A stretch of 64,000 nt of DNA from Levilactobacillus brevis. Its GTDB lineage: Bacteria > Bacillota > Bacilli > Lactobacillales > Lactobacillaceae. How positions within the stretch are numbered: the first letter of the stretch is position 1; every line of letters starts with the position of its first letter. The position numbers and the translations under genes are program-made. Positions 1-64,000 of the stretch are shown one piece after another. The stretch is from positions 1,798,001 through 1,862,000 of the forward strand of contig CP079699.1 of the NCBI GenBank assembly GCA_021383565.1, in the 5' to 3' direction. The notes under the pieces were generated by a model. The model worked only from the letters and a program-made list of their open reading frames with translations, made no database searches and was not told the origin of the DNA.

Positions 1-55
1 TGTTGAAGACGATTGGGTTCTGCTGGCGTAAGGTGTCTAACAAGTCTAATTTCAT
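1..55 (-). CDS. thiM: Hydroxyethylthiazole kinase, N-terminus only (cut by window edge)
   Basis: An ATG on the minus strand at 55 follows an AAGGGGG ribosome site (about 62-68) and opens M-K-L-D-L-L-D-T-L-R-Q-Q-N-P-I-V-F-N, then leaves the window. The start resembles ThiM, where a short helix is followed by N-P-L/I-V-x-N-I-T-N. ThiM phosphorylates 4-methyl-5-(2-hydroxyethyl)thiazole for thiamine salvage. Only 18 residues are visible, so the name leans on the TPP riboswitch upstream on the same strand. Another thiamine gene (a transporter, for example) is possible but fits the first residues less well. Confidence 0.6.
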   Translation of the reverse strand, partial: MKLDLLDTLRQQNPIVFN

Positions 56-123
56 AATTTTCCCCCTTAGGAATCTGACTGGCAACTCTTCTACTGCAGG
101 TACTGGGTTTGTGGTGGATAGCT

Positions 124-237
124 GCCGCCTTGCCGTTCGCCAAATCTAGGCTGGAACGCTGGGGAAGAACCGGAGCGAGCCTGAGAACCGGTCTCGTTCC
201 TCGCTTGGAACCGCCACAACCCGGCGTTTCCAAGACG
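124..237 (+). repeat. Cloverleaf-type dispersed repeat, 3'-truncated copy
   Basis: This begins with the family's conserved left end (GCCGCCTTGCCGTTCGCC) and keeps the first two internal hairpins (GGAGCGAG with CTCGTTCC, one wobble; CTTGGAA with TTCCAAG). The third hairpin and the closing end are missing. It lies between the TPP riboswitch terminator and the thiM start, so it forms part of a leader of about 320 bases on the thiM transcript. Confidence 0.75.
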
Positions 238-377
238 TCAATACTTCCGACAGACTACGCAGAAGTCGCCAACTTAGCTGAATCAACCCATCCTTGCCAA
301 ACAGCACGGCACAGCCACTTCCACCCAACACCCACTCCATCCACTAGACGTGTCCCCCAATCGACCCTACTAAAAAT

Positions 378-414
378 GGGCCGCCCGCTCACAAGGTTTG
401 TGAACCGGCGGCCC
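378..414 (-). terminator. Rho-independent terminator of the TPP riboswitch
   Basis: On the minus strand a GGGCCGCC...GGGCGGCCC hairpin is followed by ATTTTTA. It lies about 16 bases after the riboswitch, where an expression-platform terminator is expected. Confidence 0.85.
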
Positions 415-430
415 TTAAAGTGCCACGACA

Positions 431-512
431 CATTCCCTTCGCAAGTTCCAACTTGACAGGTTCCAAGGGATCACGGGCATTCCCGCATCTCAGTCCATTG
501 TGGACACCCCTA
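431..512 (-). promoter_or_regulatory. TPP riboswitch (THI element)
   Basis: Read on the minus strand, the segment shows the THI-box consensus in order: AGGGGTGTCC, GGACTGAGATG (the CUGAGA core), a small P3 hairpin (GCGGGAATGCCCGT), ATCCCTTGGAACCTG and GCGAAGGGAAT. It is followed by a terminator and then the thiM start. Binding of thiamine pyrophosphate would favour the terminator and shut off thiamine salvage genes. Confidence 0.95.
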
Positions 513-568
513 GTGTTCTGGTTATTTCCAGCATAACAGGTTTTTCAATTACGTCAACGATTCTCGTG

Positions 569-1405
569 TTACCGTGTTATCTGTTCAGCCGCTTTACCAA
601 TCAACCGCCACAGGTGATCGAGGGCCTTGTCCGATAACAGCTTCCGGGCCAATAAGATTTCGTTGCCGGCCCCCGCCGTGTAACGGGTCTTCGGCCGCCG
701 CGACAACGCCGCACGGTCGACGAGGCGGGCGATGACTTGGGGTTCGCTGGCGAAACGCTTGGCCGCCGTTAAGATGGCCGCTGCCCGGCGCGCGCCTTGT
801 TCGTAAGGCCCCTGTGCGGAGGTTTCTTTCAGATGTGCCGCCGCAATATCCGACCATTCGGATTGGATACCACCCGGTTCAATCACAGCGACCTGAATCC
901 CCTGGTCGGCCAGTTCAAAGCGCAGGGCATCCGATAGCCCCTCCAGCGCAAATTTTGATGCGACGTACCACCCACCAAAGGGCTGGTCCACCTTGCCATC
1001 GACCGAAGAGATATTGATAATCCGGCCGGCGTGCTGTTGGCGCATCATCGGTAGCACCGACTGAATCAGCCGGGCCACGCCAAAGACGTTAACGTCAAAC
1101 TGGTTTTGTGCCTGATCTAGGGGCACCTCTTCGACGGCTCCCAGTAGACCGAAGCCGGCATTGTTGACCAGAATATCGATGCGCCCCGTCTCACTCACAA
1201 TCCGATCGACCACGTGCTCCACGCTATCGGGGTCGGTGACGTCCAGGGCCAACGTGGTAATCCCCAAGTCGTCCAAATCATTCATCCGGCTAACCCGACG
1301 CGCACCCGCGTAGACCGTGACGCCGTTTCGCTGTAAATTCCGTGCAATCGCATTGCCAATGCCCGATGATGCTCCCGTAACCAACGCAACTTTTCGATGT
1401 GCCAT
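569..1405 (-). CDS. Short-chain dehydrogenase/reductase (SDR)
   Basis: A 278-residue classical SDR: the nucleotide-binding motif T-G-A-S-S-G-I-G is near residue 12, N-N-A-G near 84, the catalytic serine in I-N-I-S-S-V-D, and Y-V-A-S-K (Tyr-x-x-x-Lys) near 150. These enzymes use NAD(P)H to reduce carbonyls or oxidise alcohols; the substrate cannot be told. The ATG at 1405 is preferred because AGGAGG lies nine bases upstream; the longer TTG start lacks this. It follows the fetAB-type pair on the same strand with only 13 bases between, so it is probably the last gene of that transcript. Confidence 0.9.
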   Translation of the reverse strand: MAHRKVALVTGASSGIGNAIARNLQRNGVTVYAGARRVSRMNDLDDLGITTLALDVTDPDSVEHVVDRIVSETGRIDILVNNAGFGLLGAVEEVPLDQAQNQFDVNVFGVARLIQSVLPMMRQQHAGRIINISSVDGKVDQPFGGWYVASKFALEGLSDALRFELADQGIQVAVIEPGGIQSEWSDIAAAHLKETSAQGPYEQGARRAAAILTAAKRFASEPQVIARLVDRAALSRRPKTRYTAGAGNEILLARKLLSDKALDHLWRLIGKAAEQITR

Positions 1406-1418
1406 ACCCAATTACCTC

Positions 1419-2186
1419 CTAATTTGACGGACCAACTAACTGCTTACGTTCATTATAAAACTCGCGGTACGCCCAGTAACAGGCCAAGACCGACCCAATG
1501 CTGGTGGCCGAGGTCAACATGAACACGACCATAATCTGATACTTAATCGCCCGTACCGGGTCGACGCCGGCAAAGATCAACCCGGACATCATCCCCGGCA
1601 GACTGACAATTCCCATCGTCTTGGCCGAGTCGATGGTGGGCTGCATCCCCGTCTTGATACTGGCGCGGACGATTTCTCGCGAGGCATCCTTGAGGTCAGC
1701 CCCCAGCGCCAATTTTTCCAAAACGGCCTGTCGTTCCTGCTTGAACTGCGCGTTAAGATTGCGGTAGCACAGGCCGATGGCAACCATCGAGTTCGACGCA
1801 ATCATCCCGGCGATGGGAATCATCTGCGACGGGATAAAGGCGATGGCCCCAGCCAGCATCAGGACGCCCAGCGTCACGGCCGTGCTGATCAGAATCGCCC
1901 CGACAGAGATCGGCAAGGCGTGGGGAATCCCGTTACTGCGCTGCTTGGCGTTATAGCCGGCATTGAAAATAATGATGAAGATTAGCGTGGCCGTCAGCCA
2001 AACGTTGTTGACGCGAAAGATGTATTTCAACAGGTAGCCGACCACGAAGAGTTGGACGACCGCCCGTACCACGCCGATGATCATGTCCCGGTCGATGCCG
2101 AGCTTCTCGTGCCAGCCAATCGCCAGCGCAATCATCACCAACCCCAGCGCCAAGAGTAACGATTGATTATTGACTGCTAAGTTCAT
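1419..2186 (-). CDS. fetB: FetB-type ABC exporter permease (UPF0014)
   Basis: A 255-residue integral membrane protein with about seven hydrophobic helices and the UPF0014 hallmark M-I-A-N-S-M-V-A-I-G followed by a long cytoplasmic loop (A-x-G-A-D near residue 160). The family includes E. coli FetB, the permease of an iron exporter that helps under oxidative stress. Its start overlaps the stop of the ATPase gene (ATGA), implying translational coupling. The metal in this organism is inferred only. Confidence 0.85.
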   Translation of the reverse strand: MNLAVNNQSLLLALGLVMIALAIGWHEKLGIDRDMIIGVVRAVVQLFVVGYLLKYIFRVNNVWLTATLIFIIIFNAGYNAKQRSNGIPHALPISVGAILISTAVTLGVLMLAGAIAFIPSQMIPIAGMIASNSMVAIGLCYRNLNAQFKQERQAVLEKLALGADLKDASREIVRASIKTGMQPTIDSAKTMGIVSLPGMMSGLIFAGVDPVRAIKYQIMVVFMLTSATSIGSVLACYWAYREFYNERKQLVGPSN

Positions 2187-2836
2187 TGTGCACCTCCCGC
2201 AACAATTCTGCCATTAACTAGTGTGACCAATCGCTGAGCCGTCTCAATCTCCGCCTGATCATGGGTAATGGCGATGATGGTGAGACCATCGTCGACATTG
2301 AAATGCCGAATCAGCGACCAGACAAACGCCTTGTTCTCGGCGTCCAACCCGGCCGTCACCTCGTCTAAGATCAAGACTTCCGGATAAATCATGACATTGC
2401 GTAATAGGGCCACCCGCTGGCGCTGACCGCCGGAAAGATCGACCACCGCCTTGTCCAGGTCACTTTCCGCCAAGCCGACATAATCCAGTGCGCTCACCGC
2501 GCGTTGCCGGTCAAATGGCAACTGGCGAATCTGATAGGGGAACTGGAGATTGTCCCGCACCGTCTCGCCAAAGAGCGTGGGCTGCTGAAAACTATAGGAG
2601 ACGCGGCGACGATAGGCGATCGGGTCGTAATCGTCGATAGATTTACCCGCAAACGTCAGCTCCCCACTGGTCCGGCTCAATAACGAGGCGATAATTCGGA
2701 CCAACGTGGATTTACCGCCACCGGAAGGTCCAGAGAGCGTCACCCATTCACCCGCGTCAATCGTGAGGTCGATATCCTGTAAAATTGGGGTTGCGCCAAC
2801 GCGATACCCCACCTGCTTCAACGTCAATAAACTCAC
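2183..2836 (-). CDS. fetA: FetA-type ABC transporter ATP-binding protein
   Basis: A 217-residue nucleotide-binding subunit with Walker A G-P-S-G-G-G-K-S-T (residues 36-44), Q-loop F-Q-Q-P, signature L-S-G-G-Q-R-Q-R, Walker B V-L-I-L-D-E and the H-loop histidine in I-T-H-D. It starts at a GTG (2836) with GGAGG upstream. The partner permease overlaps by four bases downstream. Together they resemble the FetAB iron exporter; assignment to iron comes from the permease family rather than from this subunit. Confidence 0.88.
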   Translation of the reverse strand: MSLLTLKQVGYRVGATPILQDIDLTIDAGEWVTLSGPSGGGKSTLVRIIASLLSRTSGELTFAGKSIDDYDPIAYRRRVSYSFQQPTLFGETVRDNLQFPYQIRQLPFDRQRAVSALDYVGLAESDLDKAVVDLSGGQRQRVALLRNVMIYPEVLILDEVTAGLDAENKAFVWSLIRHFNVDDGLTIIAITHDQAEIETAQRLVTLVNGRIVAGGAQ

Positions 2837-3094
2837 GGTTAATGGCCTCCTTCTCGGCTGTTTTGTCTGTCGCTTGGGCGTTGTCGGCCACCGCCAATCA
2901 GCGTGCCGACCGCCAGCACCACATATAAATTGATTATACCCAACCGGCGTTGGCTTGCCTATGGAAACGGCTTCATTTTCCCGAAAAAAACCGCAAAACC
3001 CCGGCGACCGCTAAAGTTTGGTATAATGTTGACGACCGTAACTGTTCGGAAGAAATAATCAGTACACTCATGTCAACCTAAGTAGGAGAACTAT

Positions 3095-4594
3095 ATGCCA
3101 AATTATGAGTCAAAGAATCACCGCGGTTTTCACAACGACCGCAACGACCGGCGTCAACACGGCGCTGGCAATCACAACCGTTCCAACACCTACCGTTCGA
3201 ACCGCCAACGCCGCGAGACGCCGCAGGTTCAAGTCGAGATCGGCCAACGGTTTCCCCTGACGATCAAACGCATGGGGATTAACGGCGAAGGTATCGGCTA
3301 TTACAAACGGATGGCCGTCTTCATCCCCGGCGCACTGACCGGCGAAGAGGTCGTCGCCGAGGTGACTAGCGTCGCCACCCGCTACCTGCGCGCCAAGGTT
3401 CACCGGATTCGTCAGACCAGCCCGCACCGGGTCGACCCCCGCGATAGCTACGCCGATCAAGTCGGTGGCTTCGAGCTGGAACACCTCGACTATCCGGAAC
3501 AATTGAAGTTCAAACGCGATGTGGTCGCCCAATCTCTGGAACGCTACCAACCAGAGGGCTACCAGCACTACGACTTACGGCCCACGCTGGGGATGGACGA
3601 CCCCTACGGTTACCGTAACAAGGCCCAGTTCCAAGTGCGGCGCAACGCCGAGGGACAGGTTGAGGCCGGTCTCTACGCCGAGCGCAGTCATGATTTAGTC
3701 GACCTGCCGACCTGTTCCGTTCAGATGCCGGTGACCATGCACGTCATGCGCGCCGTGGTCGCCATGCTCCAGGATCTCGACATGCCAATCTACGACGAAG
3801 AACAGGGCTCCGGGATCGTCAAGACGCTGGTCGTTCGCGCCGCCGCGCATACCGACGACGTCCAACTGGTCTTCATCACCAACTCGCCGAAGCTTCCGCA
3901 CAAGCACGACCTGTTAACGCGGATCGCCGCCGAGCTGCCGGAAGTCACCTCGGTCATGCAAAATATCAACCCGGGCAAGACATCGCTGGTCTGGGGCGAC
4001 GATACCCAGCACCTAGCTGGCGCGGAAGCCATTACCGAAAAGCTAGACGGTTTGGCCTTCAAGCTATCGGCGCGGGCCTTCTTGCAGTTGAACCCGTACC
4101 AGATGGAGGTCCTCTACGCCGAAGCCAAGAAGGCGCTAGACCTACAACCTGGTGAAACCGTGGTCGACGCCTACTCTGGCATTGGTACGATTGGCCTATC
4201 GCTGGCCAATGTGGCCGAAGAGGTTCGGGGCATGGACGTGATTCCCGAAGCCGTGGCCGATTCAAACGAAAACGCCGCCGCAAACGGCATCACCAACGCC
4301 CACTACGAACTGGGGACGGCCGAAGAGCTCCTGCCCAAGTGGATCATGGCCGGTTTCCATCCGGATGCCATCGTGGTCGATCCACCCCGCACCGGTCTGG
4401 ACAGCACGTTAATTGAGACCATTTTAGCGGTCCGCCCGCCAAAATTGGTCTACATCTCCTGCAACCCGTCAACTTTGGCGAAGGACTTGGTTGAGCTGAC
4501 CCACGACTATCGCGTCGACTACATCCAATCCGTGGATATGATGCCGCAAACCGCCCGGTGTGAAGCGGTCGTTAAGTTAAGTCGCCGTCAATAA
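3095..4594 (+). CDS. rlmCD: 23S rRNA (uracil-C5)-methyltransferase, RlmCD/RumA type
   Basis: The protein of 499 residues methylates uracils of 23S rRNA with S-adenosylmethionine. A TRAM domain (about 49-110) precedes the Rossmann methyltransferase domain, with V-V-D-A-Y-S-G-I-G-T-I-G near 350 (SAM binding), V-V-D-P-P-R-T-G-L near 430 and the catalytic cysteine in Y-I-S-C-N-P-S. The four-cysteine iron-sulfur set of E. coli RlmD is not evident, as usual in the Gram-positive RlmCD group. An extra N-terminal tail of about 45 residues is rich in Asn, Arg and His. The gene stands alone. Confidence 0.92.
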   Translation: MPNYESKNHRGFHNDRNDRRQHGAGNHNRSNTYRSNRQRRETPQVQVEIGQRFPLTIKRMGINGEGIGYYKRMAVFIPGALTGEEVVAEVTSVATRYLRAKVHRIRQTSPHRVDPRDSYADQVGGFELEHLDYPEQLKFKRDVVAQSLERYQPEGYQHYDLRPTLGMDDPYGYRNKAQFQVRRNAEGQVEAGLYAERSHDLVDLPTCSVQMPVTMHVMRAVVAMLQDLDMPIYDEEQGSGIVKTLVVRAAAHTDDVQLVFITNSPKLPHKHDLLTRIAAELPEVTSVMQNINPGKTSLVWGDDTQHLAGAEAITEKLDGLAFKLSARAFLQLNPYQMEVLYAEAKKALDLQPGETVVDAYSGIGTIGLSLANVAEEVRGMDVIPEAVADSNENAAANGITNAHYELGTAEELLPKWIMAGFHPDAIVVDPPRTGLDSTLIETILAVRPPKLVYISCNPSTLAKDLVELTHDYRVDYIQSVDMMPQTARCEAVVKLSRRQ

Positions 4595-4704
4595 GCCCCC
4601 CTCACGGCCGGACTATCAATAGATTAATAGGCACACACGTCTTTTCGTGTTAGACTTTTATTTAACGTAACCACTCAGAATTCTGTAGAAAGTTGCCAAA
4701 TGAC

Positions 4705-5160
4705 ATGCAAGATCCTTTCAAGGGCTTTAACAACGATGATGATCCAGATAACCAAAATGGTGACGGCCCTCAAGGTCTGCCGTTACCGCCAAACTACGCA
4801 ACCGTTGTTAATCCGGAGACGGGAAATATGCGTATCGCCAAGGTCGGCTTTTCTTGGACCATGTTCATCTTTCCACCGTTCCCTACGATGTTTCGCGCAG
4901 ACTGGTACAACCTGTTCTGTATCTTAGGGGTCGAACTCAGCATCATGATGGTGCTGTCGATGATGGTGCCCGTCAATCAGCTCGCGCAGTTCTTCGCTGT
5001 CGGCGGTTGGGAAATGTTGCGAGGCTTCCTCTGGGGAACCCTCTACAACATGATGTACTTCAAGCACCTGTTCACCCGCGGCTTCGTGCCGGCAGACGAA
5101 CGGTCCAAAGACTTGTTGACTCGCGCGCGTTACTGGTCACAACCTAAAGATAACGATTAA
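4705..5160 (+). CDS. Small membrane protein of unknown function
   Basis: The 151 residues start with an acidic Asn/Asp-rich stretch, then a block G-F-S-W-T-M-F-I-F-P-P-F-P-T-M-F-R-A-D-W that resembles a widespread uncharacterised membrane family (DUF2628-like in layout), then two hydrophobic helices. ATG 4705 is chosen because AGAAAG lies 12 bases upstream; the in-frame TTG at 4693 directly abuts that site. It is followed by a terminator. No function can be assigned. Confidence 0.75.
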   Translation: MQDPFKGFNNDDDPDNQNGDGPQGLPLPPNYATVVNPETGNMRIAKVGFSWTMFIFPPFPTMFRADWYNLFCILGVELSIMMVLSMMVPVNQLAQFFAVGGWEMLRGFLWGTLYNMMYFKHLFTRGFVPADERSKDLLTRARYWSQPKDND

Positions 5161-5164
5161 AGCT

Positions 5165-5197
5165 TAGGCAGACGTTCTTCACGGACGCCTGCCTTTT
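5165..5197 (+). terminator. Rho-independent terminator
   Basis: An AGGCAG...CTGCCT hairpin with a T6 run follows the stop of the small membrane protein gene. Confidence 0.8.
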
Positions 5198-5246
5198 TTG
5201 GTGGTTGGTTCGATTGATTGATTGCTGACGAGGTCAGTTGGTCCTG

Positions 5247-5424
5247 GCCGCCTTCCGTTCGCCGAATCTGGGCTGGAACGCTGGGGAAGGCCGTTTCGAG
5301 CCATGGGGCGGTCTCGAAACTCTCTTGGAACCACCAAGGACCGGCGTTTCCAATTCGCCCACTGGTGGCTGGTTAGCCAGCCACCAGTTCCCCGGCTGAG
5401 CCCAGATTCGGCTCACTCACGGCT
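5247..5424 (+). repeat. Cloverleaf-type dispersed repeat, complete copy
   Basis: The outer stem pairs GCCGAATCTGGGCT (5261-5274) with AGCCCAGATTCGGC (5399-5412), 14 of 14. Inside are three hairpins: GTTTCGAG/CTCGAAAC, TTGGAA/TTCCAA and ACTGGTGGCTG/CAGCCACCAGT. No coding potential is credible. Together with the opposite copy at 5538-5726 it fills most of the 684-base gap before the DUF368 gene. Confidence 0.85.
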
Positions 5425-5537
5425 AAACTGATTTCAACAATAACTCCTGTTCAACCACAACCACCAAATAGCCCTGAGACCAATGACATTCGCGAATAAT
5501 TTGCCAACCTCGCAAAAACTGGGTCAACCTATCAAGT

Positions 5538-5726
5538 AGCCGAGAGTGAAGCGAGAAATGAGATCAGCCGTGGGATTCCCTTAGCGGTGGGGTTTGCCGG
5601 TTAGGGAATAGCGACTTGAAAACACGTGGGCTTCGTGGTTTCAAGCGAGTCCCGAGACTGCCCCTCAGGCTCGGGGCGTCCTGCCCACCGCGTTCCAACC
5701 CAGATTTGGTGAACGGTAAGGCGGCG
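5538..5726 (-). repeat. Cloverleaf-type dispersed repeat, diverged copy in reverse
   Basis: Read on the minus strand it has the family ends (CGCCTTACCGTTC... and ...AGTGA/CTCGGCT variant) and the three inner hairpins: CCCGAG/CTCGGG, CTTGAAA/TTTCAAG and ATTCCCT/AGGGAAT. The outer stem no longer pairs well, so this copy may be decayed. It faces the copy at 5247-5424. Confidence 0.75.
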
Positions 5727-5844
5727 GCACTAACTGATTGCAAATTAAGCCTTAAGTTCCCGCCGTTTAAGTTGCGTCCGGGATAGAGATTTGATACATT
5801 AGGACTACTAATCCGACTGTTAACTAACTGATAAGGAGTAACGT

Positions 5845-6702
5845 ATGCAAACGACGCGATCCGATAGCGCCATCAAACGCTTCTTCAAGGGCGTCATCAT
5901 TGCCCTGGGCTTCATTCTACCCGGGGTTTCCGGTGGTGTACTGGCTGCTATCCTGGGAATTTATGAACGGCTACTGGGCTTCATGGCCCACTTTCGCCAA
6001 AATTTTAAACGCGACTTCTGGTACTTTGTGCCGGTTGGACTCGGCGGCATCGTGGGTATTGCCCTGTTGTCGGCACCGCTGGAATACTTACTGGCCCACT
6101 GGCAGGTGATTGTCCTCTGGGGCTTTGCCGGCGCCATCGTCGGGACGCTTCCTGCCTTGATGGCCACGGCCAGCTCGCAACGACCTCGTGATGCGGTTGA
6201 TTACGGCTGGTTTTTGGGCACCCTAATCATTAGCGGGGGTCTGCTCTATTTCATGAGCGACCTCTTTGGCACGCTACCGGCGAACTTCTGGGGCTTCATG
6301 GTCGCCGGCGGCTTAATCGCGCTGGGCGTATTGGTTCCGGGGTTAAGTCCGTCCAACTTACTGTTGATTCTGGGGCTTTTCACGCCCATGTTGACGGGCT
6401 TCAAGAACTTCGATTTGCTCGGCGTCTACCTGCCAATTGCCTTGGGAGGCGGTCTCGCCATGATCCTATTTTCCAAGGGGATGGACTACCTGATTCACCG
6501 GTTCCACTCGCGCGTCTACCACTTCATCTTGGGGATCGTGGTCGCCAGTACTGTGCTGATTCTAGTTCCCAACCCACACGCGACAGAAGGCATTTCCTAC
6601 GCTGGGGCCACCGGAACGACTTTTCTCTTCAGCCTACTGGCGCTCCTCGTGGGGGTAGCATTGGGTTACTGGATGAATCGCTTGGAAGTCAAATATAAAT
6701 AA
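5845..6702 (+). CDS. popT: DUF368 membrane protein, PopT-type polyprenyl-phosphate transporter
   Basis: The 285 residues form eight or so membrane helices with the DUF368 repeats: F-I-L-P-G-V-S-G-G-V near residue 24 and V-P-G-L-S-P-S-N near 167. The DUF368 family (PopT) is reported to recycle undecaprenyl phosphate across the membrane for cell-wall synthesis. AAGGAG sits nine bases before ATG 5845. The gene is monocistronic and runs toward the composite repeat at 6753. Family assignment is firm; the transport role is by family knowledge. Confidence 0.88.
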   Translation: MQTTRSDSAIKRFFKGVIIALGFILPGVSGGVLAAILGIYERLLGFMAHFRQNFKRDFWYFVPVGLGGIVGIALLSAPLEYLLAHWQVIVLWGFAGAIVGTLPALMATASSQRPRDAVDYGWFLGTLIISGGLLYFMSDLFGTLPANFWGFMVAGGLIALGVLVPGLSPSNLLLILGLFTPMLTGFKNFDLLGVYLPIALGGGLAMILFSKGMDYLIHRFHSRVYHFILGIVVASTVLILVPNPHATEGISYAGATGTTFLFSLLALLVGVALGYWMNRLEVKYK

Positions 6703-7279
6703 ACATAAGTGTACGACTGGAACCAAAACGCTTGTGTTTTAAATTTAGATAGCTAAGGTTGAAAGTTTGCGAACACGCTCCGATCACCAGCTGACAGGGG
6801 TGATCACCATTAAACGAGTCGTCAACGCCACCTGCGGCTGTCAGAGATTCCGGCGCTGTGGGGACCGCCTGCGGCCTGAGGAACGGTCCTCCGGCTCGGT
6901 TTGAAGCCTAGCAAAATTCGCCAGTCTCCAAACACGTCCCGCGCTGTAAGCTGACCCGGAACGTCAGCTAACACCGCTGCCACGGCTACCTTCATCTCTG
7001 ACTACCTCCGGTTATGATGGTTGAAAACCACTAAACGTACGGTGATATCGCTGGAGTAACAACGTTCGGCCAGCTTAATTGGATACCCTCAGGTAGCCGT
7101 GAGTGAGTCAAATTTGGTCTCAGCCGTGGGATTTTCCAAGAGTTCTTCTTGGAAAATGGCGCCTTTGAGACGCGGGCTGACGGCTCAAAGCGAGGGGAAA
7201 GACCGCCCTTTGGCTTGTCCCGTCCTGTACTAGTCCCTGTCAAGTTGTCATTCGAAATAATATAAAATGGATATTTACT

Positions 7280-8173
7280 CTAAGCGGCTTCATTCCAGTA
7301 TTCTACTGGGGTGAGGCCGTTTCTTTCTGGGGAACGATCCAAGTAATTAAAGTAGTGGATGCCTTCGTTTACCAGCTCCACAAACTCTCGATACGTTTTT
7401 GGCATTGGATGACGTTCCATCCAATGCGCTTTAAATTCATTCCACCAACGCTCCATTGGCGCGTTGTCGTAAGGTGTTCCTGGTCGGGACATACTGCGCA
7501 TCACTTTATGTTCTGACAGAAAGTTATTGAAAGCTTTAGCGGTGTAAGCAGCTCCACGGTCCGTATGGATCAGTGGGTGTACATCGCCAGCCTGTTCAAA
7601 AGCCTGTTTAAAAACCTGGATCTCTGCCACAGCTGTTTCTGTAGTGCTCAAAAATGAGGCGATCAGTCTCCGGCCGCATAGATCTAAAACACCACTCAGT
7701 CGGATTTTGAATTGACCCTTTGGTCCGTAAGACAACTCAGTCGAATCCGCAAGCCAAACCTGGTTGGGACCGGCGACTTTAAAGTTACGATTCAAAACAT
7801 TGTCCTGAATGTATTGTTCCTGTTCCTTGATACGTTGGCGCTTCTTAACCCGAATCTGACACTTGATATTCAAGTTACGCATAATTCGTTTAACACGCTT
7901 GATTGTTACCTTAAACGTCACCTGTTCATCATGCTGTAGATTGGACAAGATCTTGCCAGCTCCGATTGCTTGATGATGTTGATTGAACCAATAAGTGATT
8001 CGCTTTTCTAGAAGCCGCTCTTGAGTCTCCCACGGCGTTTCTTGCCGATGAAAAGACTTGTTATAAGCTTGCCGACTAACTCCGATATGCGTCAATAATG
8101 TCTTAATGGCGCCTCGCTTTCCTTGACTGACCTCACTGATTGCCTGATATGCCAGTCGATGTTGCTGATTCAC
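7280..8173 (-). CDS. IS3-family transposase OrfB (DDE integrase core)
   Basis: The 297-residue catalytic half of an IS3-type transposase. An HTH_21-like N-terminus (about 1-110) precedes an rve integrase core with the DDE acids in W-L-A-D-S-T-E, I-H-T-D-R-G-A-A-Y and A-P-M-E-R-W-W-N-E. Its GTG start overlaps the stop of orfA by four bases, and it is in the -1 frame relative to orfA, so the active OrfAB product would come from frameshifting at the A7 tract upstream. It appears intact. Confidence 0.93.
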   Translation of the reverse strand: MNQQHRLAYQAISEVSQGKRGAIKTLLTHIGVSRQAYNKSFHRQETPWETQERLLEKRITYWFNQHHQAIGAGKILSNLQHDEQVTFKVTIKRVKRIMRNLNIKCQIRVKKRQRIKEQEQYIQDNVLNRNFKVAGPNQVWLADSTELSYGPKGQFKIRLSGVLDLCGRRLIASFLSTTETAVAEIQVFKQAFEQAGDVHPLIHTDRGAAYTAKAFNNFLSEHKVMRSMSRPGTPYDNAPMERWWNEFKAHWMERHPMPKTYREFVELVNEGIHYFNYLDRSPERNGLTPVEYWNEAA

Positions 8174-8847
8174 CCCTTGTGCTGAATTTCTTGAAATTTT
8201 TTTACGAATTCTTTCAGTAATTCCATGTCGGCGACTTGACCTTCTAGTTGCTTAATCCGCAAATTGGCCTTATCTAAGTCGGTTAATTCTCGTTGTGGCT
8301 TACGGTGTCCGCGTCGATCCTCTAAGGCGTTGTAACCACCTTTCTTAGCTCTAAGCACCCACGAACGGGCTTGTTGGTAGGAGACGCTGTAATGTTCAGC
8401 TGCTTCGTTATATGAGTGGTTCTGCTTGGTAATGTACTCAACCACTTCAATACGCTCTGCCAGAGTAGTTTTTCGGCTCATCGTTGGGACCTGCTTTCTA
8501 GACGGGGTTGCCGTCACAGTTTTGTCCCTATTATACCTGGAAACCCAGTAATTTACCTGCGTAGCTGAGCGCAAACCATACTTCATTGCTACTTCTCGTT
8601 GTGAACCTTCGCCGTTCAAAAAAGCATACACGACTCTTAGCTTAAAGACCTCACTGTATCTGCGACAACCTTTAGATTCTTTAAGCCCATCAAAGCCATC
8701 TCGTTTGTACAACGCCCGCCACCGAATGACCGCCTCCTTGTCTGCCAAACCATGTTCTCTGGCAAAGCCAATATTAGTTTGACCTGATGCTTCAAACTCA
8801 TTAATCAACTCCAGCTTCTCCACGGCACTATACTTGATCTTCGACAT
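8170..8847 (-). CDS. IS3-family transposase OrfA (DNA-binding subunit)
   Basis: The protein of 225 residues has two tandem helix-turn-helix regions (about 5-60 and 60-110), a third HTH-like segment near 130-180 (T-L-A-E-R-I-E-V-V-E-Y), and a C-terminal leucine-zipper-like helix (about 190-215, L-D-K-A-N-L-R-I-K-Q-L-E-G-Q-V). This is the IS150 subgroup layout. It recognises the terminal repeats and joins OrfB by frameshift near its end. ATG 8847 follows GGAGG. Confidence 0.92.
   Translation of the reverse strand: MSKIKYSAVEKLELINEFEASGQTNIGFAREHGLADKEAVIRWRALYKRDGFDGLKESKGCRRYSEVFKLRVVYAFLNGEGSQREVAMKYGLRSATQVNYWVSRYNRDKTVTATPSRKQVPTMSRKTTLAERIEVVEYITKQNHSYNEAAEHYSVSYQQARSWVLRAKKGGYNALEDRRGHRKPQRELTDLDKANLRIKQLEGQVADMELLKEFVKKFQEIQHKG
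8197..8203 (-). promoter_or_regulatory. Candidate -1 frameshift slippery site of the IS3 element
   Basis: On the minus strand the orfA frame reads GTA AAA AAA TTT, an A-AAA-AAA heptamer. A -1 slip continues without a stop into the orfB frame and passes its GTG start, producing an OrfAB fusion as known for IS3 elements. Confidence 0.6.
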
Positions 8848-9055
8848 GTCATATTCCCTCCGTTGATTGTCAGATGAATTATATTATTTCATTTGACAAC
8901 CCCAAAGGGATCATAACATCCCTACCCACAGCGATCCAGACCAAATTTGGCGAACGGTAAGGCGGACAACACGTGACTAGTATATTATGCGTTATCCTTG
9001 TCACACTAGGGATTTTAGCTGTTTTCTAACTTTCAGCCCTTAGTTACTTTAACAA

Positions 9056-10573
9056 TTATTGATTATCTGGTTTAAATGCCCGAGTAGCCTTCACCGCCTG
9101 CTTCCAGCCGGCATACAGGCGTTCGCGCCGGTCCGGCAACATATTCGGTGTGAATAACCGCCCGGCACTGCGAATCTGTTTGACCTCTTCCAAGCTCTTC
9201 CAGTAACCCACGGCGAGGCCGGCCGTAATCGCCGCCCCCATGGCCGTGGTCTCCTCATCGGCCGCCCGCTGAACCGGTGTGTCAATGATATCGGCTTGGA
9301 ACTGCATCAAGTAACGGTTCCGCGAGGCCCCACCATCGGCCATCAGCTCGGAAATAGCAATTCCCGTATCCTGCTTCATGGTGTGAAGGACGTCGCGCGT
9401 CTGGTACGCGATCGACTGCAGGGTCGCCTTTACAAAGTCGTTGCGGTTCGTTCCACGTGATAGGCCGAAGACCGCCCCCTTGGCATCGGGATCCCAGTAC
9501 GGGGCCCCCAATCCGTTGAAGGCCGGCACCACATAGACTTCATCATCGTCGGTTGAGGCCATGGCGGCCTGGCGGGATTCCGGAACGTTGTCGATAATCT
9601 TCATGCTTTCGTGTAACCAGGCCAGCGCCGTGCCGGCCACCAGAATGGACCCTTCGAGCGCGTAGGTCACTTGCCCATTCATCTTATAGGCAATCGTGGT
9701 CAACAGGTTGTGTTCGGACGTCCGCGGCTCATCCCCCGTGTTCATCATGACGAAGGCCCCGTCCCCATACGTGTTCTTGACAGTTCCCGGCTCCAGCGCC
9801 AGTTGCCCCAGTAAGGCGGCGGATTGGTCCCCGATAATCCCAGCAATCGGCACCTCGACGCCGTAGAACTGGAAGTTTTGGGTGACGCCGTAGACCTCGG
9901 AACTAGACTTGACCTCAGGCAACATGGCGGCCGGAATGTTCAGCCAGTCCAGAATGTCCTGATCCCATTTCAGCTCGTGAATGTTAAATAACATGGTCCG
10001 GCTGGCGTTACTGTAGTCGGTCACGTGAATCTTACCGCCGGAGAGCTTCCAGGCTAGCCAGCTATCGACGGTTCCGAACAACAGGTCACCGTTCTCCGCG
10101 CGTTCCTGTGCGCCGGGCACGTGGTCTAAGATCCACCGTACCTTGGTGGCACTGAAGTAGGCGTCCAGCACCAGCCCCGTCTTGTCCTTGATGGCCTTGG
10201 TCCGGCCGTCCGCCACAAGCTTCTTGGCCAGACTGGCGGTTTGCTGACTTTGCCAGCCGATAGCGTGGTAAATCGGCTCGCCGGTCACCTTATCCCACAC
10301 GATCGTGGTTTCCCGTTGGCTACTAATCCCAATGGCTTGAATGTTCTCTGGATGAATGGACGCATCGATCAAGGCGCTGGCGATCACTGACAAGACGCTG
10401 TTCCAGATCTCGTTAGCGTCGGACTCAACCCAGCCCGCGTGCGGATAATACTGGGGAACCTCCTTGTAACCTTCAATGACTTTGCGCCCGGAGCGATCAA
10501 AGATCAATGCCCGCGTACTACTGGTCCCTTGGTCAATCGCTAAGATGTAATCTTCCGGTTGTTTAAGTGCCAT
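9056..10573 (-). CDS. glpK: Glycerol kinase
   Basis: The 505-residue FGGY kinase phosphorylates glycerol to glycerol-3-phosphate using ATP. It shows the N-terminal phosphate-binding motif I-D-Q-G-T-S-S-T-R (residues 13-21), the substrate region S-Q-R-E-T near 84 and the second domain motif G-D-Q-S-A-A-L-L-G near 248. The length matches GlpK. No glpF or glpD lies beside it, and a convergent composite repeat follows. A cre-like site (10607-10620) just upstream suggests catabolite control. Confidence 0.96.
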
Positions 10574-10606
10574 ATGTATTTACTCCCTCCATAACTGCTT
10601 TCGAAT

Positions 10607-10620
10607 CGGAAGCGGTTCCA
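10607..10620 (-). promoter_or_regulatory. cre-like site upstream of glpK
   Basis: TGGAACCGCTTCCG on the minus strand resembles the CcpA-binding consensus, 34 bases before the glpK start. Confidence 0.5.
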
Positions 10621-10719
10621 ATTTTCACTTCACTAATCATAGCACGACCCTAGTGAAAAACACCAGATTTTGTATCGGCCATGACGGTGTTTGATCATTT
10701 CTTAAGGTTTACGACGGGC

Positions 10720-11367
10720 TTAAACAGTTAACCGGTGCCCCGCCAAAAACGACTGGGCGAAATCGGCCTCGTCCTTGACCCGCTTGCCGAACTCGTCGAT
10801 CAGCGCGTGAAATTCTTGATAATCGCTCAGACCGAAGTCTAACTGACCCATCACCTTTTTCTGAAAGGCGGGATAGGTCTTGGGCATGGTCGCCCCTAGC
10901 CAGGTGAAGAGCCGACGTGCGTAGGTATCGACCATGAAGGCGCCGTGATCCAGCGTGTACATCAAGATGTAGTCGGCCGTTTCGTTGCCAATGCCCGTGA
11001 TACTCAGCAGGTCGGCCCGTAGACTGGCGCCATCCCGTCGCTTCAACGCTGCCAAATCATCGTCGGCCTCACCCAACCACTCGGCTAGGGCCAGAATCGC
11101 CGCACTCTTCCGCCGGTAAAACCCACTGCTACGAATCACCGGCATCAATGTTTCCGGCGTATAGGCCCGCAACTTTGCCGGCGTAAATCCCGTCTGCGCC
11201 TTGAGTTTGATGAGCGACGGTTCGACGTTACGCCAGTTGGTATTTTGCACCAGAATGGCGCCCAACATGATCTCTACCGGCGTCTCGGCCCATGGCGTTC
11301 CCGGTCGTAACCACGGTTGTGGCCCCATCTCCTTGGCCATCGTGCGATATAGTTCTTCTAGTGTCAC
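10720..11367 (-). CDS. Endonuclease III-like HhH-GPD DNA glycosylase
   Basis: The 215-residue protein belongs to the helix-hairpin-helix DNA repair glycosylases. The hairpin I-T-G-I-G-N-E-T-A-D lies near residue 130 and the general acid aspartate in M-V-D-T-Y near 152. The position that is lysine in bifunctional EndoIII (G-x-G-R-K-T-A) is glutamate here and the C-terminal four-cysteine iron-sulfur loop is absent, as in MagIII-like alkyladenine glycosylases. GTG 11367 is preferred because ACCTCCTC (11375-11382) gives a strong ribosome site inside the longer ATG-11391 version; the longer form cannot be excluded. Confidence 0.8.
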   Translation of the reverse strand: MTLEELYRTMAKEMGPQPWLRPGTPWAETPVEIMLGAILVQNTNWRNVEPSLIKLKAQTGFTPAKLRAYTPETLMPVIRSSGFYRRKSAAILALAEWLGEADDDLAALKRRDGASLRADLLSITGIGNETADYILMYTLDHGAFMVDTYARRLFTWLGATMPKTYPAFQKKVMGQLDFGLSDYQEFHALIDEFGKRVKDEADFAQSFLAGHRLTV

Positions 11368-11535
11368 GTGCGCTACCTCCTCGCGGATCATTGCAATCCT
11401 TTCTATTCTAACGAACCTGCCCAGTCGACACCAGCGCTGGGACTCAAAAAGAGCTTGGATGCACCACCCAAGCTCCCGCTAATTCTAAAAATTTGAAACG
11501 TGCAACGAACTACCATAACCGTGATGCGTTGACGC

Positions 11536-11784
11536 TTAAACCCGCTTGATGACCAGGCGAATGTCTGCATCGCCTTCGGGGTTCAGTTCTTCTTTGTAGT
11601 CGAAGTTAGCACTCTTGAAATACTTCTTGATTTCGTCGTTTAACTCCTCAACAGGCCGAACGTCCTTGTCTTGTCGTTGTAATAAAAGCGTGTATTCCTT
11701 TGAATCCTCATCGACGTTTTCAAAGCTGTAAAGAATCGCTTCGGAATTCAAAATTTCTTGAATCACTTGCCGTTCTGTCATCAT
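11536..11784 (-). CDS. Small hypothetical protein
   Basis: The 82-residue acidic protein has no signal peptide or membrane helix; it reads as alternating helix and strand with many charged residues (D-E-D-S-K-E-Y-T-L-L-L-Q-R, then I-K-K-Y-F-K). The start (ATG at 11784 or 11781) follows GCGAGG. It sits alone between the glycosylase and a divergent amidotransferase. The family is not recognised. Confidence 0.65.
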   Translation of the reverse strand: MMTERQVIQEILNSEAILYSFENVDEDSKEYTLLLQRQDKDVRPVEELNDEIKKYFKSANFDYKEELNPEGDADIRLVIKRV

Positions 11785-12068
11785 GTTTACCTCGCTTTAT
11801 TTTTTTGTCTACTATTCTATTGTAGGTTTATTCAAAAAAATTGTGAACTATTTTGTCAAAATATATTTCGTCAGACTTCCCAGCCGGCGGTCAAGGCGTC
11901 ACCAGTCTCGTCCCACCGCTGACGGCCACCCCACCATTGAGGACAGCTTGGCTGGTAAATCGGCGTGACAATCCGCCACCATCATGGGTATACTAAGCAG
12001 TATCATGGTTGCTTATGCTCCGTGACGACGACCAGAATCTGTCGATTGAACTGAAAGGAAGCGACGCT

Positions 12069-12803
12069 ATGCGCCCACGAATTGCACTCCCCGCCGACAC
12101 GCTCGACGAAGCGACAAACATTATTAACGAACGAAACGCAGCCTTTGCGCCCCGCCCTGCCGTCGAAGCCATCGTTAAGGCGGGCGGACTCCCAATTATT
12201 CTCCCGAGCGTTGACCCTACCGACGTGGCAGACTACTTGCCGTTATTCGACGGTGTGGCCTTCCTCGGTGGTGCCGACGTCGACCCCACCTTTTTCAATG
12301 AGGAGCCCCACCTGCGCCTGGGAAAGACCTACCGCAAGCGCGACCTCTTCGAAGTGGAACTGCTCAAGCAGTCAGTCGCCAGCGGCAAAGCCATTCTGGG
12401 CATCTGCCGCGGCCTACAACTGATCAATGTGGGCTTGGGCGGCACACTCTATCAGGATCTGAGTGAAGATCCCGATGCTCAGATCAAGCACAGTCAGGCC
12501 GCCATGGGCAATCAGCCCAGCCACCACGTGACCGTGCGTCCCGGTAGCATGCTTAGTCCCCTGGTCGGCGAACGGCCGTACGTCAACTCGCGGCACCATC
12601 AGGCCGTTAAGGACGTGGCACCCAGTCTCCAGGTAACGGCAACCGCCGATGACCACGTGATTGAGGCCCTTGAGTCCCCGGACAGTGACCAGATTCTGGC
12701 CGTTCAGTGGCATCCCGAGAATATGTACAAGCACCACAGCGAGTCACGGCGGATCTTCGAGAACTTTGTCCAGCGCGCGGCCAAGCGAACGAAAACTTTG
12801 TGA
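12069..12803 (+). CDS. Class I glutamine amidotransferase-like hydrolase (peptidase C26, PuuD-like)
   Basis: The 244-residue protein belongs to the gamma-glutamyl-gamma-aminobutyrate hydrolase family. The nucleophile cysteine lies in L-G-I-C-R-G-L-Q-L near residue 100, and the His-Glu pair in Q-W-H-P-E-N near 218. Relatives cleave gamma-glutamyl amides such as gamma-glutamyl-GABA or peptidoglycan-type gamma-bonds. ATG 12069 is preferred because GAAAGGAAG lies directly upstream; the longer 12009 form has no clear ribosome site. The substrate is unknown. The next gene follows after 69 bases. Confidence 0.85.
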   Translation: MRPRIALPADTLDEATNIINERNAAFAPRPAVEAIVKAGGLPIILPSVDPTDVADYLPLFDGVAFLGGADVDPTFFNEEPHLRLGKTYRKRDLFEVELLKQSVASGKAILGICRGLQLINVGLGGTLYQDLSEDPDAQIKHSQAAMGNQPSHHVTVRPGSMLSPLVGERPYVNSRHHQAVKDVAPSLQVTATADDHVIEALESPDSDQILAVQWHPENMYKHHSESRRIFENFVQRAAKRTKTL

Positions 12804-12872
12804 AAATAACTTCCCATCGCGGCCAAATTAAACTACACTAGATAATGGACTGAAGAAAGCAGGTGACGATTA

Positions 12873-13529
12873 GTGGCAAAGATGAAAGATTTTGGACAAC
12901 GCATGCGCTTTTTGGTGTTCTCCATTTTTCTGAACTCCGCCGCTAACGCCCTCACCATCTCCACCAACCTCGGGAGTGCTGTCTGGACCGGGTCGTCTGT
13001 AAACTTGTCGAATTGGATTCACGTCCCACTGGGTACGACCCTATTTGGTTACGGTATCGTGGTTACCATCATGAACCAATTGTTCTTAGGCCACTTTGAC
13101 CGTAAACGCTTCGTATCCAACCTGCTCTACATCATCCCCTTCAGTTACTTGGTCGAATGGATCGGCTACTTCTGGAACTGGATTGGCGTGAACACGCTGA
13201 GTCTGACCGGTCGTGTCATCGTCGACATCATCGGCCTGTTCGGGGTGGCGGCCGCCGTGTCTATTTATCAGCGTTGCAATATCATTATGCATCCCAACGA
13301 TGACTTGGCTTACATCTTACGGTTCCGCTTTCTAAGGGGCTCCGCCGTCGTTGCCCAGTGGGCCAGTTACATTCCACCGGTTACGATTATCGTGCTGTCC
13401 TACATTTTTACGGGGCAGCTCCACGCCATTGGATTCGGAACGGTGCTGGCGCTGGTGGCTCAAGGCGCCGTCATGGGTTGGTCGGATTATCACGTCTTCC
13501 CGCAGTTGAAACACCACGTGGATGTTTAA
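12873..13529 (+). CDS. YczE/YyaS/YitT-family membrane protein
   Basis: The 218-residue protein has five to six membrane helices and the family pattern of a first helix ending in G-S-A-V-W-T-G and a later N-I-I-M-H-P-N-D-D-L. The biochemical function of this family is unsettled. The start is GTG 12873 with AGCAGGTGA upstream. It may be co-transcribed with the amidotransferase, and a terminator follows. Confidence 0.75.
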   Translation: MAKMKDFGQRMRFLVFSIFLNSAANALTISTNLGSAVWTGSSVNLSNWIHVPLGTTLFGYGIVVTIMNQLFLGHFDRKRFVSNLLYIIPFSYLVEWIGYFWNWIGVNTLSLTGRVIVDIIGLFGVAAAVSIYQRCNIIMHPNDDLAYILRFRFLRGSAVVAQWASYIPPVTIIVLSYIFTGQLHAIGFGTVLALVAQGAVMGWSDYHVFPQLKHHVDV

Positions 13530-13552
13530 AATTTAAAAATATTTTGATCACG

Positions 13553-13590
13553 AAACGCGACTGATTTTTTAAATCGGCCGCGCTTTTTTC
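13553..13590 (+). terminator. Rho-independent terminator
   Basis: GCGACTGATTT pairs imperfectly with AAATCGGCCGC, followed by TTTTTTC. The remaining gap to 13925 is AT-rich, with a 15-base palindrome TTGTTG-ATA-CAACAA near 13832 and a likely -10 TATACT near 13880; I see no gene there. Confidence 0.7.
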
Positions 13591-13925
13591 ATCCGTCCAT
13601 TTAGGCGTGGGCTAACTTTTTCGTCTTCCCCCTTAACCTTATCTTGTTGCAACGACCAGTCTCGCTAAAGTTGATACCACTGGACTTGGACACTGATTTT
13701 TTCGAGGACTTGGCCCCCTTTAAACGTTTTTTAACATATTTATCGCCCGATTACCACAAGTTAGTTATCCTGAGCAACCAACATTTTTCAGCAAATATAC
13801 GTTTATTCAAATAATATCAGTCCGCTTACATTGTTGATACAACAACATTAGCGGGTATTAATATAATTATAATTATGTTATACTGCTCTCTAATGAGTAA
13901 GCAAAAAGTATAAGGGGTGAGCTAA

Positions 13926-15749
13926 ATGCTTAAAACAACACGAACACTTGTAACCGCCTGTCTAGCATTGATTCTCTTTGGGGGAGTCGTCAGTCCCAGT
14001 GCGGTTTATGCCGATAACTCTTCAACGGCGACAACAGCTACCGCGGCCACGACTAAGGCCAGCGACAGCGAGACAACGGCGCCTACGATTAGCTCGGTTG
14101 AGATGCCATACACCTTATTTAGCGACAAAAGTGGGCTTAACAAGGTATATACGTATCCCAAGGCACCAACCGTCTTAACCGCCGATCAAATCAATGACGA
14201 CGCTTACATGGCCAAGCTGATTAAGGAAACTCCAGCTCTGGCAAACTTGCGAGATACGCTTCAAGCTATGGTTGCAGATGGGGCCAACCACAATTTAAAA
14301 CAGAGCTATCTTGACATGGCCTATTCAAGTGATGAGAATGAATACACCAAAGCAGAGGTAGCGGAGATATCAGCCACTAGCATTTATAATATAGCTTGGT
14401 TAATCAGTCGAATGGCGCAGATTGATCTCCATCAACGGACTTTTGAACAGGTACAGACGGAATATCATGATTCCCTATATCTCAAACTCACCAAATATCC
14501 CGCGACAGCTTCCATACTTCAGATGTCGAACCCACTATTTGAAAATGAAGAAAATTACAATAATAGATGGAAACTAATCTACGAATCCTTCATGAACTCG
14601 GGCTCGTTCGCAGGTTACTCCGAACAAGAACTCAGTAGTCTGGATCCCGATGCCTCTTACCGCCAGACGGTCGCTATCATCAACAAGCCGATGTCCGATT
14701 TCTTCAAAAAACAAGCTGACGGCACTTACCAAATCGACGGTTTATTCTTAAACAACCTTATGGCATACAGCTTCTGGTATGAAGATAAGCCTGCCATCCC
14801 AGATCCCTTGCCCACACCACAGACTAGCCAGCCGGTAACGGTCCACTACGTCGATGACCAGGGGAAGACGTTGAAGCCTGACAAGACCTTGACCGGCGAG
14901 CTGGGGACGACCTACACCGCCACGCCACTCGATATTGAGGGGTATCAGTTATCCCAGACGACTGGCGAAGAGACCGGCACGTTCAGTAGTACGGCGAAGT
15001 CCGTGACCTACACCTACTCACCCGTTACGACAACCGGTGGTGCAGCCGATACCATTGCGCCCGAGGGGTCCGTCATCTATACCACTAAGAAGATTGGTCT
15101 CTACAAGAACGCCACCTTTACCAACCAGGCCCGCAAGCAATGGTACGCTAAGAAATCCCGAATTAATCGGCCAATGTTTGTCGTCACAGGCTACGCTAAA
15201 TCCAAGAACGGGGTTGAACGCTACCACGTAAAGGACGTTAACCACCACAGTAAGACGGCTGGCCAGACCGGCTACGTCACGGCAAATGCCAAGTATACCA
15301 GTCGGGTTTACTACGCGACTAAGCAGAAGACCATTACGGTGATTAATCCCAAGGGGATCAACGCCTATGGCAAGAAGAATCTGACTAACAAGAAGGCCCA
15401 CTACCGCCAAGGTCAAGTTCTGAAGGTCAAGAAGATTGTCAAACAAAACCTGACAACGCGTTTCGTCCTCAACAACGGGCGCTACATCACCGCCAACAAG
15501 CTACTGGTAAAGACGGGCAAACAGGCCCTACCTAAACGCATTCAGGCCAAGACCGCGCTGAATCGCTATAACAACGTAAACCTAACCAAGCAGAATAGAC
15601 ATTACACTAAGAAGACTCACGCAACCTTTAAGATAAAGGGCTGGGATTACTCTAACGCCAACGATTTCAGTAAGGGCGATACCCTGCGCTACCAGATAGC
15701 CGGGGGTTACATCACCGGTAATCGGCAGTTTGTTTCCGTCTTTGACTAA
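13926..15749 (+). CDS. Secreted surface protein with MucBP and DUF5776 domains
   Basis: The 607-residue protein begins with a signal peptide (K-T-T-R, hydrophobic core 10-24, cleavage near A-D-N at about 30) and a Ser/Thr-rich linker. Residues 55-290 are not recognised. One MucBP repeat (V-T-V-H-Y-V-D-D-Q-G-K-T-L, about 303-365) follows. Residues 380-607 are three basic, Tyr/Lys-rich repeats of the DUF5776 type. There is no LPxTG signal, so the basic C-terminal repeats probably hold the protein on the wall non-covalently. It may bind mucin or polysaccharide, but the ligand is unknown. The gene is monocistronic with AAGGGGTGA upstream. Confidence 0.85.
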   Translation: MLKTTRTLVTACLALILFGGVVSPSAVYADNSSTATTATAATTKASDSETTAPTISSVEMPYTLFSDKSGLNKVYTYPKAPTVLTADQINDDAYMAKLIKETPALANLRDTLQAMVADGANHNLKQSYLDMAYSSDENEYTKAEVAEISATSIYNIAWLISRMAQIDLHQRTFEQVQTEYHDSLYLKLTKYPATASILQMSNPLFENEENYNNRWKLIYESFMNSGSFAGYSEQELSSLDPDASYRQTVAIINKPMSDFFKKQADGTYQIDGLFLNNLMAYSFWYEDKPAIPDPLPTPQTSQPVTVHYVDDQGKTLKPDKTLTGELGTTYTATPLDIEGYQLSQTTGEETGTFSSTAKSVTYTYSPVTTTGGAADTIAPEGSVIYTTKKIGLYKNATFTNQARKQWYAKKSRINRPMFVVTGYAKSKNGVERYHVKDVNHHSKTAGQTGYVTANAKYTSRVYYATKQKTITVINPKGINAYGKKNLTNKKAHYRQGQVLKVKKIVKQNLTTRFVLNNGRYITANKLLVKTGKQALPKRIQAKTALNRYNNVNLTKQNRHYTKKTHATFKIKGWDYSNANDFSKGDTLRYQIAGGYITGNRQFVSVFD

Positions 15750-15753
15750 ATTT

Positions 15754-15788
15754 AAACCGCTCTCCTGAAAATTGGGAGGGCGGTTTTT
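15754..15788 (+). terminator. Rho-independent terminator
   Basis: AAACCGCTCTCC pairs with GGGAGGGCGGTTT, followed by a T run, after the surface-protein gene. Confidence 0.85.
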
Positions 15789-15880
15789 ATATCCATACCG
15801 GCATTGACGCTGACCGCTCCCGTTTAACCCCCAAAAAAGGGGCGCTACCAGTCAACAACTGATAACACCCCTCCGCACAT

Positions 15881-16777
15881 TTATACCAACTCACCCGTTA
15901 GAATAAACTGCTTAATCTCTTTAAAGGTTTTCTTCGACTCCGGTAAGTCCGGCCATAAGATATAATCATGCAACATAGACTTCATGGCGTGCGCCGTAAA
16001 TGGCGTACCATCGGCGTCCGCTAGTTTCTGCAGCAGTCGCTGATCGTCGGCCCACAGCAATTCGTTGGTCCCATAGTACACCATGATGGGGCCCAGATTG
16101 TCAAAATTCCCATAGATGGGACTCACGACCGGATCGGTCACGGGCCGGTCACCAGCGTATTGATAGCCAATCTTCTTCAAGGTGGCCAACGTCAGGAACG
16201 GATCATGTTTAGCCGCGACATTGAGGTCGGGATTCATCATGCTTAGGTCGGTCCACGGTGAGATGAGAACCGTCCCCGCTGGCAATGTTTTTTGTTGTTC
16301 CTGCAACTGCTGAAGCACGGTCAACGCCAGGCCACCACCGGCCGAATCCCCCATCAAGAAGAATTGATCGTCCGGATACTGGGCCCGCAAATAATCATAC
16401 GCATTCAACGCGAAGGACACGGTTTGGTCCACCGTGGCTTCGGGCACCAGAGGATAATCCACGTAAGATACGCGCAGATTGGCCTGTTGAACCAGGGCCA
16501 CCATTAATTTACGATGGCCAATCGTCCCCTGCATGGTGTAGGCACCACCGTGCAAGAGAATCACGTGTTGGGGCAATGGCGCGCCGGAACCCGCAGTCAG
16601 AATTCGGCCCCCGAAAACCTCGCGTTCCTTCGTCACCACGGACTCGGGAAACTTCTGCGGGATCACGGCTTGATTCTGCCGACTAGGTTGTAAAAATGCT
16701 TGCTGCATCTGCTGTTTGAGCTGACTATGCTGGGTCTTGAAAAGTAACCATTTCCCACGCAAACTCACGACTATCAC
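15881..16777 (-). CDS. Alpha/beta-hydrolase esterase (HSL family)
   Basis: The 298-residue protein carries H-G-G-A-Y (oxyanion-hole motif, about residue 75) and the nucleophile elbow G-D-S-A-G-G near 144, typical of hormone-sensitive-lipase-like esterases. The catalytic aspartate and histidine would fall near W-A-D-D (244) and L-H-D-Y (268). No signal peptide is evident, so it acts in the cytoplasm on short acyl esters. It stands alone. Confidence 0.88.
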   Translation of the reverse strand: MIVVSLRGKWLLFKTQHSQLKQQMQQAFLQPSRQNQAVIPQKFPESVVTKEREVFGGRILTAGSGAPLPQHVILLHGGAYTMQGTIGHRKLMVALVQQANLRVSYVDYPLVPEATVDQTVSFALNAYDYLRAQYPDDQFFLMGDSAGGGLALTVLQQLQEQQKTLPAGTVLISPWTDLSMMNPDLNVAAKHDPFLTLATLKKIGYQYAGDRPVTDPVVSPIYGNFDNLGPIMVYYGTNELLWADDQRLLQKLADADGTPFTAHAMKSMLHDYILWPDLPESKKTFKEIKQFILTGELV

Positions 16778-16943
16778 CCTATCTTTTTGCCTTCACCAGT
16801 CTCTTTCTCTCGTGTTTCTACCCTGATGCCAGTATACAGCGTTTGACGAAAAAACGCCCCCCTCAGAATCAATTACTAGGTAATTTTCGCAAAAACCGTT
16901 AGAATAGAACGCGTAGCAACTGATAGGAAAGGGTGGAAAATTA

Positions 16944-17738
16944 ATGACAAACAACCGAATTTTAGCCGTGACAGGTGGCCACAACTTCAGAGAACTCGGG
17001 GGTTACCCCACGGTTGATGGGCACACCGTTAAATGGCGTAAACTGATTCGGACTGCCGGTTTGGCCAACCTCACCCCCGCTGATCAGCAGCATCTCAGTG
17101 ACTATGGTGTCGTGGCGGATGTGGACTTCCGATCCAAGGACGAACAAGCCCAAGCCCCCGACAAGGTTCCAGCCGGCGTCAAATATCATTTTCTCCCCGT
17201 CTTTCCGGCCGACGACGAGACCGACGCTTCGGCCTCGCAGATTCAACTGGCCCAGCGTTTCTCGAAAGATGACCAATCCGGCTACCGACACATGCTGGAT
17301 GTTTACCGGCAGATGATGACATTGCGGTCCGCTCAGGTCGCCTACCACGATTTCTTTGACACGCTACTGGCCAATGACCAGCCCAACCAGTCCGTCTTGT
17401 TTCACTGTACGGCGGGCAAGGACCGGACTGGGATGGGCGCCTACTTTGCGTTAAGTGCGCTGGGCGTTGATCCCCAGATTATCCGCGAAGATTACCTGCT
17501 CACCAACAAGGTTATTGCCCCCCGCATTGCGCAGCAGAGCGCCGACGCCAAGCAACGCGGACTAGGCGACATCTTCGTCACCAACATGCGGGCTTTGTAC
17601 ACCGTTAACGCCGACTACTTCGACGCGGCGACTAAGATCGTCAACACCCAGTATGGCGGCGCCCAGGATTACTTGCGCGACGTTCTCGGTCTGTCCAATC
17701 GCGACATTACCGATTTGAAACGCCTCTATCTCGACTAA
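16944..17738 (+). CDS. Tyrosine-protein phosphatase (LipA-like, Y_phosphatase3)
   Basis: A 264-residue phosphatase with the N-terminal family motif N-F-R-E-L-G-G-Y (residues 14-21), D-F-R-S near 64, and the P-loop H-C-T-A-G-K-D-R-T-G near 152 in which cysteine is the nucleophile and arginine binds phosphate. The K-D-R-T-G version is typical of bacterial enzymes with broad specificity for phosphotyrosine and phosphoinositides. There is no signal peptide. The next gene starts 64 bases downstream, but a terminator lies between. Confidence 0.9.
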   Translation: MTNNRILAVTGGHNFRELGGYPTVDGHTVKWRKLIRTAGLANLTPADQQHLSDYGVVADVDFRSKDEQAQAPDKVPAGVKYHFLPVFPADDETDASASQIQLAQRFSKDDQSGYRHMLDVYRQMMTLRSAQVAYHDFFDTLLANDQPNQSVLFHCTAGKDRTGMGAYFALSALGVDPQIIREDYLLTNKVIAPRIAQQSADAKQRGLGDIFVTNMRALYTVNADYFDAATKIVNTQYGGAQDYLRDVLGLSNRDITDLKRLYLD

Positions 17739-17746
17739 CTCACGGC

Positions 17747-17780
17747 CAGACTAACTGTAACTTGGTTAGTCTGGTTTTTC
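17747..17780 (+). terminator. Rho-independent terminator
   Basis: CCAGACTAAC pairs with GGTTAGTCTGG, followed by TTTTTC, just before the ribosome site of the next gene. Confidence 0.85.
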
Positions 17781-17802
17781 ACCCCAGAAAGGACTTGATT
17801 GA

Positions 17803-18744
17803 TTGAAGAAGAAAACGTTGACTTGGACCCTCCCATTGGCAGGGATTGCGGCGACGTCACTGATTGCGAGCGAACACCTTTTTAATTTCGCGTTTAAGCG
17901 GGTCAATTACGTCCCCGAAACCTCGGCGGATAAGCAGAAATACGCCGATGCCTACTACGCCTACGTGGATTGGTACAAGGCCATCCCCAAGGAGAAATGG
18001 TATCTCCACGAACACGACCCCAACAACCGGATGGTGGCGGAGTACATTCCTGCCGAGACGCCGAGCACCCGAACCGTGATTATCTCCCACGGCTACAAGG
18101 GTAACGGCGAGACCATGGCCAACTTTGTTCAGATGTATCACCGCCTGGGCTTCAACGTCTTGTTACCAGATGACCGGGGCCACGGCGAGAGTGCCGGCAA
18201 GTACATTAGCTTCGGCTGGCTCGATCGCTTGGACTATTTACAGTGGATTCAGCAGGTTATCGACCGGGCCAACGCCGACGTGAAGATTCTCCTCTTCGGC
18301 GTCAGCATGGGTGGGGCCACGATGGAAATGCTGTCGGGCGAAAGCTTGCCGCCACAGGTGAAGGCGATCATCGCCGACTGTGGCTACTCCAGCATCGAAG
18401 CGGAATTAACCTATCTATTGAAGCGCCAATTTCATCTACCGAAATACCCGATTGAACCGCTGGTCAGCACCATTTCTAAGCGTCGGTTGGGCTACTACCT
18501 CGGCGACGTGACGTCCACCGATCAGCTACGGAAAAACAAGCGGCCGATCCTCTTCATTCATGGTGAGAAGGATGTCTACGTGCCGGTCGGAATGGCCTAC
18601 GAGAACTACGCGGCTACCCATGCGGCCAAGCAACTGTGGATTGTTAAAAATGCCTCGCACGCCGAGAGTTTCTGGATCAATCCCGCTCGGTACCAAGCAC
18701 ACGTGGAAGAGTTTCTCCAGACTTACTTTGACCCCGAACACTAG
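17803..18744 (+). CDS. Membrane-anchored alpha/beta hydrolase
   Basis: The 313-residue protein has an N-terminal hydrophobic segment (6-25) likely to act as signal anchor, then an alpha/beta-hydrolase domain: S-H-G-Y near 90, D-D-R-G-H-G near 124, nucleophile elbow G-V-S-M-G-G near 167, acid in H-G-E-K-D near 254 and histidine in A-S-H-A-E near 286. It resembles the extracellular hydrolases of the S9/YqkD-like group. TTG 17803 is chosen because AGAAAGGA lies nine bases upstream. The substrate is unknown. Confidence 0.85.
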   Translation: MKKKTLTWTLPLAGIAATSLIASEHLFNFAFKRVNYVPETSADKQKYADAYYAYVDWYKAIPKEKWYLHEHDPNNRMVAEYIPAETPSTRTVIISHGYKGNGETMANFVQMYHRLGFNVLLPDDRGHGESAGKYISFGWLDRLDYLQWIQQVIDRANADVKILLFGVSMGGATMEMLSGESLPPQVKAIIADCGYSSIEAELTYLLKRQFHLPKYPIEPLVSTISKRRLGYYLGDVTSTDQLRKNKRPILFIHGEKDVYVPVGMAYENYAATHAAKQLWIVKNASHAESFWINPARYQAHVEEFLQTYFDPEH

Positions 18745-18814
18745 AAAAACTTTAGACGTTTAGATTTCCTTTAATAAATGGTCAAAAAGTCGTCACAGCT
18801 TTCCCCCGATTCTA

Positions 18815-18841
18815 TTCACAAACGTCGGGTATAGTTATAAC
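18815..18841 (+). promoter_or_regulatory. Candidate promoter of the small RNA
   Basis: TTCACA (18815-18820) and TATAAC (18836-18841) are separated by 15 bases, somewhat short. They precede the first stem-loop. This is a weak match. Confidence 0.35.
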
Positions 18842-18847
18842 CATAGT

Positions 18848-19045
18848 AATTAGCCGATAGCTGTTACTACTCAATTCTATATCCAATCCCTTTTTAGATT
18901 CTCTCCCCCTAAGAGAATCAATCCCTGGTTAGGTTCCCTCAAGCCTAGCCAACTCCTCTAAACTGAGTGTCACTCCCCCTTAAAGTGACCTCACTCCTCA
19001 TGAAAAATCCGCACCGTCTCTCCCCGAGATGATGCGGATTTTTTG
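18848..19045 (+). ncRNA. Candidate small RNA with C-rich hairpin loops
   Basis: The gap 18745-19161 has no credible ORF but four successive hairpins: 18897-18919 (GATTCTCT/AGAGAATC, loop CCCCCTA); 18926-18951 (TGGTTAGG/CCTAGCCA, loop with TTCCCTC); 18965-18996 (GAGTG-TCACT/AGTGA-CACTC with a bulge, loop CCCCCTTA); and 19006-19045 (AATCCGCA/TGCGGATT enclosing TCTC/GAGA with loop TCCCC, then T6). All four loops expose UCCC or CCCC, and CTCC segments lie between them. These motifs complement Shine-Dalgarno sequences, as in Listeria LhrC, staphylococcal RsaE and streptococcal csRNAs. Strand is set by the terminal T run. It is a prediction without expression data. Confidence 0.65.
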
Positions 19046-19161
19046 TATTTTCGTGTGCGCTTTGCCTGCGACTGCGCCGACAATCAAACTAACGTCGACT
19101 GTCTTCAGTACGCTAACCTGCCGATTACACTAGAGGATTAGCCAATCACAGCACCGAGAAA

Positions 19162-19383
19162 TTACAAATGCCCCCACGCGCGGTACAGGTCCGCACGGTG
19201 GTGTTGCTCCGTGGTTTCCTTGGTTGCGAGGAGTTGCTTTTGAATCGCCGCCCAGCGGTCTTCGCTGAGGAGAACGGCGCCCTGATGATTGCCTTCAATT
19301 TTAACTGGTTTTCCCGCGTTAGCCGCTTGCATCAATGCTAAGAAATTCTGTTGTGCGTCAGTCAGTGAATAGGTCGTCTTCAT
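19162..19383 (-). CDS. Phd/YefM-family antitoxin, apparently orphan
   Basis: The 73-residue protein starts with T-Y-S-L-T-D-A-Q-Q-N-F-L-A-L-M and continues K-P-V-K-I-E-G-N-H-Q-G-A-V-L-L-S-E-D-R-W, the fold pattern of Phd/YefM type II antitoxins (DNA-binding N-terminus, toxin-binding C-terminus). No RelE/Doc toxin lies on either side: the neighbours are purB, 26 bases away on the same strand and upstream, and the small RNA region. It may be co-transcribed with purB. Confidence 0.75.
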   Translation of the reverse strand: MKTTYSLTDAQQNFLALMQAANAGKPVKIEGNHQGAVLLSEDRWAAIQKQLLATKETTEQHHRADLYRAWGHL

Positions 19384-19408
19384 ACGCCATTCCCCCTATA
19401 GTCGTTGG

Positions 19409-20704
19409 CTAGTCTAAGCCTAGTCGATGGAAAATATAATCTACGCGTCGTAAGTGATAGTGATAATCAAAGGCATCTTCAATCTGATCGGGCGTCAACC
19501 GGGCCGTAATCTCGGCGTTAGCCTCTACCAACGGCCGGAACTGCACCTGATGATCCCAAGCCTGTGCTGTCAACGGTTGAACCAGATCATAAGCATCTTC
19601 GCGGCTCAGGCCGGTCTCAATCAGCTTCAATAATAGTCGCTGACTGTAAATCAACCCGTACGTCCGCCCCATGTTGGCCTTCATCGTTTCGGGGAACACG
19701 TCCAAATTCGTCAAAATCCGGTTGATTCGATGCAACATGTAATCCAATAACGTGGTGCTCTCCGGTAAAATCATCCGTTCCGCCGAGGAGTGGGAAATAT
19801 CCCGCTCGTGCCACAGGCTAACATCCTCATAGGCCGTAACCATGGTGCCGCGTAAGACCCGGGCCAGCCCCGTCACGTTCTCCGAACCGATCGGATTGCG
19901 CTTGTGCGGCATCGCCGAAGAGCCCTTTTGGCCGGGATTGAAGTGTTCCTCGACCTCATGAATCTCCGAGCGTTGCAAGCCCCGAATCTCAGTCGCAATA
20001 TTTTCGACACTGGTGCCAATCAACGCCAAGGTCGCCACGTAATCCGCATGAAGATCGCGGGGCAAGACCTGCGTTGCGATCGGCTGTGGCGTAATGCCCA
20101 GCTGGTCACAGACGAAGGCTTCCACCTCGGGCGGCACGTTCGCAAACGTGCCCACGGCCCCACTGATCTTGCCGGTCTCGACTTCGACGGCCGCACGATC
20201 GAAACGACCCAAGTTACGTTGCATCTCTTCATAGAAGCGCGCCATCTTCAGCCCAAAGGTGGTTGGTTCGGCCTGCACACCATGTGTCCGCCCAATCATG
20301 ACGGTCTTCTTGTACCGTAAGGCTAGCGTCTTCAGGGTCGCAATCAGGTCGACCAGACTCTGACGAATCACCACGTTAGCTTGCTTCAAGCGATAGCCCT
20401 GCGCCGTATCGACGACATCGGTGCTGGTCACGCCAAAGTGAATCCACTTTCGTTCGGCACCCAGTGATTCCGAAACGTTGCGGGTGAAGGCCACAATATC
20501 ATGATGGGTGACGGCTTCAATCTCCGCGATGCGATCCACATCAAAGGTCGCGTTGGCCCGGATTTTCTGGGCATCGGCTGCCGGAACTTCGCCCAACTGA
20601 GCCCACGCTTCGTCGATGGCCACTTCAACGGCTAACCAAGATTGGTATTGATTCTCTAGCGACCAGATCTGACCCATTTCTGGTCGGGTATAACGTTCTA
20701 ACAT
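19409..20704 (-). CDS. purB: Adenylosuccinate lyase
   Basis: The 431-residue enzyme cleaves SAICAR and adenylosuccinate, releasing fumarate, in purine synthesis. The signature loop G-S-S-A-M-P-H-K-R-N-P lies near residue 262, with the catalytic serine in that loop and the histidine in T-H-x-V near 141. A GGAGG precedes ATG 20704. It diverges from purA, and the shared control region has PurBox-like sites. Confidence 0.97.
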   Translation of the reverse strand: MLERYTRPEMGQIWSLENQYQSWLAVEVAIDEAWAQLGEVPAADAQKIRANATFDVDRIAEIEAVTHHDIVAFTRNVSESLGAERKWIHFGVTSTDVVDTAQGYRLKQANVVIRQSLVDLIATLKTLALRYKKTVMIGRTHGVQAEPTTFGLKMARFYEEMQRNLGRFDRAAVEVETGKISGAVGTFANVPPEVEAFVCDQLGITPQPIATQVLPRDLHADYVATLALIGTSVENIATEIRGLQRSEIHEVEEHFNPGQKGSSAMPHKRNPIGSENVTGLARVLRGTMVTAYEDVSLWHERDISHSSAERMILPESTTLLDYMLHRINRILTNLDVFPETMKANMGRTYGLIYSQRLLLKLIETGLSREDAYDLVQPLTAQAWDHQVQFRPLVEANAEITARLTPDQIEDAFDYHYHLRRVDYIFHRLGLD

Positions 20705-20730
20705 ACGTTTCCTCCTATGAATATGGACTA

Positions 20731-20764
20731 AAACCCGAACATTATTTTAATTGTTCCGTTTATT
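20731..20764 (-). promoter_or_regulatory. PurBox-like pair before purB
   Basis: AAACCCGAACATT (20731-20743) and, inverted, AATTGTTCCGTTTATT (20749-20764) resemble the Gram-positive PurR box AWWWCCGAACWWT. They lie 27-60 bases before the purB start. Confidence 0.5.
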
Positions 20765-20880
20765 GCTCCACAAGGTATTTTACCACAGATCATCCCACTT
20801 TCGCCAGTATTTTTCATTGATTGCGCCCCATAATTACTTTTATATAGATATAAATAGAACTTTATTAGCCATTAATATAA

Positions 20881-20921
20881 AAATAGTTCGCTTTTAAGTT
20901 GATTTTTAATCCCGAACTTGT
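20881..20921 (+). promoter_or_regulatory. PurBox-like pair before purA
   Basis: AATAGTTCGCTTTTA (inverted box, 20882-20896) and TAATCCCGAACTTGT (20907-20921) resemble the PurR box. A further GTTCGG core is at 20942-20947. They lie 57-97 bases before the purA start. Confidence 0.5.
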
Positions 20922-20977
20922 TACACTAATTCTTGCTGGGTGTTCGGCCTAGCAAAATAAAGTAATGAGGTGTTGTT

Positions 20978-22264
20978 ATGTCATCAACAGTTGTAGTCGG
21001 TAGCCAATGGGGCGATGAAGGTAAAGGAAAGATCACGGATTTTCTAAGTGAGAAGGCTGATGTCATTGCCCGCTACCAAGGTGGTGACAACGCCGGTCAT
21101 ACTATCGTTTTCAACGGTCAAACGTTTAAACTGCGGTTGATTCCTTCGGGGATCTTCTACGCGGATAAAACCAGCGTCATCGGCAACGGTGTCGTCCTGA
21201 ATCCCAAGTCATTGGTTGAAGAGCTGACTTATCTGCACGATAACGGTGTGGCCACCGATAATCTCCGGATTTCCGATCGGGCCCACGTGATCCTGCCTTA
21301 CCACATCCTGCTGGATCAAGCCCAGGAGAAGACGAAGGAAAATAAGATTGGGACCACCAACAAGGGGATCGGCCCCGCTTACATGGACAAAGCCGAACGT
21401 ATCGGGATTCGCGTGGCGGATTTGCTCGACCACGACATCTTTGCCGACAAGTTACGGCAAAACTTAATTGAAAAGAATAACGTTTTAACCAAACTCTACG
21501 ATGAAAAGCCATTAGACTTTGACGAGATTTTTGAAGAATACTACGCCCTCGGGCAACAAATTAAGCACCACGTCACCGACACGTCCGTCGTCATCAACGA
21601 CGCACTCGACGCCGGTAAGAACGTCCTCTTTGAAGGTGCACAAGGCGTGATGTTGGACATCGACCACGGAACTTACCCATTCGTGACGTCCTCTAACCCC
21701 GTGGCTGGTGGGGTAACCATTGGCGCCGGCGTTGGTCCGACGAAGATCGACCACGTGGTTGGCGTCTGCAAGGCCTACACGTCTCGGGTCGGCGATGGTC
21801 CTTTCCCTACTGAACTCTTCGATGAGATTGGCGACACCATCCGGGAGACCGGTCACGAATACGGCACGGTAACGAAGCGCCCTCGCCGGATTGGCTGGTT
21901 CGACAGCGTGGTCCTTCGGCATGCCAAACGCGTGTCCGGCTTGACCAGCCTGTCACTGAATTGTCTGGATGTCTTGACTGGCCTAAAGACCGTCAAGATT
22001 TGCAAAGCCTACGAACTTAACGGCGAGACCATCTACCACTACCCAGCTAGCCTCGTGGACCTGGACGCTTGCCAACCAATTTACGATGAACTGCCCGGCT
22101 GGACGGAAGACATCACCCACTGCCACTCGGTTGAAGAACTACCCGTTAACGCCCAAAACTACGTGAAACGACTGGCCGAACTGGTAGGCGTGGACATTGC
22201 CACGCTTTCCGTTGGCCCCGACCGCGAACAGACGAACATTTTACAAGACGTCTGGAACGCCTAA
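20978..22264 (+). CDS. purA: Adenylosuccinate synthetase
   Basis: The 428-residue enzyme joins IMP and aspartate with GTP to give adenylosuccinate. It opens with the P-loop [11 protein letters not shown] (residues 7-17), then D-N-A-G-H-T near 38 and the signature G-I-G-P-A-Y near 128. The length is that of the family. ATG 20978 follows GAGGTG. The guaC gene starts 25 bases after its stop, so they form an operon that interconverts purine nucleotides. Confidence 0.97.
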
Positions 22265-22289
22265 CTTACACGACTAAGGAGTGACCCCT

Positions 22290-23276
22290 ATGCATCCTGC
22301 CGAAGTATTTGATTACGAAGATATTCAACTCGTTCCTAACAAATGTATCATTGATAGTCGCCACGACGCCGATACCAGTATTGAATTTGGCCCCCACCGC
22401 TTTAAGATTCCGGTGGTTCCTGCCAATATGGAAACGGTCATCAACGAGCCCTTAGCCGTTTGGTTGGCGCAAAATGACTATTTCTACGTCATGCACCGGT
22501 TCCAACCCCAAGAACGTCGGGGATTCATCGAACGGATGCACGACCAAGAGTTGTTCGCCTCCATCAGTGTTGGGGTGAAACCCGACGAACACGCCTTCAT
22601 CGATGAACTGGCGGCGGCCAACCTAGTGCCGGAATACATCACCATCGATATCGCCCACGGCCACAGTGATTCCGTGATTCGGATGATCCAACAGATTAAG
22701 TCTAAATTGCCGGATAGCTTCGTCATCGCCGGTAACGTGGGGACGCCTGAAGCCGTACGTGAACTGGAAAATGCCGGTGCGGACGCAACCAAGGTCGGCA
22801 TTGGCCCCGGTAAGGCCTGCATCACCAAGCTCAAGACCGGCTTCGGGACTGGCGGTTGGCAGTTAGCGGCCCTCCGTCTCTGTGCGAAGGCCGCGCGCAA
22901 GCCCATCATTGCCGATGGCGGTATCCGCTACAACGGCGACATCGCCAAGTCCGTACGTTTTGGCGCTAGCATGGTCATGATCGGGTCAATGTTGGCCGGT
23001 CATCAACAATCGCCGGGTAGTCTCCTGACGATTGACGGCCGGACGTTCAAGCAATACTGGGGCTCCGCTTCCGAAAAGCAAAAGGGCGCCTACCGCAACG
23101 TGGAAGGCAAGCAGATGCTAGTGCCTTTCCGTGGCGACATCGCCGACACGCTGACCGCCATGCAAGAAGACCTCCAGTCCTCAATTTCTTACGCTGGTGG
23201 CCGCAACCTGCTGGACATTCGGACGGTGGATTACGTCATCGTCAAGAGTTCCATCATGAACGGCGACAACTACTAG
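22290..23276 (+). CDS. guaC: GMP reductase
   Basis: This 328-residue TIM-barrel enzyme converts GMP to IMP with NADPH. It has the IMPDH/GMPR fold motifs V-P-A-N-M near 45, G-N-V-G-T near 150, the active-site cysteine in G-I-G-P-G-K-A-C near 181 and I-A-D-G-G-I-R near 213. The missing CBS pair and the Lys-Ala before Cys fit GuaC (IMP dehydrogenase has S-x-C). ATG 22290 is preferred over GTG 22281 because AAGGAG (22277-22282) is properly spaced. It is co-transcribed with purA. Confidence 0.94.
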
Positions 23277-23329
23277 TCGTCCCGTTCCACTTAAACTCGT
23301 GCACCCTTGCAATACTCTAAAATCACACA

Positions 23330-23387
23330 CAAAGTCGCCCCCTGCCGTTCGGTACACCACCGCATGACAGGGGGTGGCTTTTCGTGA
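23330..23387 (+). terminator. Rho-independent terminator of purA-guaC
   Basis: GTCGCCCCCTG pairs with CAGGGGGTGGC across a larger loop, followed by TTTTC. Confidence 0.75.
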
Positions 23388-23433
23388 TGACTGCTTTACT
23401 AGAATTATTGGGTTACGTTGGTCTGAGCTGGTC

Positions 23434-23615
23434 GCCTTACCGTTCTCAGAATATGAGCTGGATCGCGGTGGGCAGGACGCCCCGAGCCTGAGAAACGGTC
23501 TCGGCGCTCGCTTGGAACCACCAAGGATCGGTGTTTCCAAGTCGCCATTATCTAACCGGCTGACGCCGCTGAGATAATCCCACGGCTGAGCTCATATTCT
23601 GCTTCACTCACGGCT
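23434..23615 (+). repeat. Cloverleaf-type dispersed repeat, complete copy
   Basis: The outer stem CAGAATATGAGCT (23447-23459) pairs with AGCTCATATTCTG (23589-23601), 13 of 13. Inner hairpins are CCGAG/CTCGG, CTTGGAA/TTCCAAG and ATTATCT/AGATAAT. The outer arms share almost nothing with those at 5261 or 33468, yet pair equally well. Confidence 0.85.
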
Positions 23616-23639
23616 AAGTTAGCGGTCAGCCTCGACTTT

Positions 23640-23905
23640 GACCTGTTTACGTGACACACAAAAGTAGCTGCCAACACGGCCGGAGGCGGCCAGGAATGGA
23701 GCCAGCCGTGACGACCCAGTTAGCTGGCGTTTTGAGCCAGGTTACTGGGTGGGACGACTTGGGAGACTTGCGGTCCTGGCAAGGCTTCCAAGCGAGGTGG
23801 AAGCCCGCTTCTTGGCTGGAACCGTTCCCCACAGCAGGCGGAATTCCTGGCAGTTGCAGGCCACTTTGTCCGCTCATATTTTGCAAACGGTAAGGCGGCC
23901 AGTTA
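23640..23905 (+). repeat. Diverged composite-repeat remnant
   Basis: The stretch GGCCGGAGGCGGCCAGGAAT and the following TAGCCGTGAC-like segment (about 23679-23730) echo the first part of the composite repeat at 33640-33924. It ends in the cloverleaf family's AACGGTAAGGCGG. The similarity is clear but patchy. No gene is credible here. Confidence 0.5.
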
Positions 23906-23913
23906 CCGACCAG

Positions 23914-24342
23914 TCATCGAACCACCAGAACCGTGATGGGCGCGTACTTGGCCATGTAGGCGGCTTGGCTCCCGAAGTGCCGGCTTAATCCGCGCTTGGC
24001 CAGCGATCCAATCACCAGGATATCGGGCTTAACGTCCGGAATCACATCCTTCACAATGCTCTCGCCGGGTTCCCCCGTGGTAATCATCATCCGGACATCG
24101 GCGACCCCCGCCGCCATGGCTTGCTGGCGATACTGCCGCAAGCGTTGCTCCAACTCGACGTGTTCACCGTGAAGATAGTCGCTATCCAACGTCTGGTAAA
24201 TACTCAATTGTTCATTTTCCAAGACCGTCACAATCACCAACTCAGCCGCATCGCGTTTGGCCAGTTGAATCGCCGCGTTTAGGGCGAGTAAGGCATCCTT
24301 TGATTCATCCACACCGACTAAGATCCGTTTAAATTTGGTCAT
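23914..24342 (-). CDS. Universal stress protein (UspA family)
   Basis: The 142-residue single-domain Usp begins K-R-I-L-V-G-V-D-E-S (residues 4-13) and ends with the ATP-binding-type motif G-S-L-A-K-R-G-L-S-R-H-F-G-S (about 112-125). The usual G-x2-G-x9-G(S/T) is altered, so nucleotide binding is uncertain. It is about 65% identical by eye to the next Usp upstream, a likely local duplication. A GGAGGAATGACCGCTG precedes ATG 24342. Confidence 0.9.
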   Translation of the reverse strand: MTKFKRILVGVDESKDALLALNAAIQLAKRDAAELVIVTVLENEQLSIYQTLDSDYLHGEHVELEQRLRQYRQQAMAAGVADVRMMITTGEPGESIVKDVIPDVKPDILVIGSLAKRGLSRHFGSQAAYMAKYAPITVLVVR

Positions 24343-24458
24343 CAGCGGTCATTCCTCCTTCAACTCTCTGCTTATGCTCTTACCTTCCAGTGTACTCACC
24401 GGGCGGCGCCACCCGTCACGAAGCAGTCGTATCTGAAAGGTAACGCAGCAAACCACGC

Positions 24459-24502
24459 GAAAAAAAGCCGCTAAACTGGAAATTCCCAGCTCAGCGGCTT
24501 CA
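24459..24502 (-). terminator. Rho-independent terminator
   Basis: On the minus strand AAGCCGCTGAGCTGGG pairs with CCAGTTTAGCGGCTT and a T7 run follows. It ends the mntH-usp transcript. Confidence 0.88.
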
Positions 24503-24517
24503 GTTATTTAAAATTAT

Positions 24518-24949
24518 TTAGCGAATGACCAGCACGGAGATTGGCGAATACTTGGCCATGTAGGCGGCCTGACTCCCGAAGTGTTTCCGAGCGCCCTTCT
24601 TGGCCTCCGACCCGACAATTAACAGATCGGGCTTAACGTGGGGAATCACATCCTTGACGATCGTTTCGCCAGGATCACCCTCAGCCACCAACATCTTAAC
24701 CTTGTTGACACCGGCGTCTTCGGCCTGCTTTTGATATTTCGCTATGTGCCGCTCCAACTCACGACGTTCACCGTGAATGTAGTCGGAATCCAACGCCTGG
24801 TAGACGTTCATATCATCATTTTCCAGAACAGAGACCACCACCAACTCGGCATCGTCTCGCTTGGCCTGATGAATGGCGTAGTTAAAGGCTAATAACGCGT
24901 CGGCCGAATCATCGACCCCTACTAGAATTCGTTTAAATGTCGTTGCCAT
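24518..24949 (-). CDS. Universal stress protein (UspA family), next to mntH
   Basis: The 143-residue Usp opens K-R-I-L-V-G-V-D-D-S and carries I-V-G-S-E-A-K-K-G-A-R-K-H-F-G-S near 110-126. It starts only 14 bases after the mntH stop and shares its terminator, so it is expressed with the manganese transporter. This links the stress protein to metal supply or acid/oxidative stress, an inference from position only. Confidence 0.92.
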   Translation of the reverse strand: MATTFKRILVGVDDSADALLAFNYAIHQAKRDDAELVVVSVLENDDMNVYQALDSDYIHGERRELERHIAKYQKQAEDAGVNKVKMLVAEGDPGETIVKDVIPHVKPDLLIVGSEAKKGARKHFGSQAAYMAKYSPISVLVIR

Positions 24950-24963
24950 TGCTGATCTCCTCC

Positions 24964-26538
24964 TTAGTGACGTTCCTGATTACCGGCTGCTGCATCGGCT
25001 GTCATCTGCTTAGCACTCCGGTGAAGTTCGTAAACGGTCCAAGCCAGTAAGACAATAATCGCGAGATTCAAGCCCCAGGCAATGACCGTTGCCATTGTGG
25101 TGTCACTGGCCGATGGCGTATTGCCGAAGAAAGCTAAGATAGAAGCCGGCATGTTGTACAGGTTCAAGCCCGTCAATAGAAGAACGGAGAACCAGCCGAG
25201 CCCCTTAATCCACCAGGAGTTCTTGAAACGCTGGCCCATTTCCAGCTTGCTATCCGTCATCATCAGCAACGGTAACATGGAGAATGGTAAGGCGAAGGCT
25301 AAGAAGACTTGCGAGTTGTTCATCAAATCATTCAACGCGGTGTGTTCATCGATCGCACTCTTACCGCTGGTTAACATGACACAGATCAGCACCGGAATAA
25401 CCGAAATCAACCGGGTGACTAACCGCCGTAACCACAGTGGCATCCGCATGTGGACGAACCCTTCCATGATGACCTGACCCGTTAAGGTCCCGGTGATGGT
25501 TGAGTTTTGCCCTGAAGCCAGTAAGGCGACCGCAAACAAAGTTGACAAGACCCCGGTCTTAGCGACACCGGCCAGTAAGCCATTGCTCATGGTGCTGGTA
25601 TCGGATAAGGCTTGGAACAGACCGAAGAAGGAAGGATCCTTAACTGTCCCACTCTTGAAGACAGCCACCCCCATGATCAACAGTAAAGCGTTGACGAAGA
25701 AGGCCAAGGTCAGTTGAATGTTGGAGTCGAGGCTGGCGAACTTAACGGTCCGCGCAACATCGTCCTCATCCTTATGGTTGATCTGCCGCGTTTGTGAAAT
25801 CGCCGAGTGGAGATACAGGTTATGTGGCATAACCGTCGCCCCGATGATCCCTAAGGCCCCACTGATTGGCGTTTGACCGCCAACCGTTGGCGAGGACGCA
25901 ATCGTCTTGGCGTTTGGAATCAAGCCGGCAAAGACACCGGCCCAGTCTGGCTTAGATAAGGCTACTTGGTAGGCGAAGACGAAGAGAATGACCAGAATCA
26001 AGCAAACCACGATGGCTTCGATCTTCCGGAATCCAATCTTGGTCAACAGTAATAAGAGCAAAACATCGAAAACCGTGATAAATACGGCGATGACCAATGG
26101 AATGTGGAAGAGTAGGTACAGCGCAATCGCCGCCCCAATAACTTCGGCAATATCCGTGGCCATGATAGCAAATTCCGTCATGATCCACAGGACAATCCCT
26201 AACGACTTACTGGTCCGGGCCCGAATAGCTTGGGCTAGATCCATCTGACTCACGATGCCAAGTTTAGCCGCCATGTATTGCAGTAACATCGCGATCAAAC
26301 TTGAAATCAAGATAATGGACATTAAGAGATACTGGAAGTTTTGCCCACCGGTAATGGATGTTGACCAGTTCCCGGGATCCATGTATCCCACGGCAACCAG
26401 CGCACCAGGCCCGGAATACATAAACAGCGCCTTCCAAAAACTAATATTCTTGGGAACTGCCACCGTACCGTTAATTTCTTCTAGCGAACGGCCGTTGGCA
26501 TATTCAATCAATTTGTGCTTCTTAACATTATCGCTCAT
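24964..26538 (-). CDS. mntH: Nramp-family Mn(II)/proton symporter
   Basis: This 524-residue transporter imports Mn2+ (also Fe2+) with protons. It has the Nramp metal-site motif D-P-G-N-W in helix 1 (about residue 54) and M-P-H-N-L-Y-L-H-S in helix 6 (about 267), and eleven or so helices. ATG 26538 is chosen for the strong AGGAGG just upstream; the track-style longer start at 26577 has none. A TTTAGG-N4-CTTAACT site lies 73-94 bases before the start, matched by one before the divergent regulator gene. Confidence 0.95.
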   Translation of the reverse strand: MSDNVKKHKLIEYANGRSLEEINGTVAVPKNISFWKALFMYSGPGALVAVGYMDPGNWSTSITGGQNFQYLLMSIILISSLIAMLLQYMAAKLGIVSQMDLAQAIRARTSKSLGIVLWIMTEFAIMATDIAEVIGAAIALYLLFHIPLVIAVFITVFDVLLLLLLTKIGFRKIEAIVVCLILVILFVFAYQVALSKPDWAGVFAGLIPNAKTIASSPTVGGQTPISGALGIIGATVMPHNLYLHSAISQTRQINHKDEDDVARTVKFASLDSNIQLTLAFFVNALLLIMGVAVFKSGTVKDPSFFGLFQALSDTSTMSNGLLAGVAKTGVLSTLFAVALLASGQNSTITGTLTGQVIMEGFVHMRMPLWLRRLVTRLISVIPVLICVMLTSGKSAIDEHTALNDLMNNSQVFLAFALPFSMLPLLMMTDSKLEMGQRFKNSWWIKGLGWFSVLLLTGLNLYNMPASILAFFGNTPSASDTTMATVIAWGLNLAIIVLLAWTVYELHRSAKQMTADAAAGNQERH

Positions 26539-26610
26539 GTTAAAAGCCTCCTCCTCGAAAATTCTAACCGGGATCATTGTACCGTAAAAGTTAGTCCTTG
26601 CAAATACTTT

Positions 26611-26632
26611 TTTAGGCCCACTTAACTTTAAA
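26611..26632. promoter_or_regulatory. Candidate MntR-type operator (mntH side)
   Basis: TTTAGGCCCACTTAACT is the same TTTAGG-N4-CTTAACT pattern as at 26893-26909. It resembles DtxR/MntR boxes (TTAGG...CCTAA). Confidence 0.5.
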
Positions 26633-26892
26633 ATATGAATAAATTAAGAAAATTTCGTGATTGTTAAGCGGTTACATTCCCATGGATTTAGCCTTCTCAC
26701 TTGTGAAGCTGTCTTTTCTAATCCAACGAAAAGTTTTTTTGACTTCCTTAACATCCAATCGACTAAATGCCCACAAATCAACGTTTTGTCTACAAAATAT
26801 ACTAAACTTTCATAGCCGCCAATCTGACCAAATTCAGAAAAAGTTGCAAGATAGCCCCGCATCCACTAAAATTCATATTTGGAAATATATTT

Positions 26893-26909
26893 TTTAGGGG
26901 ACCTTAACT
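26893..26909. promoter_or_regulatory. Candidate MntR-type operator (regulator side)
   Basis: TTTAGGGGACCTTAACT lies 30-46 bases before the regulator start and repeats the motif seen before mntH, including orientation. Confidence 0.5.
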
Positions 26910-26938
26910 ATTTTTCAAATCACTGGGGAGTTGATGAG

Positions 26939-27601
26939 ATGTTACATCATCGGAATACTTATTTAAAAATCATTGCCGAGTGCAGCTTTGCCCGGCCCCG
27001 CGTCAGCAATAAACAAATTATCCACTTTGCCGCGGTGACCCCGGCCACCGTCACCGAGATGACCCGGTCGCTCCAAGCGGCCGGGCTGGTCAACCGGCGG
27101 CGGTACACCGGCGTAACCCTCACGGCCGCGGGTCAGCGACTGGCGAGTCAGCTCCTGCACCACTACCGGCTCTGCGAGACCTTTCTCGTGCGAAAACTCC
27201 AGCTACCACTGGCTGCCGTGCCCGACCAGGCCTGGGCCATGGCGAATACATTGACGCCGGAGACCGCCCTAGCCTTGAAACAGTACCTGGCTGACCCCCA
27301 GCGTAGCCCCTTTGGTGGTCTAACCGACCCGGATAGCCTACTTGACGACCACCAGATCCAACGGCTCAGTACCGTCACGGCCCCGACAACCGTGATTCTA
27401 GAAAGCTACTTGGAGACGGCCTCATTGGTCGACTACCTGCAGCATCTCGCCTTACCATTAGGCGTGCCGCTTCACGTGACCAAGTACGATGCGAGCCTGA
27501 ATTTATTCTATTTAGAAGACGCAGACCATCATGAGATTACCGTCAATGACCAGGCGGCCGACTACATCTACGCTAAAGTTGATACCCTAAAAAAGGCGTG
27601 A
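26939..27601 (+). CDS. DtxR/MntR-like regulator with degenerate metal site
   Basis: The 220-residue protein has a winged helix (about 1-62: V-T-P-A-T-V-T-E-M-T-R-S-L-Q-A-A-G-L-V), a dimerisation region (65-130) and a C-terminal FeoA/SH3-like domain (about 145-220). Aligned from memory with B. subtilis MntR, ligand positions H77, E99, E102 and H103 read Tyr, Trp, Ala and Asn, and the N-terminal acids are also absent. It is divergent from mntH with shared operator-like sites, so it probably controls mntH, but perhaps not through the classical metal centre. ATG 26939 is preferred for the GGGGAG upstream. Confidence 0.75.
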   Translation: MLHHRNTYLKIIAECSFARPRVSNKQIIHFAAVTPATVTEMTRSLQAAGLVNRRRYTGVTLTAAGQRLASQLLHHYRLCETFLVRKLQLPLAAVPDQAWAMANTLTPETALALKQYLADPQRSPFGGLTDPDSLLDDHQIQRLSTVTAPTTVILESYLETASLVDYLQHLALPLGVPLHVTKYDASLNLFYLEDADHHEITVNDQAADYIYAKVDTLKKA

Positions 27602-27623
27602 GCTCACTGCTCACGCCTTTCAG
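27590..27623 (+). terminator. Rho-independent terminator overlapping the regulator stop
   Basis: AAAGGCGTGAGC pairs with GCTCACGCCTTT; the left arm includes the last codons and the stop. Confidence 0.85.
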
Positions 27624-27728
27624 AGGATGCGATTATTTAAGTCCGTATTCCGGTCGCCAGTCAGTGAATTCTAGACGTTCACTGACGCCCACAGTGGCCG
27701 ACGCGGAGAAATCATTTTTTGTTGGTGA

Positions 27729-29189
27729 CTAAGCTCCTTGGCCCTCACGACCTGGTTCGGCCATGGTTGCGGCGGAAGCACTGCTGTCATCAGTGGATGG
27801 CAACCGCTTCAAGCCCACGCCCGTGAAACCACTGAGGATGGAGAAGATCGGTGACAACAGACTGAAGAAGCAGAATGGCAGGTAAGCCAGCGTGGAAACG
27901 CCCAACGTGTTGGCGGCAAAGACGGCAGCAACCCCCCAAGGAACCAGGTAGTTGATGACGGTCCCACCATCTTCAAGGACCCGACTCAAGGCTAAGTTGT
28001 CTAAACCTAGTTCGTTAAAGGTCTGTTTGAAGGCCTTCCCAGGTAAGATGACGGACAGGTACTGTTCCCCAACGAAGATGTTGACCCCAATCCCGGAGAG
28101 AACGGCGGCTGTAACCACGGAACCGGTATTCTTCAACCGTTGAGCCAGTGGTACCATGGCCGTCTGGATGATGTTGAATTTCATCAACAGACCACCTAAG
28201 GTCAGCGTCAGGATAATCAGCGAAACGGTGGACATCATGGCGCTAATTCCGCCACGCGTCAGTAAGGCGTCGACACTGGCGTTCCCGGTCTTGGAAACGA
28301 AGCCAGATTCAATCATCGTGGCAACACTGCTGAGTGACGTGCTAGGCTTTTCGATAAATAACATCACAATCCCTAATCCAACGTTGAGTAATAACGTGGC
28401 GATAGCTGGAATCTTCCGCCATGCGCAGACGAACATCAGAATGATGGGTAAAGCGGCCCACCAAGTGATGGAGAAGTTACCATTCAATGTGGCAATCGTC
28501 TTGTTAATCTTGCCCAATGCGTTGGCGTCAGAAGAACCGGTGCCCATGAAGAAGTACAGTACCAGCGATACCAAGAAAGCAGGAATCGTCGACCACATCA
28601 GGTTCTTGATGTGGGCAAATAATTCGGATTCGGCGATGGCCGACGCCAAGTTGGTGGAGTCGGACAGTGGTGACGTCTTGTCCCCGAAGATGGCTCCGGA
28701 GATGATGGCCCCGGCAACCAGTGCGGGGTTGAAGCCCATCGTGGTCCCCATCCCGAACAGGGCAATCCCAATCGTGGAAATAATGGTGAAGGCACTCCCG
28801 ATAGACGTACCGACAATCGCACAGACCAGGAAGACGGACGGCACGAACCACTGCGCAGAAATCAAGTGGAACCCGAAGACCATCATGGATGGAATAATCC
28901 CAGCGGCAATCCAAACACTAATCAATGCCCCGATTAACAGGAAAATGAAGATAGGAATAATCCCCGTCTTGATGCCGTCGATAATCCCGCCGTGAATGTC
29001 ATCCCATTTGGCACCACGTAACTTAGCCCATAAGATAACCAACGCAATGACCAATAATACGGGAGTCATCGGGGATAAACCAAACTTGATAACGCCTAAT
29101 CCCATAACCAATAACATCACAATTAAGATAATCATGGCTTCGCCGAAACTAACCGGCTTCCAGTTTTGCTGACTGTTTTGTTCTTTCAT
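27729..29189 (-). CDS. nhaC: NhaC-family Na+/H+ antiporter or amino-acid carrier
   Basis: The 486-residue protein has about twelve hydrophobic helices and the family motif G-D-K-T-S-P-L-S-D-S-T near residue 168. NhaC proteins exchange Na+ for H+ or for organic acids (the malate-lactate antiporter MleN is one). A T-box with a probable tyrosine specifier controls it, arguing for a role in tyrosine uptake or tyrosine decarboxylation rather than housekeeping sodium balance. GAGGAG precedes ATG 29189. Confidence 0.88.
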   Translation of the reverse strand: MKEQNSQQNWKPVSFGEAMIILIVMLLVMGLGVIKFGLSPMTPVLLVIALVILWAKLRGAKWDDIHGGIIDGIKTGIIPIFIFLLIGALISVWIAAGIIPSMMVFGFHLISAQWFVPSVFLVCAIVGTSIGSAFTIISTIGIALFGMGTTMGFNPALVAGAIISGAIFGDKTSPLSDSTNLASAIAESELFAHIKNLMWSTIPAFLVSLVLYFFMGTGSSDANALGKINKTIATLNGNFSITWWAALPIILMFVCAWRKIPAIATLLLNVGLGIVMLFIEKPSTSLSSVATMIESGFVSKTGNASVDALLTRGGISAMMSTVSLIILTLTLGGLLMKFNIIQTAMVPLAQRLKNTGSVVTAAVLSGIGVNIFVGEQYLSVILPGKAFKQTFNELGLDNLALSRVLEDGGTVINYLVPWGVAAVFAANTLGVSTLAYLPFCFFSLLSPIFSILSGFTGVGLKRLPSTDDSSASAATMAEPGREGQGA

Positions 29190-29225
29190 AGAAATCGCTC
29201 CTCTTGTTTATGCCTAGATTATGTA

Positions 29226-29480
29226 CAAAAAAATCGCCCCCGCTGCAATCAACATTGCAACAGGGACGATTTAGACTTCAACCGTGGTACCACCCAGCTT
29301 GAGCCACTGGTTCTAGACCCAGTAACTCCACTCACTAGATGGTAACGGCTCTAGTTATTCTCCGCCTGCCGAAGCAGGACATTCCACTGTATTTCGTCGT
29401 AATCACCCTGATCGGTTCGCAGCAACCACCGACTTTCTGACACCCAGATGACACGCTACTTGGTAATGGAAATTAGCGTT
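29226..29480 (-). promoter_or_regulatory. T-box riboswitch, probable tyrosine specifier (UAC)
   Basis: On the minus strand the leader has a stem I apical part (GGTTGCTGCGAACC), the specifier region G-A-A-A-TAC-A with TAC at 29391-29389, the T-box GGGTGGTACCACGG (29295-29282) and a terminator (29272-29226; AAATCGTCCC... with ...GGGGGCGATTT and T7). Uncharged tRNA would pair with both regions and prevent termination. Specifier reading is by pattern; the second T-box in this window has the same GAA-N-specifier-A spacing. Confidence 0.9.
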
Positions 29481-29542
29481 CGTTATTTGATTGATTTGAT
29501 AATAGCACGATGAGAAAAGGGCGTCAACCTTTAATCCAAAAC

Positions 29543-30070
29543 TTATTTAAACGACGCGGGGTATTCGAGCATCCCCCCGACCCGAGCCAAAGCCCCAGCC
29601 GTCAGCGGTTTAATCAGGTGACTACCCATCGGTACCGCCAGGCTATTATGAATTGAAAAATCTTCCGCCATGACGTAGCCACGGCTCCCAAAGAAATTCA
29701 TGTCGCCGACTACGCTAACGGCGGCAAAGCCGGCCAACCGAGCCCGGGCTTCCAATTCACTCAGCAGTTGACTGCCGATAGCTTGCCCCTGCCAGGTTGG
29801 ATCCACTGCCAGTGACGCCAGCGCAAGGATCGTCGTATGCCGATTTCCCCGAACGGTGACGGGACTCAATAGGCCATGGCCGACCACCTCATCAATCTTG
29901 GGCTTGGCCACAACCTCTAGGCTGGGTTGATAATCGTAGGTTGACCGCAGCCGATGAACCAAGTTACCCGCAGTTCCCGCAGTTGCTTGGGCGGGCGTAA
30001 AGGCTGCCGTAACCAATTGGTCTACCTGGTGGTAATCTTCTGGTTGGATGGTTTCAAAGCTTAAATTCAA
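29543..30070 (-). CDS. GNAT-family N-acetyltransferase
   Basis: The 175-residue protein has the acetyl-CoA-binding motif A-V-D-P-T-W-Q-G-Q-A-I-G-S-Q-L-L (about 93-108; the Q/R-x-x-G-x-G/A type) and the following beta-bulge region F-A-A-V-S-V-V-G-D (about 119). It resembles the YhbS-like group. The acceptor is unknown. Transcription ends convergently toward nothing obvious; no partner gene is present. Confidence 0.85.
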   Translation of the reverse strand: MNLSFETIQPEDYHQVDQLVTAAFTPAQATAGTAGNLVHRLRSTYDYQPSLEVVAKPKIDEVVGHGLLSPVTVRGNRHTTILALASLAVDPTWQGQAIGSQLLSELEARARLAGFAAVSVVGDMNFFGSRGYVMAEDFSIHNSLAVPMGSHLIKPLTAGALARVGGMLEYPASFK

Positions 30071-30363
30071 TTCATTTACCTCTCATTTCCAAAGCGGTCT
30101 GCATCAATACTGTGCTATTATACACGACTCACCATTAAATGCGAAATTTTCGTTTGGCCTTAACGATGACCTAAGTAAATCTTAAAGAGTCCCTCGGTGC
30201 TTTTCAAGCCAGTCGCCCCCGCTCGCCCCAGAAAGTTTGGTCACCACCGTTTCATTCGACGAATCCGGGCGAACCTACACCCACTGATGATAAAAAATGA
30301 CTTGAAATTTGGCCGCAAAGTCCGTAAACTAGACAAAATCATTCAAGAATCGAGTTGAACCGC

Positions 30364-30753
30364 ATGACCTCCAAATTATTTTGGGCGATCATTTCAATCT
30401 TACTGTACGTGGCCTTCGTGGTCGTCGCCATCTTCACCAACATCATTGACCCACAGCAAGTGGGCCTGGAATGGACCATCTTCTGGTATTTCACCGCTGC
30501 TGGTCTCTGCTACTACTTTTACTTCAAGAACGTCAGTTACCGCGAAGTCATTTATTACGCCAAAAAACTAGGTTATCACAAGGATGACCTAGTCTCAATG
30601 GTGACTAAATTAAAGGAAACGCAGGACGTGCCCGACCCGGACCACCCGCGCCTCTTCAGTCCCTTTGCCAAGGTGCCGCTCAGCGTGGTCAATCAATTAA
30701 CCGACCAACTGGAAGCCCAGGCTAAGGCACAAGATATTCCCCGTTACCGCTAG
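30364..30753 (+). CDS. Small membrane protein of unknown function
   Basis: The 129-residue protein has two N-terminal membrane helices (about 4-26 and 37-55) and a soluble, charged C-terminal half with P-D-P-D-H-P-R-L-F-S-P near 95. The start is uncertain between ATG 30364 and TTG 30355, with only a weak GAG upstream. Its stop directly abuts the stop of the convergent reductase gene. The family is not recognised. Confidence 0.65.
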   Translation: MTSKLFWAIISILLYVAFVVVAIFTNIIDPQQVGLEWTIFWYFTAAGLCYYFYFKNVSYREVIYYAKKLGYHKDDLVSMVTKLKETQDVPDPDHPRLFSPFAKVPLSVVNQLTDQLEAQAKAQDIPRYR

Positions 30754-31617
30754 TTATTTACGGCTGGAGTAGCTTTGCGATTGTTTGAGCCAGGCCTCAT
30801 CGGCTGGATCGGGACCCACCCGTTTGCCGGCGTCTAGGTCACTGATGGCCCGCATCTCGTCTTCATCCAAGCCAAAGGCAAAGACGTCTCGGTTCTGTTG
30901 AATCCGTGCTTCATGGGTAGACTTAGGAATCACAATTTCTTCGCGTTGAATGTGCCAACGTAAAATAATTTGGGCAGCACTGACATCGTGGGCGGCGGCC
31001 AATTCGTTAATCACGGGATCGGTCAACGCGCTGTTCTTGCCCCCACCTAATGGACTCCAGGCTTCGTGCAAGATGCCCTGCGTCTCCAAGTAAGCGTGTA
31101 AGTCGTCTTCTTGGAAATACGGGTGCGTTTCGATCTGGTCGACCACGGGCTTCACCGTCGCCGTCTCCATCAGTTTCTCCAATTGCGCTTGATTGAAGTT
31201 GGAAACCCCGATATTCTTGATCTTACCAGCCTTGTACAGGTCTTCCATGGCCCGCCAACTTTCGGCGTAACCGGGAGCTGGCCAGTGAATCAAGAACATG
31301 TCCAGGTAGTCAAAGCCCAGCTTGTCCAGCGTGGTCTGAAAGGCCTTCTTGGTCTCGTCATAGCCGCGTTCACTGTTCCACAGTTTGGACGTGACGAAGA
31401 TGTCTTCACGCTTCACGCCGCTCTCGCGAATGGCTTCGCCGACCCACTGTTCATTGCCGTAATATGCAGCCGTGTCGATGTGACGATAGCCCGCAGCCAA
31501 CGCCCATTTGACGGCGTTCTTAGTATCTTCGGCGTTGTCGACTTGAAAGACGCCCAGACCAAGTTGGGGAATCCGGTTGCCGTTATTTAGAGGTAATTCA
31601 GGAATGTCATTATGCAA
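30754..31617 (-). CDS. Aldo/keto reductase
   Basis: The 287-residue TIM-barrel NADPH reductase shows the family signatures G-Y-R-H-I-D-T-A (residue 38 onward, catalytic Asp), Y-Y-G-N-E with catalytic Tyr, the catalytic Lys in V-T-S-K-L-W near 75 and the His in F-L-I-H-W near 107, plus I-P-K-S-T-H near 229 (cofactor binding). It resembles 2,5-diketo-gluconate/methylglyoxal reductases. TTG 31617 fits the AAAGGTGG ribosome site better than the GTG codons upstream. Confidence 0.93.
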   Translation of the reverse strand: MHNDIPELPLNNGNRIPQLGLGVFQVDNAEDTKNAVKWALAAGYRHIDTAAYYGNEQWVGEAIRESGVKREDIFVTSKLWNSERGYDETKKAFQTTLDKLGFDYLDMFLIHWPAPGYAESWRAMEDLYKAGKIKNIGVSNFNQAQLEKLMETATVKPVVDQIETHPYFQEDDLHAYLETQGILHEAWSPLGGGKNSALTDPVINELAAAHDVSAAQIILRWHIQREEIVIPKSTHEARIQQNRDVFAFGLDEDEMRAISDLDAGKRVGPDPADEAWLKQSQSYSSRK

Positions 31618-31822
31618 AATAAAAACCACCTTTCAAACTTAGTTCCACTACCATCATACAATATGCTGACCGTTTCCGCGGTAAGAAAGCAAGGAAATCG
31701 TAAAATTTAGGATTAAAATTTTCTTCTCCGGCCATTTTGCGTTAAGATGAAGAGTGTGGTAGTTTGTCGTTTCAGCGACAAGCTTGTTTTTTCACACCGT
31801 TTCTGACATGGAGGTTTTTCAG

Positions 31823-32437
31823 TTGAACAACCAAGAACCAAAATCACGCGTACAACGGTATAACTTTAATCAGGACCCTAATCGGCCTACCCGTCAACGG
31901 CCACGTAAGCCGCGACGCTGGTGGCCGTGGGTCATGACGCTATTAACGTTGGCCATCGCAATTCTGTTGGTCTTAGGCATCACTCACCATAACAAATCAG
32001 TCTCCAATACCGCTTCCTCCACGAGTAACAGTGCTTCACTCGTGGCCAAGGCTTCATCTGTCTCCGAGCAGAGTGCCTACGAGAGCTTCAAGAATAAGTA
32101 CGATGATTACAACGATAACGGCATTACCGTGACGCAAAAACAAAAGTTGCAGAACATCATTAACGACGAGTCGAACAGCGCCGTGCAGTCCCGGGAACAG
32201 AAACTCTTGGACCAAGCACAAACGAAGTCGTCGGCCACATCTAGTAGCAGCGCGGCCAGCTCATCGGAAAGTAGCCACAATCCGACGTCCTTTGATTCTG
32301 TACACACCTTCTCTTCTGTTGATGACGCCCAAAATTGGGCACAAGCCTCTAAGAATCAATGGCTGCAAGCGGGCTACACGACCTACACGATTACGTCGGA
32401 TGGTCAAGGAAATTACAATTTACAGTTTGTTCGTTAA
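31823..32437 (+). CDS. Single-pass membrane protein with Ser-rich extracellular region
   Basis: The 204-residue protein has a basic cytoplasmic N-terminus (R-P-T-R-Q-R-P-R-K-P-R-R), one membrane helix (about 34-55), a Ser/Thr-rich linker, a helical segment (Y-E-S-F-K-N-K-Y-D-D-Y to about 125), a second Ser-rich linker and a small C-terminal domain (V-D-D-A-Q-N-W-A...). TTG 31823 is the start because TGGAGG lies eight bases before it; the upstream ATG codons lack such a site. The family is not recognised; the layout is of a secreted-domain anchor protein. Confidence 0.75.
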   Translation: MNNQEPKSRVQRYNFNQDPNRPTRQRPRKPRRWWPWVMTLLTLAIAILLVLGITHHNKSVSNTASSTSNSASLVAKASSVSEQSAYESFKNKYDDYNDNGITVTQKQKLQNIINDESNSAVQSREQKLLDQAQTKSSATSSSSAASSSESSHNPTSFDSVHTFSSVDDAQNWAQASKNQWLQAGYTTYTITSDGQGNYNLQFVR

Positions 32438-32473
32438 ACGCGACGCTCTCCGGGGCGGACGCGTTTTTTTATG
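32436..32473 (+). terminator. Rho-independent terminator
   Basis: AACGCG...CGCGTT hairpin and T7 follow the stop of the membrane protein gene. Confidence 0.8.
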
Positions 32474-32573
32474 GCCTCGAGTGAGTCTTGGACCTAACTG
32501 GCAGCGACAACTGCTGACAAACACAGGCAACGAATTTCATCCAAAGATTGGTCGGAGAACACAGTTCGCTCAG

Positions 32574-33335
32574 TTATTGACGCTGATCATGCTTGGCGGC
32601 ATCCAACTGGTGTTGTAGATGGTCAACCTTCTCCGTGAGCGCGTCGATCTTCGTCAGCAGCTGGTCCAGATCCGCCTGTTCATGGTCTTCCTGTTGCGCG
32701 GCCACCCGCTGACTGCGGTCGGCCACAAAGCCACTGATGGTGCTCGTCAATAACCCAATAAAACCGATCCCACCAACCATCAGAACGCTCGCAATAATCT
32801 TGCCAAAGACCGTGTGAGGCGTCTCGTCACCGTAACCCACGGTGGTCGCCGTGGTCATCGCCCACCACAGTGAGTTAGCCAGACTCTGCTTTTCCGTGAG
32901 TGAGAAGAGAAAGGCGCTGAGAACGATGATGCTAACACTGATGGAGAAAAGATAAATGAAGCCGGTTTTATAGATAAACTGATGGTAGGCGCGGGTCCAT
33001 TTGCTATTAATCCGTAAATGCCAAAACAGGTGGTGGTAGCGAATCAGCCGCACGAGACGACCCAACCGGAAGAACGCGAAGACCGGATGGAGTGGAATAA
33101 TTCCCAGCAAATCGAAGGCCGACTGAATCAGAAAAATCTTACGGTCTGGTGCTAGGATGAGGCGACTAAAATAGTCAATGGCAAACACCGCCAACAACCC
33201 ATTAATCAGGGTTAATTCCAGGGTACGATCGCCCCAATCCATTAACAGCAAACTCACCAAGATAATCGACAATAGCGTTAACAGTGTGATGCCCACATGA
33301 TAGGCCATCAATCGGTAAGCTTTACGTTTAGCCAT
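32574..33335 (-). CDS. Voltage-gated-type potassium channel
   Basis: The 253-residue protein has six membrane helices: an S4-like segment with arginines every third or fourth residue (R-L-G-R-L-V-R-L-I-R, about 98-107) and a pore loop with the selectivity filter T-V-G-Y-G-D near 180. The C-terminus (about 220-250) is a heptad-rich coiled coil (L-L-T-K-I-D-A-L-T-E-K-V-D-H-L) for tetramer assembly. ATG 33335 with GAGGAG upstream is the true start; the open frame extends 82 codons further into the composite repeat, which is not coding. Confidence 0.9.
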   Translation of the reverse strand: MAKRKAYRLMAYHVGITLLTLLSIILVSLLLMDWGDRTLELTLINGLLAVFAIDYFSRLILAPDRKIFLIQSAFDLLGIIPLHPVFAFFRLGRLVRLIRYHHLFWHLRINSKWTRAYHQFIYKTGFIYLFSISVSIIVLSAFLFSLTEKQSLANSLWWAMTTATTVGYGDETPHTVFGKIIASVLMVGGIGFIGLLTSTISGFVADRSQRVAAQQEDHEQADLDQLLTKIDALTEKVDHLQHQLDAAKHDQRQ

Positions 33336-33368
33336 GTTACTCCTCTCCCCGTTTACAATTATCTTCAA

Positions 33369-33924
33369 CTGCAAGCTGAAAGCTAAAAAACAGCTAGAAT
33401 CCGTAGTGTGATAAGGATAACGCCCACTATAATAGGGTAGCCGCGCGCTGACCGCCTTACCGTTCGCCAAATTTGGTCTGGATCGCGGTGGGAAGGATCG
33501 GGAAAAGCCAAAGGACGGTCTTTTCCCTCGCTTTGAGCCGTCAGCCCGCGTCTCAAAGACGCCATTTTCCAAGTAGAACACTTGGAAAATCCCACGGCTG
33601 AGACCAAATTTGACTCACTCACGGCTGCGTGAAGGGTATCCAATTAAACTGGCTGAACGTTGCCACGCCAACGATTTCACCCGTTTAGTAGCTTTCAACC
33701 ATCGTAACCGGAGGCAGCCAGAGATGGTGGTAGCCGTGACAGCGGTGTTAGCTGAGCATCAGCTTACAGCGCGGGACGTGTTTGGAGACTGGTGGATTTT
33801 GCTAGGCTTCAAACCGAATCGGAGGACCGCTTCTCAAGCCGCAGGCGGTGGTGATGACTCGTTTAATGGCGGTAAACCTTGCCAGTTGGGGACAGGAGCG
33901 TGTTCGTAAACTTTCAACCTTTAG
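33369..33924 (-). repeat. Composite MITE-like repeat, copy 3 (reverse), with 7-bp duplication
   Basis: The 556-base element ends CTGCAAGCTGAAAG (33369) and CTTTCAACCTTTAG (33924), an imperfect inverted pair. It is flanked by TCTTCAA on both sides (33362-33368 and 33925-33931), a perfect 7-bp target-site duplication. It contains a cloverleaf repeat (33454-33626) and no credible ORF. Confidence 0.85.
33454..33626 (+). repeat. Cloverleaf-type dispersed repeat, complete copy
   Basis: The outer stem CAAATTTGGTCT (33468-33479) pairs with AGACCAAATTTG (33601-33612). Inner hairpins are GGGAAAAG/CTTTTCCC, CTTTGAG/CTCAAAG and ATTTTCCAAG/CTTGGAAAAT. It lies within the composite element. Confidence 0.85.
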
Positions 33925-34035
33925 TCTTCAATATAAACCGTCCTGGGAGAATTACCAGTCCAGCGTCCGAAATTTTAGAAGTTTGCTAGCTTCTATAGGT
34001 AAACTTAAGCATTGAACCGAAGCGACTGTTGGACA

Positions 34036-34074
34036 ATAAAAGCGCGTCCCTCATGGTTGGGGACGCGCTTTTCT
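34036..34074 (-). terminator. Strong bidirectional-looking terminator
   Basis: AAAAGCGCGTCCC pairs with GGGACGCGCTTTT. It lies just after the stop of the M20 peptidase gene (minus strand). Confidence 0.88.
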
Positions 34075-34081
34075 ACTGGAT

Positions 34082-35257
34082 TTAAACTTCTTCGGTCTGC
34101 TGCACACTGGCTAAAAACGCCGGTACCAGCGCCTCATAAACCGCTACGGCTTGAAGGTATTCTTTAATCGAAATGTACTCATCGACCTGATGCGACGTGT
34201 TACTGCCCGGGCCAATTTCAATGCTCGTAAAGTCCGCCTTGGCCCGTAAGAATTCGGCACCATCGTTTGCGCCACCGGACCCCACAATCTGGGTGTCGTG
34301 ACCACAGACCTCATCGCTAATCTGCTTGGCGAGCTGGACCAGTGGCGCCTGGGGATTGCCGGGAATGGCCTCCTCGGGGAAGCTGTAGCTCAGATCAAGT
34401 TGGACTCCGGGTTCCTGATTGAGTTGGGCAATCAGGGCTTCCAATTCATCATAGATGACTTGGTTGGGATAAGCGGGAATGGTCCGCATATTGGCCATAA
34501 GTTCGGCGTGCGCAGGGATCGAGTTGACCTGTTCCCCGCCGGAGATTAAATCGACGTTATGGAGCAGCCCCCCCAAGACGGGGTCGGTCTGGGTATATTT
34601 AGCCATCACCGGTCCCACGGCGTTGTAAAATTTCATCAAATTATCAATGGCGTTGATGCCCTTCTCTGGTTGGGCACTGTGAACGCCCTTGCCGGTAGAT
34701 ACGACCTTGTAGTCAATGACGCCCCGCGCCGTATACACCACATTATCCAAGCCGCTGGGCTCCGCAATCACGAGGCCGGCAAGGTGATCGGCATAGCCCG
34801 CATCGGTCAGTTGGGCGGCGCCGTATTCGCCGGTCTCCTCACCCACGGTCGCCAGCAACCGAATACTACCGGGAAGTTGCGTGCCCTGTTCCAGGAATTC
34901 CAGCATGGTGATGACGATGGCGGCGAGGCCACTCTTCATGTCCGAGGCTCCCCGACCAAAGAGTTGATCATCGACAACTTCTCCCGCAAAGGGCGCATGT
35001 TGCCAGGCGGCTTCGTCCCCCGCGGCAACAACATCCATGTGGCCACAGAGACCGAGCTGTGGGCCAGCGTTCCCAATCGTGATGACCAAATTGTCACGGC
35101 CAGGGGCATAGGTGACCTTTTCAATTTTAGCTTGAGGATAGGGTGCAAACAGGCTGGCAATGTAGTCGGCAACTTGCGCCTCATGGTCGTTTACTGAAGG
35201 AATCTGAATCAAATGCTGTAAAATTTCAATCTTTGCTTGAGGGGTCATCCGCGTCAA
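34082..35257 (-). CDS. M20-family metallohydrolase (ArgE/DapE type)
   Basis: The 391-residue enzyme has the M20 zinc-site motifs: G-H-M-D-V-V near 71 (His, Asp), G-R-G-A-S-D-M-K near 100 (bridging Asp) and the general base in G-E-E-T-G-E near 137, with the dimerisation domain between about 180 and 290 and the last histidine in N-T-S-H-Q-V-D-E near 357. The family contains acetylornithine deacetylase, succinyl-diaminopimelate desuccinylase and dipeptidases; which of these cannot be told. GAAAGGA precedes ATG 35257. Confidence 0.9.
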   Translation of the reverse strand: MTRMTPQAKIEILQHLIQIPSVNDHEAQVADYIASLFAPYPQAKIEKVTYAPGRDNLVITIGNAGPQLGLCGHMDVVAAGDEAAWQHAPFAGEVVDDQLFGRGASDMKSGLAAIVITMLEFLEQGTQLPGSIRLLATVGEETGEYGAAQLTDAGYADHLAGLVIAEPSGLDNVVYTARGVIDYKVVSTGKGVHSAQPEKGINAIDNLMKFYNAVGPVMAKYTQTDPVLGGLLHNVDLISGGEQVNSIPAHAELMANMRTIPAYPNQVIYDELEALIAQLNQEPGVQLDLSYSFPEEAIPGNPQAPLVQLAKQISDEVCGHDTQIVGSGGANDGAEFLRAKADFTSIEIGPGSNTSHQVDEYISIKEYLQAVAVYEALVPAFLASVQQTEEV

Positions 35258-35441
35258 TCCTTTCGTCGTTTCGCTAAGTTGTTCTTAGCATACGCCCTTT
35301 TGTGCAAAAATCAAGCTATTTTTGCAATTATATTAGTTATATTCTATTTATTCGTATTTTTATACATTATTCATGAATATTCGCGACTCGTGAATGACTG
35401 CGGTATAATGAAGAGTGTGATTAATATCTAGGAGGGATTTC

Positions 35442-35954
35442 ATGCGAATCGTTGTGCCAACCGAAGAAAATGGCTTTTTAGCCGATGAATTTAGCAAATA
35501 TGCGACGGGCGATGACGTCTATGGCGGGCAACCCGTTAAGTCATTTCCCATCAAGCTTCATAAGATTCCGAAGAAGACCCAAACATTAGCGTTGAACCTC
35601 ATTGATTTCGATGCCGTTCCCGTAAGTGGATTTCCATGGATTCACTGGGTCGCTGCCAACTTTCCTGGTAGTACCCGGGATATTCCGATGGACGTCTCCC
35701 GGACCAACGCCATCCCCCACGTTCACGGTCGCAACAGCAATGCCGGTTCGCTCGTGGGTAACACGGACCCACTGATCAACCAGAATTACACGGGACCCTT
35801 CCCACCGAACGCGGATCACGACTACAGTCTGACCATTTACGCGCTAAACACTAAGCTTGATTTGGCCGATGGCTTCTGGTTAAATGACCTCCTCCATCAA
35901 ATTAACGGCCACGTCCTGGACACCGCCACTATCACTTTACGCGGACGCGTCTAG
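35442..35954 (+). CDS. YbhB/YbcL-type PEBP (Raf kinase inhibitor-like) protein
   Basis: The 170-residue protein has the phosphatidylethanolamine-binding fold motifs D-F-D-A-V-P and F-P-W-I-H-W-V-A near 60-72 and Y-T-G-P-F-P-P-N-A-D-H near 118-128. Bacterial members are soluble and of unclear role. AGGAGGGATTTC precedes ATG 35442. A Usp gene follows 31 bases downstream and is probably co-transcribed. Confidence 0.9.
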   Translation: MRIVVPTEENGFLADEFSKYATGDDVYGGQPVKSFPIKLHKIPKKTQTLALNLIDFDAVPVSGFPWIHWVAANFPGSTRDIPMDVSRTNAIPHVHGRNSNAGSLVGNTDPLINQNYTGPFPPNADHDYSLTIYALNTKLDLADGFWLNDLLHQINGHVLDTATITLRGRV

Positions 35955-35985
35955 GGTCAATTCAGTTCAAAGAAGAAGGCTAATT

Positions 35986-36498
35986 ATGGGACAACAATAC
36001 CAACAGATCTTAGTGCCCGTCGACGGCTCTGTTCAAGCGGAGTTGGCCCTCAAAAAGGCGGTGACCGTGGCCCAACGCAACCACGCTCACGTCGATCTGC
36101 TCAATGTCTTGCGGATCAACCACTACGGCTTCTATGCCAGCGGCTCGATGCCCGGCAGCGTAATTCACGAACTGGCCACCGATGCCACGTCTTATTTAAC
36201 TTCACTAATGGAAACAACCAAGGCCGCCACGGGCTTTACCGATCTCGACATTCACGTGCGGTTCGGTAATCCCAAGACCGTGATTGCCCACGAATTTGTG
36301 CGCGACCATCACAACGACCTCATCATGTTGGGCGCTACCGGGATGAGTGCGGTCGCACGGATGGTTGAGGGCTCGGTCACCGCGTACGTCAGCCGGATGG
36401 CCCAAGTCGACGTGTTGGTCGTCAGAACAGATGAAGACGGTCAACTGGTCGATACCAAACAAGTTGCCGTTGAGAACCAGGACCAACCGAAACTTTAA
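35986..36498 (+). CDS. Universal stress protein (UspA family)
   Basis: This 170-residue Usp starts Q-I-L-V-P-V-D-G-S and has the complete nucleotide-binding motif G-A-T-G-M-S-A-V-A-R-M-V-E-G-S-V-T (about 117-133), unlike the two Usp copies near mntH. ATG 35986 is chosen for AGAAGAAGG upstream; longer frames overlap the PEBP gene. It has an extra C-terminal tail of about 20 residues. Likely an ATP-binding stress protein. Confidence 0.92.
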   Translation: MGQQYQQILVPVDGSVQAELALKKAVTVAQRNHAHVDLLNVLRINHYGFYASGSMPGSVIHELATDATSYLTSLMETTKAATGFTDLDIHVRFGNPKTVIAHEFVRDHHNDLIMLGATGMSAVARMVEGSVTAYVSRMAQVDVLVVRTDEDGQLVDTKQVAVENQDQPKL

Positions 36499-36512
36499 TT
36501 TTATGATAGAAA

Positions 36513-36560
36513 CGAAAAAGCACCGTGATTGCCACATTGGGCAGTCGCGGTGCTTCGTTA
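36513..36560. terminator. Bidirectional terminator between usp and yfhO
   Basis: AAGCACCGTGATTGCC pairs with GGGCAGTCGCGGTGCTT between convergent genes, with A/T runs on both sides. Confidence 0.8.
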
Positions 36561-36565
36561 TTTTC

Positions 36566-39127
36566 TTATAAGAGCCGTCGGAACCAGCAGACTCCATATG
36601 TCACCACGCTGAGGAGCGTGCCGATTAGGCCAACCCAGCCACCGGGAACGTGATAGCTCACGACGACGTGATTATTGCCGGGCGTTACCGGAATCGCCGT
36701 CATATCGCCTAAGACCGTTCGCGGCTTAACTGGCTGATTGTTGACCGTGATTCGCCAGCCTTGCTCCTGTGGCAGACTCAGGTAGGCCCACCGCTTCGTC
36801 GTGGGCGCACTGAGCATCCCCTGATAGTCCGTGTGTAAATGCCCGCGCTGACGTCGAAGAATCAGGTGGTGCGCACTCACAGACCGGTGAACCGCCGCCA
36901 TGCAACTGGCCGGTAGGGTTGCAACCACTAGCGACTTGGGCGTTGGCCGATTGCTGGCGTATGTGATCGTCAGCGACTGACTACGCCGATACTCACCTAA
37001 GTTAATCATGCTGGTATTGCCGTCCGTCAGCATCTTGGGCGCTACGGCATGCCCGTTAACCCGCATCGTTGAATACTTACTAGAGCTGGTGGGATCAAAC
37101 AGATACAGGCGGCCCGTCGCTTGCGGCGTCACGTGCCAGACGTGATTGTAAACGAAATTAGTCGGATGATTGTTCACGCGCCAGATGGCTTTGACCTGAT
37201 CGTGTCCGGCAACCACCGGTACAAAGTAGGCCTGGCGACTCGGCCGCAACGCCTGTAGGATGGCCTCTTGGTTTTCAATCGCGTTAGTCGTCAATTTAAG
37301 CTGCGTGAACCGTGGACCAACCGCAAATCCCATTCCGCTGTAGCTACCAACGACAACGGTCCCGGCCTTAGTCAACTTTTGGCGAATTCCAAAGAGCATC
37401 TCCGTGACGGGCGTGAACCCTTGATTGCTCAGGCGCCGCTCGTTACGGGTGTATAGGCCCAAATCCTTGGCCATGGCAATGGTGTTGGCTAAAATGGTTG
37501 AACTGTAGGCGGTCGACCCGTTGTACCCCAGCCACATGCCGTCATTATAGGGATTGTAGTGCCCCTGAAATCCCGGTGCCACGGTCGGAGTGTCGTTGCG
37601 AATCCGGTAGAGCGTCTGGGCCGTCGTAATCGGCCGCAGTCGTTTGACGGACTGGTCGTAAGCCCGCGCATAACGCTGCTGGCTCCCGTAATCGACGCCG
37701 ACCAGAGCAAAGCTAAAGTTAATCGTGACTTCAACGACCACGATAACGCCGAGCCATAACGGCTGGACTTTTCCGGTCCATAGCAAGCTGGCCGTGATGG
37801 TGAGTATGAGCAGACTGGTGATGATTGCCGGCCAATTTAATGGCAGTAGGCTAGCATAGTAGCTGGACTGGGTCAGCGTCTGCATCAACGGGATGAGCGC
37901 ACTTCCCAGTAGCATCAAGCTACCGAGCCCCAGCGGAATTCCCCACCGCCAACGTCGTGGCAACTGCGAAATACCCGCGTGCCAAGCACTGCTGGCGAGG
38001 AGAATTAAGACAAAACTGAAGAAAAAACTATTGCGAAATGGATAGCCCGCGGGCGGCGTCATCAAGTGCCAAATGGTATTGAAACCGCGAAGCCACATGC
38101 CTAGAAATAACAGCAAGAGCAAGCTGGCGGCCCGGCCCTTGGCCCACCGGGTCACTTGTGGCAACCCGAAATAGGCCACGACTAGGAGCACAACCAAGGA
38201 GGATGCAAAGATGGCCGGTCCGTGATTGAGCCGCTGAAGATAGTTCGCAGATCCGACGCCCAGTTGGCTGAAAAATTCAAGACCAAACGTTGGGACGAGG
38301 TGGAAGTTTCCCGCCTGCGATTGGGTCTTCGGCGTTTCCAACATGCTTAAAACGGTGGGAAGTAACAGCGTCAACGTACTGCCCACGCTCAATAGTGAGG
38401 CGGCCAGAAAACGGAAGATGAGCCGTTGCTTAGTATGTAGCCACGCACGAATGGACTGTCCAGCGGGCCACTCCGCCGTCAACATGTAACTAAAGTAGCC
38501 CACGACGAACAAACAGGTCATATAACCTAAGTAATAGTCGGTCAACACGCTAACGAATAACCAGCCAAAATAGCCACCGGTGCGACCGGAAACCACTAGC
38601 CGATCGAGCCCCCACGTCACCAACGGCAGAAAGATGAGCGCGTCCAGCCACATCAAATTGAAGAAGTTCAACGCGACAAAACCACTGAAGGCAAACGCTA
38701 GACCAAATACAACCACAAACGACTGCTGGGTCCGCCAGTGTTCCTGCAGGTAGAATTTCATGGTTCCCGCCATAGTCGCAATCTTCAATAAGATGATGAT
38801 CGCTAACGCCACGGGAATCTGACTGGCCTTGAAGAAGACGAGTAGCAGGTTAAACGGACTGAGCAAGTAGTAGGCGATGACTGGCACCCAGCTACCGCCA
38901 AATGCCTGATGAAAATTATATAAATCCCAGGTGTGGCCGTGAATGAGCCGCGTAAAGTCCGTAAAAAACGGGATGTACTGCGTCCCCAAATCCCCGATGA
39001 GGAGGTTGTGATCCCCAAACGGCGTCACCCCCCGAACCGCAAACAAAAAGGTCAACACCGCGAGGGCCAATAGCCCTGCTAGCACCGGCAAACGCCAGTG
39101 GTTGAACCGTAATCTTTCTCGTCGCAT
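36566..39127 (-). CDS. yfhO: YfhO-family membrane protein (GT-C-like)
   Basis: The 853-residue protein has about twelve to thirteen membrane helices in the first 480 residues with the family's early D-L-x-x-Q-Y motif (here G-D-L-G-T-Q-Y, residues 45-51), a large extracellular part (about 480-830) and a final helix at the C-terminus. YfhO-type proteins are linked to glycosylation of teichoic acids and to stress or colonisation. Which polymer is modified here is unknown. It stands alone, convergent with usp. Confidence 0.9.
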   Translation of the reverse strand: MRRERLRFNHWRLPVLAGLLALAVLTFLFAVRGVTPFGDHNLLIGDLGTQYIPFFTDFTRLIHGHTWDLYNFHQAFGGSWVPVIAYYLLSPFNLLLVFFKASQIPVALAIIILLKIATMAGTMKFYLQEHWRTQQSFVVVFGLAFAFSGFVALNFFNLMWLDALIFLPLVTWGLDRLVVSGRTGGYFGWLFVSVLTDYYLGYMTCLFVVGYFSYMLTAEWPAGQSIRAWLHTKQRLIFRFLAASLLSVGSTLTLLLPTVLSMLETPKTQSQAGNFHLVPTFGLEFFSQLGVGSANYLQRLNHGPAIFASSLVVLLVVAYFGLPQVTRWAKGRAASLLLLLFLGMWLRGFNTIWHLMTPPAGYPFRNSFFFSFVLILLASSAWHAGISQLPRRWRWGIPLGLGSLMLLGSALIPLMQTLTQSSYYASLLPLNWPAIITSLLILTITASLLWTGKVQPLWLGVIVVVEVTINFSFALVGVDYGSQQRYARAYDQSVKRLRPITTAQTLYRIRNDTPTVAPGFQGHYNPYNDGMWLGYNGSTAYSSTILANTIAMAKDLGLYTRNERRLSNQGFTPVTEMLFGIRQKLTKAGTVVVGSYSGMGFAVGPRFTQLKLTTNAIENQEAILQALRPSRQAYFVPVVAGHDQVKAIWRVNNHPTNFVYNHVWHVTPQATGRLYLFDPTSSSKYSTMRVNGHAVAPKMLTDGNTSMINLGEYRRSQSLTITYASNRPTPKSLVVATLPASCMAAVHRSVSAHHLILRRQRGHLHTDYQGMLSAPTTKRWAYLSLPQEQGWRITVNNQPVKPRTVLGDMTAIPVTPGNNHVVVSYHVPGGWVGLIGTLLSVVTYGVCWFRRLL

Positions 39128-39326
39128 TTTTCTAAAAATCTCCCCGATAATTCAAATTACACCGTATCGACAGAGGCGCCATCAGCCCCTAACTGATCGC
39201 GTCTCTATCCGATCGTCAGCCACGTGAACTGGCCGACTGAAGCTTTTCTCATTGTACCATTTACCCTCAGCAAAATGGGGGTTGGTCAATGTAAATTTCG
39301 CTTGCACAACACATTTAATAAAACTG

Positions 39327-39830
39327 CTGAAGATTGAAAGTCCGCAAACACACTCTGGTACTCAGCTGATGAGGTTTACCGCCATTAACCGAGTCACCAA
39401 CACCACCGGAGGCAGTCAGAGATTCCAGGACTCAAAGCGTCAGCTAACACCGCTGTCACGGCTACCTCCATCTCCGACTACCTCCGGTTACGGTGGTTGA
39501 AACCCATTAAACTTACGATAACATCGCTGGCGTGACCACGTTCTGCCGATTTAATTGGATACACTTCAAGTAGCCGTGAGTGAGTCAAATTTGGTCTCAG
39601 CCGTGGGATTTTCCAAGTATTCTGCTTGGAAAATGGCGTCTTTGAGACGCGGGCTGACGGCTCAAAGCGAGGGACAAGACCGCTCTTTGGCTTGTCCCCG
39701 TCCTGCCCACCGCGATCCAGACAAAATTTGGCGAACGGTAAGGCGACCAGTACGCGACTAGCATATTATAGTAGGCGTTATCCTTGTCACACTAAGGATT
39801 CTAGCTACTTTCTAGCTTTCAACCTTCAGT
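39327..39830 (+). repeat. Composite MITE-like repeat, copy 2
   Basis: The element begins CTGAAGATTGAAAG and ends CTTTCAACCTTCAG (13 of 14 inverted matches), about 504 bases. It is shorter than the other two because part of the first half is missing. It lies between yfhO and the DUF1801 gene and contains the cloverleaf repeat at 39572-39745. No clear flanking duplication. Confidence 0.82.
39572..39745 (-). repeat. Cloverleaf-type dispersed repeat, complete copy
   Basis: Inner hairpins GGGACAAG/CTTGTCCC, TTTGAG/CTCAAA and ATTTTCCAAG/CTTGGAAAAT; the outer arms pair 12 of 14. Relative to the copy at 33454 the first hairpin differs by paired A-to-C/T-to-G changes. Confidence 0.85.
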
Positions 39831-39888
39831 AAAATCACAAAAACCGGTTCCTTCCTATTGGAAGAAACCGATCATTTAATAGCATTAT

Positions 39889-40263
39889 CTACTTACGCCA
39901 GAAGGTCGTGCAGGCCACTTTATCGGCGATATTGAACGCAATGATCTGGTGTAAAAGTGCATAATCCACTGGCTGCGTCCACCTGATCCGGCCGAACTTC
40001 TTCCCGGGATTGTACTGATCCGCAGCAATCTGCTCGGCGAATTTGGCCATCGCCGGACCTTCGGGCGCAAAGGCCAGGTGAGGCTTGGCCACGCTAAAAC
40101 CGATGATAAACGTACCATGATCGGTAAACATCGGCTGATTCCAGGCGTAACGCGGTTTTAACTGGGGAAATTCGGTCTGGACCCAATTCAAGACTTCTCG
40201 GACGCGCGCTTGTTGTGTTGGGTCCTCGATTTTACGCAAGTATTCTTCAAATTCAGCAATCAT
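39889..40263 (-). CDS. DUF1801 (YdhG/iron-chaperone-like) protein
   Basis: The 124-residue protein carries the DUF1801 pattern: Y-L-R-K-I-E-D-P near 8, P-R-Y-A-W-N-Q-P-M-F near 40, F-I-I-G-F-S-V-A-K-P-H-L-A-F-A-P near 54. Some relatives are described as frataxin-like iron chaperones. ATG 40263 is preferred since GGGGTGA precedes it; the frame extends 62 codons upstream without a ribosome site. The N-terminal extension is therefore rejected. Confidence 0.85.
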   Translation of the reverse strand: MIAEFEEYLRKIEDPTQQARVREVLNWVQTEFPQLKPRYAWNQPMFTDHGTFIIGFSVAKPHLAFAPEGPAMAKFAEQIAADQYNPGKKFGRIRWTQPVDYALLHQIIAFNIADKVACTTFWRK

Positions 40264-40424
40264 GGTGTCACCCCACAGATAGTTGGTTAAATCTCCATTT
40301 AGTATAGCATTGCGGGCGAACTGACGGGTCATTATTCCGAAATTAATGACGAGCGTTACCAAATCTCTACACAATCTACATGTGAATAATACATTGGTCA
40401 GATAAGCTAGACCTAGACAATAAA

Positions 40425-40455
40425 AAGAGGTCACCCTCTCAGGAGTCACCTCATT
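40425..40455 (-). terminator. Terminator after the first xylose symporter gene
   Basis: On the minus strand GAGGTGACTCC...GAGGGTGACCTC is followed by T5. Confidence 0.65.
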
Positions 40456-40475
40456 TTAAACATGATTCATTTAAA

Positions 40476-41846
40476 CTACTTCGTGGCACTAGCCGGTTCT
40501 GCTTCGCCAGCCTTGGCACGTAACGTGGCTTCGATCTCTTCCAGAGAACGGTTCCGCGTTTCGAAGACCTTGGCGTGAACGAACCAGATGGCCAATAAGC
40601 ACAAGACACCGTAACCGATGAACAGGCTCCCAGTGCCGAAGAAGTCCAGCAAGGATGGGAACGTCAACGAAACAACCATGTTGGCTCCCCAGTTAATAAC
40701 ACTGGAGAAGGAGTTCCCTAACCCACGAATATTCAGTGGGAAGACTTCACCAATCATAACCCACATAACAGGACCCCAAGTAGCGGAGAAGAATGCGATG
40801 TAGATGGTTAAAGCGATAACGGAAATGATAGCAGCCACGTGTGACCCACCAGAGAACTTCATCCCGAAGCTCATGACGAACAGCGAAACCGCCATCCCGA
40901 TAGCCCCGTAAATCAGCATCTTCTTCCGATCGACTTTATCCATAATCATCACGGCAACGGCCGTCACAATAACGTTGAAAATCCCAATCCCGATGTGGGC
41001 CAACAGCGCAGCGTTAACCCCGAAACCAACATCCGTAAAGATGGTTGGCGCGTAGTACAACACGGTGTTGCATCCCATAACTTGTTGGAAGATCGCCAAG
41101 CCTAGCCCAATGATTAAGGATGGACGAACCATCTTGCTGAAGAGTTCACTCCAGCCACCACTCACAATTTTAGCTTGTTCCTGAATCTGAGCCAATTCCT
41201 TGTTAACGGCCTTGGTATCATGCTTGTTCATGGTATCCAGAACTTCACGCGCATTATCAACGTGACCCGTCTTAACTAAGAACCGAGGACTTTCTGGTAA
41301 GACCAGCCCACCGATGAACAGCAAGGCAGCTGGAATGGCAGCAAAGCCTAACATCCAACGCCAACCAGTGTACATCCCGGCGAAGGAGTAGTTGGTGATG
41401 TAAGCCAACAGAATCCCAGTCATAACCATCAGTTGGAATAGACTGGACATGGCTCCCCGCTTATCAGCAGGTGACAATTCAGCCAAATACGTTGGGATTA
41501 AGGCGGAGGCGGCCCCAACGGCCATCCCTAAAATAATCCGTGAAACGATTAACGTCCAGAATTCCGGTGAGAACGCGGAACCTAAAGCCCCAATGAAGAA
41601 GATAATAGCAGATAACAGTAAGAGCTTCCGCCGACCAAACCGGTCAGACGATGGCCCAATAATCGCGGCACCCAAAACGGCACCTAATAAAACGGCACTA
41701 ACGACCCAGCCTTGTTGCCAAGATCCCAGGTGCATTTGCTTCTGAATAAACAGAATAGCTCCCGAAATTACCCCGGTATCATACCCAAAGAGGAGACCTC
41801 CCAAGGCGCCGAAGAAGTAAACGAATCCGGTAGATACTTTTCGCAT
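40476..41846 (-). CDS. xylT: D-xylose/proton symporter-type MFS transporter (copy 1)
   Basis: The 456-residue sugar-porter MFS protein has twelve helices and the family motifs G-Y-D-T-G-V-I-S-G-A (helix 1, residues 21-30), D-R-F-G-R-R-K (66-72), P-E-S-P-R-F-L (about 199-205) and E-x-x-P-x-x-I-R-G (about 365). About nine in ten residues match the paralogue at 44553-45920. In L. brevis the XylT of this family is a xylose-H+ symporter. A perfect XylR-type operator and a cre site lie upstream, so it is in the xylose regulon. Confidence 0.9.
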   Translation of the reverse strand: MRKVSTGFVYFFGALGGLLFGYDTGVISGAILFIQKQMHLGSWQQGWVVSAVLLGAVLGAAIIGPSSDRFGRRKLLLLSAIIFFIGALGSAFSPEFWTLIVSRIILGMAVGAASALIPTYLAELSPADKRGAMSSLFQLMVMTGILLAYITNYSFAGMYTGWRWMLGFAAIPAALLFIGGLVLPESPRFLVKTGHVDNAREVLDTMNKHDTKAVNKELAQIQEQAKIVSGGWSELFSKMVRPSLIIGLGLAIFQQVMGCNTVLYYAPTIFTDVGFGVNAALLAHIGIGIFNVIVTAVAVMIMDKVDRKKMLIYGAIGMAVSLFVMSFGMKFSGGSHVAAIISVIALTIYIAFFSATWGPVMWVMIGEVFPLNIRGLGNSFSSVINWGANMVVSLTFPSLLDFFGTGSLFIGYGVLCLLAIWFVHAKVFETRNRSLEEIEATLRAKAGEAEPASATK

Positions 41847-41911
41847 TAATATTACTTCCTTTTACGGTTCATCGCCGTTGAATTATGCAATATGTAAGTT
41901 AATTAGCATTT

Positions 41912-41934
41912 GTTGGTTGATTGCGGCAACCAAC
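41912..41934. promoter_or_regulatory. XylR-type operator before symporter copy 1
   Basis: GTTGGTTG-N7-CAACCAAC, a perfect 8-bp palindrome with a 7-base spacer, 66 bases before the start. It recurs at 46015 (perfect), 49306 (one arm 6 of 8) and 52349 (weaker). Confidence 0.75.
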
Positions 41935-41967
41935 TATGTGTCTATGATAACACTTACATTTTATTTT

Positions 41968-41981
41968 TGAAAGCGTTTACC
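41968..41981 (-). promoter_or_regulatory. cre site before symporter copy 1
   Basis: TGAAAGCGTTTACC matches the CcpA cre consensus at 12 of 14 positions or better. The rest of the gap 41982-42160 shows nothing further. Confidence 0.65.
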
Positions 41982-42160
41982 GAGAAAAAAGTAGCAAATT
42001 TACATGATTTTTGAAAATTAGTCATCAGATTACCATTGGCCAGCCATTCCAGCGCCTGGTTCGACGGCCCACCGATTATTTTAAATTTCTGCGATTTTTA
42101 CACCTTTTATACATAATGTTAATCAAAACTACACATCAATTCGGTACACTTAACGCTATT

Positions 42161-42197
42161 AAAAAAGAGATTACCTGTGCTAGGCAATCTCTTCGAG
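42161..42197 (-). terminator. Terminator after the GH120 gene
   Basis: On the minus strand AGAGATTGCCTAGCACAGGTAATCTCT pairs end to end and is followed by T6. Confidence 0.8.
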
Positions 42198-42294
42198 CGA
42201 GCTTGAGACAAAACTTCCCCAACGCCTGCATTTTAAATTTAGATAATCGAAGCGGGCCCCCAAAGGTAGCCGATTCCGCTTCCTAAGTCTTCGT

Positions 42295-44328
42295 TTATTC
42301 TTGCCACAGCGGCTCACTGGCATCTTTATCTGATACAAAGGGTCCTGGCACTGCGGAAACACCCCGATGGTTGCCGAAGTAGTCTTCATTGAAGATGATA
42401 TCGTCGCCATTTGGTTGCTCGTACCGCTGTTCGGGTTCAAAGGCCTCACCCAAGGTGTCCGTGGTAACAATTCCTTCATAGTAATCACCAATCAGGTCGT
42501 ACAGGTTCGTTTTAACGGAAACTTTGCCGCCGTCTTCAACCAGCTCAACAGTGACTTGATCACTCGTGTTGACCAAGTTGTCTGTTTCCTTCTTCCAGGC
42601 TTTAGCACCGTTAAAGTAAACGTTACCCGCAGCCCAGACTGGTAAGTGGCCATAGTGGGCACTCATCAAGTCGTTCATGTCCGTTTCCTTGGCAAACGTC
42701 CCATCAACGTGACTGAATTGTGCGTACCATTCGTCATAGGTTGGATACTCATCAAAACCGTTCGTCCCAACTTGTTCGGTATCTTCGTGTTCCCGATCGA
42801 CCAATGTTTCGTTTTCTGGATCTTCAACTGGCCAGTTCTGAACGAAGATGTTGTTGTAGAAGCGATCGTCCCCGTGCAGGATGGTCATAAAGCCAGCAAC
42901 TTCAGTCCGGTGTTGAATATGATAAGGCGTAAACCGTGGTTGGTTCTTACCATCCACAAAGAAGTCGGTATTCGCACCAATCGAAGTAATGGAACCTAAC
43001 ATCAGATTGTGGACACAAGCGACACCTTGAGTCGCCAACCGTAACGAAGCCTTAGACAACAGCAAGTTATTATCAATTAAGGTTGGTCCGTGGCCGACTT
43101 CAACGAAGATGTCTTGGCTTTGCATCGCCCCAACGATCCGTTCTGCAGTGCCAGTAGGCGCATAGTTGTGATCCAACAAATTCTGCGTGATCCGCGTCCC
43201 TTGGGCTTCCCAGTCGGTCCAAATCCCCATCGTGCAATCGTTGATGTGGTTGCGGCGAATGATGACATCGATTGCCGCGTGCATCTTGATCCCGGCAATT
43301 TCGGCACCAGCCAATTCTTGCATATTGTTGATGTCATGAATGTGGTTATCTTCAATGATACTGAAGACGCCACCCTGCCTACCAACAATCCCATCTTGTT
43401 CGCAATGATGGATATTGTTCCGTCGAATGATGTGATGACCAATATTTTCCTTTAACCAACCGTGATACTGACCGCGGCAGACGGCGTCACGTTCCATTTG
43501 CGTTGGACTCTTCACGTGCTTGTAGGTGAAGTACTGATTGTTAACCGGATCTTCGTACTTCCCTAGTGAAATGCCGGCACAACGACTATGACTAATGTCA
43601 CAATCTTCAATAATCCAGCCCTTTGACCAGTGCGGCCCAATCATGCCATCTTGATAAGATGCAGGCGGTGCCCAAGTCGTGGCTGCTTTATTGACGTTGA
43701 ATCCACTCACGGTGATGTTGTTAATTCCCGTTACTTGTGGCATAAAGACTTCCCGCCGAACGTTAATTTCAACGTCTTCTTGATTCGGATTCTTGCCTTG
43801 GAAGTTGGCGTAGATGACCGTTTCATTCCGGTCGGTGTCCTGTTCGGTATACCACTTGTAAACGGAATTCTTACGTTCCCATGACCGCGCGTAAACCTTG
43901 GCTTCAACACAGTCTTCAAGCGAAGTCGTTTCGTAGAATTGCCGGTCGTTCATGTAAACCGCACCGGTATGCTTGTTCACAGGGCCAAAATACCAATCAC
44001 CCATCACAAACTCGGTGTAGGGATTGTAAGAACCGAACAAACCATTGTTAATTCGGCTCACCCAGACGTTGCCTTGATAGTGTTGCCAATTCTTAACAGC
44101 TTCCGCACCGGTAATTATTGCTTTTAAATGTTCGACACTGCGATATGTAATCCGTTCGTCTTCAGTCCCACCGTGCTTAGGATTGACATATTCTCGGTAA
44201 GTTCCCGGAAATACCAAGACTTCATCACCCGGTTGGGCAACTTGGGCAGCCGTATTTATTTGTTTATACGGTGCCACTTTAGTCCCATTACCATCGTGGA
44301 GCGCTTGAGCATCAACATAGATCTTCAT
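42295..44328 (-). CDS. GH120 beta-xylosidase (intracellular)
   Basis: The 677-residue right-handed beta-helix protein releases xylose from xylo-oligosaccharides. It matches GH120: the nucleophile aspartate in G-I-W-T-D-W-E-A-Q-G (Asp372) and the acid/base glutamate in I-F-V-E-V-G-H-G (Glu410). In the characterised family member XylC the pair is 23 residues apart; here it is 38, consistent with a 15-residue insertion between. There is no signal peptide, so the enzyme is cytoplasmic. ATG 44328 follows AAGGAGG. A cre site lies upstream; no XylR operator is seen in its own leader. It lies between the two xylose symporter paralogues. Confidence 0.88.
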   Translation of the reverse strand: MKIYVDAQALHDGNGTKVAPYKQINTAAQVAQPGDEVLVFPGTYREYVNPKHGGTEDERITYRSVEHLKAIITGAEAVKNWQHYQGNVWVSRINNGLFGSYNPYTEFVMGDWYFGPVNKHTGAVYMNDRQFYETTSLEDCVEAKVYARSWERKNSVYKWYTEQDTDRNETVIYANFQGKNPNQEDVEINVRREVFMPQVTGINNITVSGFNVNKAATTWAPPASYQDGMIGPHWSKGWIIEDCDISHSRCAGISLGKYEDPVNNQYFTYKHVKSPTQMERDAVCRGQYHGWLKENIGHHIIRRNNIHHCEQDGIVGRQGGVFSIIEDNHIHDINNMQELAGAEIAGIKMHAAIDVIIRRNHINDCTMGIWTDWEAQGTRITQNLLDHNYAPTGTAERIVGAMQSQDIFVEVGHGPTLIDNNLLLSKASLRLATQGVACVHNLMLGSITSIGANTDFFVDGKNQPRFTPYHIQHRTEVAGFMTILHGDDRFYNNIFVQNWPVEDPENETLVDREHEDTEQVGTNGFDEYPTYDEWYAQFSHVDGTFAKETDMNDLMSAHYGHLPVWAAGNVYFNGAKAWKKETDNLVNTSDQVTVELVEDGGKVSVKTNLYDLIGDYYEGIVTTDTLGEAFEPEQRYEQPNGDDIIFNEDYFGNHRGVSAVPGPFVSDKDASEPLWQE

Positions 44329-44389
44329 GAAAAATTGCCTCCTTATTTCTAACAAATATCCTTAACGTCGATTCACGGGAAAAAAGCAT

Positions 44390-44403
44390 ATAAAGCGCTT
44401 ACA
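44390..44403 (-). promoter_or_regulatory. cre site before the GH120 gene
   Basis: TGTAAGCGCTTTAT on the minus strand matches the CcpA site well. Confidence 0.65.
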
Positions 44404-44504
44404 CAAAATATTTTACCGAGCATTTTGGCAATTTGTTTGAAGAAACATCTGATTTTTTGAATATTTCGGATATTCTGTTTTCTCCCCCAAATAGAATTGA
44501 CCGC

Positions 44505-44540
44505 CAAAAAAGGAGGCCACCCTTCAGCAAGCCTCCCTCA
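44505..44540 (-). terminator. Terminator after symporter copy 2
   Basis: On the minus strand GGAGGC...GCCTCC is followed by T6. Confidence 0.75.
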
Positions 44541-44552
44541 CCCTATCAAATT

Positions 44553-45920
44553 CTATTTAACAGTACTTAAGTCTTCGGCACCAGCCTTGGCCCGTAACGT
44601 CGCTTCGATTTCTTCCAGTGAACGGTTCCGCGTTTCGAAAACCTTCACCTTCACGAACCAGATGGCTAAGAAGCACAACACACCGTAACCGATGAACAGG
44701 CTCCCAGTTCCGAAGAAGTTCAGTAACGTTGGGAACGTCAAGGAAACGACCATGTTGGCCGACCAGTTAATCACACTGGAGAAGGAGTTCCCCAATCCAC
44801 GAATGTTCAATGGGAAGACTTCACCAATCATAACCCACATCACTGGTCCCCAAGTTGCCGAGAAGAAGGCAATGTAGATGGTCAAGGCAATAACCGAGAT
44901 AATGGCGGCGGCTTGTGAGCCACCAGAGAATTTCATCCCAATACTCATAACGAACAAGGAAAGTCCCATCCCAATGGCACCGCCGATCAGCATCTTCTTT
45001 CGGTCAATCTTATCCATAATCATCACGGCAATTGCAGTCACGATCACGTTAAAGATCCCAATCCCAATATGTGCTAACAGCGCGGCGTTGACGCCAAACC
45101 CAACATCGGTAAAGATGGTTGGCGCGTAGTACAACACCGTATTACAACCCATAACTTGTTGGAAAATTGCCAAGCCCAGACCAATAATCAGAGATGGCCG
45201 GACCATCTTACCGAAGAGTTCACTCCAGCCACCGTTTTTCATCTTGGCCTGTTCTTCAATTTGAGTCAATTCCTTATCAACGGCAGCCGTGTCGTGCTTG
45301 TTCATGGTATCCAAAACTTCACGCGCTTGATCGGAGTGCCCCGTCTTCACTAAGAACCGAGGACTTTCGGGAAGAATTAACCCCCCTAAGAAGAGTAAAG
45401 CCGCTGGAATTGCCGCAAATCCTAACATCCACCGCCAGCCGGTGTAGATGCCAGCCCAGGCGTAGTTGGTGATGTAGGCAAATAAAATCCCAGTCATCAC
45501 CATCAATTGGAACAGACTCGACATGGTTCCTCGTTTATCGGCCGGTGACAATTCGGCCAAATACGTTGGAATCAGAGCTGAAGCTGCCCCCACGGCCATC
45601 CCTAAGATGACCCGAGAGATAATCAAGGTCCAGAATTCTGGTGCAAATCCAGAACCCAAGGCCCCAATGAAGAAAATAATAGCAGATAATAACAGTAACT
45701 TCCGCCGACCATAACGGTCAGAAGATGGTCCAATAATTGCAGCCCCGAGAATCGCACCCAAAAGTACGGCACTCACGACCCAACCTTGTTGCCAGGACCC
45801 CAGATGCATTTGTTTTTGGATAAACAGGATGGCCCCGGAGATAACCCCAGTATCATAACCAAACAGCAATCCACCTAATGCACCGAAAAAGTAAACAAAT
45901 CCGGTCGAAACTTTTCGCAT
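44553..45920 (-). CDS. xylT: D-xylose/proton symporter-type MFS transporter (copy 2)
   Basis: The 455-residue protein is the near-identical paralogue of the one at 40476-41846, with the same sugar-porter motifs. Differences cluster in the cytoplasmic loop near 205-240 and a few helix positions. AAGGAG precedes ATG 45920. Upstream are a perfect XylR-type operator (46015-46037) and a cre site (46071-46084). Xylose, or xylo-oligosaccharide in one of the two copies, is the probable substrate. Confidence 0.9.
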   Translation of the reverse strand: MRKVSTGFVYFFGALGGLLFGYDTGVISGAILFIQKQMHLGSWQQGWVVSAVLLGAILGAAIIGPSSDRYGRRKLLLLSAIIFFIGALGSGFAPEFWTLIISRVILGMAVGAASALIPTYLAELSPADKRGTMSSLFQLMVMTGILFAYITNYAWAGIYTGWRWMLGFAAIPAALLFLGGLILPESPRFLVKTGHSDQAREVLDTMNKHDTAAVDKELTQIEEQAKMKNGGWSELFGKMVRPSLIIGLGLAIFQQVMGCNTVLYYAPTIFTDVGFGVNAALLAHIGIGIFNVIVTAIAVMIMDKIDRKKMLIGGAIGMGLSLFVMSIGMKFSGGSQAAAIISVIALTIYIAFFSATWGPVMWVMIGEVFPLNIRGLGNSFSSVINWSANMVVSLTFPTLLNFFGTGSLFIGYGVLCFLAIWFVKVKVFETRNRSLEEIEATLRAKAGAEDLSTVK

Positions 45921-46014
45921 AGATATCGCTCCTTAGTGCGGCATTTGCCGTAGTGTCAGCAGTGGCAATGTATGTAGAGAAGTATAGCTGAAAATGTAAG
46001 TTGGTTGCTTCTGG

Positions 46015-46037
46015 GTTGGTTGAGGTTACCAACCAAC
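46015..46037. promoter_or_regulatory. XylR-type operator before symporter copy 2
   Basis: GTTGGTTG-N7-CAACCAAC, perfect in both arms. An extra half-site GTAAGTTGGTTGC lies at 45996-46008. Confidence 0.75.
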
Positions 46038-46070
46038 CATGAATACAGAATAACATATTTCTAGCGCAAA

Positions 46071-46084
46071 TGGAAGCGCTTTCT
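46071..46084 (-). promoter_or_regulatory. cre site before symporter copy 2
   Basis: AGAAAGCGCTTCCA on the minus strand matches the CcpA site. Confidence 0.6.
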
Positions 46085-46262
46085 AAAACAACCACATTCT
46101 CCCCCAAAAACGTGGCGAACAGACTGATTATCACGGACATTTCCCTAATAATCGTCAGCAATTTATGACGAAGTACGCCACCGGCCTGTAGTTTACTTAT
46201 CTTTACGGGGACGATCAAAACCGCCAAACCACGGGAAGCCTCTTTTCTTCATAACGCCAATC

Positions 46263-46288
46263 AAAAAAGCCCAGGATTTCTCCCAGGC
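46263..46288 (-). terminator. Terminator after xylB
   Basis: On the minus strand AGCCTGGGAGAAATCCTGGGCT is a hairpin followed by T6. Confidence 0.85.
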
Positions 46289-46301
46289 TCCACAATCTCA
46301 A

Positions 46302-47810
46302 TTAAAGTTCTTCACGCCGGTAATCCAACAATTGTGCACTGATACTCTTAGTTTGTTGGTAAACCTGCTTGTAAATCTTGTGCATCTTAGCATATTTCGC
46401 TGCATTTTCTGGATTTGGTTCGTAGGCCTTGCCGAAGTGGACAAACGTTTCGGCACAGTCTTGCAAGGAATCAAACCAGCCCAGGCCAGTTGCCGCAATC
46501 ATCGCAGCCCCCATACCAGGACCCTGTTCGTTCTTCAAGCTGACGACTTTACGGTTAAAGATGTCGGCCTGAATCTGTAGCCACAGCGGACTCTTAGCGC
46601 CCCCACCGATGGAAACAACCGTATCAAAGTCACCACCGTTTTCTTCGTAAATATCAAATAGGTCTCTGAAGGAGAAGACAATTCCTTCCAGAACGGCCCG
46701 GACGAAGTCGGCACGCGTATGGGTCCCATCGACTCCGGTAAAGCTCCCCCGGATATCAGCGTCGGCGTACGGTGCCCGTTCACCCACGATGTAAGGGGTG
46801 TAGAGCAACCCGTTAGCGCCAACCGTCGATTTCGCCGCACTGGCAACAAATTCCGTAAAGTCTTCAGCCGGTGCGAAGGTCTTCTTGAACCAACTGAGGG
46901 AATACCCAGCGGCCAGCGTCACACCCATGGAATAGTACTTGTCTGGAATGGCATGGTCTTCGAATTGGACGACACCGTGGTAGTTCACATCCGGTGTGTC
47001 CTCATACTTCAAGACAACGCCAGATGTTCCGATACTGGACAAGACCATGTTGGGATGTAAAATACCAGCACCAACGGCCCCAGCGGCGTTGTCAGCGGCC
47101 CCACCAAAGACTTTGGTAGCCGTCGTCAACCCGGAAAATTCAGCGTAAGCCGGCGTTACCGTCCCCGCAAAATCAACGGACTTGATTAATGGTGGGCACA
47201 TGCTCAGCGGAATATCGAAGGTTTCACAAATTTTCTTGCTCCATTCGCCCTTGGCCACGTCGAGTAAGACGGTCCCGGTGGCATCGGAGTAATCCATGGC
47301 GAGATTCCCGGTCATGCGGTAACGGACGTAATCCTTAGGCAACACGAAATACTTTGCCTTGGCCCAGATATCAGGTTCGTTTTCCTTAACCCACAACAAC
47401 TTGGTCAGCGTGAAGCCTTCCAGTGGTTGGTTCCGGGTGATATCGACGAATTCGTCGCCCATTTTGGCTTCGATTTCTTCCCGTTGTGGCGTGCTCCGCG
47501 TATCGTTCCACAGAATGGATGGCCGCAAAACCTTCTTGTCCTTGTCCAGCAGAACCAACCCGTGCATTTGTCCAGAAAAGCTCAAGCCTTCGATATCATC
47601 CGCGCTCAAGTGGTCGTTCAAGATCAACCGCACAATGGCGACGGTCGTCCCGGAAACCCAGTCCTCAGGATTCTGCTCGTTATAGCCGGGCTTCTTCTGA
47701 ATTAAATCGTAATCAAAACTCTCTTGGGCGACGATCTGCCCACTGTGATCTAGTGCTGAAACCTTAACGGCACTCGTCCCTAGGTCAACACCGAGTACAT
47801 ACTTTCCCAT
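46302..47810 (-). CDS. xylB: Xylulokinase
   Basis: The 502-residue FGGY kinase phosphorylates D-xylulose to xylulose-5-phosphate. It has V-D-L-G-T-S-A-V-K (residues 8-16), the substrate motif S-G-Q-M-H-G near 77 typical of XylB, and [14 protein letters not shown] near 236. It lies 119 bases after xylA on the same strand, with AGGAGG before ATG 47810. The operon feeds the phosphoketolase pathway. Confidence 0.97.
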
Positions 47811-47929
47811 CGGTCATTCCTCCTAATTGTCGATTCGTCTGTTTAATCTCTGATTTAGAAATAAAAATGACGAACGAACACACCGTCCGTCCGCCATTCT
47901 ATTGATATTTATTTTCGCAAAGTCCGCGA

Positions 47930-49285
47930 TTACTTGCTCAACGTGTCAATGATGTAGTGGTTAATCGTATCCTTGACTTCTTCCAAGTGATCGGAGTGCG
48001 TAGCAGCAATCAATTCTGATTGTGGCTTGTCGATAGCGTACTTTTCAAGGGACTTGAAGTCAGCCTTGCCGCTTTCGATGTCAGCACCGATACCGGATTC
48101 GTATGAGCTGTAACGGTCAGCCTTCAGCTTGTCTAAGAAGCCGTCCTTCTTCATAGCAGCAGCAACCCGTAAGCCGGCAGCAAAGCTGTCCATACCTACA
48201 ATGTGGCCGTAGAAGAGGTCTTCTGGGGCGAAGGATGAACGACGAGGCTTAGCATCGAAGTTCAAACCACCGCGAGGGCCGATACTCCCGTTTTCAACGA
48301 CTTCGTACATAGCAGCAGTCGTTTCGTACAAGTTAGATGGGTATTCATCAATATCCCAGCCAATCAACTTGTCACCTTGGTTGGCATCCAATGAACCTAA
48401 CAAGCCTGCTTCACGGGCAACACGGATTTCGTGTTGGTAAGTGTGACCAGCCAAGTTAGCGTGGTTACCTTCCAAGTTCAACTTGAAGTCTTTATCCAAA
48501 CCGTATTCTTTCATGAATGCGATCGTGGTTGCGGCATCGAAGTCGTATTGGTGAGTCGTTGGTTCCTTTGGCTTTGGTTCGAGCAACATTTGTGCGTCGA
48601 AACCAATTTCGTTAGCGTAATCCTTAGCCATGTGGAAGAACTTAGCAGCGTGTTCTTGTTCTTCCTTCATGTTCGTGTTCCAGAGTGATTCGTAACCTTC
48701 ACGGCCACCCCAGAAGACATAGTTTTCAGAACCGACACGCTTACCAATTTCCAGACTGTGCTTCAATTGTGCGGCACAGTAAGCAAAGATATCAGCGTAT
48801 GGTGAAGTTGCGGCACCTTCAACGAAGCGAGGGTTCGTGAACATGTTTGACGTGTTCCATAGAACCTTCATGCCACTCGTCTTTTGGTATTCAACGATCT
48901 TGTCAACGACTTTATCCAGGTTCTTGTTGGTTTCACGTAAAGTGTCGCCTTCTGGAGCTAAGTCACGATCGTGGAAGCAAAGGTAATCTACACCCAATTT
49001 ATCGTAAAATTCGAATGCAGCATCAACCTTGGCTAATGCCAAGTCCATAGGATCAGTGTACTTGTCGTATGGACGTTGCGCAGTCCCATCACCGAATGGG
49101 TCAACCAAACGTTGATCAAAGGTGTGCCAGTAAGCTACGGCGAACCGTAACCAATCTTTCATCTTTTTACCGGCAATAACTTCTTCCGGATTGTAGTATT
49201 GGAAACCTAAGCCTGACTTCTTATCTTGATGGCCGACATATTGAATCTTGTCGATACCTTTCCAGTAACTTGTTTTAGTATCCAT
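47930..49285 (-). CDS. xylA: Xylose isomerase
   Basis: The 451-residue enzyme converts D-xylose to D-xylulose. Family motifs visible are [10 protein letters not shown] near residue 104 (catalytic His-Asp), L-L-E-P-K-P-K-E-P near 234 (metal ligand Glu and Lys) and N-L-E-G-N-H-A-N-L near 271. It is the first gene of the xylAB operon. Its promoter, operator and cre site all lie in 49306-49376 and are not touched by the IS256 insertion further upstream. Confidence 0.98.
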
Positions 49286-49305
49286 AATTTATAAAAACCC
49301 TCCTA

Positions 49306-49328
49306 GTTAGTTCGTTGCGACAACCAAC
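49306..49328. promoter_or_regulatory. XylR-type operator before xylA
   Basis: GTTAGTTC-N7-CAACCAAC has one perfect arm and one 6-of-8 arm, with the same 7-base spacer as the others. It sits just downstream of the -10, where a repressor would block elongation. Confidence 0.7.
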
Positions 49329-49339
49329 TTACAAATTCA

Positions 49340-49376
49340 ATTATACAAGGTTTTATCGTTAATGCAAGCGTTTTCG
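49340..49376 (-). promoter_or_regulatory. xylA promoter with overlapping cre
   Basis: On the minus strand TTGCAT (49367-49362) and TATAAT (49345-49340) are spaced by 16 bases. The cre-like site TGCAAGCGTTTTCG (49363-49376) covers the -35. Confidence 0.7.
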
Positions 49377-49485
49377 AGAAAAAGATTTAAAAAGTTGTTA
49401 GCGATTTCTAAAGGCGCGGATATAGGATCTTGGGAGTGAGCTTAGGGCGCTTATTTGGGAGATGGAACCGATGAACGTTTCCTTT

Positions 49486-50837
49486 GAGAGCGTAAAATAT
49501 CTTGTGTAAACGCACAAAAGATTTCTAAATTGTATAGAAATAGGGAATGCCTTCCCTTATGATATTTAGTAACCACAGAAAACATCACAGGAGGCATTCC
49601 CCATGAATGAACTTACCACAGAAATTATCGCTGCACTAGCCCAAAAACAAGATTTGGACGAAGTTTTTCGTCACCACCTTGAAATCGCCATCAACCAGCT
49701 GCTTCAAACTGAATTGGCAGAGTTTTTGGGTTACGAACGCTACTCATACGCTGGGATTAACACTGGTAATAACCGCAACGGCAGTTATGAGCGCTCGTTT
49801 GATACGAAGTACGGCCAACTTAACTTAACCATTCCTCGAGATCGCAATGGCCGGTTTGAAAATCATACCTTGCCAGCCTACGGTCGGCACAGTGATAATT
49901 TAGAAACAACGGTTATTCAGTTGTATACCAAGGGAATTACCACTGCTGAAATTGCCGAACTCATTGAGAATATGTACGGTGCTCACTACTCCAAAGCCAC
50001 GGTTTCCAACATGACTAAAGCCGTCAATGAACAGGTTCAAGCTTTCCAGCAACGTCGACTGGCTTCACAATATGCGGCTATCTTCTTAGATGCCACTTAC
50101 TTGCCGTTAAAGCGGGATACCGTTCAAAAAGAAGCGGTTCATATTGCGATTGGCATTCGTCCAGATGGTACGAAAGAAGTGCTGAACTACCAAGTGGCGC
50201 CGACGGAATCAACTGGGATCTGGACTGAATTACTGGGAACCCTGATTAAGCAAGGTGTCAAAGATGTGCTGTTGTTTGTGGCCGATGGGTTAGTTGGTTT
50301 GGATGAAGGTTTAAATCGGCATTTTCCCAAAGCTAAACGACAACGTTGCCTGGTTCATGTTGGGCGTAATTTGATAAACAAAGTTCGGGTGAAAGACCGT
50401 AAGGCCGTGATCAATGACTTTAAACAAGTTCATTGGGCTGCCAATCGTGAAGCAGCCGAACTGAAACTGAATGAGTTCGCCAACAACTGGCATCGTACCT
50501 ATCCCAAGTTAATCAAAGATCTGCTTAAAATGCCGAATCTGCTCACTTTCATGGACTTTCCACCAGCCATTCGGCAATCACTCTACTCCACTAACTTGAT
50601 TGAGAACTTTAACAAGCATCTCAAGCGCACCACCCACCGCAAAGAACAATTTCCAACGGAAGATTCACTGGATCGATTCCTGGTTTCTCAGTTTAATGCT
50701 TATAACGAGAAGTCTCTGAAGCGGATCCACCGAGGCTTTAAAGGACTCCAGGACACCTTGGAAGCATCATTTATTTGAGTTAGTTACATATTATATGTAC
50801 GAAGGCATTTCATTTACACAAGATTCTTGACGCTACC
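49486..50837 (+). mobile_element. IS256-family insertion sequence, complete
   Basis: The 1352-base element carries one transposase. Its ends, GAGAGCGTAAAATATCTTG and on the other strand GGTAGCGTCAAGAATCTTG, form an inverted repeat of about 25 bases that both continue into TGTAAA. A perfect 8-bp duplication TTTCCTTT flanks it (49478-49485 and 50838-50845), as usual for IS256. Confidence 0.95.
49603..50778 (+). CDS. IS256-family transposase
   Basis: The 391-residue mutator-type transposase has the family's G-x-N-R-N-G-S-Y-E-R start region, the DDE aspartate in F-L-D-A-T-Y-L (about 166), a second in F-V-A-D-G-L-V-G-L (about 226) with R-C-L-V-H near 245, and the glutamate in L-I-E-N-F-N-K near 332. 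GGAGG precedes ATG 49603. It appears intact and sits between xylA and xylR. Confidence 0.96.
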   Translation: MNELTTEIIAALAQKQDLDEVFRHHLEIAINQLLQTELAEFLGYERYSYAGINTGNNRNGSYERSFDTKYGQLNLTIPRDRNGRFENHTLPAYGRHSDNLETTVIQLYTKGITTAEIAELIENMYGAHYSKATVSNMTKAVNEQVQAFQQRRLASQYAAIFLDATYLPLKRDTVQKEAVHIAIGIRPDGTKEVLNYQVAPTESTGIWTELLGTLIKQGVKDVLLFVADGLVGLDEGLNRHFPKAKRQRCLVHVGRNLINKVRVKDRKAVINDFKQVHWAANREAAELKLNEFANNWHRTYPKLIKDLLKMPNLLTFMDFPPAIRQSLYSTNLIENFNKHLKRTTHRKEQFPTEDSLDRFLVSQFNAYNEKSLKRIHRGFKGLQDTLEASFI

Positions 50838-50882
50838 TTTCCTTTATATTTAGTTGATAAAGGTCATGCCTAATAATTGGCG

Positions 50883-50960
50883 ATCACTTCACCTCTCGTC
50901 GGTCTGGCGCTCCTCTTAGGTTCACTGATTGGCTTCACCGGTCGTCGTAAACGTAACTAA
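50883..50960 (+). pseudogene. Remnant of an LPxTG surface protein (sorting-signal tail)
   Basis: Twenty-five codons read S-P-L-V-G-L-A-L-L-L-G-S-L-I-G-F-T-G-R-R-K-R-N and stop, the hydrophobic helix and basic tail of a sortase signal. Just upstream, in another frame, M-P-N-N-W-R-S resembles a decayed L-P-N-T-G-D. The rest of the gene is gone, cut off by the IS256 insertion site or lost before it. A strong terminator follows. Confidence 0.6.
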
Positions 50961-50962
50961 CC

Positions 50963-51011
50963 ACAAAAATACTGGCTCACAGGATAATCCCGTGAGCCAG
51001 TATTTTTGTGC
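50963..51011. terminator. Strong bidirectional terminator
   Basis: AAAATACTGGCTCAC pairs with GTGAGCCAGTATTTT, serving the surface-protein remnant and the convergent xylR. Confidence 0.9.
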
Positions 51012-52211
51012 CTACACTTCAGTCGCCTTAGCGCTAGGCCGTTCAAAATTCAATTCATAGCCGTTTAAATTCAAGACCCGGTGGGTAATAAGTGAGCATC
51101 CACCCAGTACCGTAGCCAGTCGCGCATTGTTGGTCAACTCGATACCCCGGTCGTCATTCTCAGATAACTTGCGGTAAGCCACCCGAATCTTCGGCAAGAG
51201 ATCTGGCAGTTCTTCCACCAATGGCGAGTTAATGAAGAAAGCGTCGGGATCCAGCGTTCGCATAGTATTGTAAATGAGTCCAGCAATTCCCGTCACGAAA
51301 GTCTTCAAAATCTTAGTGGTTGCGACATCATTTTCCTGATACAAACGGACAATATCATCCCGATCCAGATTGCTCAAGCCCTTACGCTCCTCAACCTGCT
51401 GGATAATCGCGTCTTCGGAACAAATATCTTCCGCGTGAATGGGCCGGGCATTGCCGTCAGCGTCAAACTGAAGACTGGCGACCGTCCGCCCGATTTCACC
51501 GGCATCCCCGTGTTCACCACGGAAAAGATCGCGGTGCAAGACGACGCCGGCCCCAATCCCACGGTGAATACTGATAGTTACCGCACTATTGAGATTCCGC
51601 GCACCGTTAAAATCACGTTCATAGACGGCGGACAGGTTAGCTTCGTTTTCCAAAACTACTGGCACGTGACAGGCCTCGGTGAAGACCTCTTCCAAATCAA
51701 CGTCGGCCATATCAATGAACGGCGACGTCACAACTTTATTGTCCATAACAATCCCGTGAATGGAGAAACAGATACCCAGGAGCCCATGACTACTGGTATC
51801 CGCCGCCTGCGTATCGGCAATGTACTGCTTAATTCGCGCCACCATTTCATGAATCGACTGGTCCTTGGTCTCAATCCGATCGTATTGCCAGATATGCCCA
51901 TCCAAGCGGGTTGCCAGCGCATGCAAGTGCCGGTAGCCCAAATCAAACGTCAACGTATACCCATAATTCCGATTAATTTCAACTAACGTTGGCTTGCGCC
52001 CACCCGCAGTGGAAGCCTCCCCCAGACCTAATTCTGTCAAGTAACCGTCGGCCATCAGCGTGTTGTATAGCGATGAAACCGTTGACTTATTTAGGTGAAG
52101 CTGGTGAGAAATCTCGATCCGCGAGGTGGGATGGTTATTAAAAATCTGTTGCAGAACAAACTTCAAGTTCTGATCATGCAGCTGATTACGATTCATACTA
52201 CGACGAACCAT
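51012..52211 (-). CDS. xylR: Xylose repressor (ROK family)
   Basis: The 399-residue protein has a winged HTH (about 17-60: S-R-I-E-I-S-H-Q-L-H-L-N-K-S-T-V-S-S-L) and a ROK domain that lacks the kinase zinc motif, as in XylR. It opens M-N-R-N-Q-L-H-D-Q-N-L-K after five extra residues, typical of XylR. D-xylose would release it from the operators here. AAGGAGG precedes ATG 52211. Its own leader has an operator-like site (52349-52371) and a cre, suggesting autoregulation. Confidence 0.93.
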   Translation of the reverse strand: MVRRSMNRNQLHDQNLKFVLQQIFNNHPTSRIEISHQLHLNKSTVSSLYNTLMADGYLTELGLGEASTAGGRKPTLVEINRNYGYTLTFDLGYRHLHALATRLDGHIWQYDRIETKDQSIHEMVARIKQYIADTQAADTSSHGLLGICFSIHGIVMDNKVVTSPFIDMADVDLEEVFTEACHVPVVLENEANLSAVYERDFNGARNLNSAVTISIHRGIGAGVVLHRDLFRGEHGDAGEIGRTVASLQFDADGNARPIHAEDICSEDAIIQQVEERKGLSNLDRDDIVRLYQENDVATTKILKTFVTGIAGLIYNTMRTLDPDAFFINSPLVEELPDLLPKIRVAYRKLSENDDRGIELTNNARLATVLGGCSLITHRVLNLNGYELNFERPSAKATEV

Positions 52212-52323
52212 CCAATCCCTCCTTATCGCTCGGTCGTTCTTGCACCACTTCTCAAGTCCTTACTGTTAGTGCGGCAGATCGCCCAACTAACCTGACCATC
52301 TGTCGTCTTGCTTATAATTCGAT

Positions 52324-52337
52324 TGGAAGCGATAACA
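52324..52337 (-). promoter_or_regulatory. cre site before xylR
   Basis: TGGAAGCGATAACA (written on the plus strand) matches the CcpA consensus closely. Confidence 0.65.
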
Positions 52338-52348
52338 GAAACTAGCAT

Positions 52349-52371
52349 CATGGTTCAGTGAACCAACTAAC
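52349..52371. promoter_or_regulatory. Weak XylR-type operator before xylR
   Basis: CATGGTTC-N7-CAACTAAC keeps the 8-7-8 design with several mismatches. It includes the palindrome GGTTCAGTGAACC. Confidence 0.4.
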
Positions 52372-52493
52372 CACAGTATCGCCCACACCTTGTGAAATTT
52401 CAACCGTTTACGCTAAATTTATTTACATTTCTTGTCATTTACGCCCTGATTAGGTTATTGGGACAACGAATAGCATCATTACATGGTGAAACG

Positions 52494-52531
52494 CAAAAGA
52501 AGCGCTGTCGATTGGCAGCGTTTCTTTTGTG
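52494..52531 (-). terminator. Terminator after the AraC regulator gene
   Basis: On the minus strand AAAGAAACGCTG pairs with CAGCGCTTCTTTT. Confidence 0.75.
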
Positions 52532-52537
52532 GTGGCA

Positions 52538-53341
52538 TTATTGGAAAAATGCACGGAAACTCCCGGGCGTCACTTTCTCACGCTGCTTAAACGTGGTGAT
52601 AAAGTAACTATTGGTATTGAACCCAACCAGTTTCCCAATCTCTTCAACACTCTTATCGGGATAATTCGCCAGTAGCTCCTTCGCCTTCCGAACACGATAA
52701 TCCATCAGTAAATGATGGGGAGAACTATCAAAATAGGCACGAAACACTTCTAAAATGTACTGTAAACTATAGTGAGTCTGCTCAACAAAGTCTGCATTTT
52801 TCAGATCATGCATGTAGTTAGCTTTGATGTACTCCAGAATCGGTGTCACAATAACGGCCATTAAATGCGGACTAACATCGTTTTTTATCTGATTTTTCTT
52901 AATCAATAATAAAAATTCGTAGACCAATACCGAGGCTTGATAGGTGTCAACCTTCCTTGCTTGAATTTGCTGATAGCTTCGATCAACGAACTCACGTAAT
53001 TGTTGATCAGGTGCCTTAATTTGAATGTACTGACTGAACCGCAACGTTGCCAGCATTTCTGTAATCAGCTCACCACCAAAAGTGAAGTAAGCGGTAAGCC
53101 ATTCGCCGCTCACGGCATGGTAAGCGTGCGGAACATCCTTATCAATCAGAACGCCCTGTCCTGTGCGAAGCTCAAACCGTCGATCGCCCACCATAATTTC
53201 ACCAACACCAGCAATGGTTTGTAACCAATGCACATATGGATAGCCTTTCTTACGATTAATCGATTCCTGTGGCCAGCGGTTACTAATGCTATCAATGTAC
53301 AGTGGCAGCGAATAATCCGTTATTCCAAAGCTATAGCGCAT
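52538..53341 (-). CDS. AraC-family transcriptional regulator
   Basis: The 267-residue regulator has an N-terminal cupin-like sensor (about 20-100: G-E-I-M-V-G-D-R-R-F-E-L-R, then D-V-P-H-A-Y-H) and a C-terminal double HTH (about 165-265: V-E-Q-T-H-Y-S-L-Q-Y, then S-V-E-E-I-G-K-L-V-G-F-N-T-N-S-Y-F). It resembles sugar-responsive activators of glycosidase operons. ATG 53341 is preferred over GTG 53350 because GGAG lies eight bases before it. It is the last gene of the GH42 operon and probably its regulator. Confidence 0.9.
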   Translation of the reverse strand: MRYSFGITDYSLPLYIDSISNRWPQESINRKKGYPYVHWLQTIAGVGEIMVGDRRFELRTGQGVLIDKDVPHAYHAVSGEWLTAYFTFGGELITEMLATLRFSQYIQIKAPDQQLREFVDRSYQQIQARKVDTYQASVLVYEFLLLIKKNQIKNDVSPHLMAVIVTPILEYIKANYMHDLKNADFVEQTHYSLQYILEVFRAYFDSSPHHLLMDYRVRKAKELLANYPDKSVEEIGKLVGFNTNSYFITTFKQREKVTPGSFRAFFQ

Positions 53342-53387
53342 ATTTTCCACTCCATCAGCTACTGTATTTTTGCAGAGCTATCATCTT

Positions 53388-54731
53388 CTATTCCAAGACC
53401 CGATTGCGTTGCGTATATTTTTGCATTAACTCTGCGTATTCAGTGTAAGCGTCACACTGGTTAAATTCAAAACTTGTGAGCTTAGACTTGAATGACTCGA
53501 AGCTCATCGTCTTTAAAAGTGGAATCAAGATACTCTCCTGTTGATAACGATAGAGAATTCCTCGTACTCTGAATTGCGCTTCATAATTCAAATCATCATC
53601 ATGAAAATCAAATTGATCTGCAATGCCATCTACAATTTTATTTGCTTGGTCCATTTCCGCATAATGCGTCCACTTCTGATGAACTTGATCAACGAACTTC
53701 ATCCATGGTGAATCCGTCTTTGGATGCGTTAAGCCCATAAAACAAGCATCTTTGTAGGCCCACAGACACCAAGAAATATGATGATTTTCAAACAAATCGA
53801 CCGTATCTTCCAGCAATTCCATACTGAAGCCAACATCGTTAGCATCAATATCGTAGCCAGCCTCACCACAAATCAACGGATGATGAAGATCGTGCATCGT
53901 CGATAATAAGTCCACCAAACCATTATCAAATTCTTGTTTCCGTTCCGCGCGGTCCAAATCACGGTCGAGCAGGTTTTGCTTCCAGACTGTTGGGTAATAA
54001 TGGAAACTCACAATCAGCTTATCATCCTTAATATCCTTAAGACCTGAGAAATCCATTGCGAAGTGATCGCTCTCCAAAATTACGGCATGATTGGTATCGC
54101 TCTTGCGAATGCTAGTAACGGCGTCTTGAAAGTATTCATTCATCGTGTCCCACGTCGCCATAGCGGGCTCATTTAATAAATCATAACCTAAAAGATAACT
54201 GTATTTGTGTCCAAATCGCTTTGCTATCTCCCCCCAGACACTAACCAATTGATTTCGTAACGCTTTGAATTCCCAAAATTGTGGAACTCCAGTCCGGTTG
54301 TCACTATGCCAATCCGGATTCTGACCACCTGGTGCCGTATGCATATCCAACATACAGAAGATATGGTACTGTTCACAATAATCCAGCAATCGCTGAACCT
54401 TTGCAAATCCGAATTTTTTAAATTCTAATGTATTATCGTCCATGAACAACCGATAATTAATAGGCACTCGAAGAAAGTTTACGCCCAGCTTCTTCAAGAA
54501 TTTAAAATCGTCTTCACCAACGAAATTATCGATATAGGTATCTAAAAATTCATGACCTTTTCCTTTACCATAAGCACGGTCAATACTATTTAAAATCATA
54601 CTCTGTGGTCCGGGCATTCCGATCATAAAATGTTCAATATTTAGCCAGGTTCCAATTCCTAGCCCCCGTAGCGTTAACGGCTCGCCCTTAAAGTACAATT
54701 GATCTTGTTTAACTTCGATATAATCAGTCAT
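53388..54731 (-). CDS. GH5-family glycoside hydrolase (cytoplasmic)
   Basis: The 447-residue protein has the GH5 (clan A) catalytic pair: acid/base Glu188 in Y-D-L-L-N-E-P-A and nucleophile Glu290 in I-C-G-E-A-G-Y, with M-H-T-A-P-G-G near 130 and S-F-H-Y-Y-P near 242. It has no signal peptide, unlike most GH5 cellulases, so it would cleave imported oligosaccharides. The M-H-T-A-P-G-G form recalls exo-beta-1,3-glucanase or beta-glucosidase-like subfamilies. The substrate is unknown. AGGAGG precedes ATG 54731; the MFS gene ends 23 bases upstream. Confidence 0.85.
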   Translation of the reverse strand: MTDYIEVKQDQLYFKGEPLTLRGLGIGTWLNIEHFMIGMPGPQSMILNSIDRAYGKGKGHEFLDTYIDNFVGEDDFKFLKKLGVNFLRVPINYRLFMDDNTLEFKKFGFAKVQRLLDYCEQYHIFCMLDMHTAPGGQNPDWHSDNRTGVPQFWEFKALRNQLVSVWGEIAKRFGHKYSYLLGYDLLNEPAMATWDTMNEYFQDAVTSIRKSDTNHAVILESDHFAMDFSGLKDIKDDKLIVSFHYYPTVWKQNLLDRDLDRAERKQEFDNGLVDLLSTMHDLHHPLICGEAGYDIDANDVGFSMELLEDTVDLFENHHISWCLWAYKDACFMGLTHPKTDSPWMKFVDQVHQKWTHYAEMDQANKIVDGIADQFDFHDDDLNYEAQFRVRGILYRYQQESILIPLLKTMSFESFKSKLTSFEFNQCDAYTEYAELMQKYTQRNRVLE

Positions 54732-54754
54732 CGTAATTTCCTCCTAAACTCGCA

Positions 54755-55966
54755 TCAATCTGTTACCTTTGCCGACAGTGGCTTGATGACAAAAAGCATT
54801 AAGATACCAACAATTACCAGAATCCAGCCAAAGAACAAGAACGTAAATCCTAAGTCACTGCTTGAATGGAACATGCCAATCCAGCCCAATACCAGTGGCG
54901 TCACGAAAGTTCCAATATTGCAGCCCACAATCATCAACGATGTCGCTAAGTTAAGGGAGTTCTTAGGAGCCACATCGGCAGCTAAATTAAAGACATAAGC
55001 CACCACAACCCCGGAAATCATACTGGTCAAAATAACTCCGGTTCCAATAATCCAAGCATTTGTAGACAAAGCAATCATCAACTGTGCAACCCCAGTTAAA
55101 GCAATCGTTATCGGCTCAAATGTAAACTTTAATACCCGGAGCATCGGGCCAAAGATGATCCCAGTCAGGATCCCAGCAAACTGCGCTAAGCTCAAAGCCG
55201 TGGCAATCGTTGCTAAACTTAAATAGTGATTCGTAGTGACATACTCTGTAATCCGCGTGTAAGAAGCGATAATTGGGATTAAGTAGAGAATACAGAAAAT
55301 TGTCCAGAAAACGACTTTCCCATTTACACGTTGCTTTTCCTTTGTTTGCGGCCCTTCAGCAGCAGCTTCTCTGGCCTTGGCCTCGTCAGAAGGTTCCGGT
55401 ACATAGATGGCAAAGAGGATCGTCAATAAGAATGCCAGACCATAAACCCAGAATGCAGCGTGCCAATTAAAAGAAACCAATAAAATTCCGGCAACATAGG
55501 TCGTCAGTGAACTTCCCAGCTTTTCACAAGAACTCCGATAGCCCATTAGGTTGGATCGTTCATGACCGGAGAAAAACATCCCAATCATACTTACCGCATA
55601 TGAATTAACTAATCCAAAACCAACCCCGAGCATGAGTCGGGAAGCAAAGAATGCCCCATAACTAGTGACCAATGCTGGTGTAATACCTGAAAATCCAGCA
55701 ATCAGTAAACCAACAATTACAGTTCGCTTGACCCCAATCCACTTAGCAACCCAAGTACTTAACAACGTGGCAAAGACCACTGAGATTGACGGTAACGTCT
55801 GCAATAATTCAACATTAGACCGCGCAACATTCGGAAAGGCTTTGAGCCAACTCGGAATTGTTGCCGCAATAGCTGAACCTGAAGTTAAAATAATCGAAAC
55901 AGACAATAGTGATGTCTTCATCATCACAGAATATTTTTTTGGTTGCGCTTCAGTTGTTTCATCCAT
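54755..55966 (-). CDS. MFS transporter of the GH42/GH5 operon
   Basis: The 403-residue protein has twelve membrane helices with a charged central loop (about 190-215). A family beyond MFS is not recognised, and it is not a GPH-type symporter by motif. Its place between GH42 and GH5 genes suggests import of their substrate or export of a product. ATG 55966 with AAGGAG eight bases upstream is preferred over the GTG at 55975, which lies inside the ribosome site. Confidence 0.85.
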   Translation of the reverse strand: MDETTEAQPKKYSVMMKTSLLSVSIILTSGSAIAATIPSWLKAFPNVARSNVELLQTLPSISVVFATLLSTWVAKWIGVKRTVIVGLLIAGFSGITPALVTSYGAFFASRLMLGVGFGLVNSYAVSMIGMFFSGHERSNLMGYRSSCEKLGSSLTTYVAGILLVSFNWHAAFWVYGLAFLLTILFAIYVPEPSDEAKAREAAAEGPQTKEKQRVNGKVVFWTIFCILYLIPIIASYTRITEYVTTNHYLSLATIATALSLAQFAGILTGIIFGPMLRVLKFTFEPITIALTGVAQLMIALSTNAWIIGTGVILTSMISGVVVAYVFNLAADVAPKNSLNLATSLMIVGCNIGTFVTPLVLGWIGMFHSSSDLGFTFLFFGWILVIVGILMLFVIKPLSAKVTD

Positions 55967-55984
55967 GATTTTCACTCCTTATTT

Positions 55985-57997
55985 TTAAATCGTTCGTCTT
56001 AAAATCACAACATCATAAGGCTTCAAGTCTAACTTAGCAGTTACTGGTTCCGTTGCCACTACTGGCGTTGCTTCCGGTGCCGGATTGGTCACAAATTGTG
56101 GTTGATCGCTCGTATTGATAATAAAAATAAATTGCTCGTCACTAGTCGCTCGCGTCGTTATCTCAACTGCCGGCGTTGCCTCTAATGGCAACCCAACAGT
56201 ATTGTTCATTTGTTGCAGTAAGTAACTCAAGCCCGCCTGATTCAGACTGGCACCACAATAATAAGCGTAGCCTTGACCAAAATGATTACGTGTCAATGTT
56301 GCATAATCCTCGTAGAAAACATCACTAGAATAGTGAGCAAGTATCGTCGCTGTATCAGGAATCACTAAATCACAAATTCCCGTGGCTGATCCGATTTTCG
56401 TTTGATCTGGCGTTAAAACGCGTACAGTCTGTTGCGGACTACGTGCATCTCGCTCATCCACGTGGATTCCGAGCAACTCACGTAACGGGCCTGGGTAACC
56501 GCCTAAGTAAATATTATCTGTTTGATCGGTCATCCCAGAAAGATATGTCGTAAGGAAATTCCCCCCTTGCTTAACGTAATCGGTAATGTTAGTAACAAAT
56601 TTCGAATTCAATAAGTAAAGTACCGGCGCTACAACCAACTGATATTTTGAAAAATCAGCCTCCTTAGAAACGACATCCACCGTCAGACCGTGGTTATAAA
56701 GCATCTGATAAAAACGTTGAACTTCCCGTACATAGCTAAAGTCTGCTAAAGGCCCGATGGCGTTCTCACTTCCCCAATAGCTATCCCAATCAAAAACTAT
56801 CGCAACCTTAGCTTGGACATTTGCTTTCTGAAGAAGATTCGGCAAGGTTGCAATCTCTTTGCCAAGCTGTTGGACCTCTTTGAATGTCCGTGTTTTCACC
56901 GAGTCACTATGACTAAGTACTGAGCCGTGAAACTTTTCGGGTCCACTCCGCGACTGCTTAAGTTGGAAAAATTCGATGCTGTTAGCACCGTGGGCGATGG
57001 CCTGATAACTCAACATTCGCATTTCTCCAGGCTTTTTAAGTGCATTGTATGGATACCAATTTTGTTGATTTGGCGTCTGTTCCATCAGCAAAAAGGGTTG
57101 GCCCTTTAATCCCCGCATCAAATCGTGTTCTAAGGCATTATCACTGGCTGTATCTCCTGGCATAGGGTAGCTATCCCACGAGACAATATCCATTTCTGGG
57201 GCCCATCTAAAATAATCAAGAGCTTTTTGTGAACCAGTTAAGTTAGTTGTTACGGGATGAATATAATCATATTGCTTGATAATATCGCGTTCCATTTTAT
57301 AGTTGGCCAACAAGCTATCCGACTGGAATCGTTGATAGTCCAGTGCCGCACCGTTAAGAACCGGCTTACCATTATCAAACAAATCAGTCGTCATCATCGG
57401 CGGCTCAATCTCAGACCAATCATGATAAGTATGACTCCAAACGTTGCTATCCCAAGCACGGTTGAGTTGTTTTAAATTTTTGTATTTACTTTGTAACCAC
57501 GTACGAAATGCTGCTGCGCATTGATCACAATAGCAATATCCTTCGTACTCATTGGAAACGTGCCAATACGTTAGCTCTGGGCAATCCTTATATCGCTGAA
57601 CCAACTGTGTCACTAGCTTTCTAGCCAGGCGTTTAAAATCTGGACTATTGGGACAGGCGTTGTGCCGTTTTCCCTGCTTCTGTTGGATACCATGTACGTC
57701 CACCCGGGCTACACTAGGATACTTATGAATCACCCAAGCCGGAATGGCTGCGGTCGATGTTGCCAACACAATCTTTATTTGATTACGTTCTAGCAAAGAC
57801 ACGATACGATCGAGTTGTTCAAAATTAAAGACATCTTCTTGTGGTTCCAGCAGTGCCCACGAGAAGACATTAATCGTCGCGACGTTAATGTCAGCCTGCT
57901 TTAATTTATCAATATCGTCCTGCCACGTATCCTCCGGCCATTGCTCTGGATTGTAGTCACCACCGAACAGAAAGGTGTCCTGTTTACTTTCATTCAC
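55985..57997 (-). CDS. GH42-family beta-galactosidase
   Basis: The 670-residue enzyme has the GH42 acid/base Glu150 in H-V-S-N-E-Y and nucleophile Glu306 in L-L-M-E-Q-T-P. Cysteines near 115, 155, 157 and 160 fit the family's zinc site. The trimerisation and C-terminal domains follow. GH42 enzymes act on galacto-oligosaccharides and, in some, alpha-L-arabinopyranosides rather than on lactose alone. GTG 57997 follows AGGGGTG. It is first in its operon, with a strong cre upstream (58038-58051). Confidence 0.93.
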   Translation of the reverse strand: MNESKQDTFLFGGDYNPEQWPEDTWQDDIDKLKQADINVATINVFSWALLEPQEDVFNFEQLDRIVSLLERNQIKIVLATSTAAIPAWVIHKYPSVARVDVHGIQQKQGKRHNACPNSPDFKRLARKLVTQLVQRYKDCPELTYWHVSNEYEGYCYCDQCAAAFRTWLQSKYKNLKQLNRAWDSNVWSHTYHDWSEIEPPMMTTDLFDNGKPVLNGAALDYQRFQSDSLLANYKMERDIIKQYDYIHPVTTNLTGSQKALDYFRWAPEMDIVSWDSYPMPGDTASDNALEHDLMRGLKGQPFLLMEQTPNQQNWYPYNALKKPGEMRMLSYQAIAHGANSIEFFQLKQSRSGPEKFHGSVLSHSDSVKTRTFKEVQQLGKEIATLPNLLQKANVQAKVAIVFDWDSYWGSENAIGPLADFSYVREVQRFYQMLYNHGLTVDVVSKEADFSKYQLVVAPVLYLLNSKFVTNITDYVKQGGNFLTTYLSGMTDQTDNIYLGGYPGPLRELLGIHVDERDARSPQQTVRVLTPDQTKIGSATGICDLVIPDTATILAHYSSDVFYEDYATLTRNHFGQGYAYYCGASLNQAGLSYLLQQMNNTVGLPLEATPAVEITTRATSDEQFIFIINTSDQPQFVTNPAPEATPVVATEPVTAKLDLKPYDVVILRRTI

Positions 57998-58037
57998 ACT
58001 GCATTCACCCCTAGCACTATAATTAAATTGCTTGTTT

Positions 58038-58051
58038 GGAAAGCGCTTTCA
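58038..58051 (-). promoter_or_regulatory. cre site before the GH42 operon
   Basis: TGAAAGCGCTTTCC on the minus strand is a near-perfect CcpA site, 41 bases before the start. The rest of the gap to 58170 has no credible gene. Confidence 0.75.
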
Positions 58052-58171
58052 GTAATTATATTAGCATGTGAGCTACTCCCTGTAATTAAGGAGAATGCTG
58101 ATAAAATATCATAAATTGAAACTCTTCTGTTTATCAATCCACATGAGATAATCTAATTCTTAAAAAATCGA

Positions 58172-58212
58172 TCAAAAAAGACGACTTACTAAAATATAGT
58201 AAAGTCGCCTGT
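58172..58212 (-). terminator. Terminator after the ArsC/LMW phosphatase gene
   Basis: On the minus strand GGCGACTTTACTA pairs with TAGTAAGTCGTC and is followed by T6. Confidence 0.85.
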
Positions 58213-58236
58213 TCTTTTAACAACGTAACGTGCACA

Positions 58237-58653
58237 TCAGTTAACACCTGTCTCAACTAAATTCCTTACCCGCTCCTCAACTTCATCGCGAACCTGACGG
58301 AAAACTGCCAGCACCGCCGCATCATCCCCTGTCGCCTGGGCGGGGTCTGGCAACGGCCAGTGGCGCTTGGCCACACTCGGCGGCGTCATTGGACATTTGT
58401 CTCGGGCATCGCCGCACAGGGTGACCACCAAGTCGCAACTTCTGAGATATTCAGGATCAATTAACGTCGACTCCTGCCGACTGATGTCGATACCCCGCTC
58501 TGCCATAACCTTTACGGCTAACGGATTAAGGCCGTGGCGTTCAATTCCCGCACTTGCGATCCGCCAATCCTGCGGCACTAACTGACGGGCGAATCCCTCC
58601 GCCATCTGGCTTCTGCAAGAATTACCGGTACAGAGAAAATAGAGTTGTGGCAT
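58237..58653 (-). CDS. arsC: Thioredoxin-type arsenate reductase / LMW phosphatase
   Basis: The 138-residue protein has the LMW phosphatase loop C-T-G-N-S-C-R (Cys8) and the two resolving cysteines in [11 protein letters not shown] near 81 and 88, the set used by thioredoxin-coupled ArsC to reduce arsenate. The closing D-P acid is in P-L-P-D-P-A near 104. ATG 58653 follows GGGAGG. No ars operon genes surround it; it lies downstream of brnQ. Confidence 0.9.
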
Positions 58654-58709
58654 CGTATAGCCTCCCAAAAGCATTTTGGCTAAAGTATACCATGTTCCCT
58701 TCCAATTCT

Positions 58710-60095
58710 TTACAACCGATTATCCCCCATCTCTCCGGCCCGTTCACTGGCCCAGCGCAGACGGCCCCAAACGATCCCTAGTACGAAGCCAATGAATGTT
58801 GGAACCAGCCAGCCAAGGCCCAAGCTCGCAAATGGAAGCAGCTGGTGATACGCAGTGAGCGTGGCCGCAACTGGTCCCCAACTTGTCACAACTTTAGGCG
58901 AGTTGGCCAACATATCCAGAATTGCTGGCACCACGGTGAAGGCAATCGTCAACTTGTATACCAACCCGGCATACGGGCGTTTGGCTACCGTCAACGATAC
59001 CAGAATCAACGCCAAGGACAGTGGATACAGCAACATCAGCACGGGCAACGACCACGCAATGATCGTGTTCAGTCCGGCGTTGGCCACCAAGAACGAAACA
59101 AACGTGGTCACGCGTAACCAATTGAGGTAGCTGACCTTGGGAAACAGCTTATGAAAATCCTGAGCAAAGGACGTGACCAATCCCAGAGCCGTGGTGAAGA
59201 CACCTAACGTCACCAGCACACCCAAAAAGGCCGTCCCAAAGCGGGTGAAGTAGTGGCCCACAATTTGTGAGAGGGCCACCGCACCATTGGCGGATAATGT
59301 TAGTTGACTGAGACTGAACGCCCCAAGGAGAACTAAGCCAAAGTAGATCAGAATTTCTAGACCAATGCTGAGCGTTCCCGCTTTCGCCGTTAATCTTGTC
59401 AGTTCACGGTCATGATAACCCAAGCCCCGAACCGCATGAACAAACGTCACACTCAACGCCAACAGCGCCACGGCGTCCACCGTGTTGTAACCTTCCAAAA
59501 AACCACTGATAGGCGCGTTGCTCTGGTAAGCCGCCGTCGCCGCATGGTCCAAGCCACCCATGGGGGTAATGAAGGCCACCACGAAGATGACGGCCAACAT
59601 CGCCAGAAATCCCGCGTTCAAATACTTACCGACTACTTTAACCAAATTATTCTGATGCGTGGCTAGGCGGTAAGCCGCGCCAAAGAACAACGCGGTGAAG
59701 ATTAACATCCCCACCGTATCGAATCGTTTGGGGAGAAAGGGTTGGAGCGCCATCTCATAGGCCGTGGCCGCCGTCCGGGGTGTCCCGAAGAATGGTCCAA
59801 TTGTCAGATGAACCAAAATCAAGAATAAAGCCGCGTAGTGCCGGCCCACCGGTTTGGCTAAATCGTACAAGCCGTCACTTTTCGTCACGACAACCGCTAG
59901 AATCGCCAACAGGGGAAACAAGGACCCTGAGATTGCAAAACCCAGCGCCGCCGTGAACCAGTGACCCCCCGCCATTTGACCCAAATGAACGGGAAAAATC
60001 AAGTTGCCCGAACCAAAGAACATTCCAAAAATCAGCGAACTGACCACTAATAACTGACCCCAATGACGACGCGGCTTGCTTTCTGTCTGATCCAT
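58710..60095 (-). CDS. brnQ: Branched-chain amino acid symporter
   Basis: The 461-residue LIVCS-family protein has twelve helices with the N-terminal motif [13 protein letters not shown] (about 25-37) and [10 protein letters not shown] near 103. It imports Leu, Ile and Val with Na+ or H+. ATG 60095 with TCCTCC just upstream is preferred over the longer start at 60131, which lies inside the T-box terminator. A T-box with an isoleucine specifier controls it. Confidence 0.95.
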
Positions 60096-60128
60096 ACTGA
60101 TTCCTCCACAACTTTTTAGTTTAAACGT

Positions 60129-60385
60129 CAAAAGAGCCCTTCTCCCACTACGGGAAAAGGGCTCTACAAGTAGAACGGTACCACCTTTTTGAGGCAGTCG
60201 CCCACCTCACTCATCACGGACTAACATCCGCTAGCCAAGTAATGGTGGCCACCACGATTGCCTACATATCAGCATCGAACTCGGAATTGATGTTCACCGG
60301 CGCTTGCTGGTCACTTTTCACTCAACGTGACTCACTGGGCAACGCGACGCCGGCTACTACTTTCCTCAACGTTTTTAAATATTGT
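60129..60385 (-). promoter_or_regulatory. T-box riboswitch, probable isoleucine specifier (AUC)
   Basis: On the minus strand the leader carries stem I, the specifier region G-A-A-C-ATC-A with ATC at 60291-60289, the T-box AGGTGGTACCGTT (60186-60174) and a terminator GAGCCCTTTTCCC...GGGAGAAGGGCTC-TTTT (60166-60129). Uncharged tRNA-Ile would allow read-through into brnQ. Confidence 0.92.
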
Positions 60386-60389
60386 TTGT

Positions 60390-60418
60390 ATTATAGTTGG
60401 TTGGAGATGATAAATCAA
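60390..60418 (-). promoter_or_regulatory. brnQ promoter
   Basis: On the minus strand TTGATT and TATAAT are separated by 17 bases, just upstream of the T-box. Confidence 0.75.
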
Positions 60419-60496
60419 TGGTAAATTTAATCGTTTTATAATTTATTTGATGTAGCCCCTATTCAGCTACAACGCCACGGACCGTTTATAAAACAC

Positions 60497-61552
60497 TCAA
60501 TCATCCGTCTGATTATTTTTTCGATGATCGCGCCGCCATTGCTTGACGTAATCCAGTCGTTTCTTAAAGAGGTTCTCCCGACCCTGATCCGTTGGCTGAT
60601 AATACTCGTGACCCACCAGAGAGTCCGGCAGCGTTTGCATTGTCGTCAACTTATCCTTCGTATCGTGGGCGTACTGGTAGTCCTTGCCGTAATCCAAGTC
60701 CTTCATTAGCTTGGTCGGTGCATTTCGAATCTGGAGGGGGACCGGCTCATCGCGGGTTTCCTTGACATCACGTTTTGCCGCCAACCGCGCCTTATAAATG
60801 GCATTGGATTTGGGTGCCAACGCCAAGTAGGTAACCGCCTCCGTCAAATGAACGTCACACTCCGGCATGCCCAAGAATTGGCAAGCTTGGAAGACGTTCA
60901 TGGCGACATTCAGCGCGTTGGTATCGGCCAACCCAATATCTTCGCTGGCAAACCGGACCAGTCGCCGCGCAATGTACAGCGGGTCCTCGCCGCCCTCCAG
61001 CATGCGTGACAGCCAGTAGATGGCAGCGTCCGGATCGCTATTACGCATGGACTTGTGCAGCGCAGAAATAATATTATAGTGCTCCTCACCAGTTTTGTCA
61101 TAAAGCACAAACTTCTGCGAAATCAGCTGCTTCAGGTCATCCATGTTTACCGTCACGCGATCGCCTTGCTTATTACCATTGAGGACCGCCATTTCCAGCG
61201 TATTCAGCGCACTACGCGCATCCCCGTTGGCAAATTCAGCAATGGCACGTTGCTCATCCGCCCCAATCGTAACCTTACCTTTGAAACCCTCGGGATTGGC
61301 CAGCGCATTGGTGAGTATCTGCTCGATGTCTTCGGTCGATAGCGCCTTGAGCACAAAGACCTTACACCGCGATAACAGCGCGGAATTAATCTCAAACGAG
61401 GGATTCTCCGTAGTCGCCCCAATCAGAACGATGCTACCACGTTCCACGTAAGGCAGAAAGGCATCCTGCTGGGCTTTGTTGAACCGGTGAATTTCATCCA
61501 CGAAGACAATTGTCTTTTCACCCACGGCGAGGTCGTTACTGGCCTGTTTCAT
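60497..61552 (-). CDS. rarA: RarA (MgsA) C-terminal part, frame-disrupted
   Basis: The 351 residues hold Walker B V-F-V-D-E-I-H-R-F-N, sensor 1 G-A-T-T-E-N-P-S-F-E, the arginine finger region L-S-R-C and the tetramerisation domain of the clamp-loader-like AAA+ ATPase RarA, which acts at stalled forks. It lacks Walker A, which is in the preceding frame (61549-61830). The ATG at 61552 overlaps the stop of that frame (ATGA), so separate translation is possible, but the normal protein is one chain. The join lies at an A7 tract. Confidence 0.85.
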   Translation of the reverse strand: MKQASNDLAVGEKTIVFVDEIHRFNKAQQDAFLPYVERGSIVLIGATTENPSFEINSALLSRCKVFVLKALSTEDIEQILTNALANPEGFKGKVTIGADEQRAIAEFANGDARSALNTLEMAVLNGNKQGDRVTVNMDDLKQLISQKFVLYDKTGEEHYNIISALHKSMRNSDPDAAIYWLSRMLEGGEDPLYIARRLVRFASEDIGLADTNALNVAMNVFQACQFLGMPECDVHLTEAVTYLALAPKSNAIYKARLAAKRDVKETRDEPVPLQIRNAPTKLMKDLDYGKDYQYAHDTKDKLTTMQTLPDSLVGHEYYQPTDQGRENLFKKRLDYVKQWRRDHRKNNQTDD

Positions 61553-61830
61553 AATTTTTTTATCTGACTGATACTGCTGTCAACCGCACTGAATCGTAGA
61601 AACTTTGCCTGCGTCTGCCGCGCGATAATTTCAGCCAGCGTGGTCTTACCAACACCCGGTGGCCCCCAAAAAATCATTGAGGACACCTCATCATTTTCGA
61701 TCAGCTCGCGGAGAATTTTTCTCGGCCCTAATAGATGTGATTGGCCCACAAAATCAGCCAGTGACCGTGGCCGCACGCGGCTGGCCAACGGCGTATTCTG
61801 TTGATTGGCAAATAACGACTCCTGCTCCAC
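61549..61830 (-). CDS. rarA: RarA (MgsA) N-terminal part with Walker A
   Basis: The 93 residues start M-E-Q-E-S-L-F (GTG 61830, with AAAGGTGG eight bases upstream) and include Walker A W-G-P-P-G-V-G-K-T-T, then end S-Q-I-K-K-L at a TGA. Normal RarA continues ...I-K-x-I-M-K-Q. The mRNA reads AT-AAAAAAA-TTATGA; a -1 slip on A-AAA-AAA gives I-K-K-I-M-K-Q, exactly joining the downstream frame. Either a one-base deletion in A8, a sequencing error or recoding explains this. Confidence 0.82.
   Translation of the reverse strand: MEQESLFANQQNTPLASRVRPRSLADFVGQSHLLGPRKILRELIENDEVSSMIFWGPPGVGKTTLAEIIARQTQAKFLRFSAVDSSISQIKKL
61555..61561 (-). promoter_or_regulatory. A7 tract at the rarA frame break
   Basis: The heptamer A-AAA-AAA is in the right register for -1 frameshifting (ATA AAA AAA TTA TGA). 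The upstream frame stops 4 bases after it. Confidence 0.5.
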
Positions 61831-61842
61831 GAGAATCACCAC

Positions 61843-62152
61843 CTTTTAGGTCAATGATAACCCGTTTAGACGATTAACAAAAGTCATTAAAACCTGTCTA
61901 CACCACCGACTAGCCAGCCAATTCGCTTAACCCCAACGTTAATTTCGTCCATACCACTTGCGTTCATGGCCCAACAATAATTTCTAAATTCTTGGTACAC
62001 CATAGTCAGTAATCGGGTAACCATATTATCCCATCAGCCCACACTTAATTTCCTAGTATTTTGAGCTCATATCCCGTATGATAAAAGAAATCCAATAAGC
62101 TTAATCCGCTAAGAAATGGATAAAACCCACTTACAAAGGAGCCTCACACCTC
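61843..62152. other. Intergenic region with no recognised element
   Basis: The 310-base divergent gap between rarA and the exonuclease gene is AT-rich. I see no hairpin, repeat or small ORF that stands out. The promoters for both genes must lie here. Confidence 0.5.
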
Positions 62153-63076
62153 ATGGAAGACTACGTTGCCCTCGACATCAAAACTGCGAACTCCTCGCGC
62201 GCCGCGATCTGCGCCATTGGCCTCGCCCAATTCAAAAATGGCGAGCTGACCAATAGCCTCTACAGCCTCGTCAACCCGCACGAACCTTTTGCCGAACGCA
62301 ACACCGCCAACCATGGGATCGATGCCGCGGCGGTGGCCCAAGCGCCGACTTTTCCGGAATTGCTGCCACTCTTGCATCGCTGGCTCGACCATCAACTCGT
62401 GGTGTCCCATACCAATTTTGATATTTCGGCACTGCGCCAAGCTCTGACCAAATACGCCCGGCCCCAGTTCACGTTCAAATACTTCGATAGCTACATCATC
62501 TGTCAGCAGCTCGTGAATTATTCTCAACACCGCTTAGCCGACATGGCCGCTTACTTCGGCATTCGCAATCCGCACGAACACCACGCCCTCAATGATGCCC
62601 AGACGTGCGGCCACATTGTCGCGGCACTAGTCAATCACCGACAGGCCCCATCACTCAACAGTCTCTTAAACAAGGCTGGCTTCCACCAGTTAGGCGTCTC
62701 ATCTCAGTTGGAACAGAAAAAATTCCAGCGCACCAGCGTTCTAGACCTGATCGACATTGCTCCCGCGGTCAAGACCGCCGATTTCAACCGGTTCACGCCA
62801 GCCGCCCTGTTCTACCAACGAAACGTCGTCCTTACCGGTAAGCTTCAATTGATGACACGCGCCACGGCCTTTCAAAAGATCATTGCCGTCGGTGGGACGC
62901 CACAAGACGCGATTACCGATACGACGAATTTTCTCGTGGTCGGCCATACCAATCCACAAGTTGTCGGTGCCGATGGGAAATCCCCTAAGATTCGCAAGGC
63001 TGAGGAAATTAATAAGATTTTCCCAGTGATTACGATTATTGATGAATCCGACTTTCTTAAGGCAATTGCGCAATAA
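62153..63076 (+). CDS. DnaQ-like exonuclease with BRCT domain, motif I altered
   Basis: The 307-residue protein has a DEDDh exonuclease domain (about 1-165) and a C-terminal BRCT domain (about 222-305: V-V-L-T-G-K-L ... L-V-V-G-H-T-N). Motif II is H-T-N-F-D near 87-91 and motif III H-H-A-L-N-D near 142-147. In motif I the family has D-x-E (A-I-D-F-E-T-A-N), but here it is A-L-D-I-K-T-A-N: the catalytic glutamate is lysine (GAA to AAA, one base). It may be inactive. AAAGGAG precedes the ATG. Confidence 0.88.
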   Translation: MEDYVALDIKTANSSRAAICAIGLAQFKNGELTNSLYSLVNPHEPFAERNTANHGIDAAAVAQAPTFPELLPLLHRWLDHQLVVSHTNFDISALRQALTKYARPQFTFKYFDSYIICQQLVNYSQHRLADMAAYFGIRNPHEHHALNDAQTCGHIVAALVNHRQAPSLNSLLNKAGFHQLGVSSQLEQKKFQRTSVLDLIDIAPAVKTADFNRFTPAALFYQRNVVLTGKLQLMTRATAFQKIIAVGGTPQDAITDTTNFLVVGHTNPQVVGADGKSPKIRKAEEINKIFPVITIIDESDFLKAIAQ

Positions 63077-63102
63077 AAAAAACGAGAATATAACCCCGAA
63101 CA

Positions 63103-64000
63103 CTACCGTTTAACCGCATCAGTCTTTTTCAATAATGTCTGTAGATAATTCATAAAGCTCATTGTAGAAGATTCTTTTCCTTGTTTGCTATAGTGCTGAG
63201 ATTCAATCAAGTTATCAACTAACTTTTCAACCTCTGGAATACTTCCAAAAAGCCCATCTCGCCGCATATTTCGGATAACATTCTGAGCCTTATCGCCCAA
63301 TACGATCAAATGCTTAGGCTGGACAATCTGACACTCTTTAATAAAGAGCATCGCACTTTGTCGATACTTTTCCTGATTGTGCCGAATCACTTTTTCATAC
63401 GCTTGTGCACTATCAAAAAATTGATCGGCATTTGGCTTGGTCAAATCGCGAACATAAACATTAATAACTTGGCTATCCTTGATCGTAATTGTGTTACGAT
63501 CATTATTTTTGACCAAATTCTCTTTATACCGCTTGAGATATCCCGGATAAGCTTTAATCGCTAATTTTTTGATATTTTCGTCACTTTGATCAAGAAAGAT
63601 CCCTGGATTCTTACTCTCCTGGCTGACAAAGTAGTCGGCATCAATATTGGCTGAGCTACTATCCACAGTATTTTTCAAAATATCTGTAATATAGCTACCG
63701 CGAAAGCGTTCGTGGTTTGTCATAAGAGCAAACTTATAGGTTGGTGTCTTAACTACCATATCATGGAATTGGCCCCACTCGTTATTCACTGCCTGCCCTT
63801 CTTTACGCTCGGCAATGTTCAGCGCTACAAACATGTAATCCGACTTGAATGGCAAGTCTTGTTTAGCAGGGTTGGTAAACACAGAATCATCAACGCTCAA
63901 ATCAACTGACAAATACTGCCCAATATTATTTGGTGTCAATTTTACTGATCGCCTTTCCATTTCCTCTTTAATCTTCTCATTCTCAGGTAATTTCTTAAAA
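63103..64000 (-). CDS. Hypothetical protein, 5' end beyond window
   Basis: At least 298 residues are open through the window edge; ATG 63960 lacks a spaced ribosome site, and the frame upstream stays open (K-K-L-P-E-N-E-K-I-K-E-E), so the start is probably outside. The sequence S-D-Y-M-F-V-A-L-N, later F-R-G-S-Y-I-T-D and K-H-L-I-V-L-G-D-K-A, vaguely recalls the uracil-DNA-glycosylase fold, but catalytic motifs are not evident. No function is assigned. It is lower in GC than its neighbours, hinting at acquisition. Confidence 0.65.
   Translation of the reverse strand, partial: FKKLPENEKIKEEMERRSVKLTPNNIGQYLSVDLSVDDSVFTNPAKQDLPFKSDYMFVALNIAERKEGQAVNNEWGQFHDMVVKTPTYKFALMTNHERFRGSYITDILKNTVDSSSANIDADYFVSQESKNPGIFLDQSDENIKKLAIKAYPGYLKRYKENLVKNNDRNTITIKDSQVINVYVRDLTKPNADQFFDSAQAYEKVIRHNQEKYRQSAMLFIKECQIVQPKHLIVLGDKAQNVIRNMRRDGLFGSIPEVEKLVDNLIESQHYSKQGKESSTMSFMNYLQTLLKKTDAVKR

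Follow-up and report, generated by a model that had tools for sequence, protein, structure and literature searches.

A dispersed repeat of paired cloverleaves in Lactobacillaceae, probably a mobile DNA element, that bears the signature of folded DNA

The repeat in the window

The 64-kb stretch of Levilactobacillus brevis DNA that was analysed (the window), positions 1798001-1862000 of contig C1 of its genome, contains, at positions 5244-5728, a complete compact element made of two cloverleaf-forming arms in inverted orientation, arm A at 5247-5425 on the forward strand and its inverted second arm at 5537-5724 on the reverse strand, with outer ends CCGCC and GGCGG. Both arms are matched by a covariance model, R1, at 154 and 145 bits respectively; to build it, 7 truncated or internally deleted copies were set aside from a diverse set of 48, leaving 41. 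A preliminary description of this DNA had listed seven dispersed copies of the repeat, entering those at 5247 and 5538 separately. All seven are real, as R1 matches each of them in an unfiltered scan of the 64 kb, and the stems quoted for them can be read directly in the sequence. The stretch 5247-5424 is therefore a genuine repeat, but only one arm of a larger unit: since arms of this family have inverted partners on their inner side (see below), those listed at 5247 and 5538 together make up a single element.

A second complete compact element occupies 23428-23902 (forward strand) and is bounded by 31-bp inverted repeats (23428-23458 and 23872-23902). Its arm A (23432-23616, forward) scores 172 bits with R1, and its inverted second arm (23677-23864, reverse), which is of a diverged type that we call B, scores 36.4 bits. 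Three other copies are of a longer type with outer terminal inverted repeats. The first, of 558 bp (33368-33925, forward), has outer inverted repeats like ACTRAAGGTTGAAAG, and is the only one of the three flanked by a direct target duplication, none having been found for the other two. Its arm A (33452-33627, forward) reaches 192 bits, R1 also matching the opposite strand of this arm (33457-33628, reverse) at 17 bits, while its B-type second arm (33695-33849, given on the forward strand and inverted relative to A) has no model match and was recognised by cross-species conservation; the inner-side inverted partners found elsewhere lead us to read this conserved downstream region as a diverged second arm. 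The second long-type element (39326-39830, reverse, 505 bp between its outer inverted repeats) has an arm A at 39571-39746 (reverse, 185 bits) and a partly deleted second arm. The third (6751-9044, reverse, 2294 bp between its ends) has been split by a 1693-bp insertion sequence (IS) of the IS3 family (7226-8918, reverse), which lies at the base of the first hairpin and is flanked by a 3-bp duplication, GGA. The interrupted arm is matched at 7094-7263 (reverse, 104 bits); its inner part is at 7094-7225 and its outer part at about 8919-8965, within an outer piece that the R1 scan matches at 8875-8965 (reverse). The inverted B-type second arm of this element is at 6827-7014, matched on the opposite (forward) strand at 40.2 bits. 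A decayed arm is present at 125-300 (forward, 85.6 bits); it lies between a TPP riboswitch (416-521, reverse) and what appears, on reading by eye, to be the start of the left-hand gene.

Complete copies had been described as an outer stem enclosing three hairpins, and the RNA fold of the copy at 33447 bears this out (z = -4.4, with none of 200 shuffled sequences equally stable). The copy at 5244 also folds stably (z = -7.6), although in its RNA fold of lowest energy the pairing of the inner part is somewhat different.

Architecture and distribution of the family

An arm consists of an outer stem, an inner continuation of that stem and three hairpins, and is flanked by the conserved segments CCGCCTTACCGTTC and CTCACTCACGGCTA; across the family, the number of hairpins inside the outer stem is two or three. 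Hairpins one and two have the same tip, AGCC-loop-CG(G)TCT, in which there is either an unpaired T or a C-T mismatch, and the tip motif with the unpaired T can be parsed in 159 of 168 arms (9 do not parse). The inverted partner arm lies about 80 nt beyond the inner end, and the whole unit measures about 480 bp. When the best 150 matches per search were taken, 183 strong arms were obtained, 17 of which were too close to the end of their locus. Among the remaining 166, an inverted partner, recognised by a model match or by the B-arm motif, is found on the inner side of at least 90 and on the outer side of none; by R1 matches alone the numbers are 53 and 0.

Units come in two layouts: the compact inverted pair, and the long type, found in several species, in which the pair lies inside outer end repeats ACTRAAGGTTGAAAG. 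In the genome from which the window comes, 42 such ends were found in forward and 48 in reverse orientation with up to two mismatches, compared with 5 and 6 for a control. Direct duplications of 5 bp or more flank 15 of 27 long-type end pairs versus 9 of 400 mismatched flank pairs, while listing the element ends made no target duplication evident for the compact elements at 23428-23902 and 5244-5728. Those end pairs more than 1 kb apart that were inspected proved to be MITEs split by the IS3-family IS. Two loci (L182 and L183) hold derivatives of about 250-260 bp that retain the outer ends and have lost most of the interior.

The genome of the window contains at least 130 R1 matches at E <= 0.001 (among the best 150 of 850 candidates scored), and the 130 that were listed are all on its main contig, C1. 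With strict filters, R1 finds the repeat in 41 of 148 genomes (own included) and in 33 of the 35 genomes of the genus, i.e. our own and 34 other Levilactobacillus genomes; the two that have no match are G021 and G031. Counts of the arm-end pattern within the genus range from about background to more than 150 per genome, and the matches listed in the pattern scan include L. brevis, L. hammesii, L. enshiensis, L. tujiorum, L. tongjiangensis, L. yonginensis, L. suantsaiihabitans and Lactobacillus sp. HBUAS51381. A broader model, R2, built from 35 arms of which three are typical and the remainder divergent, matched 28 of 395 genomes sampled from the order, 24 of them from seven genera of the same family; adding a genome matched by R1 (G077) gives eight genera of Lactobacillaceae. 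The other four positive genomes belong to another family, with one weak match each. In the other genera the stem sequences differ, yet most arms still fold as the same cloverleaf, an exception being an arm at L356 whose lowest-energy DNA fold contains none; inverted pairs occur there as well (loci L354, L358, L367, L368, L377, L381 and L387).

Covariation and the nature of the folded molecule

That the stems covary beyond what shared descent would produce, as had been claimed from the window, is supported. We aligned 168 distinct arms in 175 columns (15 of the 183 best matches were dropped as duplicates or because of their length) and compared them with a tree-aware null in which substitutions were re-dealt on a FastTree tree in 60 simulations. 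Nine of 48 annotated pairs covary at E < 0.05, versus none of 14,658 other pairs and none when partners were slid by 1-3 positions. Of the 40 strongest covarying pairs 19 belong to the annotated structure; at many stem pairs there is too little variation to inform the test. A broad set comprises 48 distinct arms, most of which come from other genera; 91% of its cells pair. There, in an alignment that was itself fitted to the structure, both partners have changed in 517 cells, compared with 146 after shuffling, 39 of 47 pairs show change in both partners, and covariation scores 0.53, compared with 0.13 for shuffles and at most 0.085 for slid partners.

From covariation the preliminary description had moved straight on to selection on a fold, and this step is less airtight than the covariation itself. 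Template-switch correction of imperfect palindromes can yield compensatory changes without selection. One alternative reading, which we find improbable, is that the repeat is an ordinary MITE, the palindromic interior of which is maintained by template switching or by gene conversion between the arms and not by selection on the fold. It would agree with the dominance of Watson-Crick double changes (parsimony on the tree gives 228 changes from one Watson-Crick pair to another, versus 133 to a G-T or A-C pair, with 67 to other mispairs), with the classical terminal repeats and target duplications of the long type, and with the existence of internal deletion derivatives. On the other hand, the first hairpin has kept the unpaired T of its tip beside a changing stem, although blind correction of a palindrome should erase it, and this uncorrected bulge argues against template switching as the whole explanation; the same fold, moreover, recurs in eight genera and has a strong strand preference.

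The fold had been proposed to be that of an RNA or of single-stranded DNA. We can narrow this choice: the data favour DNA, though they do not settle the matter. In 180 aligned rows the annotated pairs comprise 8243 Watson-Crick, 49 G-T, 187 A-C and 117 other combinations, so that G-T makes up 0.6% of pairs, versus 15% in the RNase P RNA of the genus; read on the other strand, G-U accounts for 2.2%. The parsimony changes to G-T or A-C divide into 44 and 89, and an alignment-free count over the first hairpin (the 159 of 168 arms that parse) gives 59 A-C versus 8 G-T. The broad set shows 1565 Watson-Crick, 53 A-C and 19 G-T pairs once two misassigned pairs are left out. By comparison, the RNase P RNA of 30 genomes of the genus has 2689 Watson-Crick, 473 G-T and 1 A-C, with 32 changes to G-T and 1 to A-C, the single A-C being partly a matter of construction since the RNAalifold consensus admits G-U and not A-C. 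Tolerance of G-U combined with exclusion of A-C, as in functional RNA, is thus seen on neither strand of the element. On the complementary strand, origins of G-T outnumber those of A-C only by a factor of two, an excess that would fit a situation in which it is DNA pairing that matters and G-T is the milder mismatch. Mutation bias may also contribute to the excess of A-C over G-T, as in unpaired columns G>A exceeds C>T (51 vs 28 per 1000).

When DNA energies are used, the more stable fold is that of the strand complementary to the one that we aligned, in 165 of 168 arms from Levilactobacillus, in 31 of 32 divergent arms and in 71 of 72 weaker matches (mostly second arms), and in both arms the 3' end of this better-folding strand points outward, to the end of the element. 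RNA energies prefer the same strand in 164 of 168, 26 of 32 and 68 of 72, and in either case these counts come from related sequences and not from independent trials. Since both sets of energies point to the same strand, this preference by itself does not tell a DNA fold from an RNA fold.

The main alternative to a DNA fold is a structured RNA, in which the favoured strand would be transcribed, either through the element or outward from its middle, and the cloverleaf would act as RNA. We consider this unlikely. It is consistent with the covariation in both sets of arms, with the RNA energies just given and with an enrichment of copies between convergent genes (see below), but it has to contend with the low G-U share on either strand (0.6% or 2.2%, against 15%), with A-C mismatches, which the RNase P control excludes and the element does not, and with the lack of an orientation preference among copies between co-directional genes. 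A comparison with Rfam, which had been suggested, found no curated family above cut-off over the element: in the window only the TPP riboswitch was matched, no family was matched in 33368-33925, and in nine divergent loci nothing was matched over the element, a T-box beside it in one locus being the only match.

What keeps the RNA reading alive is an overlap with SSRC8 (Rfam RF02616), described as a Streptococcus pyogenes sRNA in PMC3675131. The weak R2 matches in the four genomes of another family (loci L397-L400, at around 1501-1665) also match positions 138-242 of SSRC8, on the strand opposite to the R2 match, which is the strand favoured here. There is, however, a single match per genome and its score is below the Rfam gathering cut-off, so the relation may be due to chance. 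The stretch at L397 had no match when searched against phages. The reading frames next to it were read by eye as purD and purE.

Mobility and genomic context

The view that the repeat is mobile and related to transposition, also put forward earlier, is supported by the target duplications of the long type and by empty orthologous sites. At the one site that we examined, that of the 23.4-kb copy, two species have the element and four do not, with short gaps in its place in G010, G027, G028 and G031. In G017 (C34:7842-8278, loci L308/L338) the element at this site has the opposite orientation, which suggests flipping or an independent insertion. The most similar among 30 arms compared from our genome are 97.7% alike, which gives no sign of recent movement.

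Copies are nearly always intergenic: by a crude frame caller only one of 150 falls within a reading frame longer than 900 bp, and on this basis we rejected a coding repeat. Of these 150 copies, 57 lie between convergent, 74 between co-directional and 18 between divergent genes, whereas the background, taken from gaps of 50 bp or more in the longer loci, is 105, 265 and 117. Convergent gaps are therefore favoured, and co-directional copies point either way equally often (37:37). The spacing of 83 strong copies in our genome is Poisson-like (CV 1.1). Regular spacing or orientation by replichore was also looked for, and none was clear (51 of 83 copies agree at the best-fitting of the origins tried).

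These observations also bear on the possibility of a host-useful landmark, i.e. a site bound by gyrase or by a nucleoid or repair protein, as with REP/BIME sequences, which spread once and was then kept by selection. Its high copy number, the retention of the fold by divergent copies and the restriction of the 130 listed matches to the main contig would suit such a role, as would the searches of plasmids and phages for the element, which gave no match, an outcome that is odd for an active mobile element. Poisson-like spacing, the lack of a clear replichore bias and a copy number that differs widely between species all speak against it, and we regard this reading as very unlikely.

The IS at 7226-8918 encodes an IS3-family transposase with rve and HTH domains. 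Seven full copies are present in our genome, six of which are inserted into cloverleaf arms at what is, to within two bases, the same position, where the first hairpin follows on the inner part of the outer stem, the seventh being elsewhere; two of the six have identical left flanks and may not be independent. Among 12 distinct copies that we read (in the window and at loci L179, L283, L292, L296, L299, L300, L270, L284, L293, L297 and L271), ten have a 3-bp duplication, one has 2 bp and one 4 bp. Five full relatives, 74-75% alike (four in G028 and one in G019), lie in or beside terminator-like hairpins, this appearance being clear in four of the five. The choice of site may reflect the fold, and sequence-specific targeting could account for it too. 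In being a target of an IS3-family IS the element resembles REPs, for which targeting by IS3-family and other ISs is described in PMC1525189.

A TnpA-REP type (Y1) transposase had been proposed as a partner. The Y1 domain (PF01797) was matched in 23 of the 35 genomes of the genus, and all 12 genomes that have no such match carry R1 matches, strong ones in G030 and G012; conversely, G021 and G031 have Y1 and no R1 match. The distribution of Y1 thus does not track that of the element, and we rejected this transposase as a requirement. We also considered an autonomous version with cargo between wide-spaced inverted arms (L128 and L175) and rejected it: the frames in these two intervals look like host genes, and no transposase-type cargo gene was seen in them by eye. 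That these searches brought up no partner enzyme counts against a mobile element.

Relation to known repeats and proposed explanation

The repeat is absent from the catalogues that we searched, and a keyword-level search of open-access literature, which mostly leaves out subscription journals, found no account of such a repeat in Levilactobacillus. Its closest counterparts in layout are REPINs. REP doublets of this kind are described as inverted, extragenic, present in high copy, randomly placed and predicted to fold as single-stranded DNA (PMC3116915), and our element likewise consists of inverted doublets of folding units, is extragenic and placed at random, and reaches high copy numbers. 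REPs, however, are palindromes of 20-40 bp (PMC3733652), whereas each unit here is a multi-branched cloverleaf of 120-190 nt with three or four stems, and, in contrast to the REPIN/RAYT system, the element is present in genomes that have no match to a Y1 transposase. The element is thus REPIN-like in layout, yet larger and without the tyrosine transposase.

As in bacterial MITEs (PMC10969869), copies are non-coding, hundreds of bp long and intergenic, and in the long type there are terminal inverted repeats and target duplications of 5-6 bp. The element differs from MITEs in an interior fold that is under covariation and common to several genera, and in the compact type, for which a target duplication is not clear. 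Among the end pairs inspected no parent IS was found. Another Firmicutes repeat, bcr1 of the Bacillus cereus group, is about 150 bp long with a conserved structure and mobile features (PMC2267715, PMC3733652). The two are alike in being structured, mobile-like repeats of Firmicutes, and are set side by side here by description only. We know of no inverted-pair layout in bcr1.

Taken together, we think it rather probable that the repeats are mobile DNA elements of a non-autonomous kind, which form a family in Lactobacillaceae and are recognised through their folded arms. The functional fold would be that of DNA, on the strand whose 3' end faces the end of the element, and would form when this strand is single-stranded, as in replication, or extruded. 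We infer that the arms, once folded, are recognised by a dedicated enzyme by which the whole unit is moved or copied, in the manner proposed for RAYT transposases acting on the inverted REP doublets of REPINs. Long-type copies also sit within a classical pair of transposon ends (ACTRAAGGTTGAAAG, with a target duplication of 5-6 bp), which carries them. A stronger version, which we consider conceivable but doubtful, is that of an undescribed single-strand DNA mobility system present in at least eight genera, in which a recombinase or transposase other than Y1 would act on inverted cloverleaves with bulged tips, on strands with 3' ends facing the ends of the element, and would have amplified and diversified the doublets.

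If the preferred explanation, a mobile element recognised by its DNA fold, is true, food-relevant lactobacilli harbour a large family of interspersed repeats in which evolution keeps multi-branched DNA folds and not sequence. Such a family would offer a natural system in which to study DNA folds in vivo and a lead to a DNA-handling enzyme. It would also be a caution for RNA discovery, since intergenic repeats may covary strongly without being RNA; counts of G-U versus A-C, with RNase P RNA as control, can help in separating DNA from RNA.

Two minor features of individual copies may be added. At one locus (L393, 922-1656) three direct cloverleaf copies are followed by an inverted one, forming a BIME-like array. 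A promoter-like TATAAT precedes arm A in copies of our genome and is absent from the tongjiangensis/yonginensis consensus.
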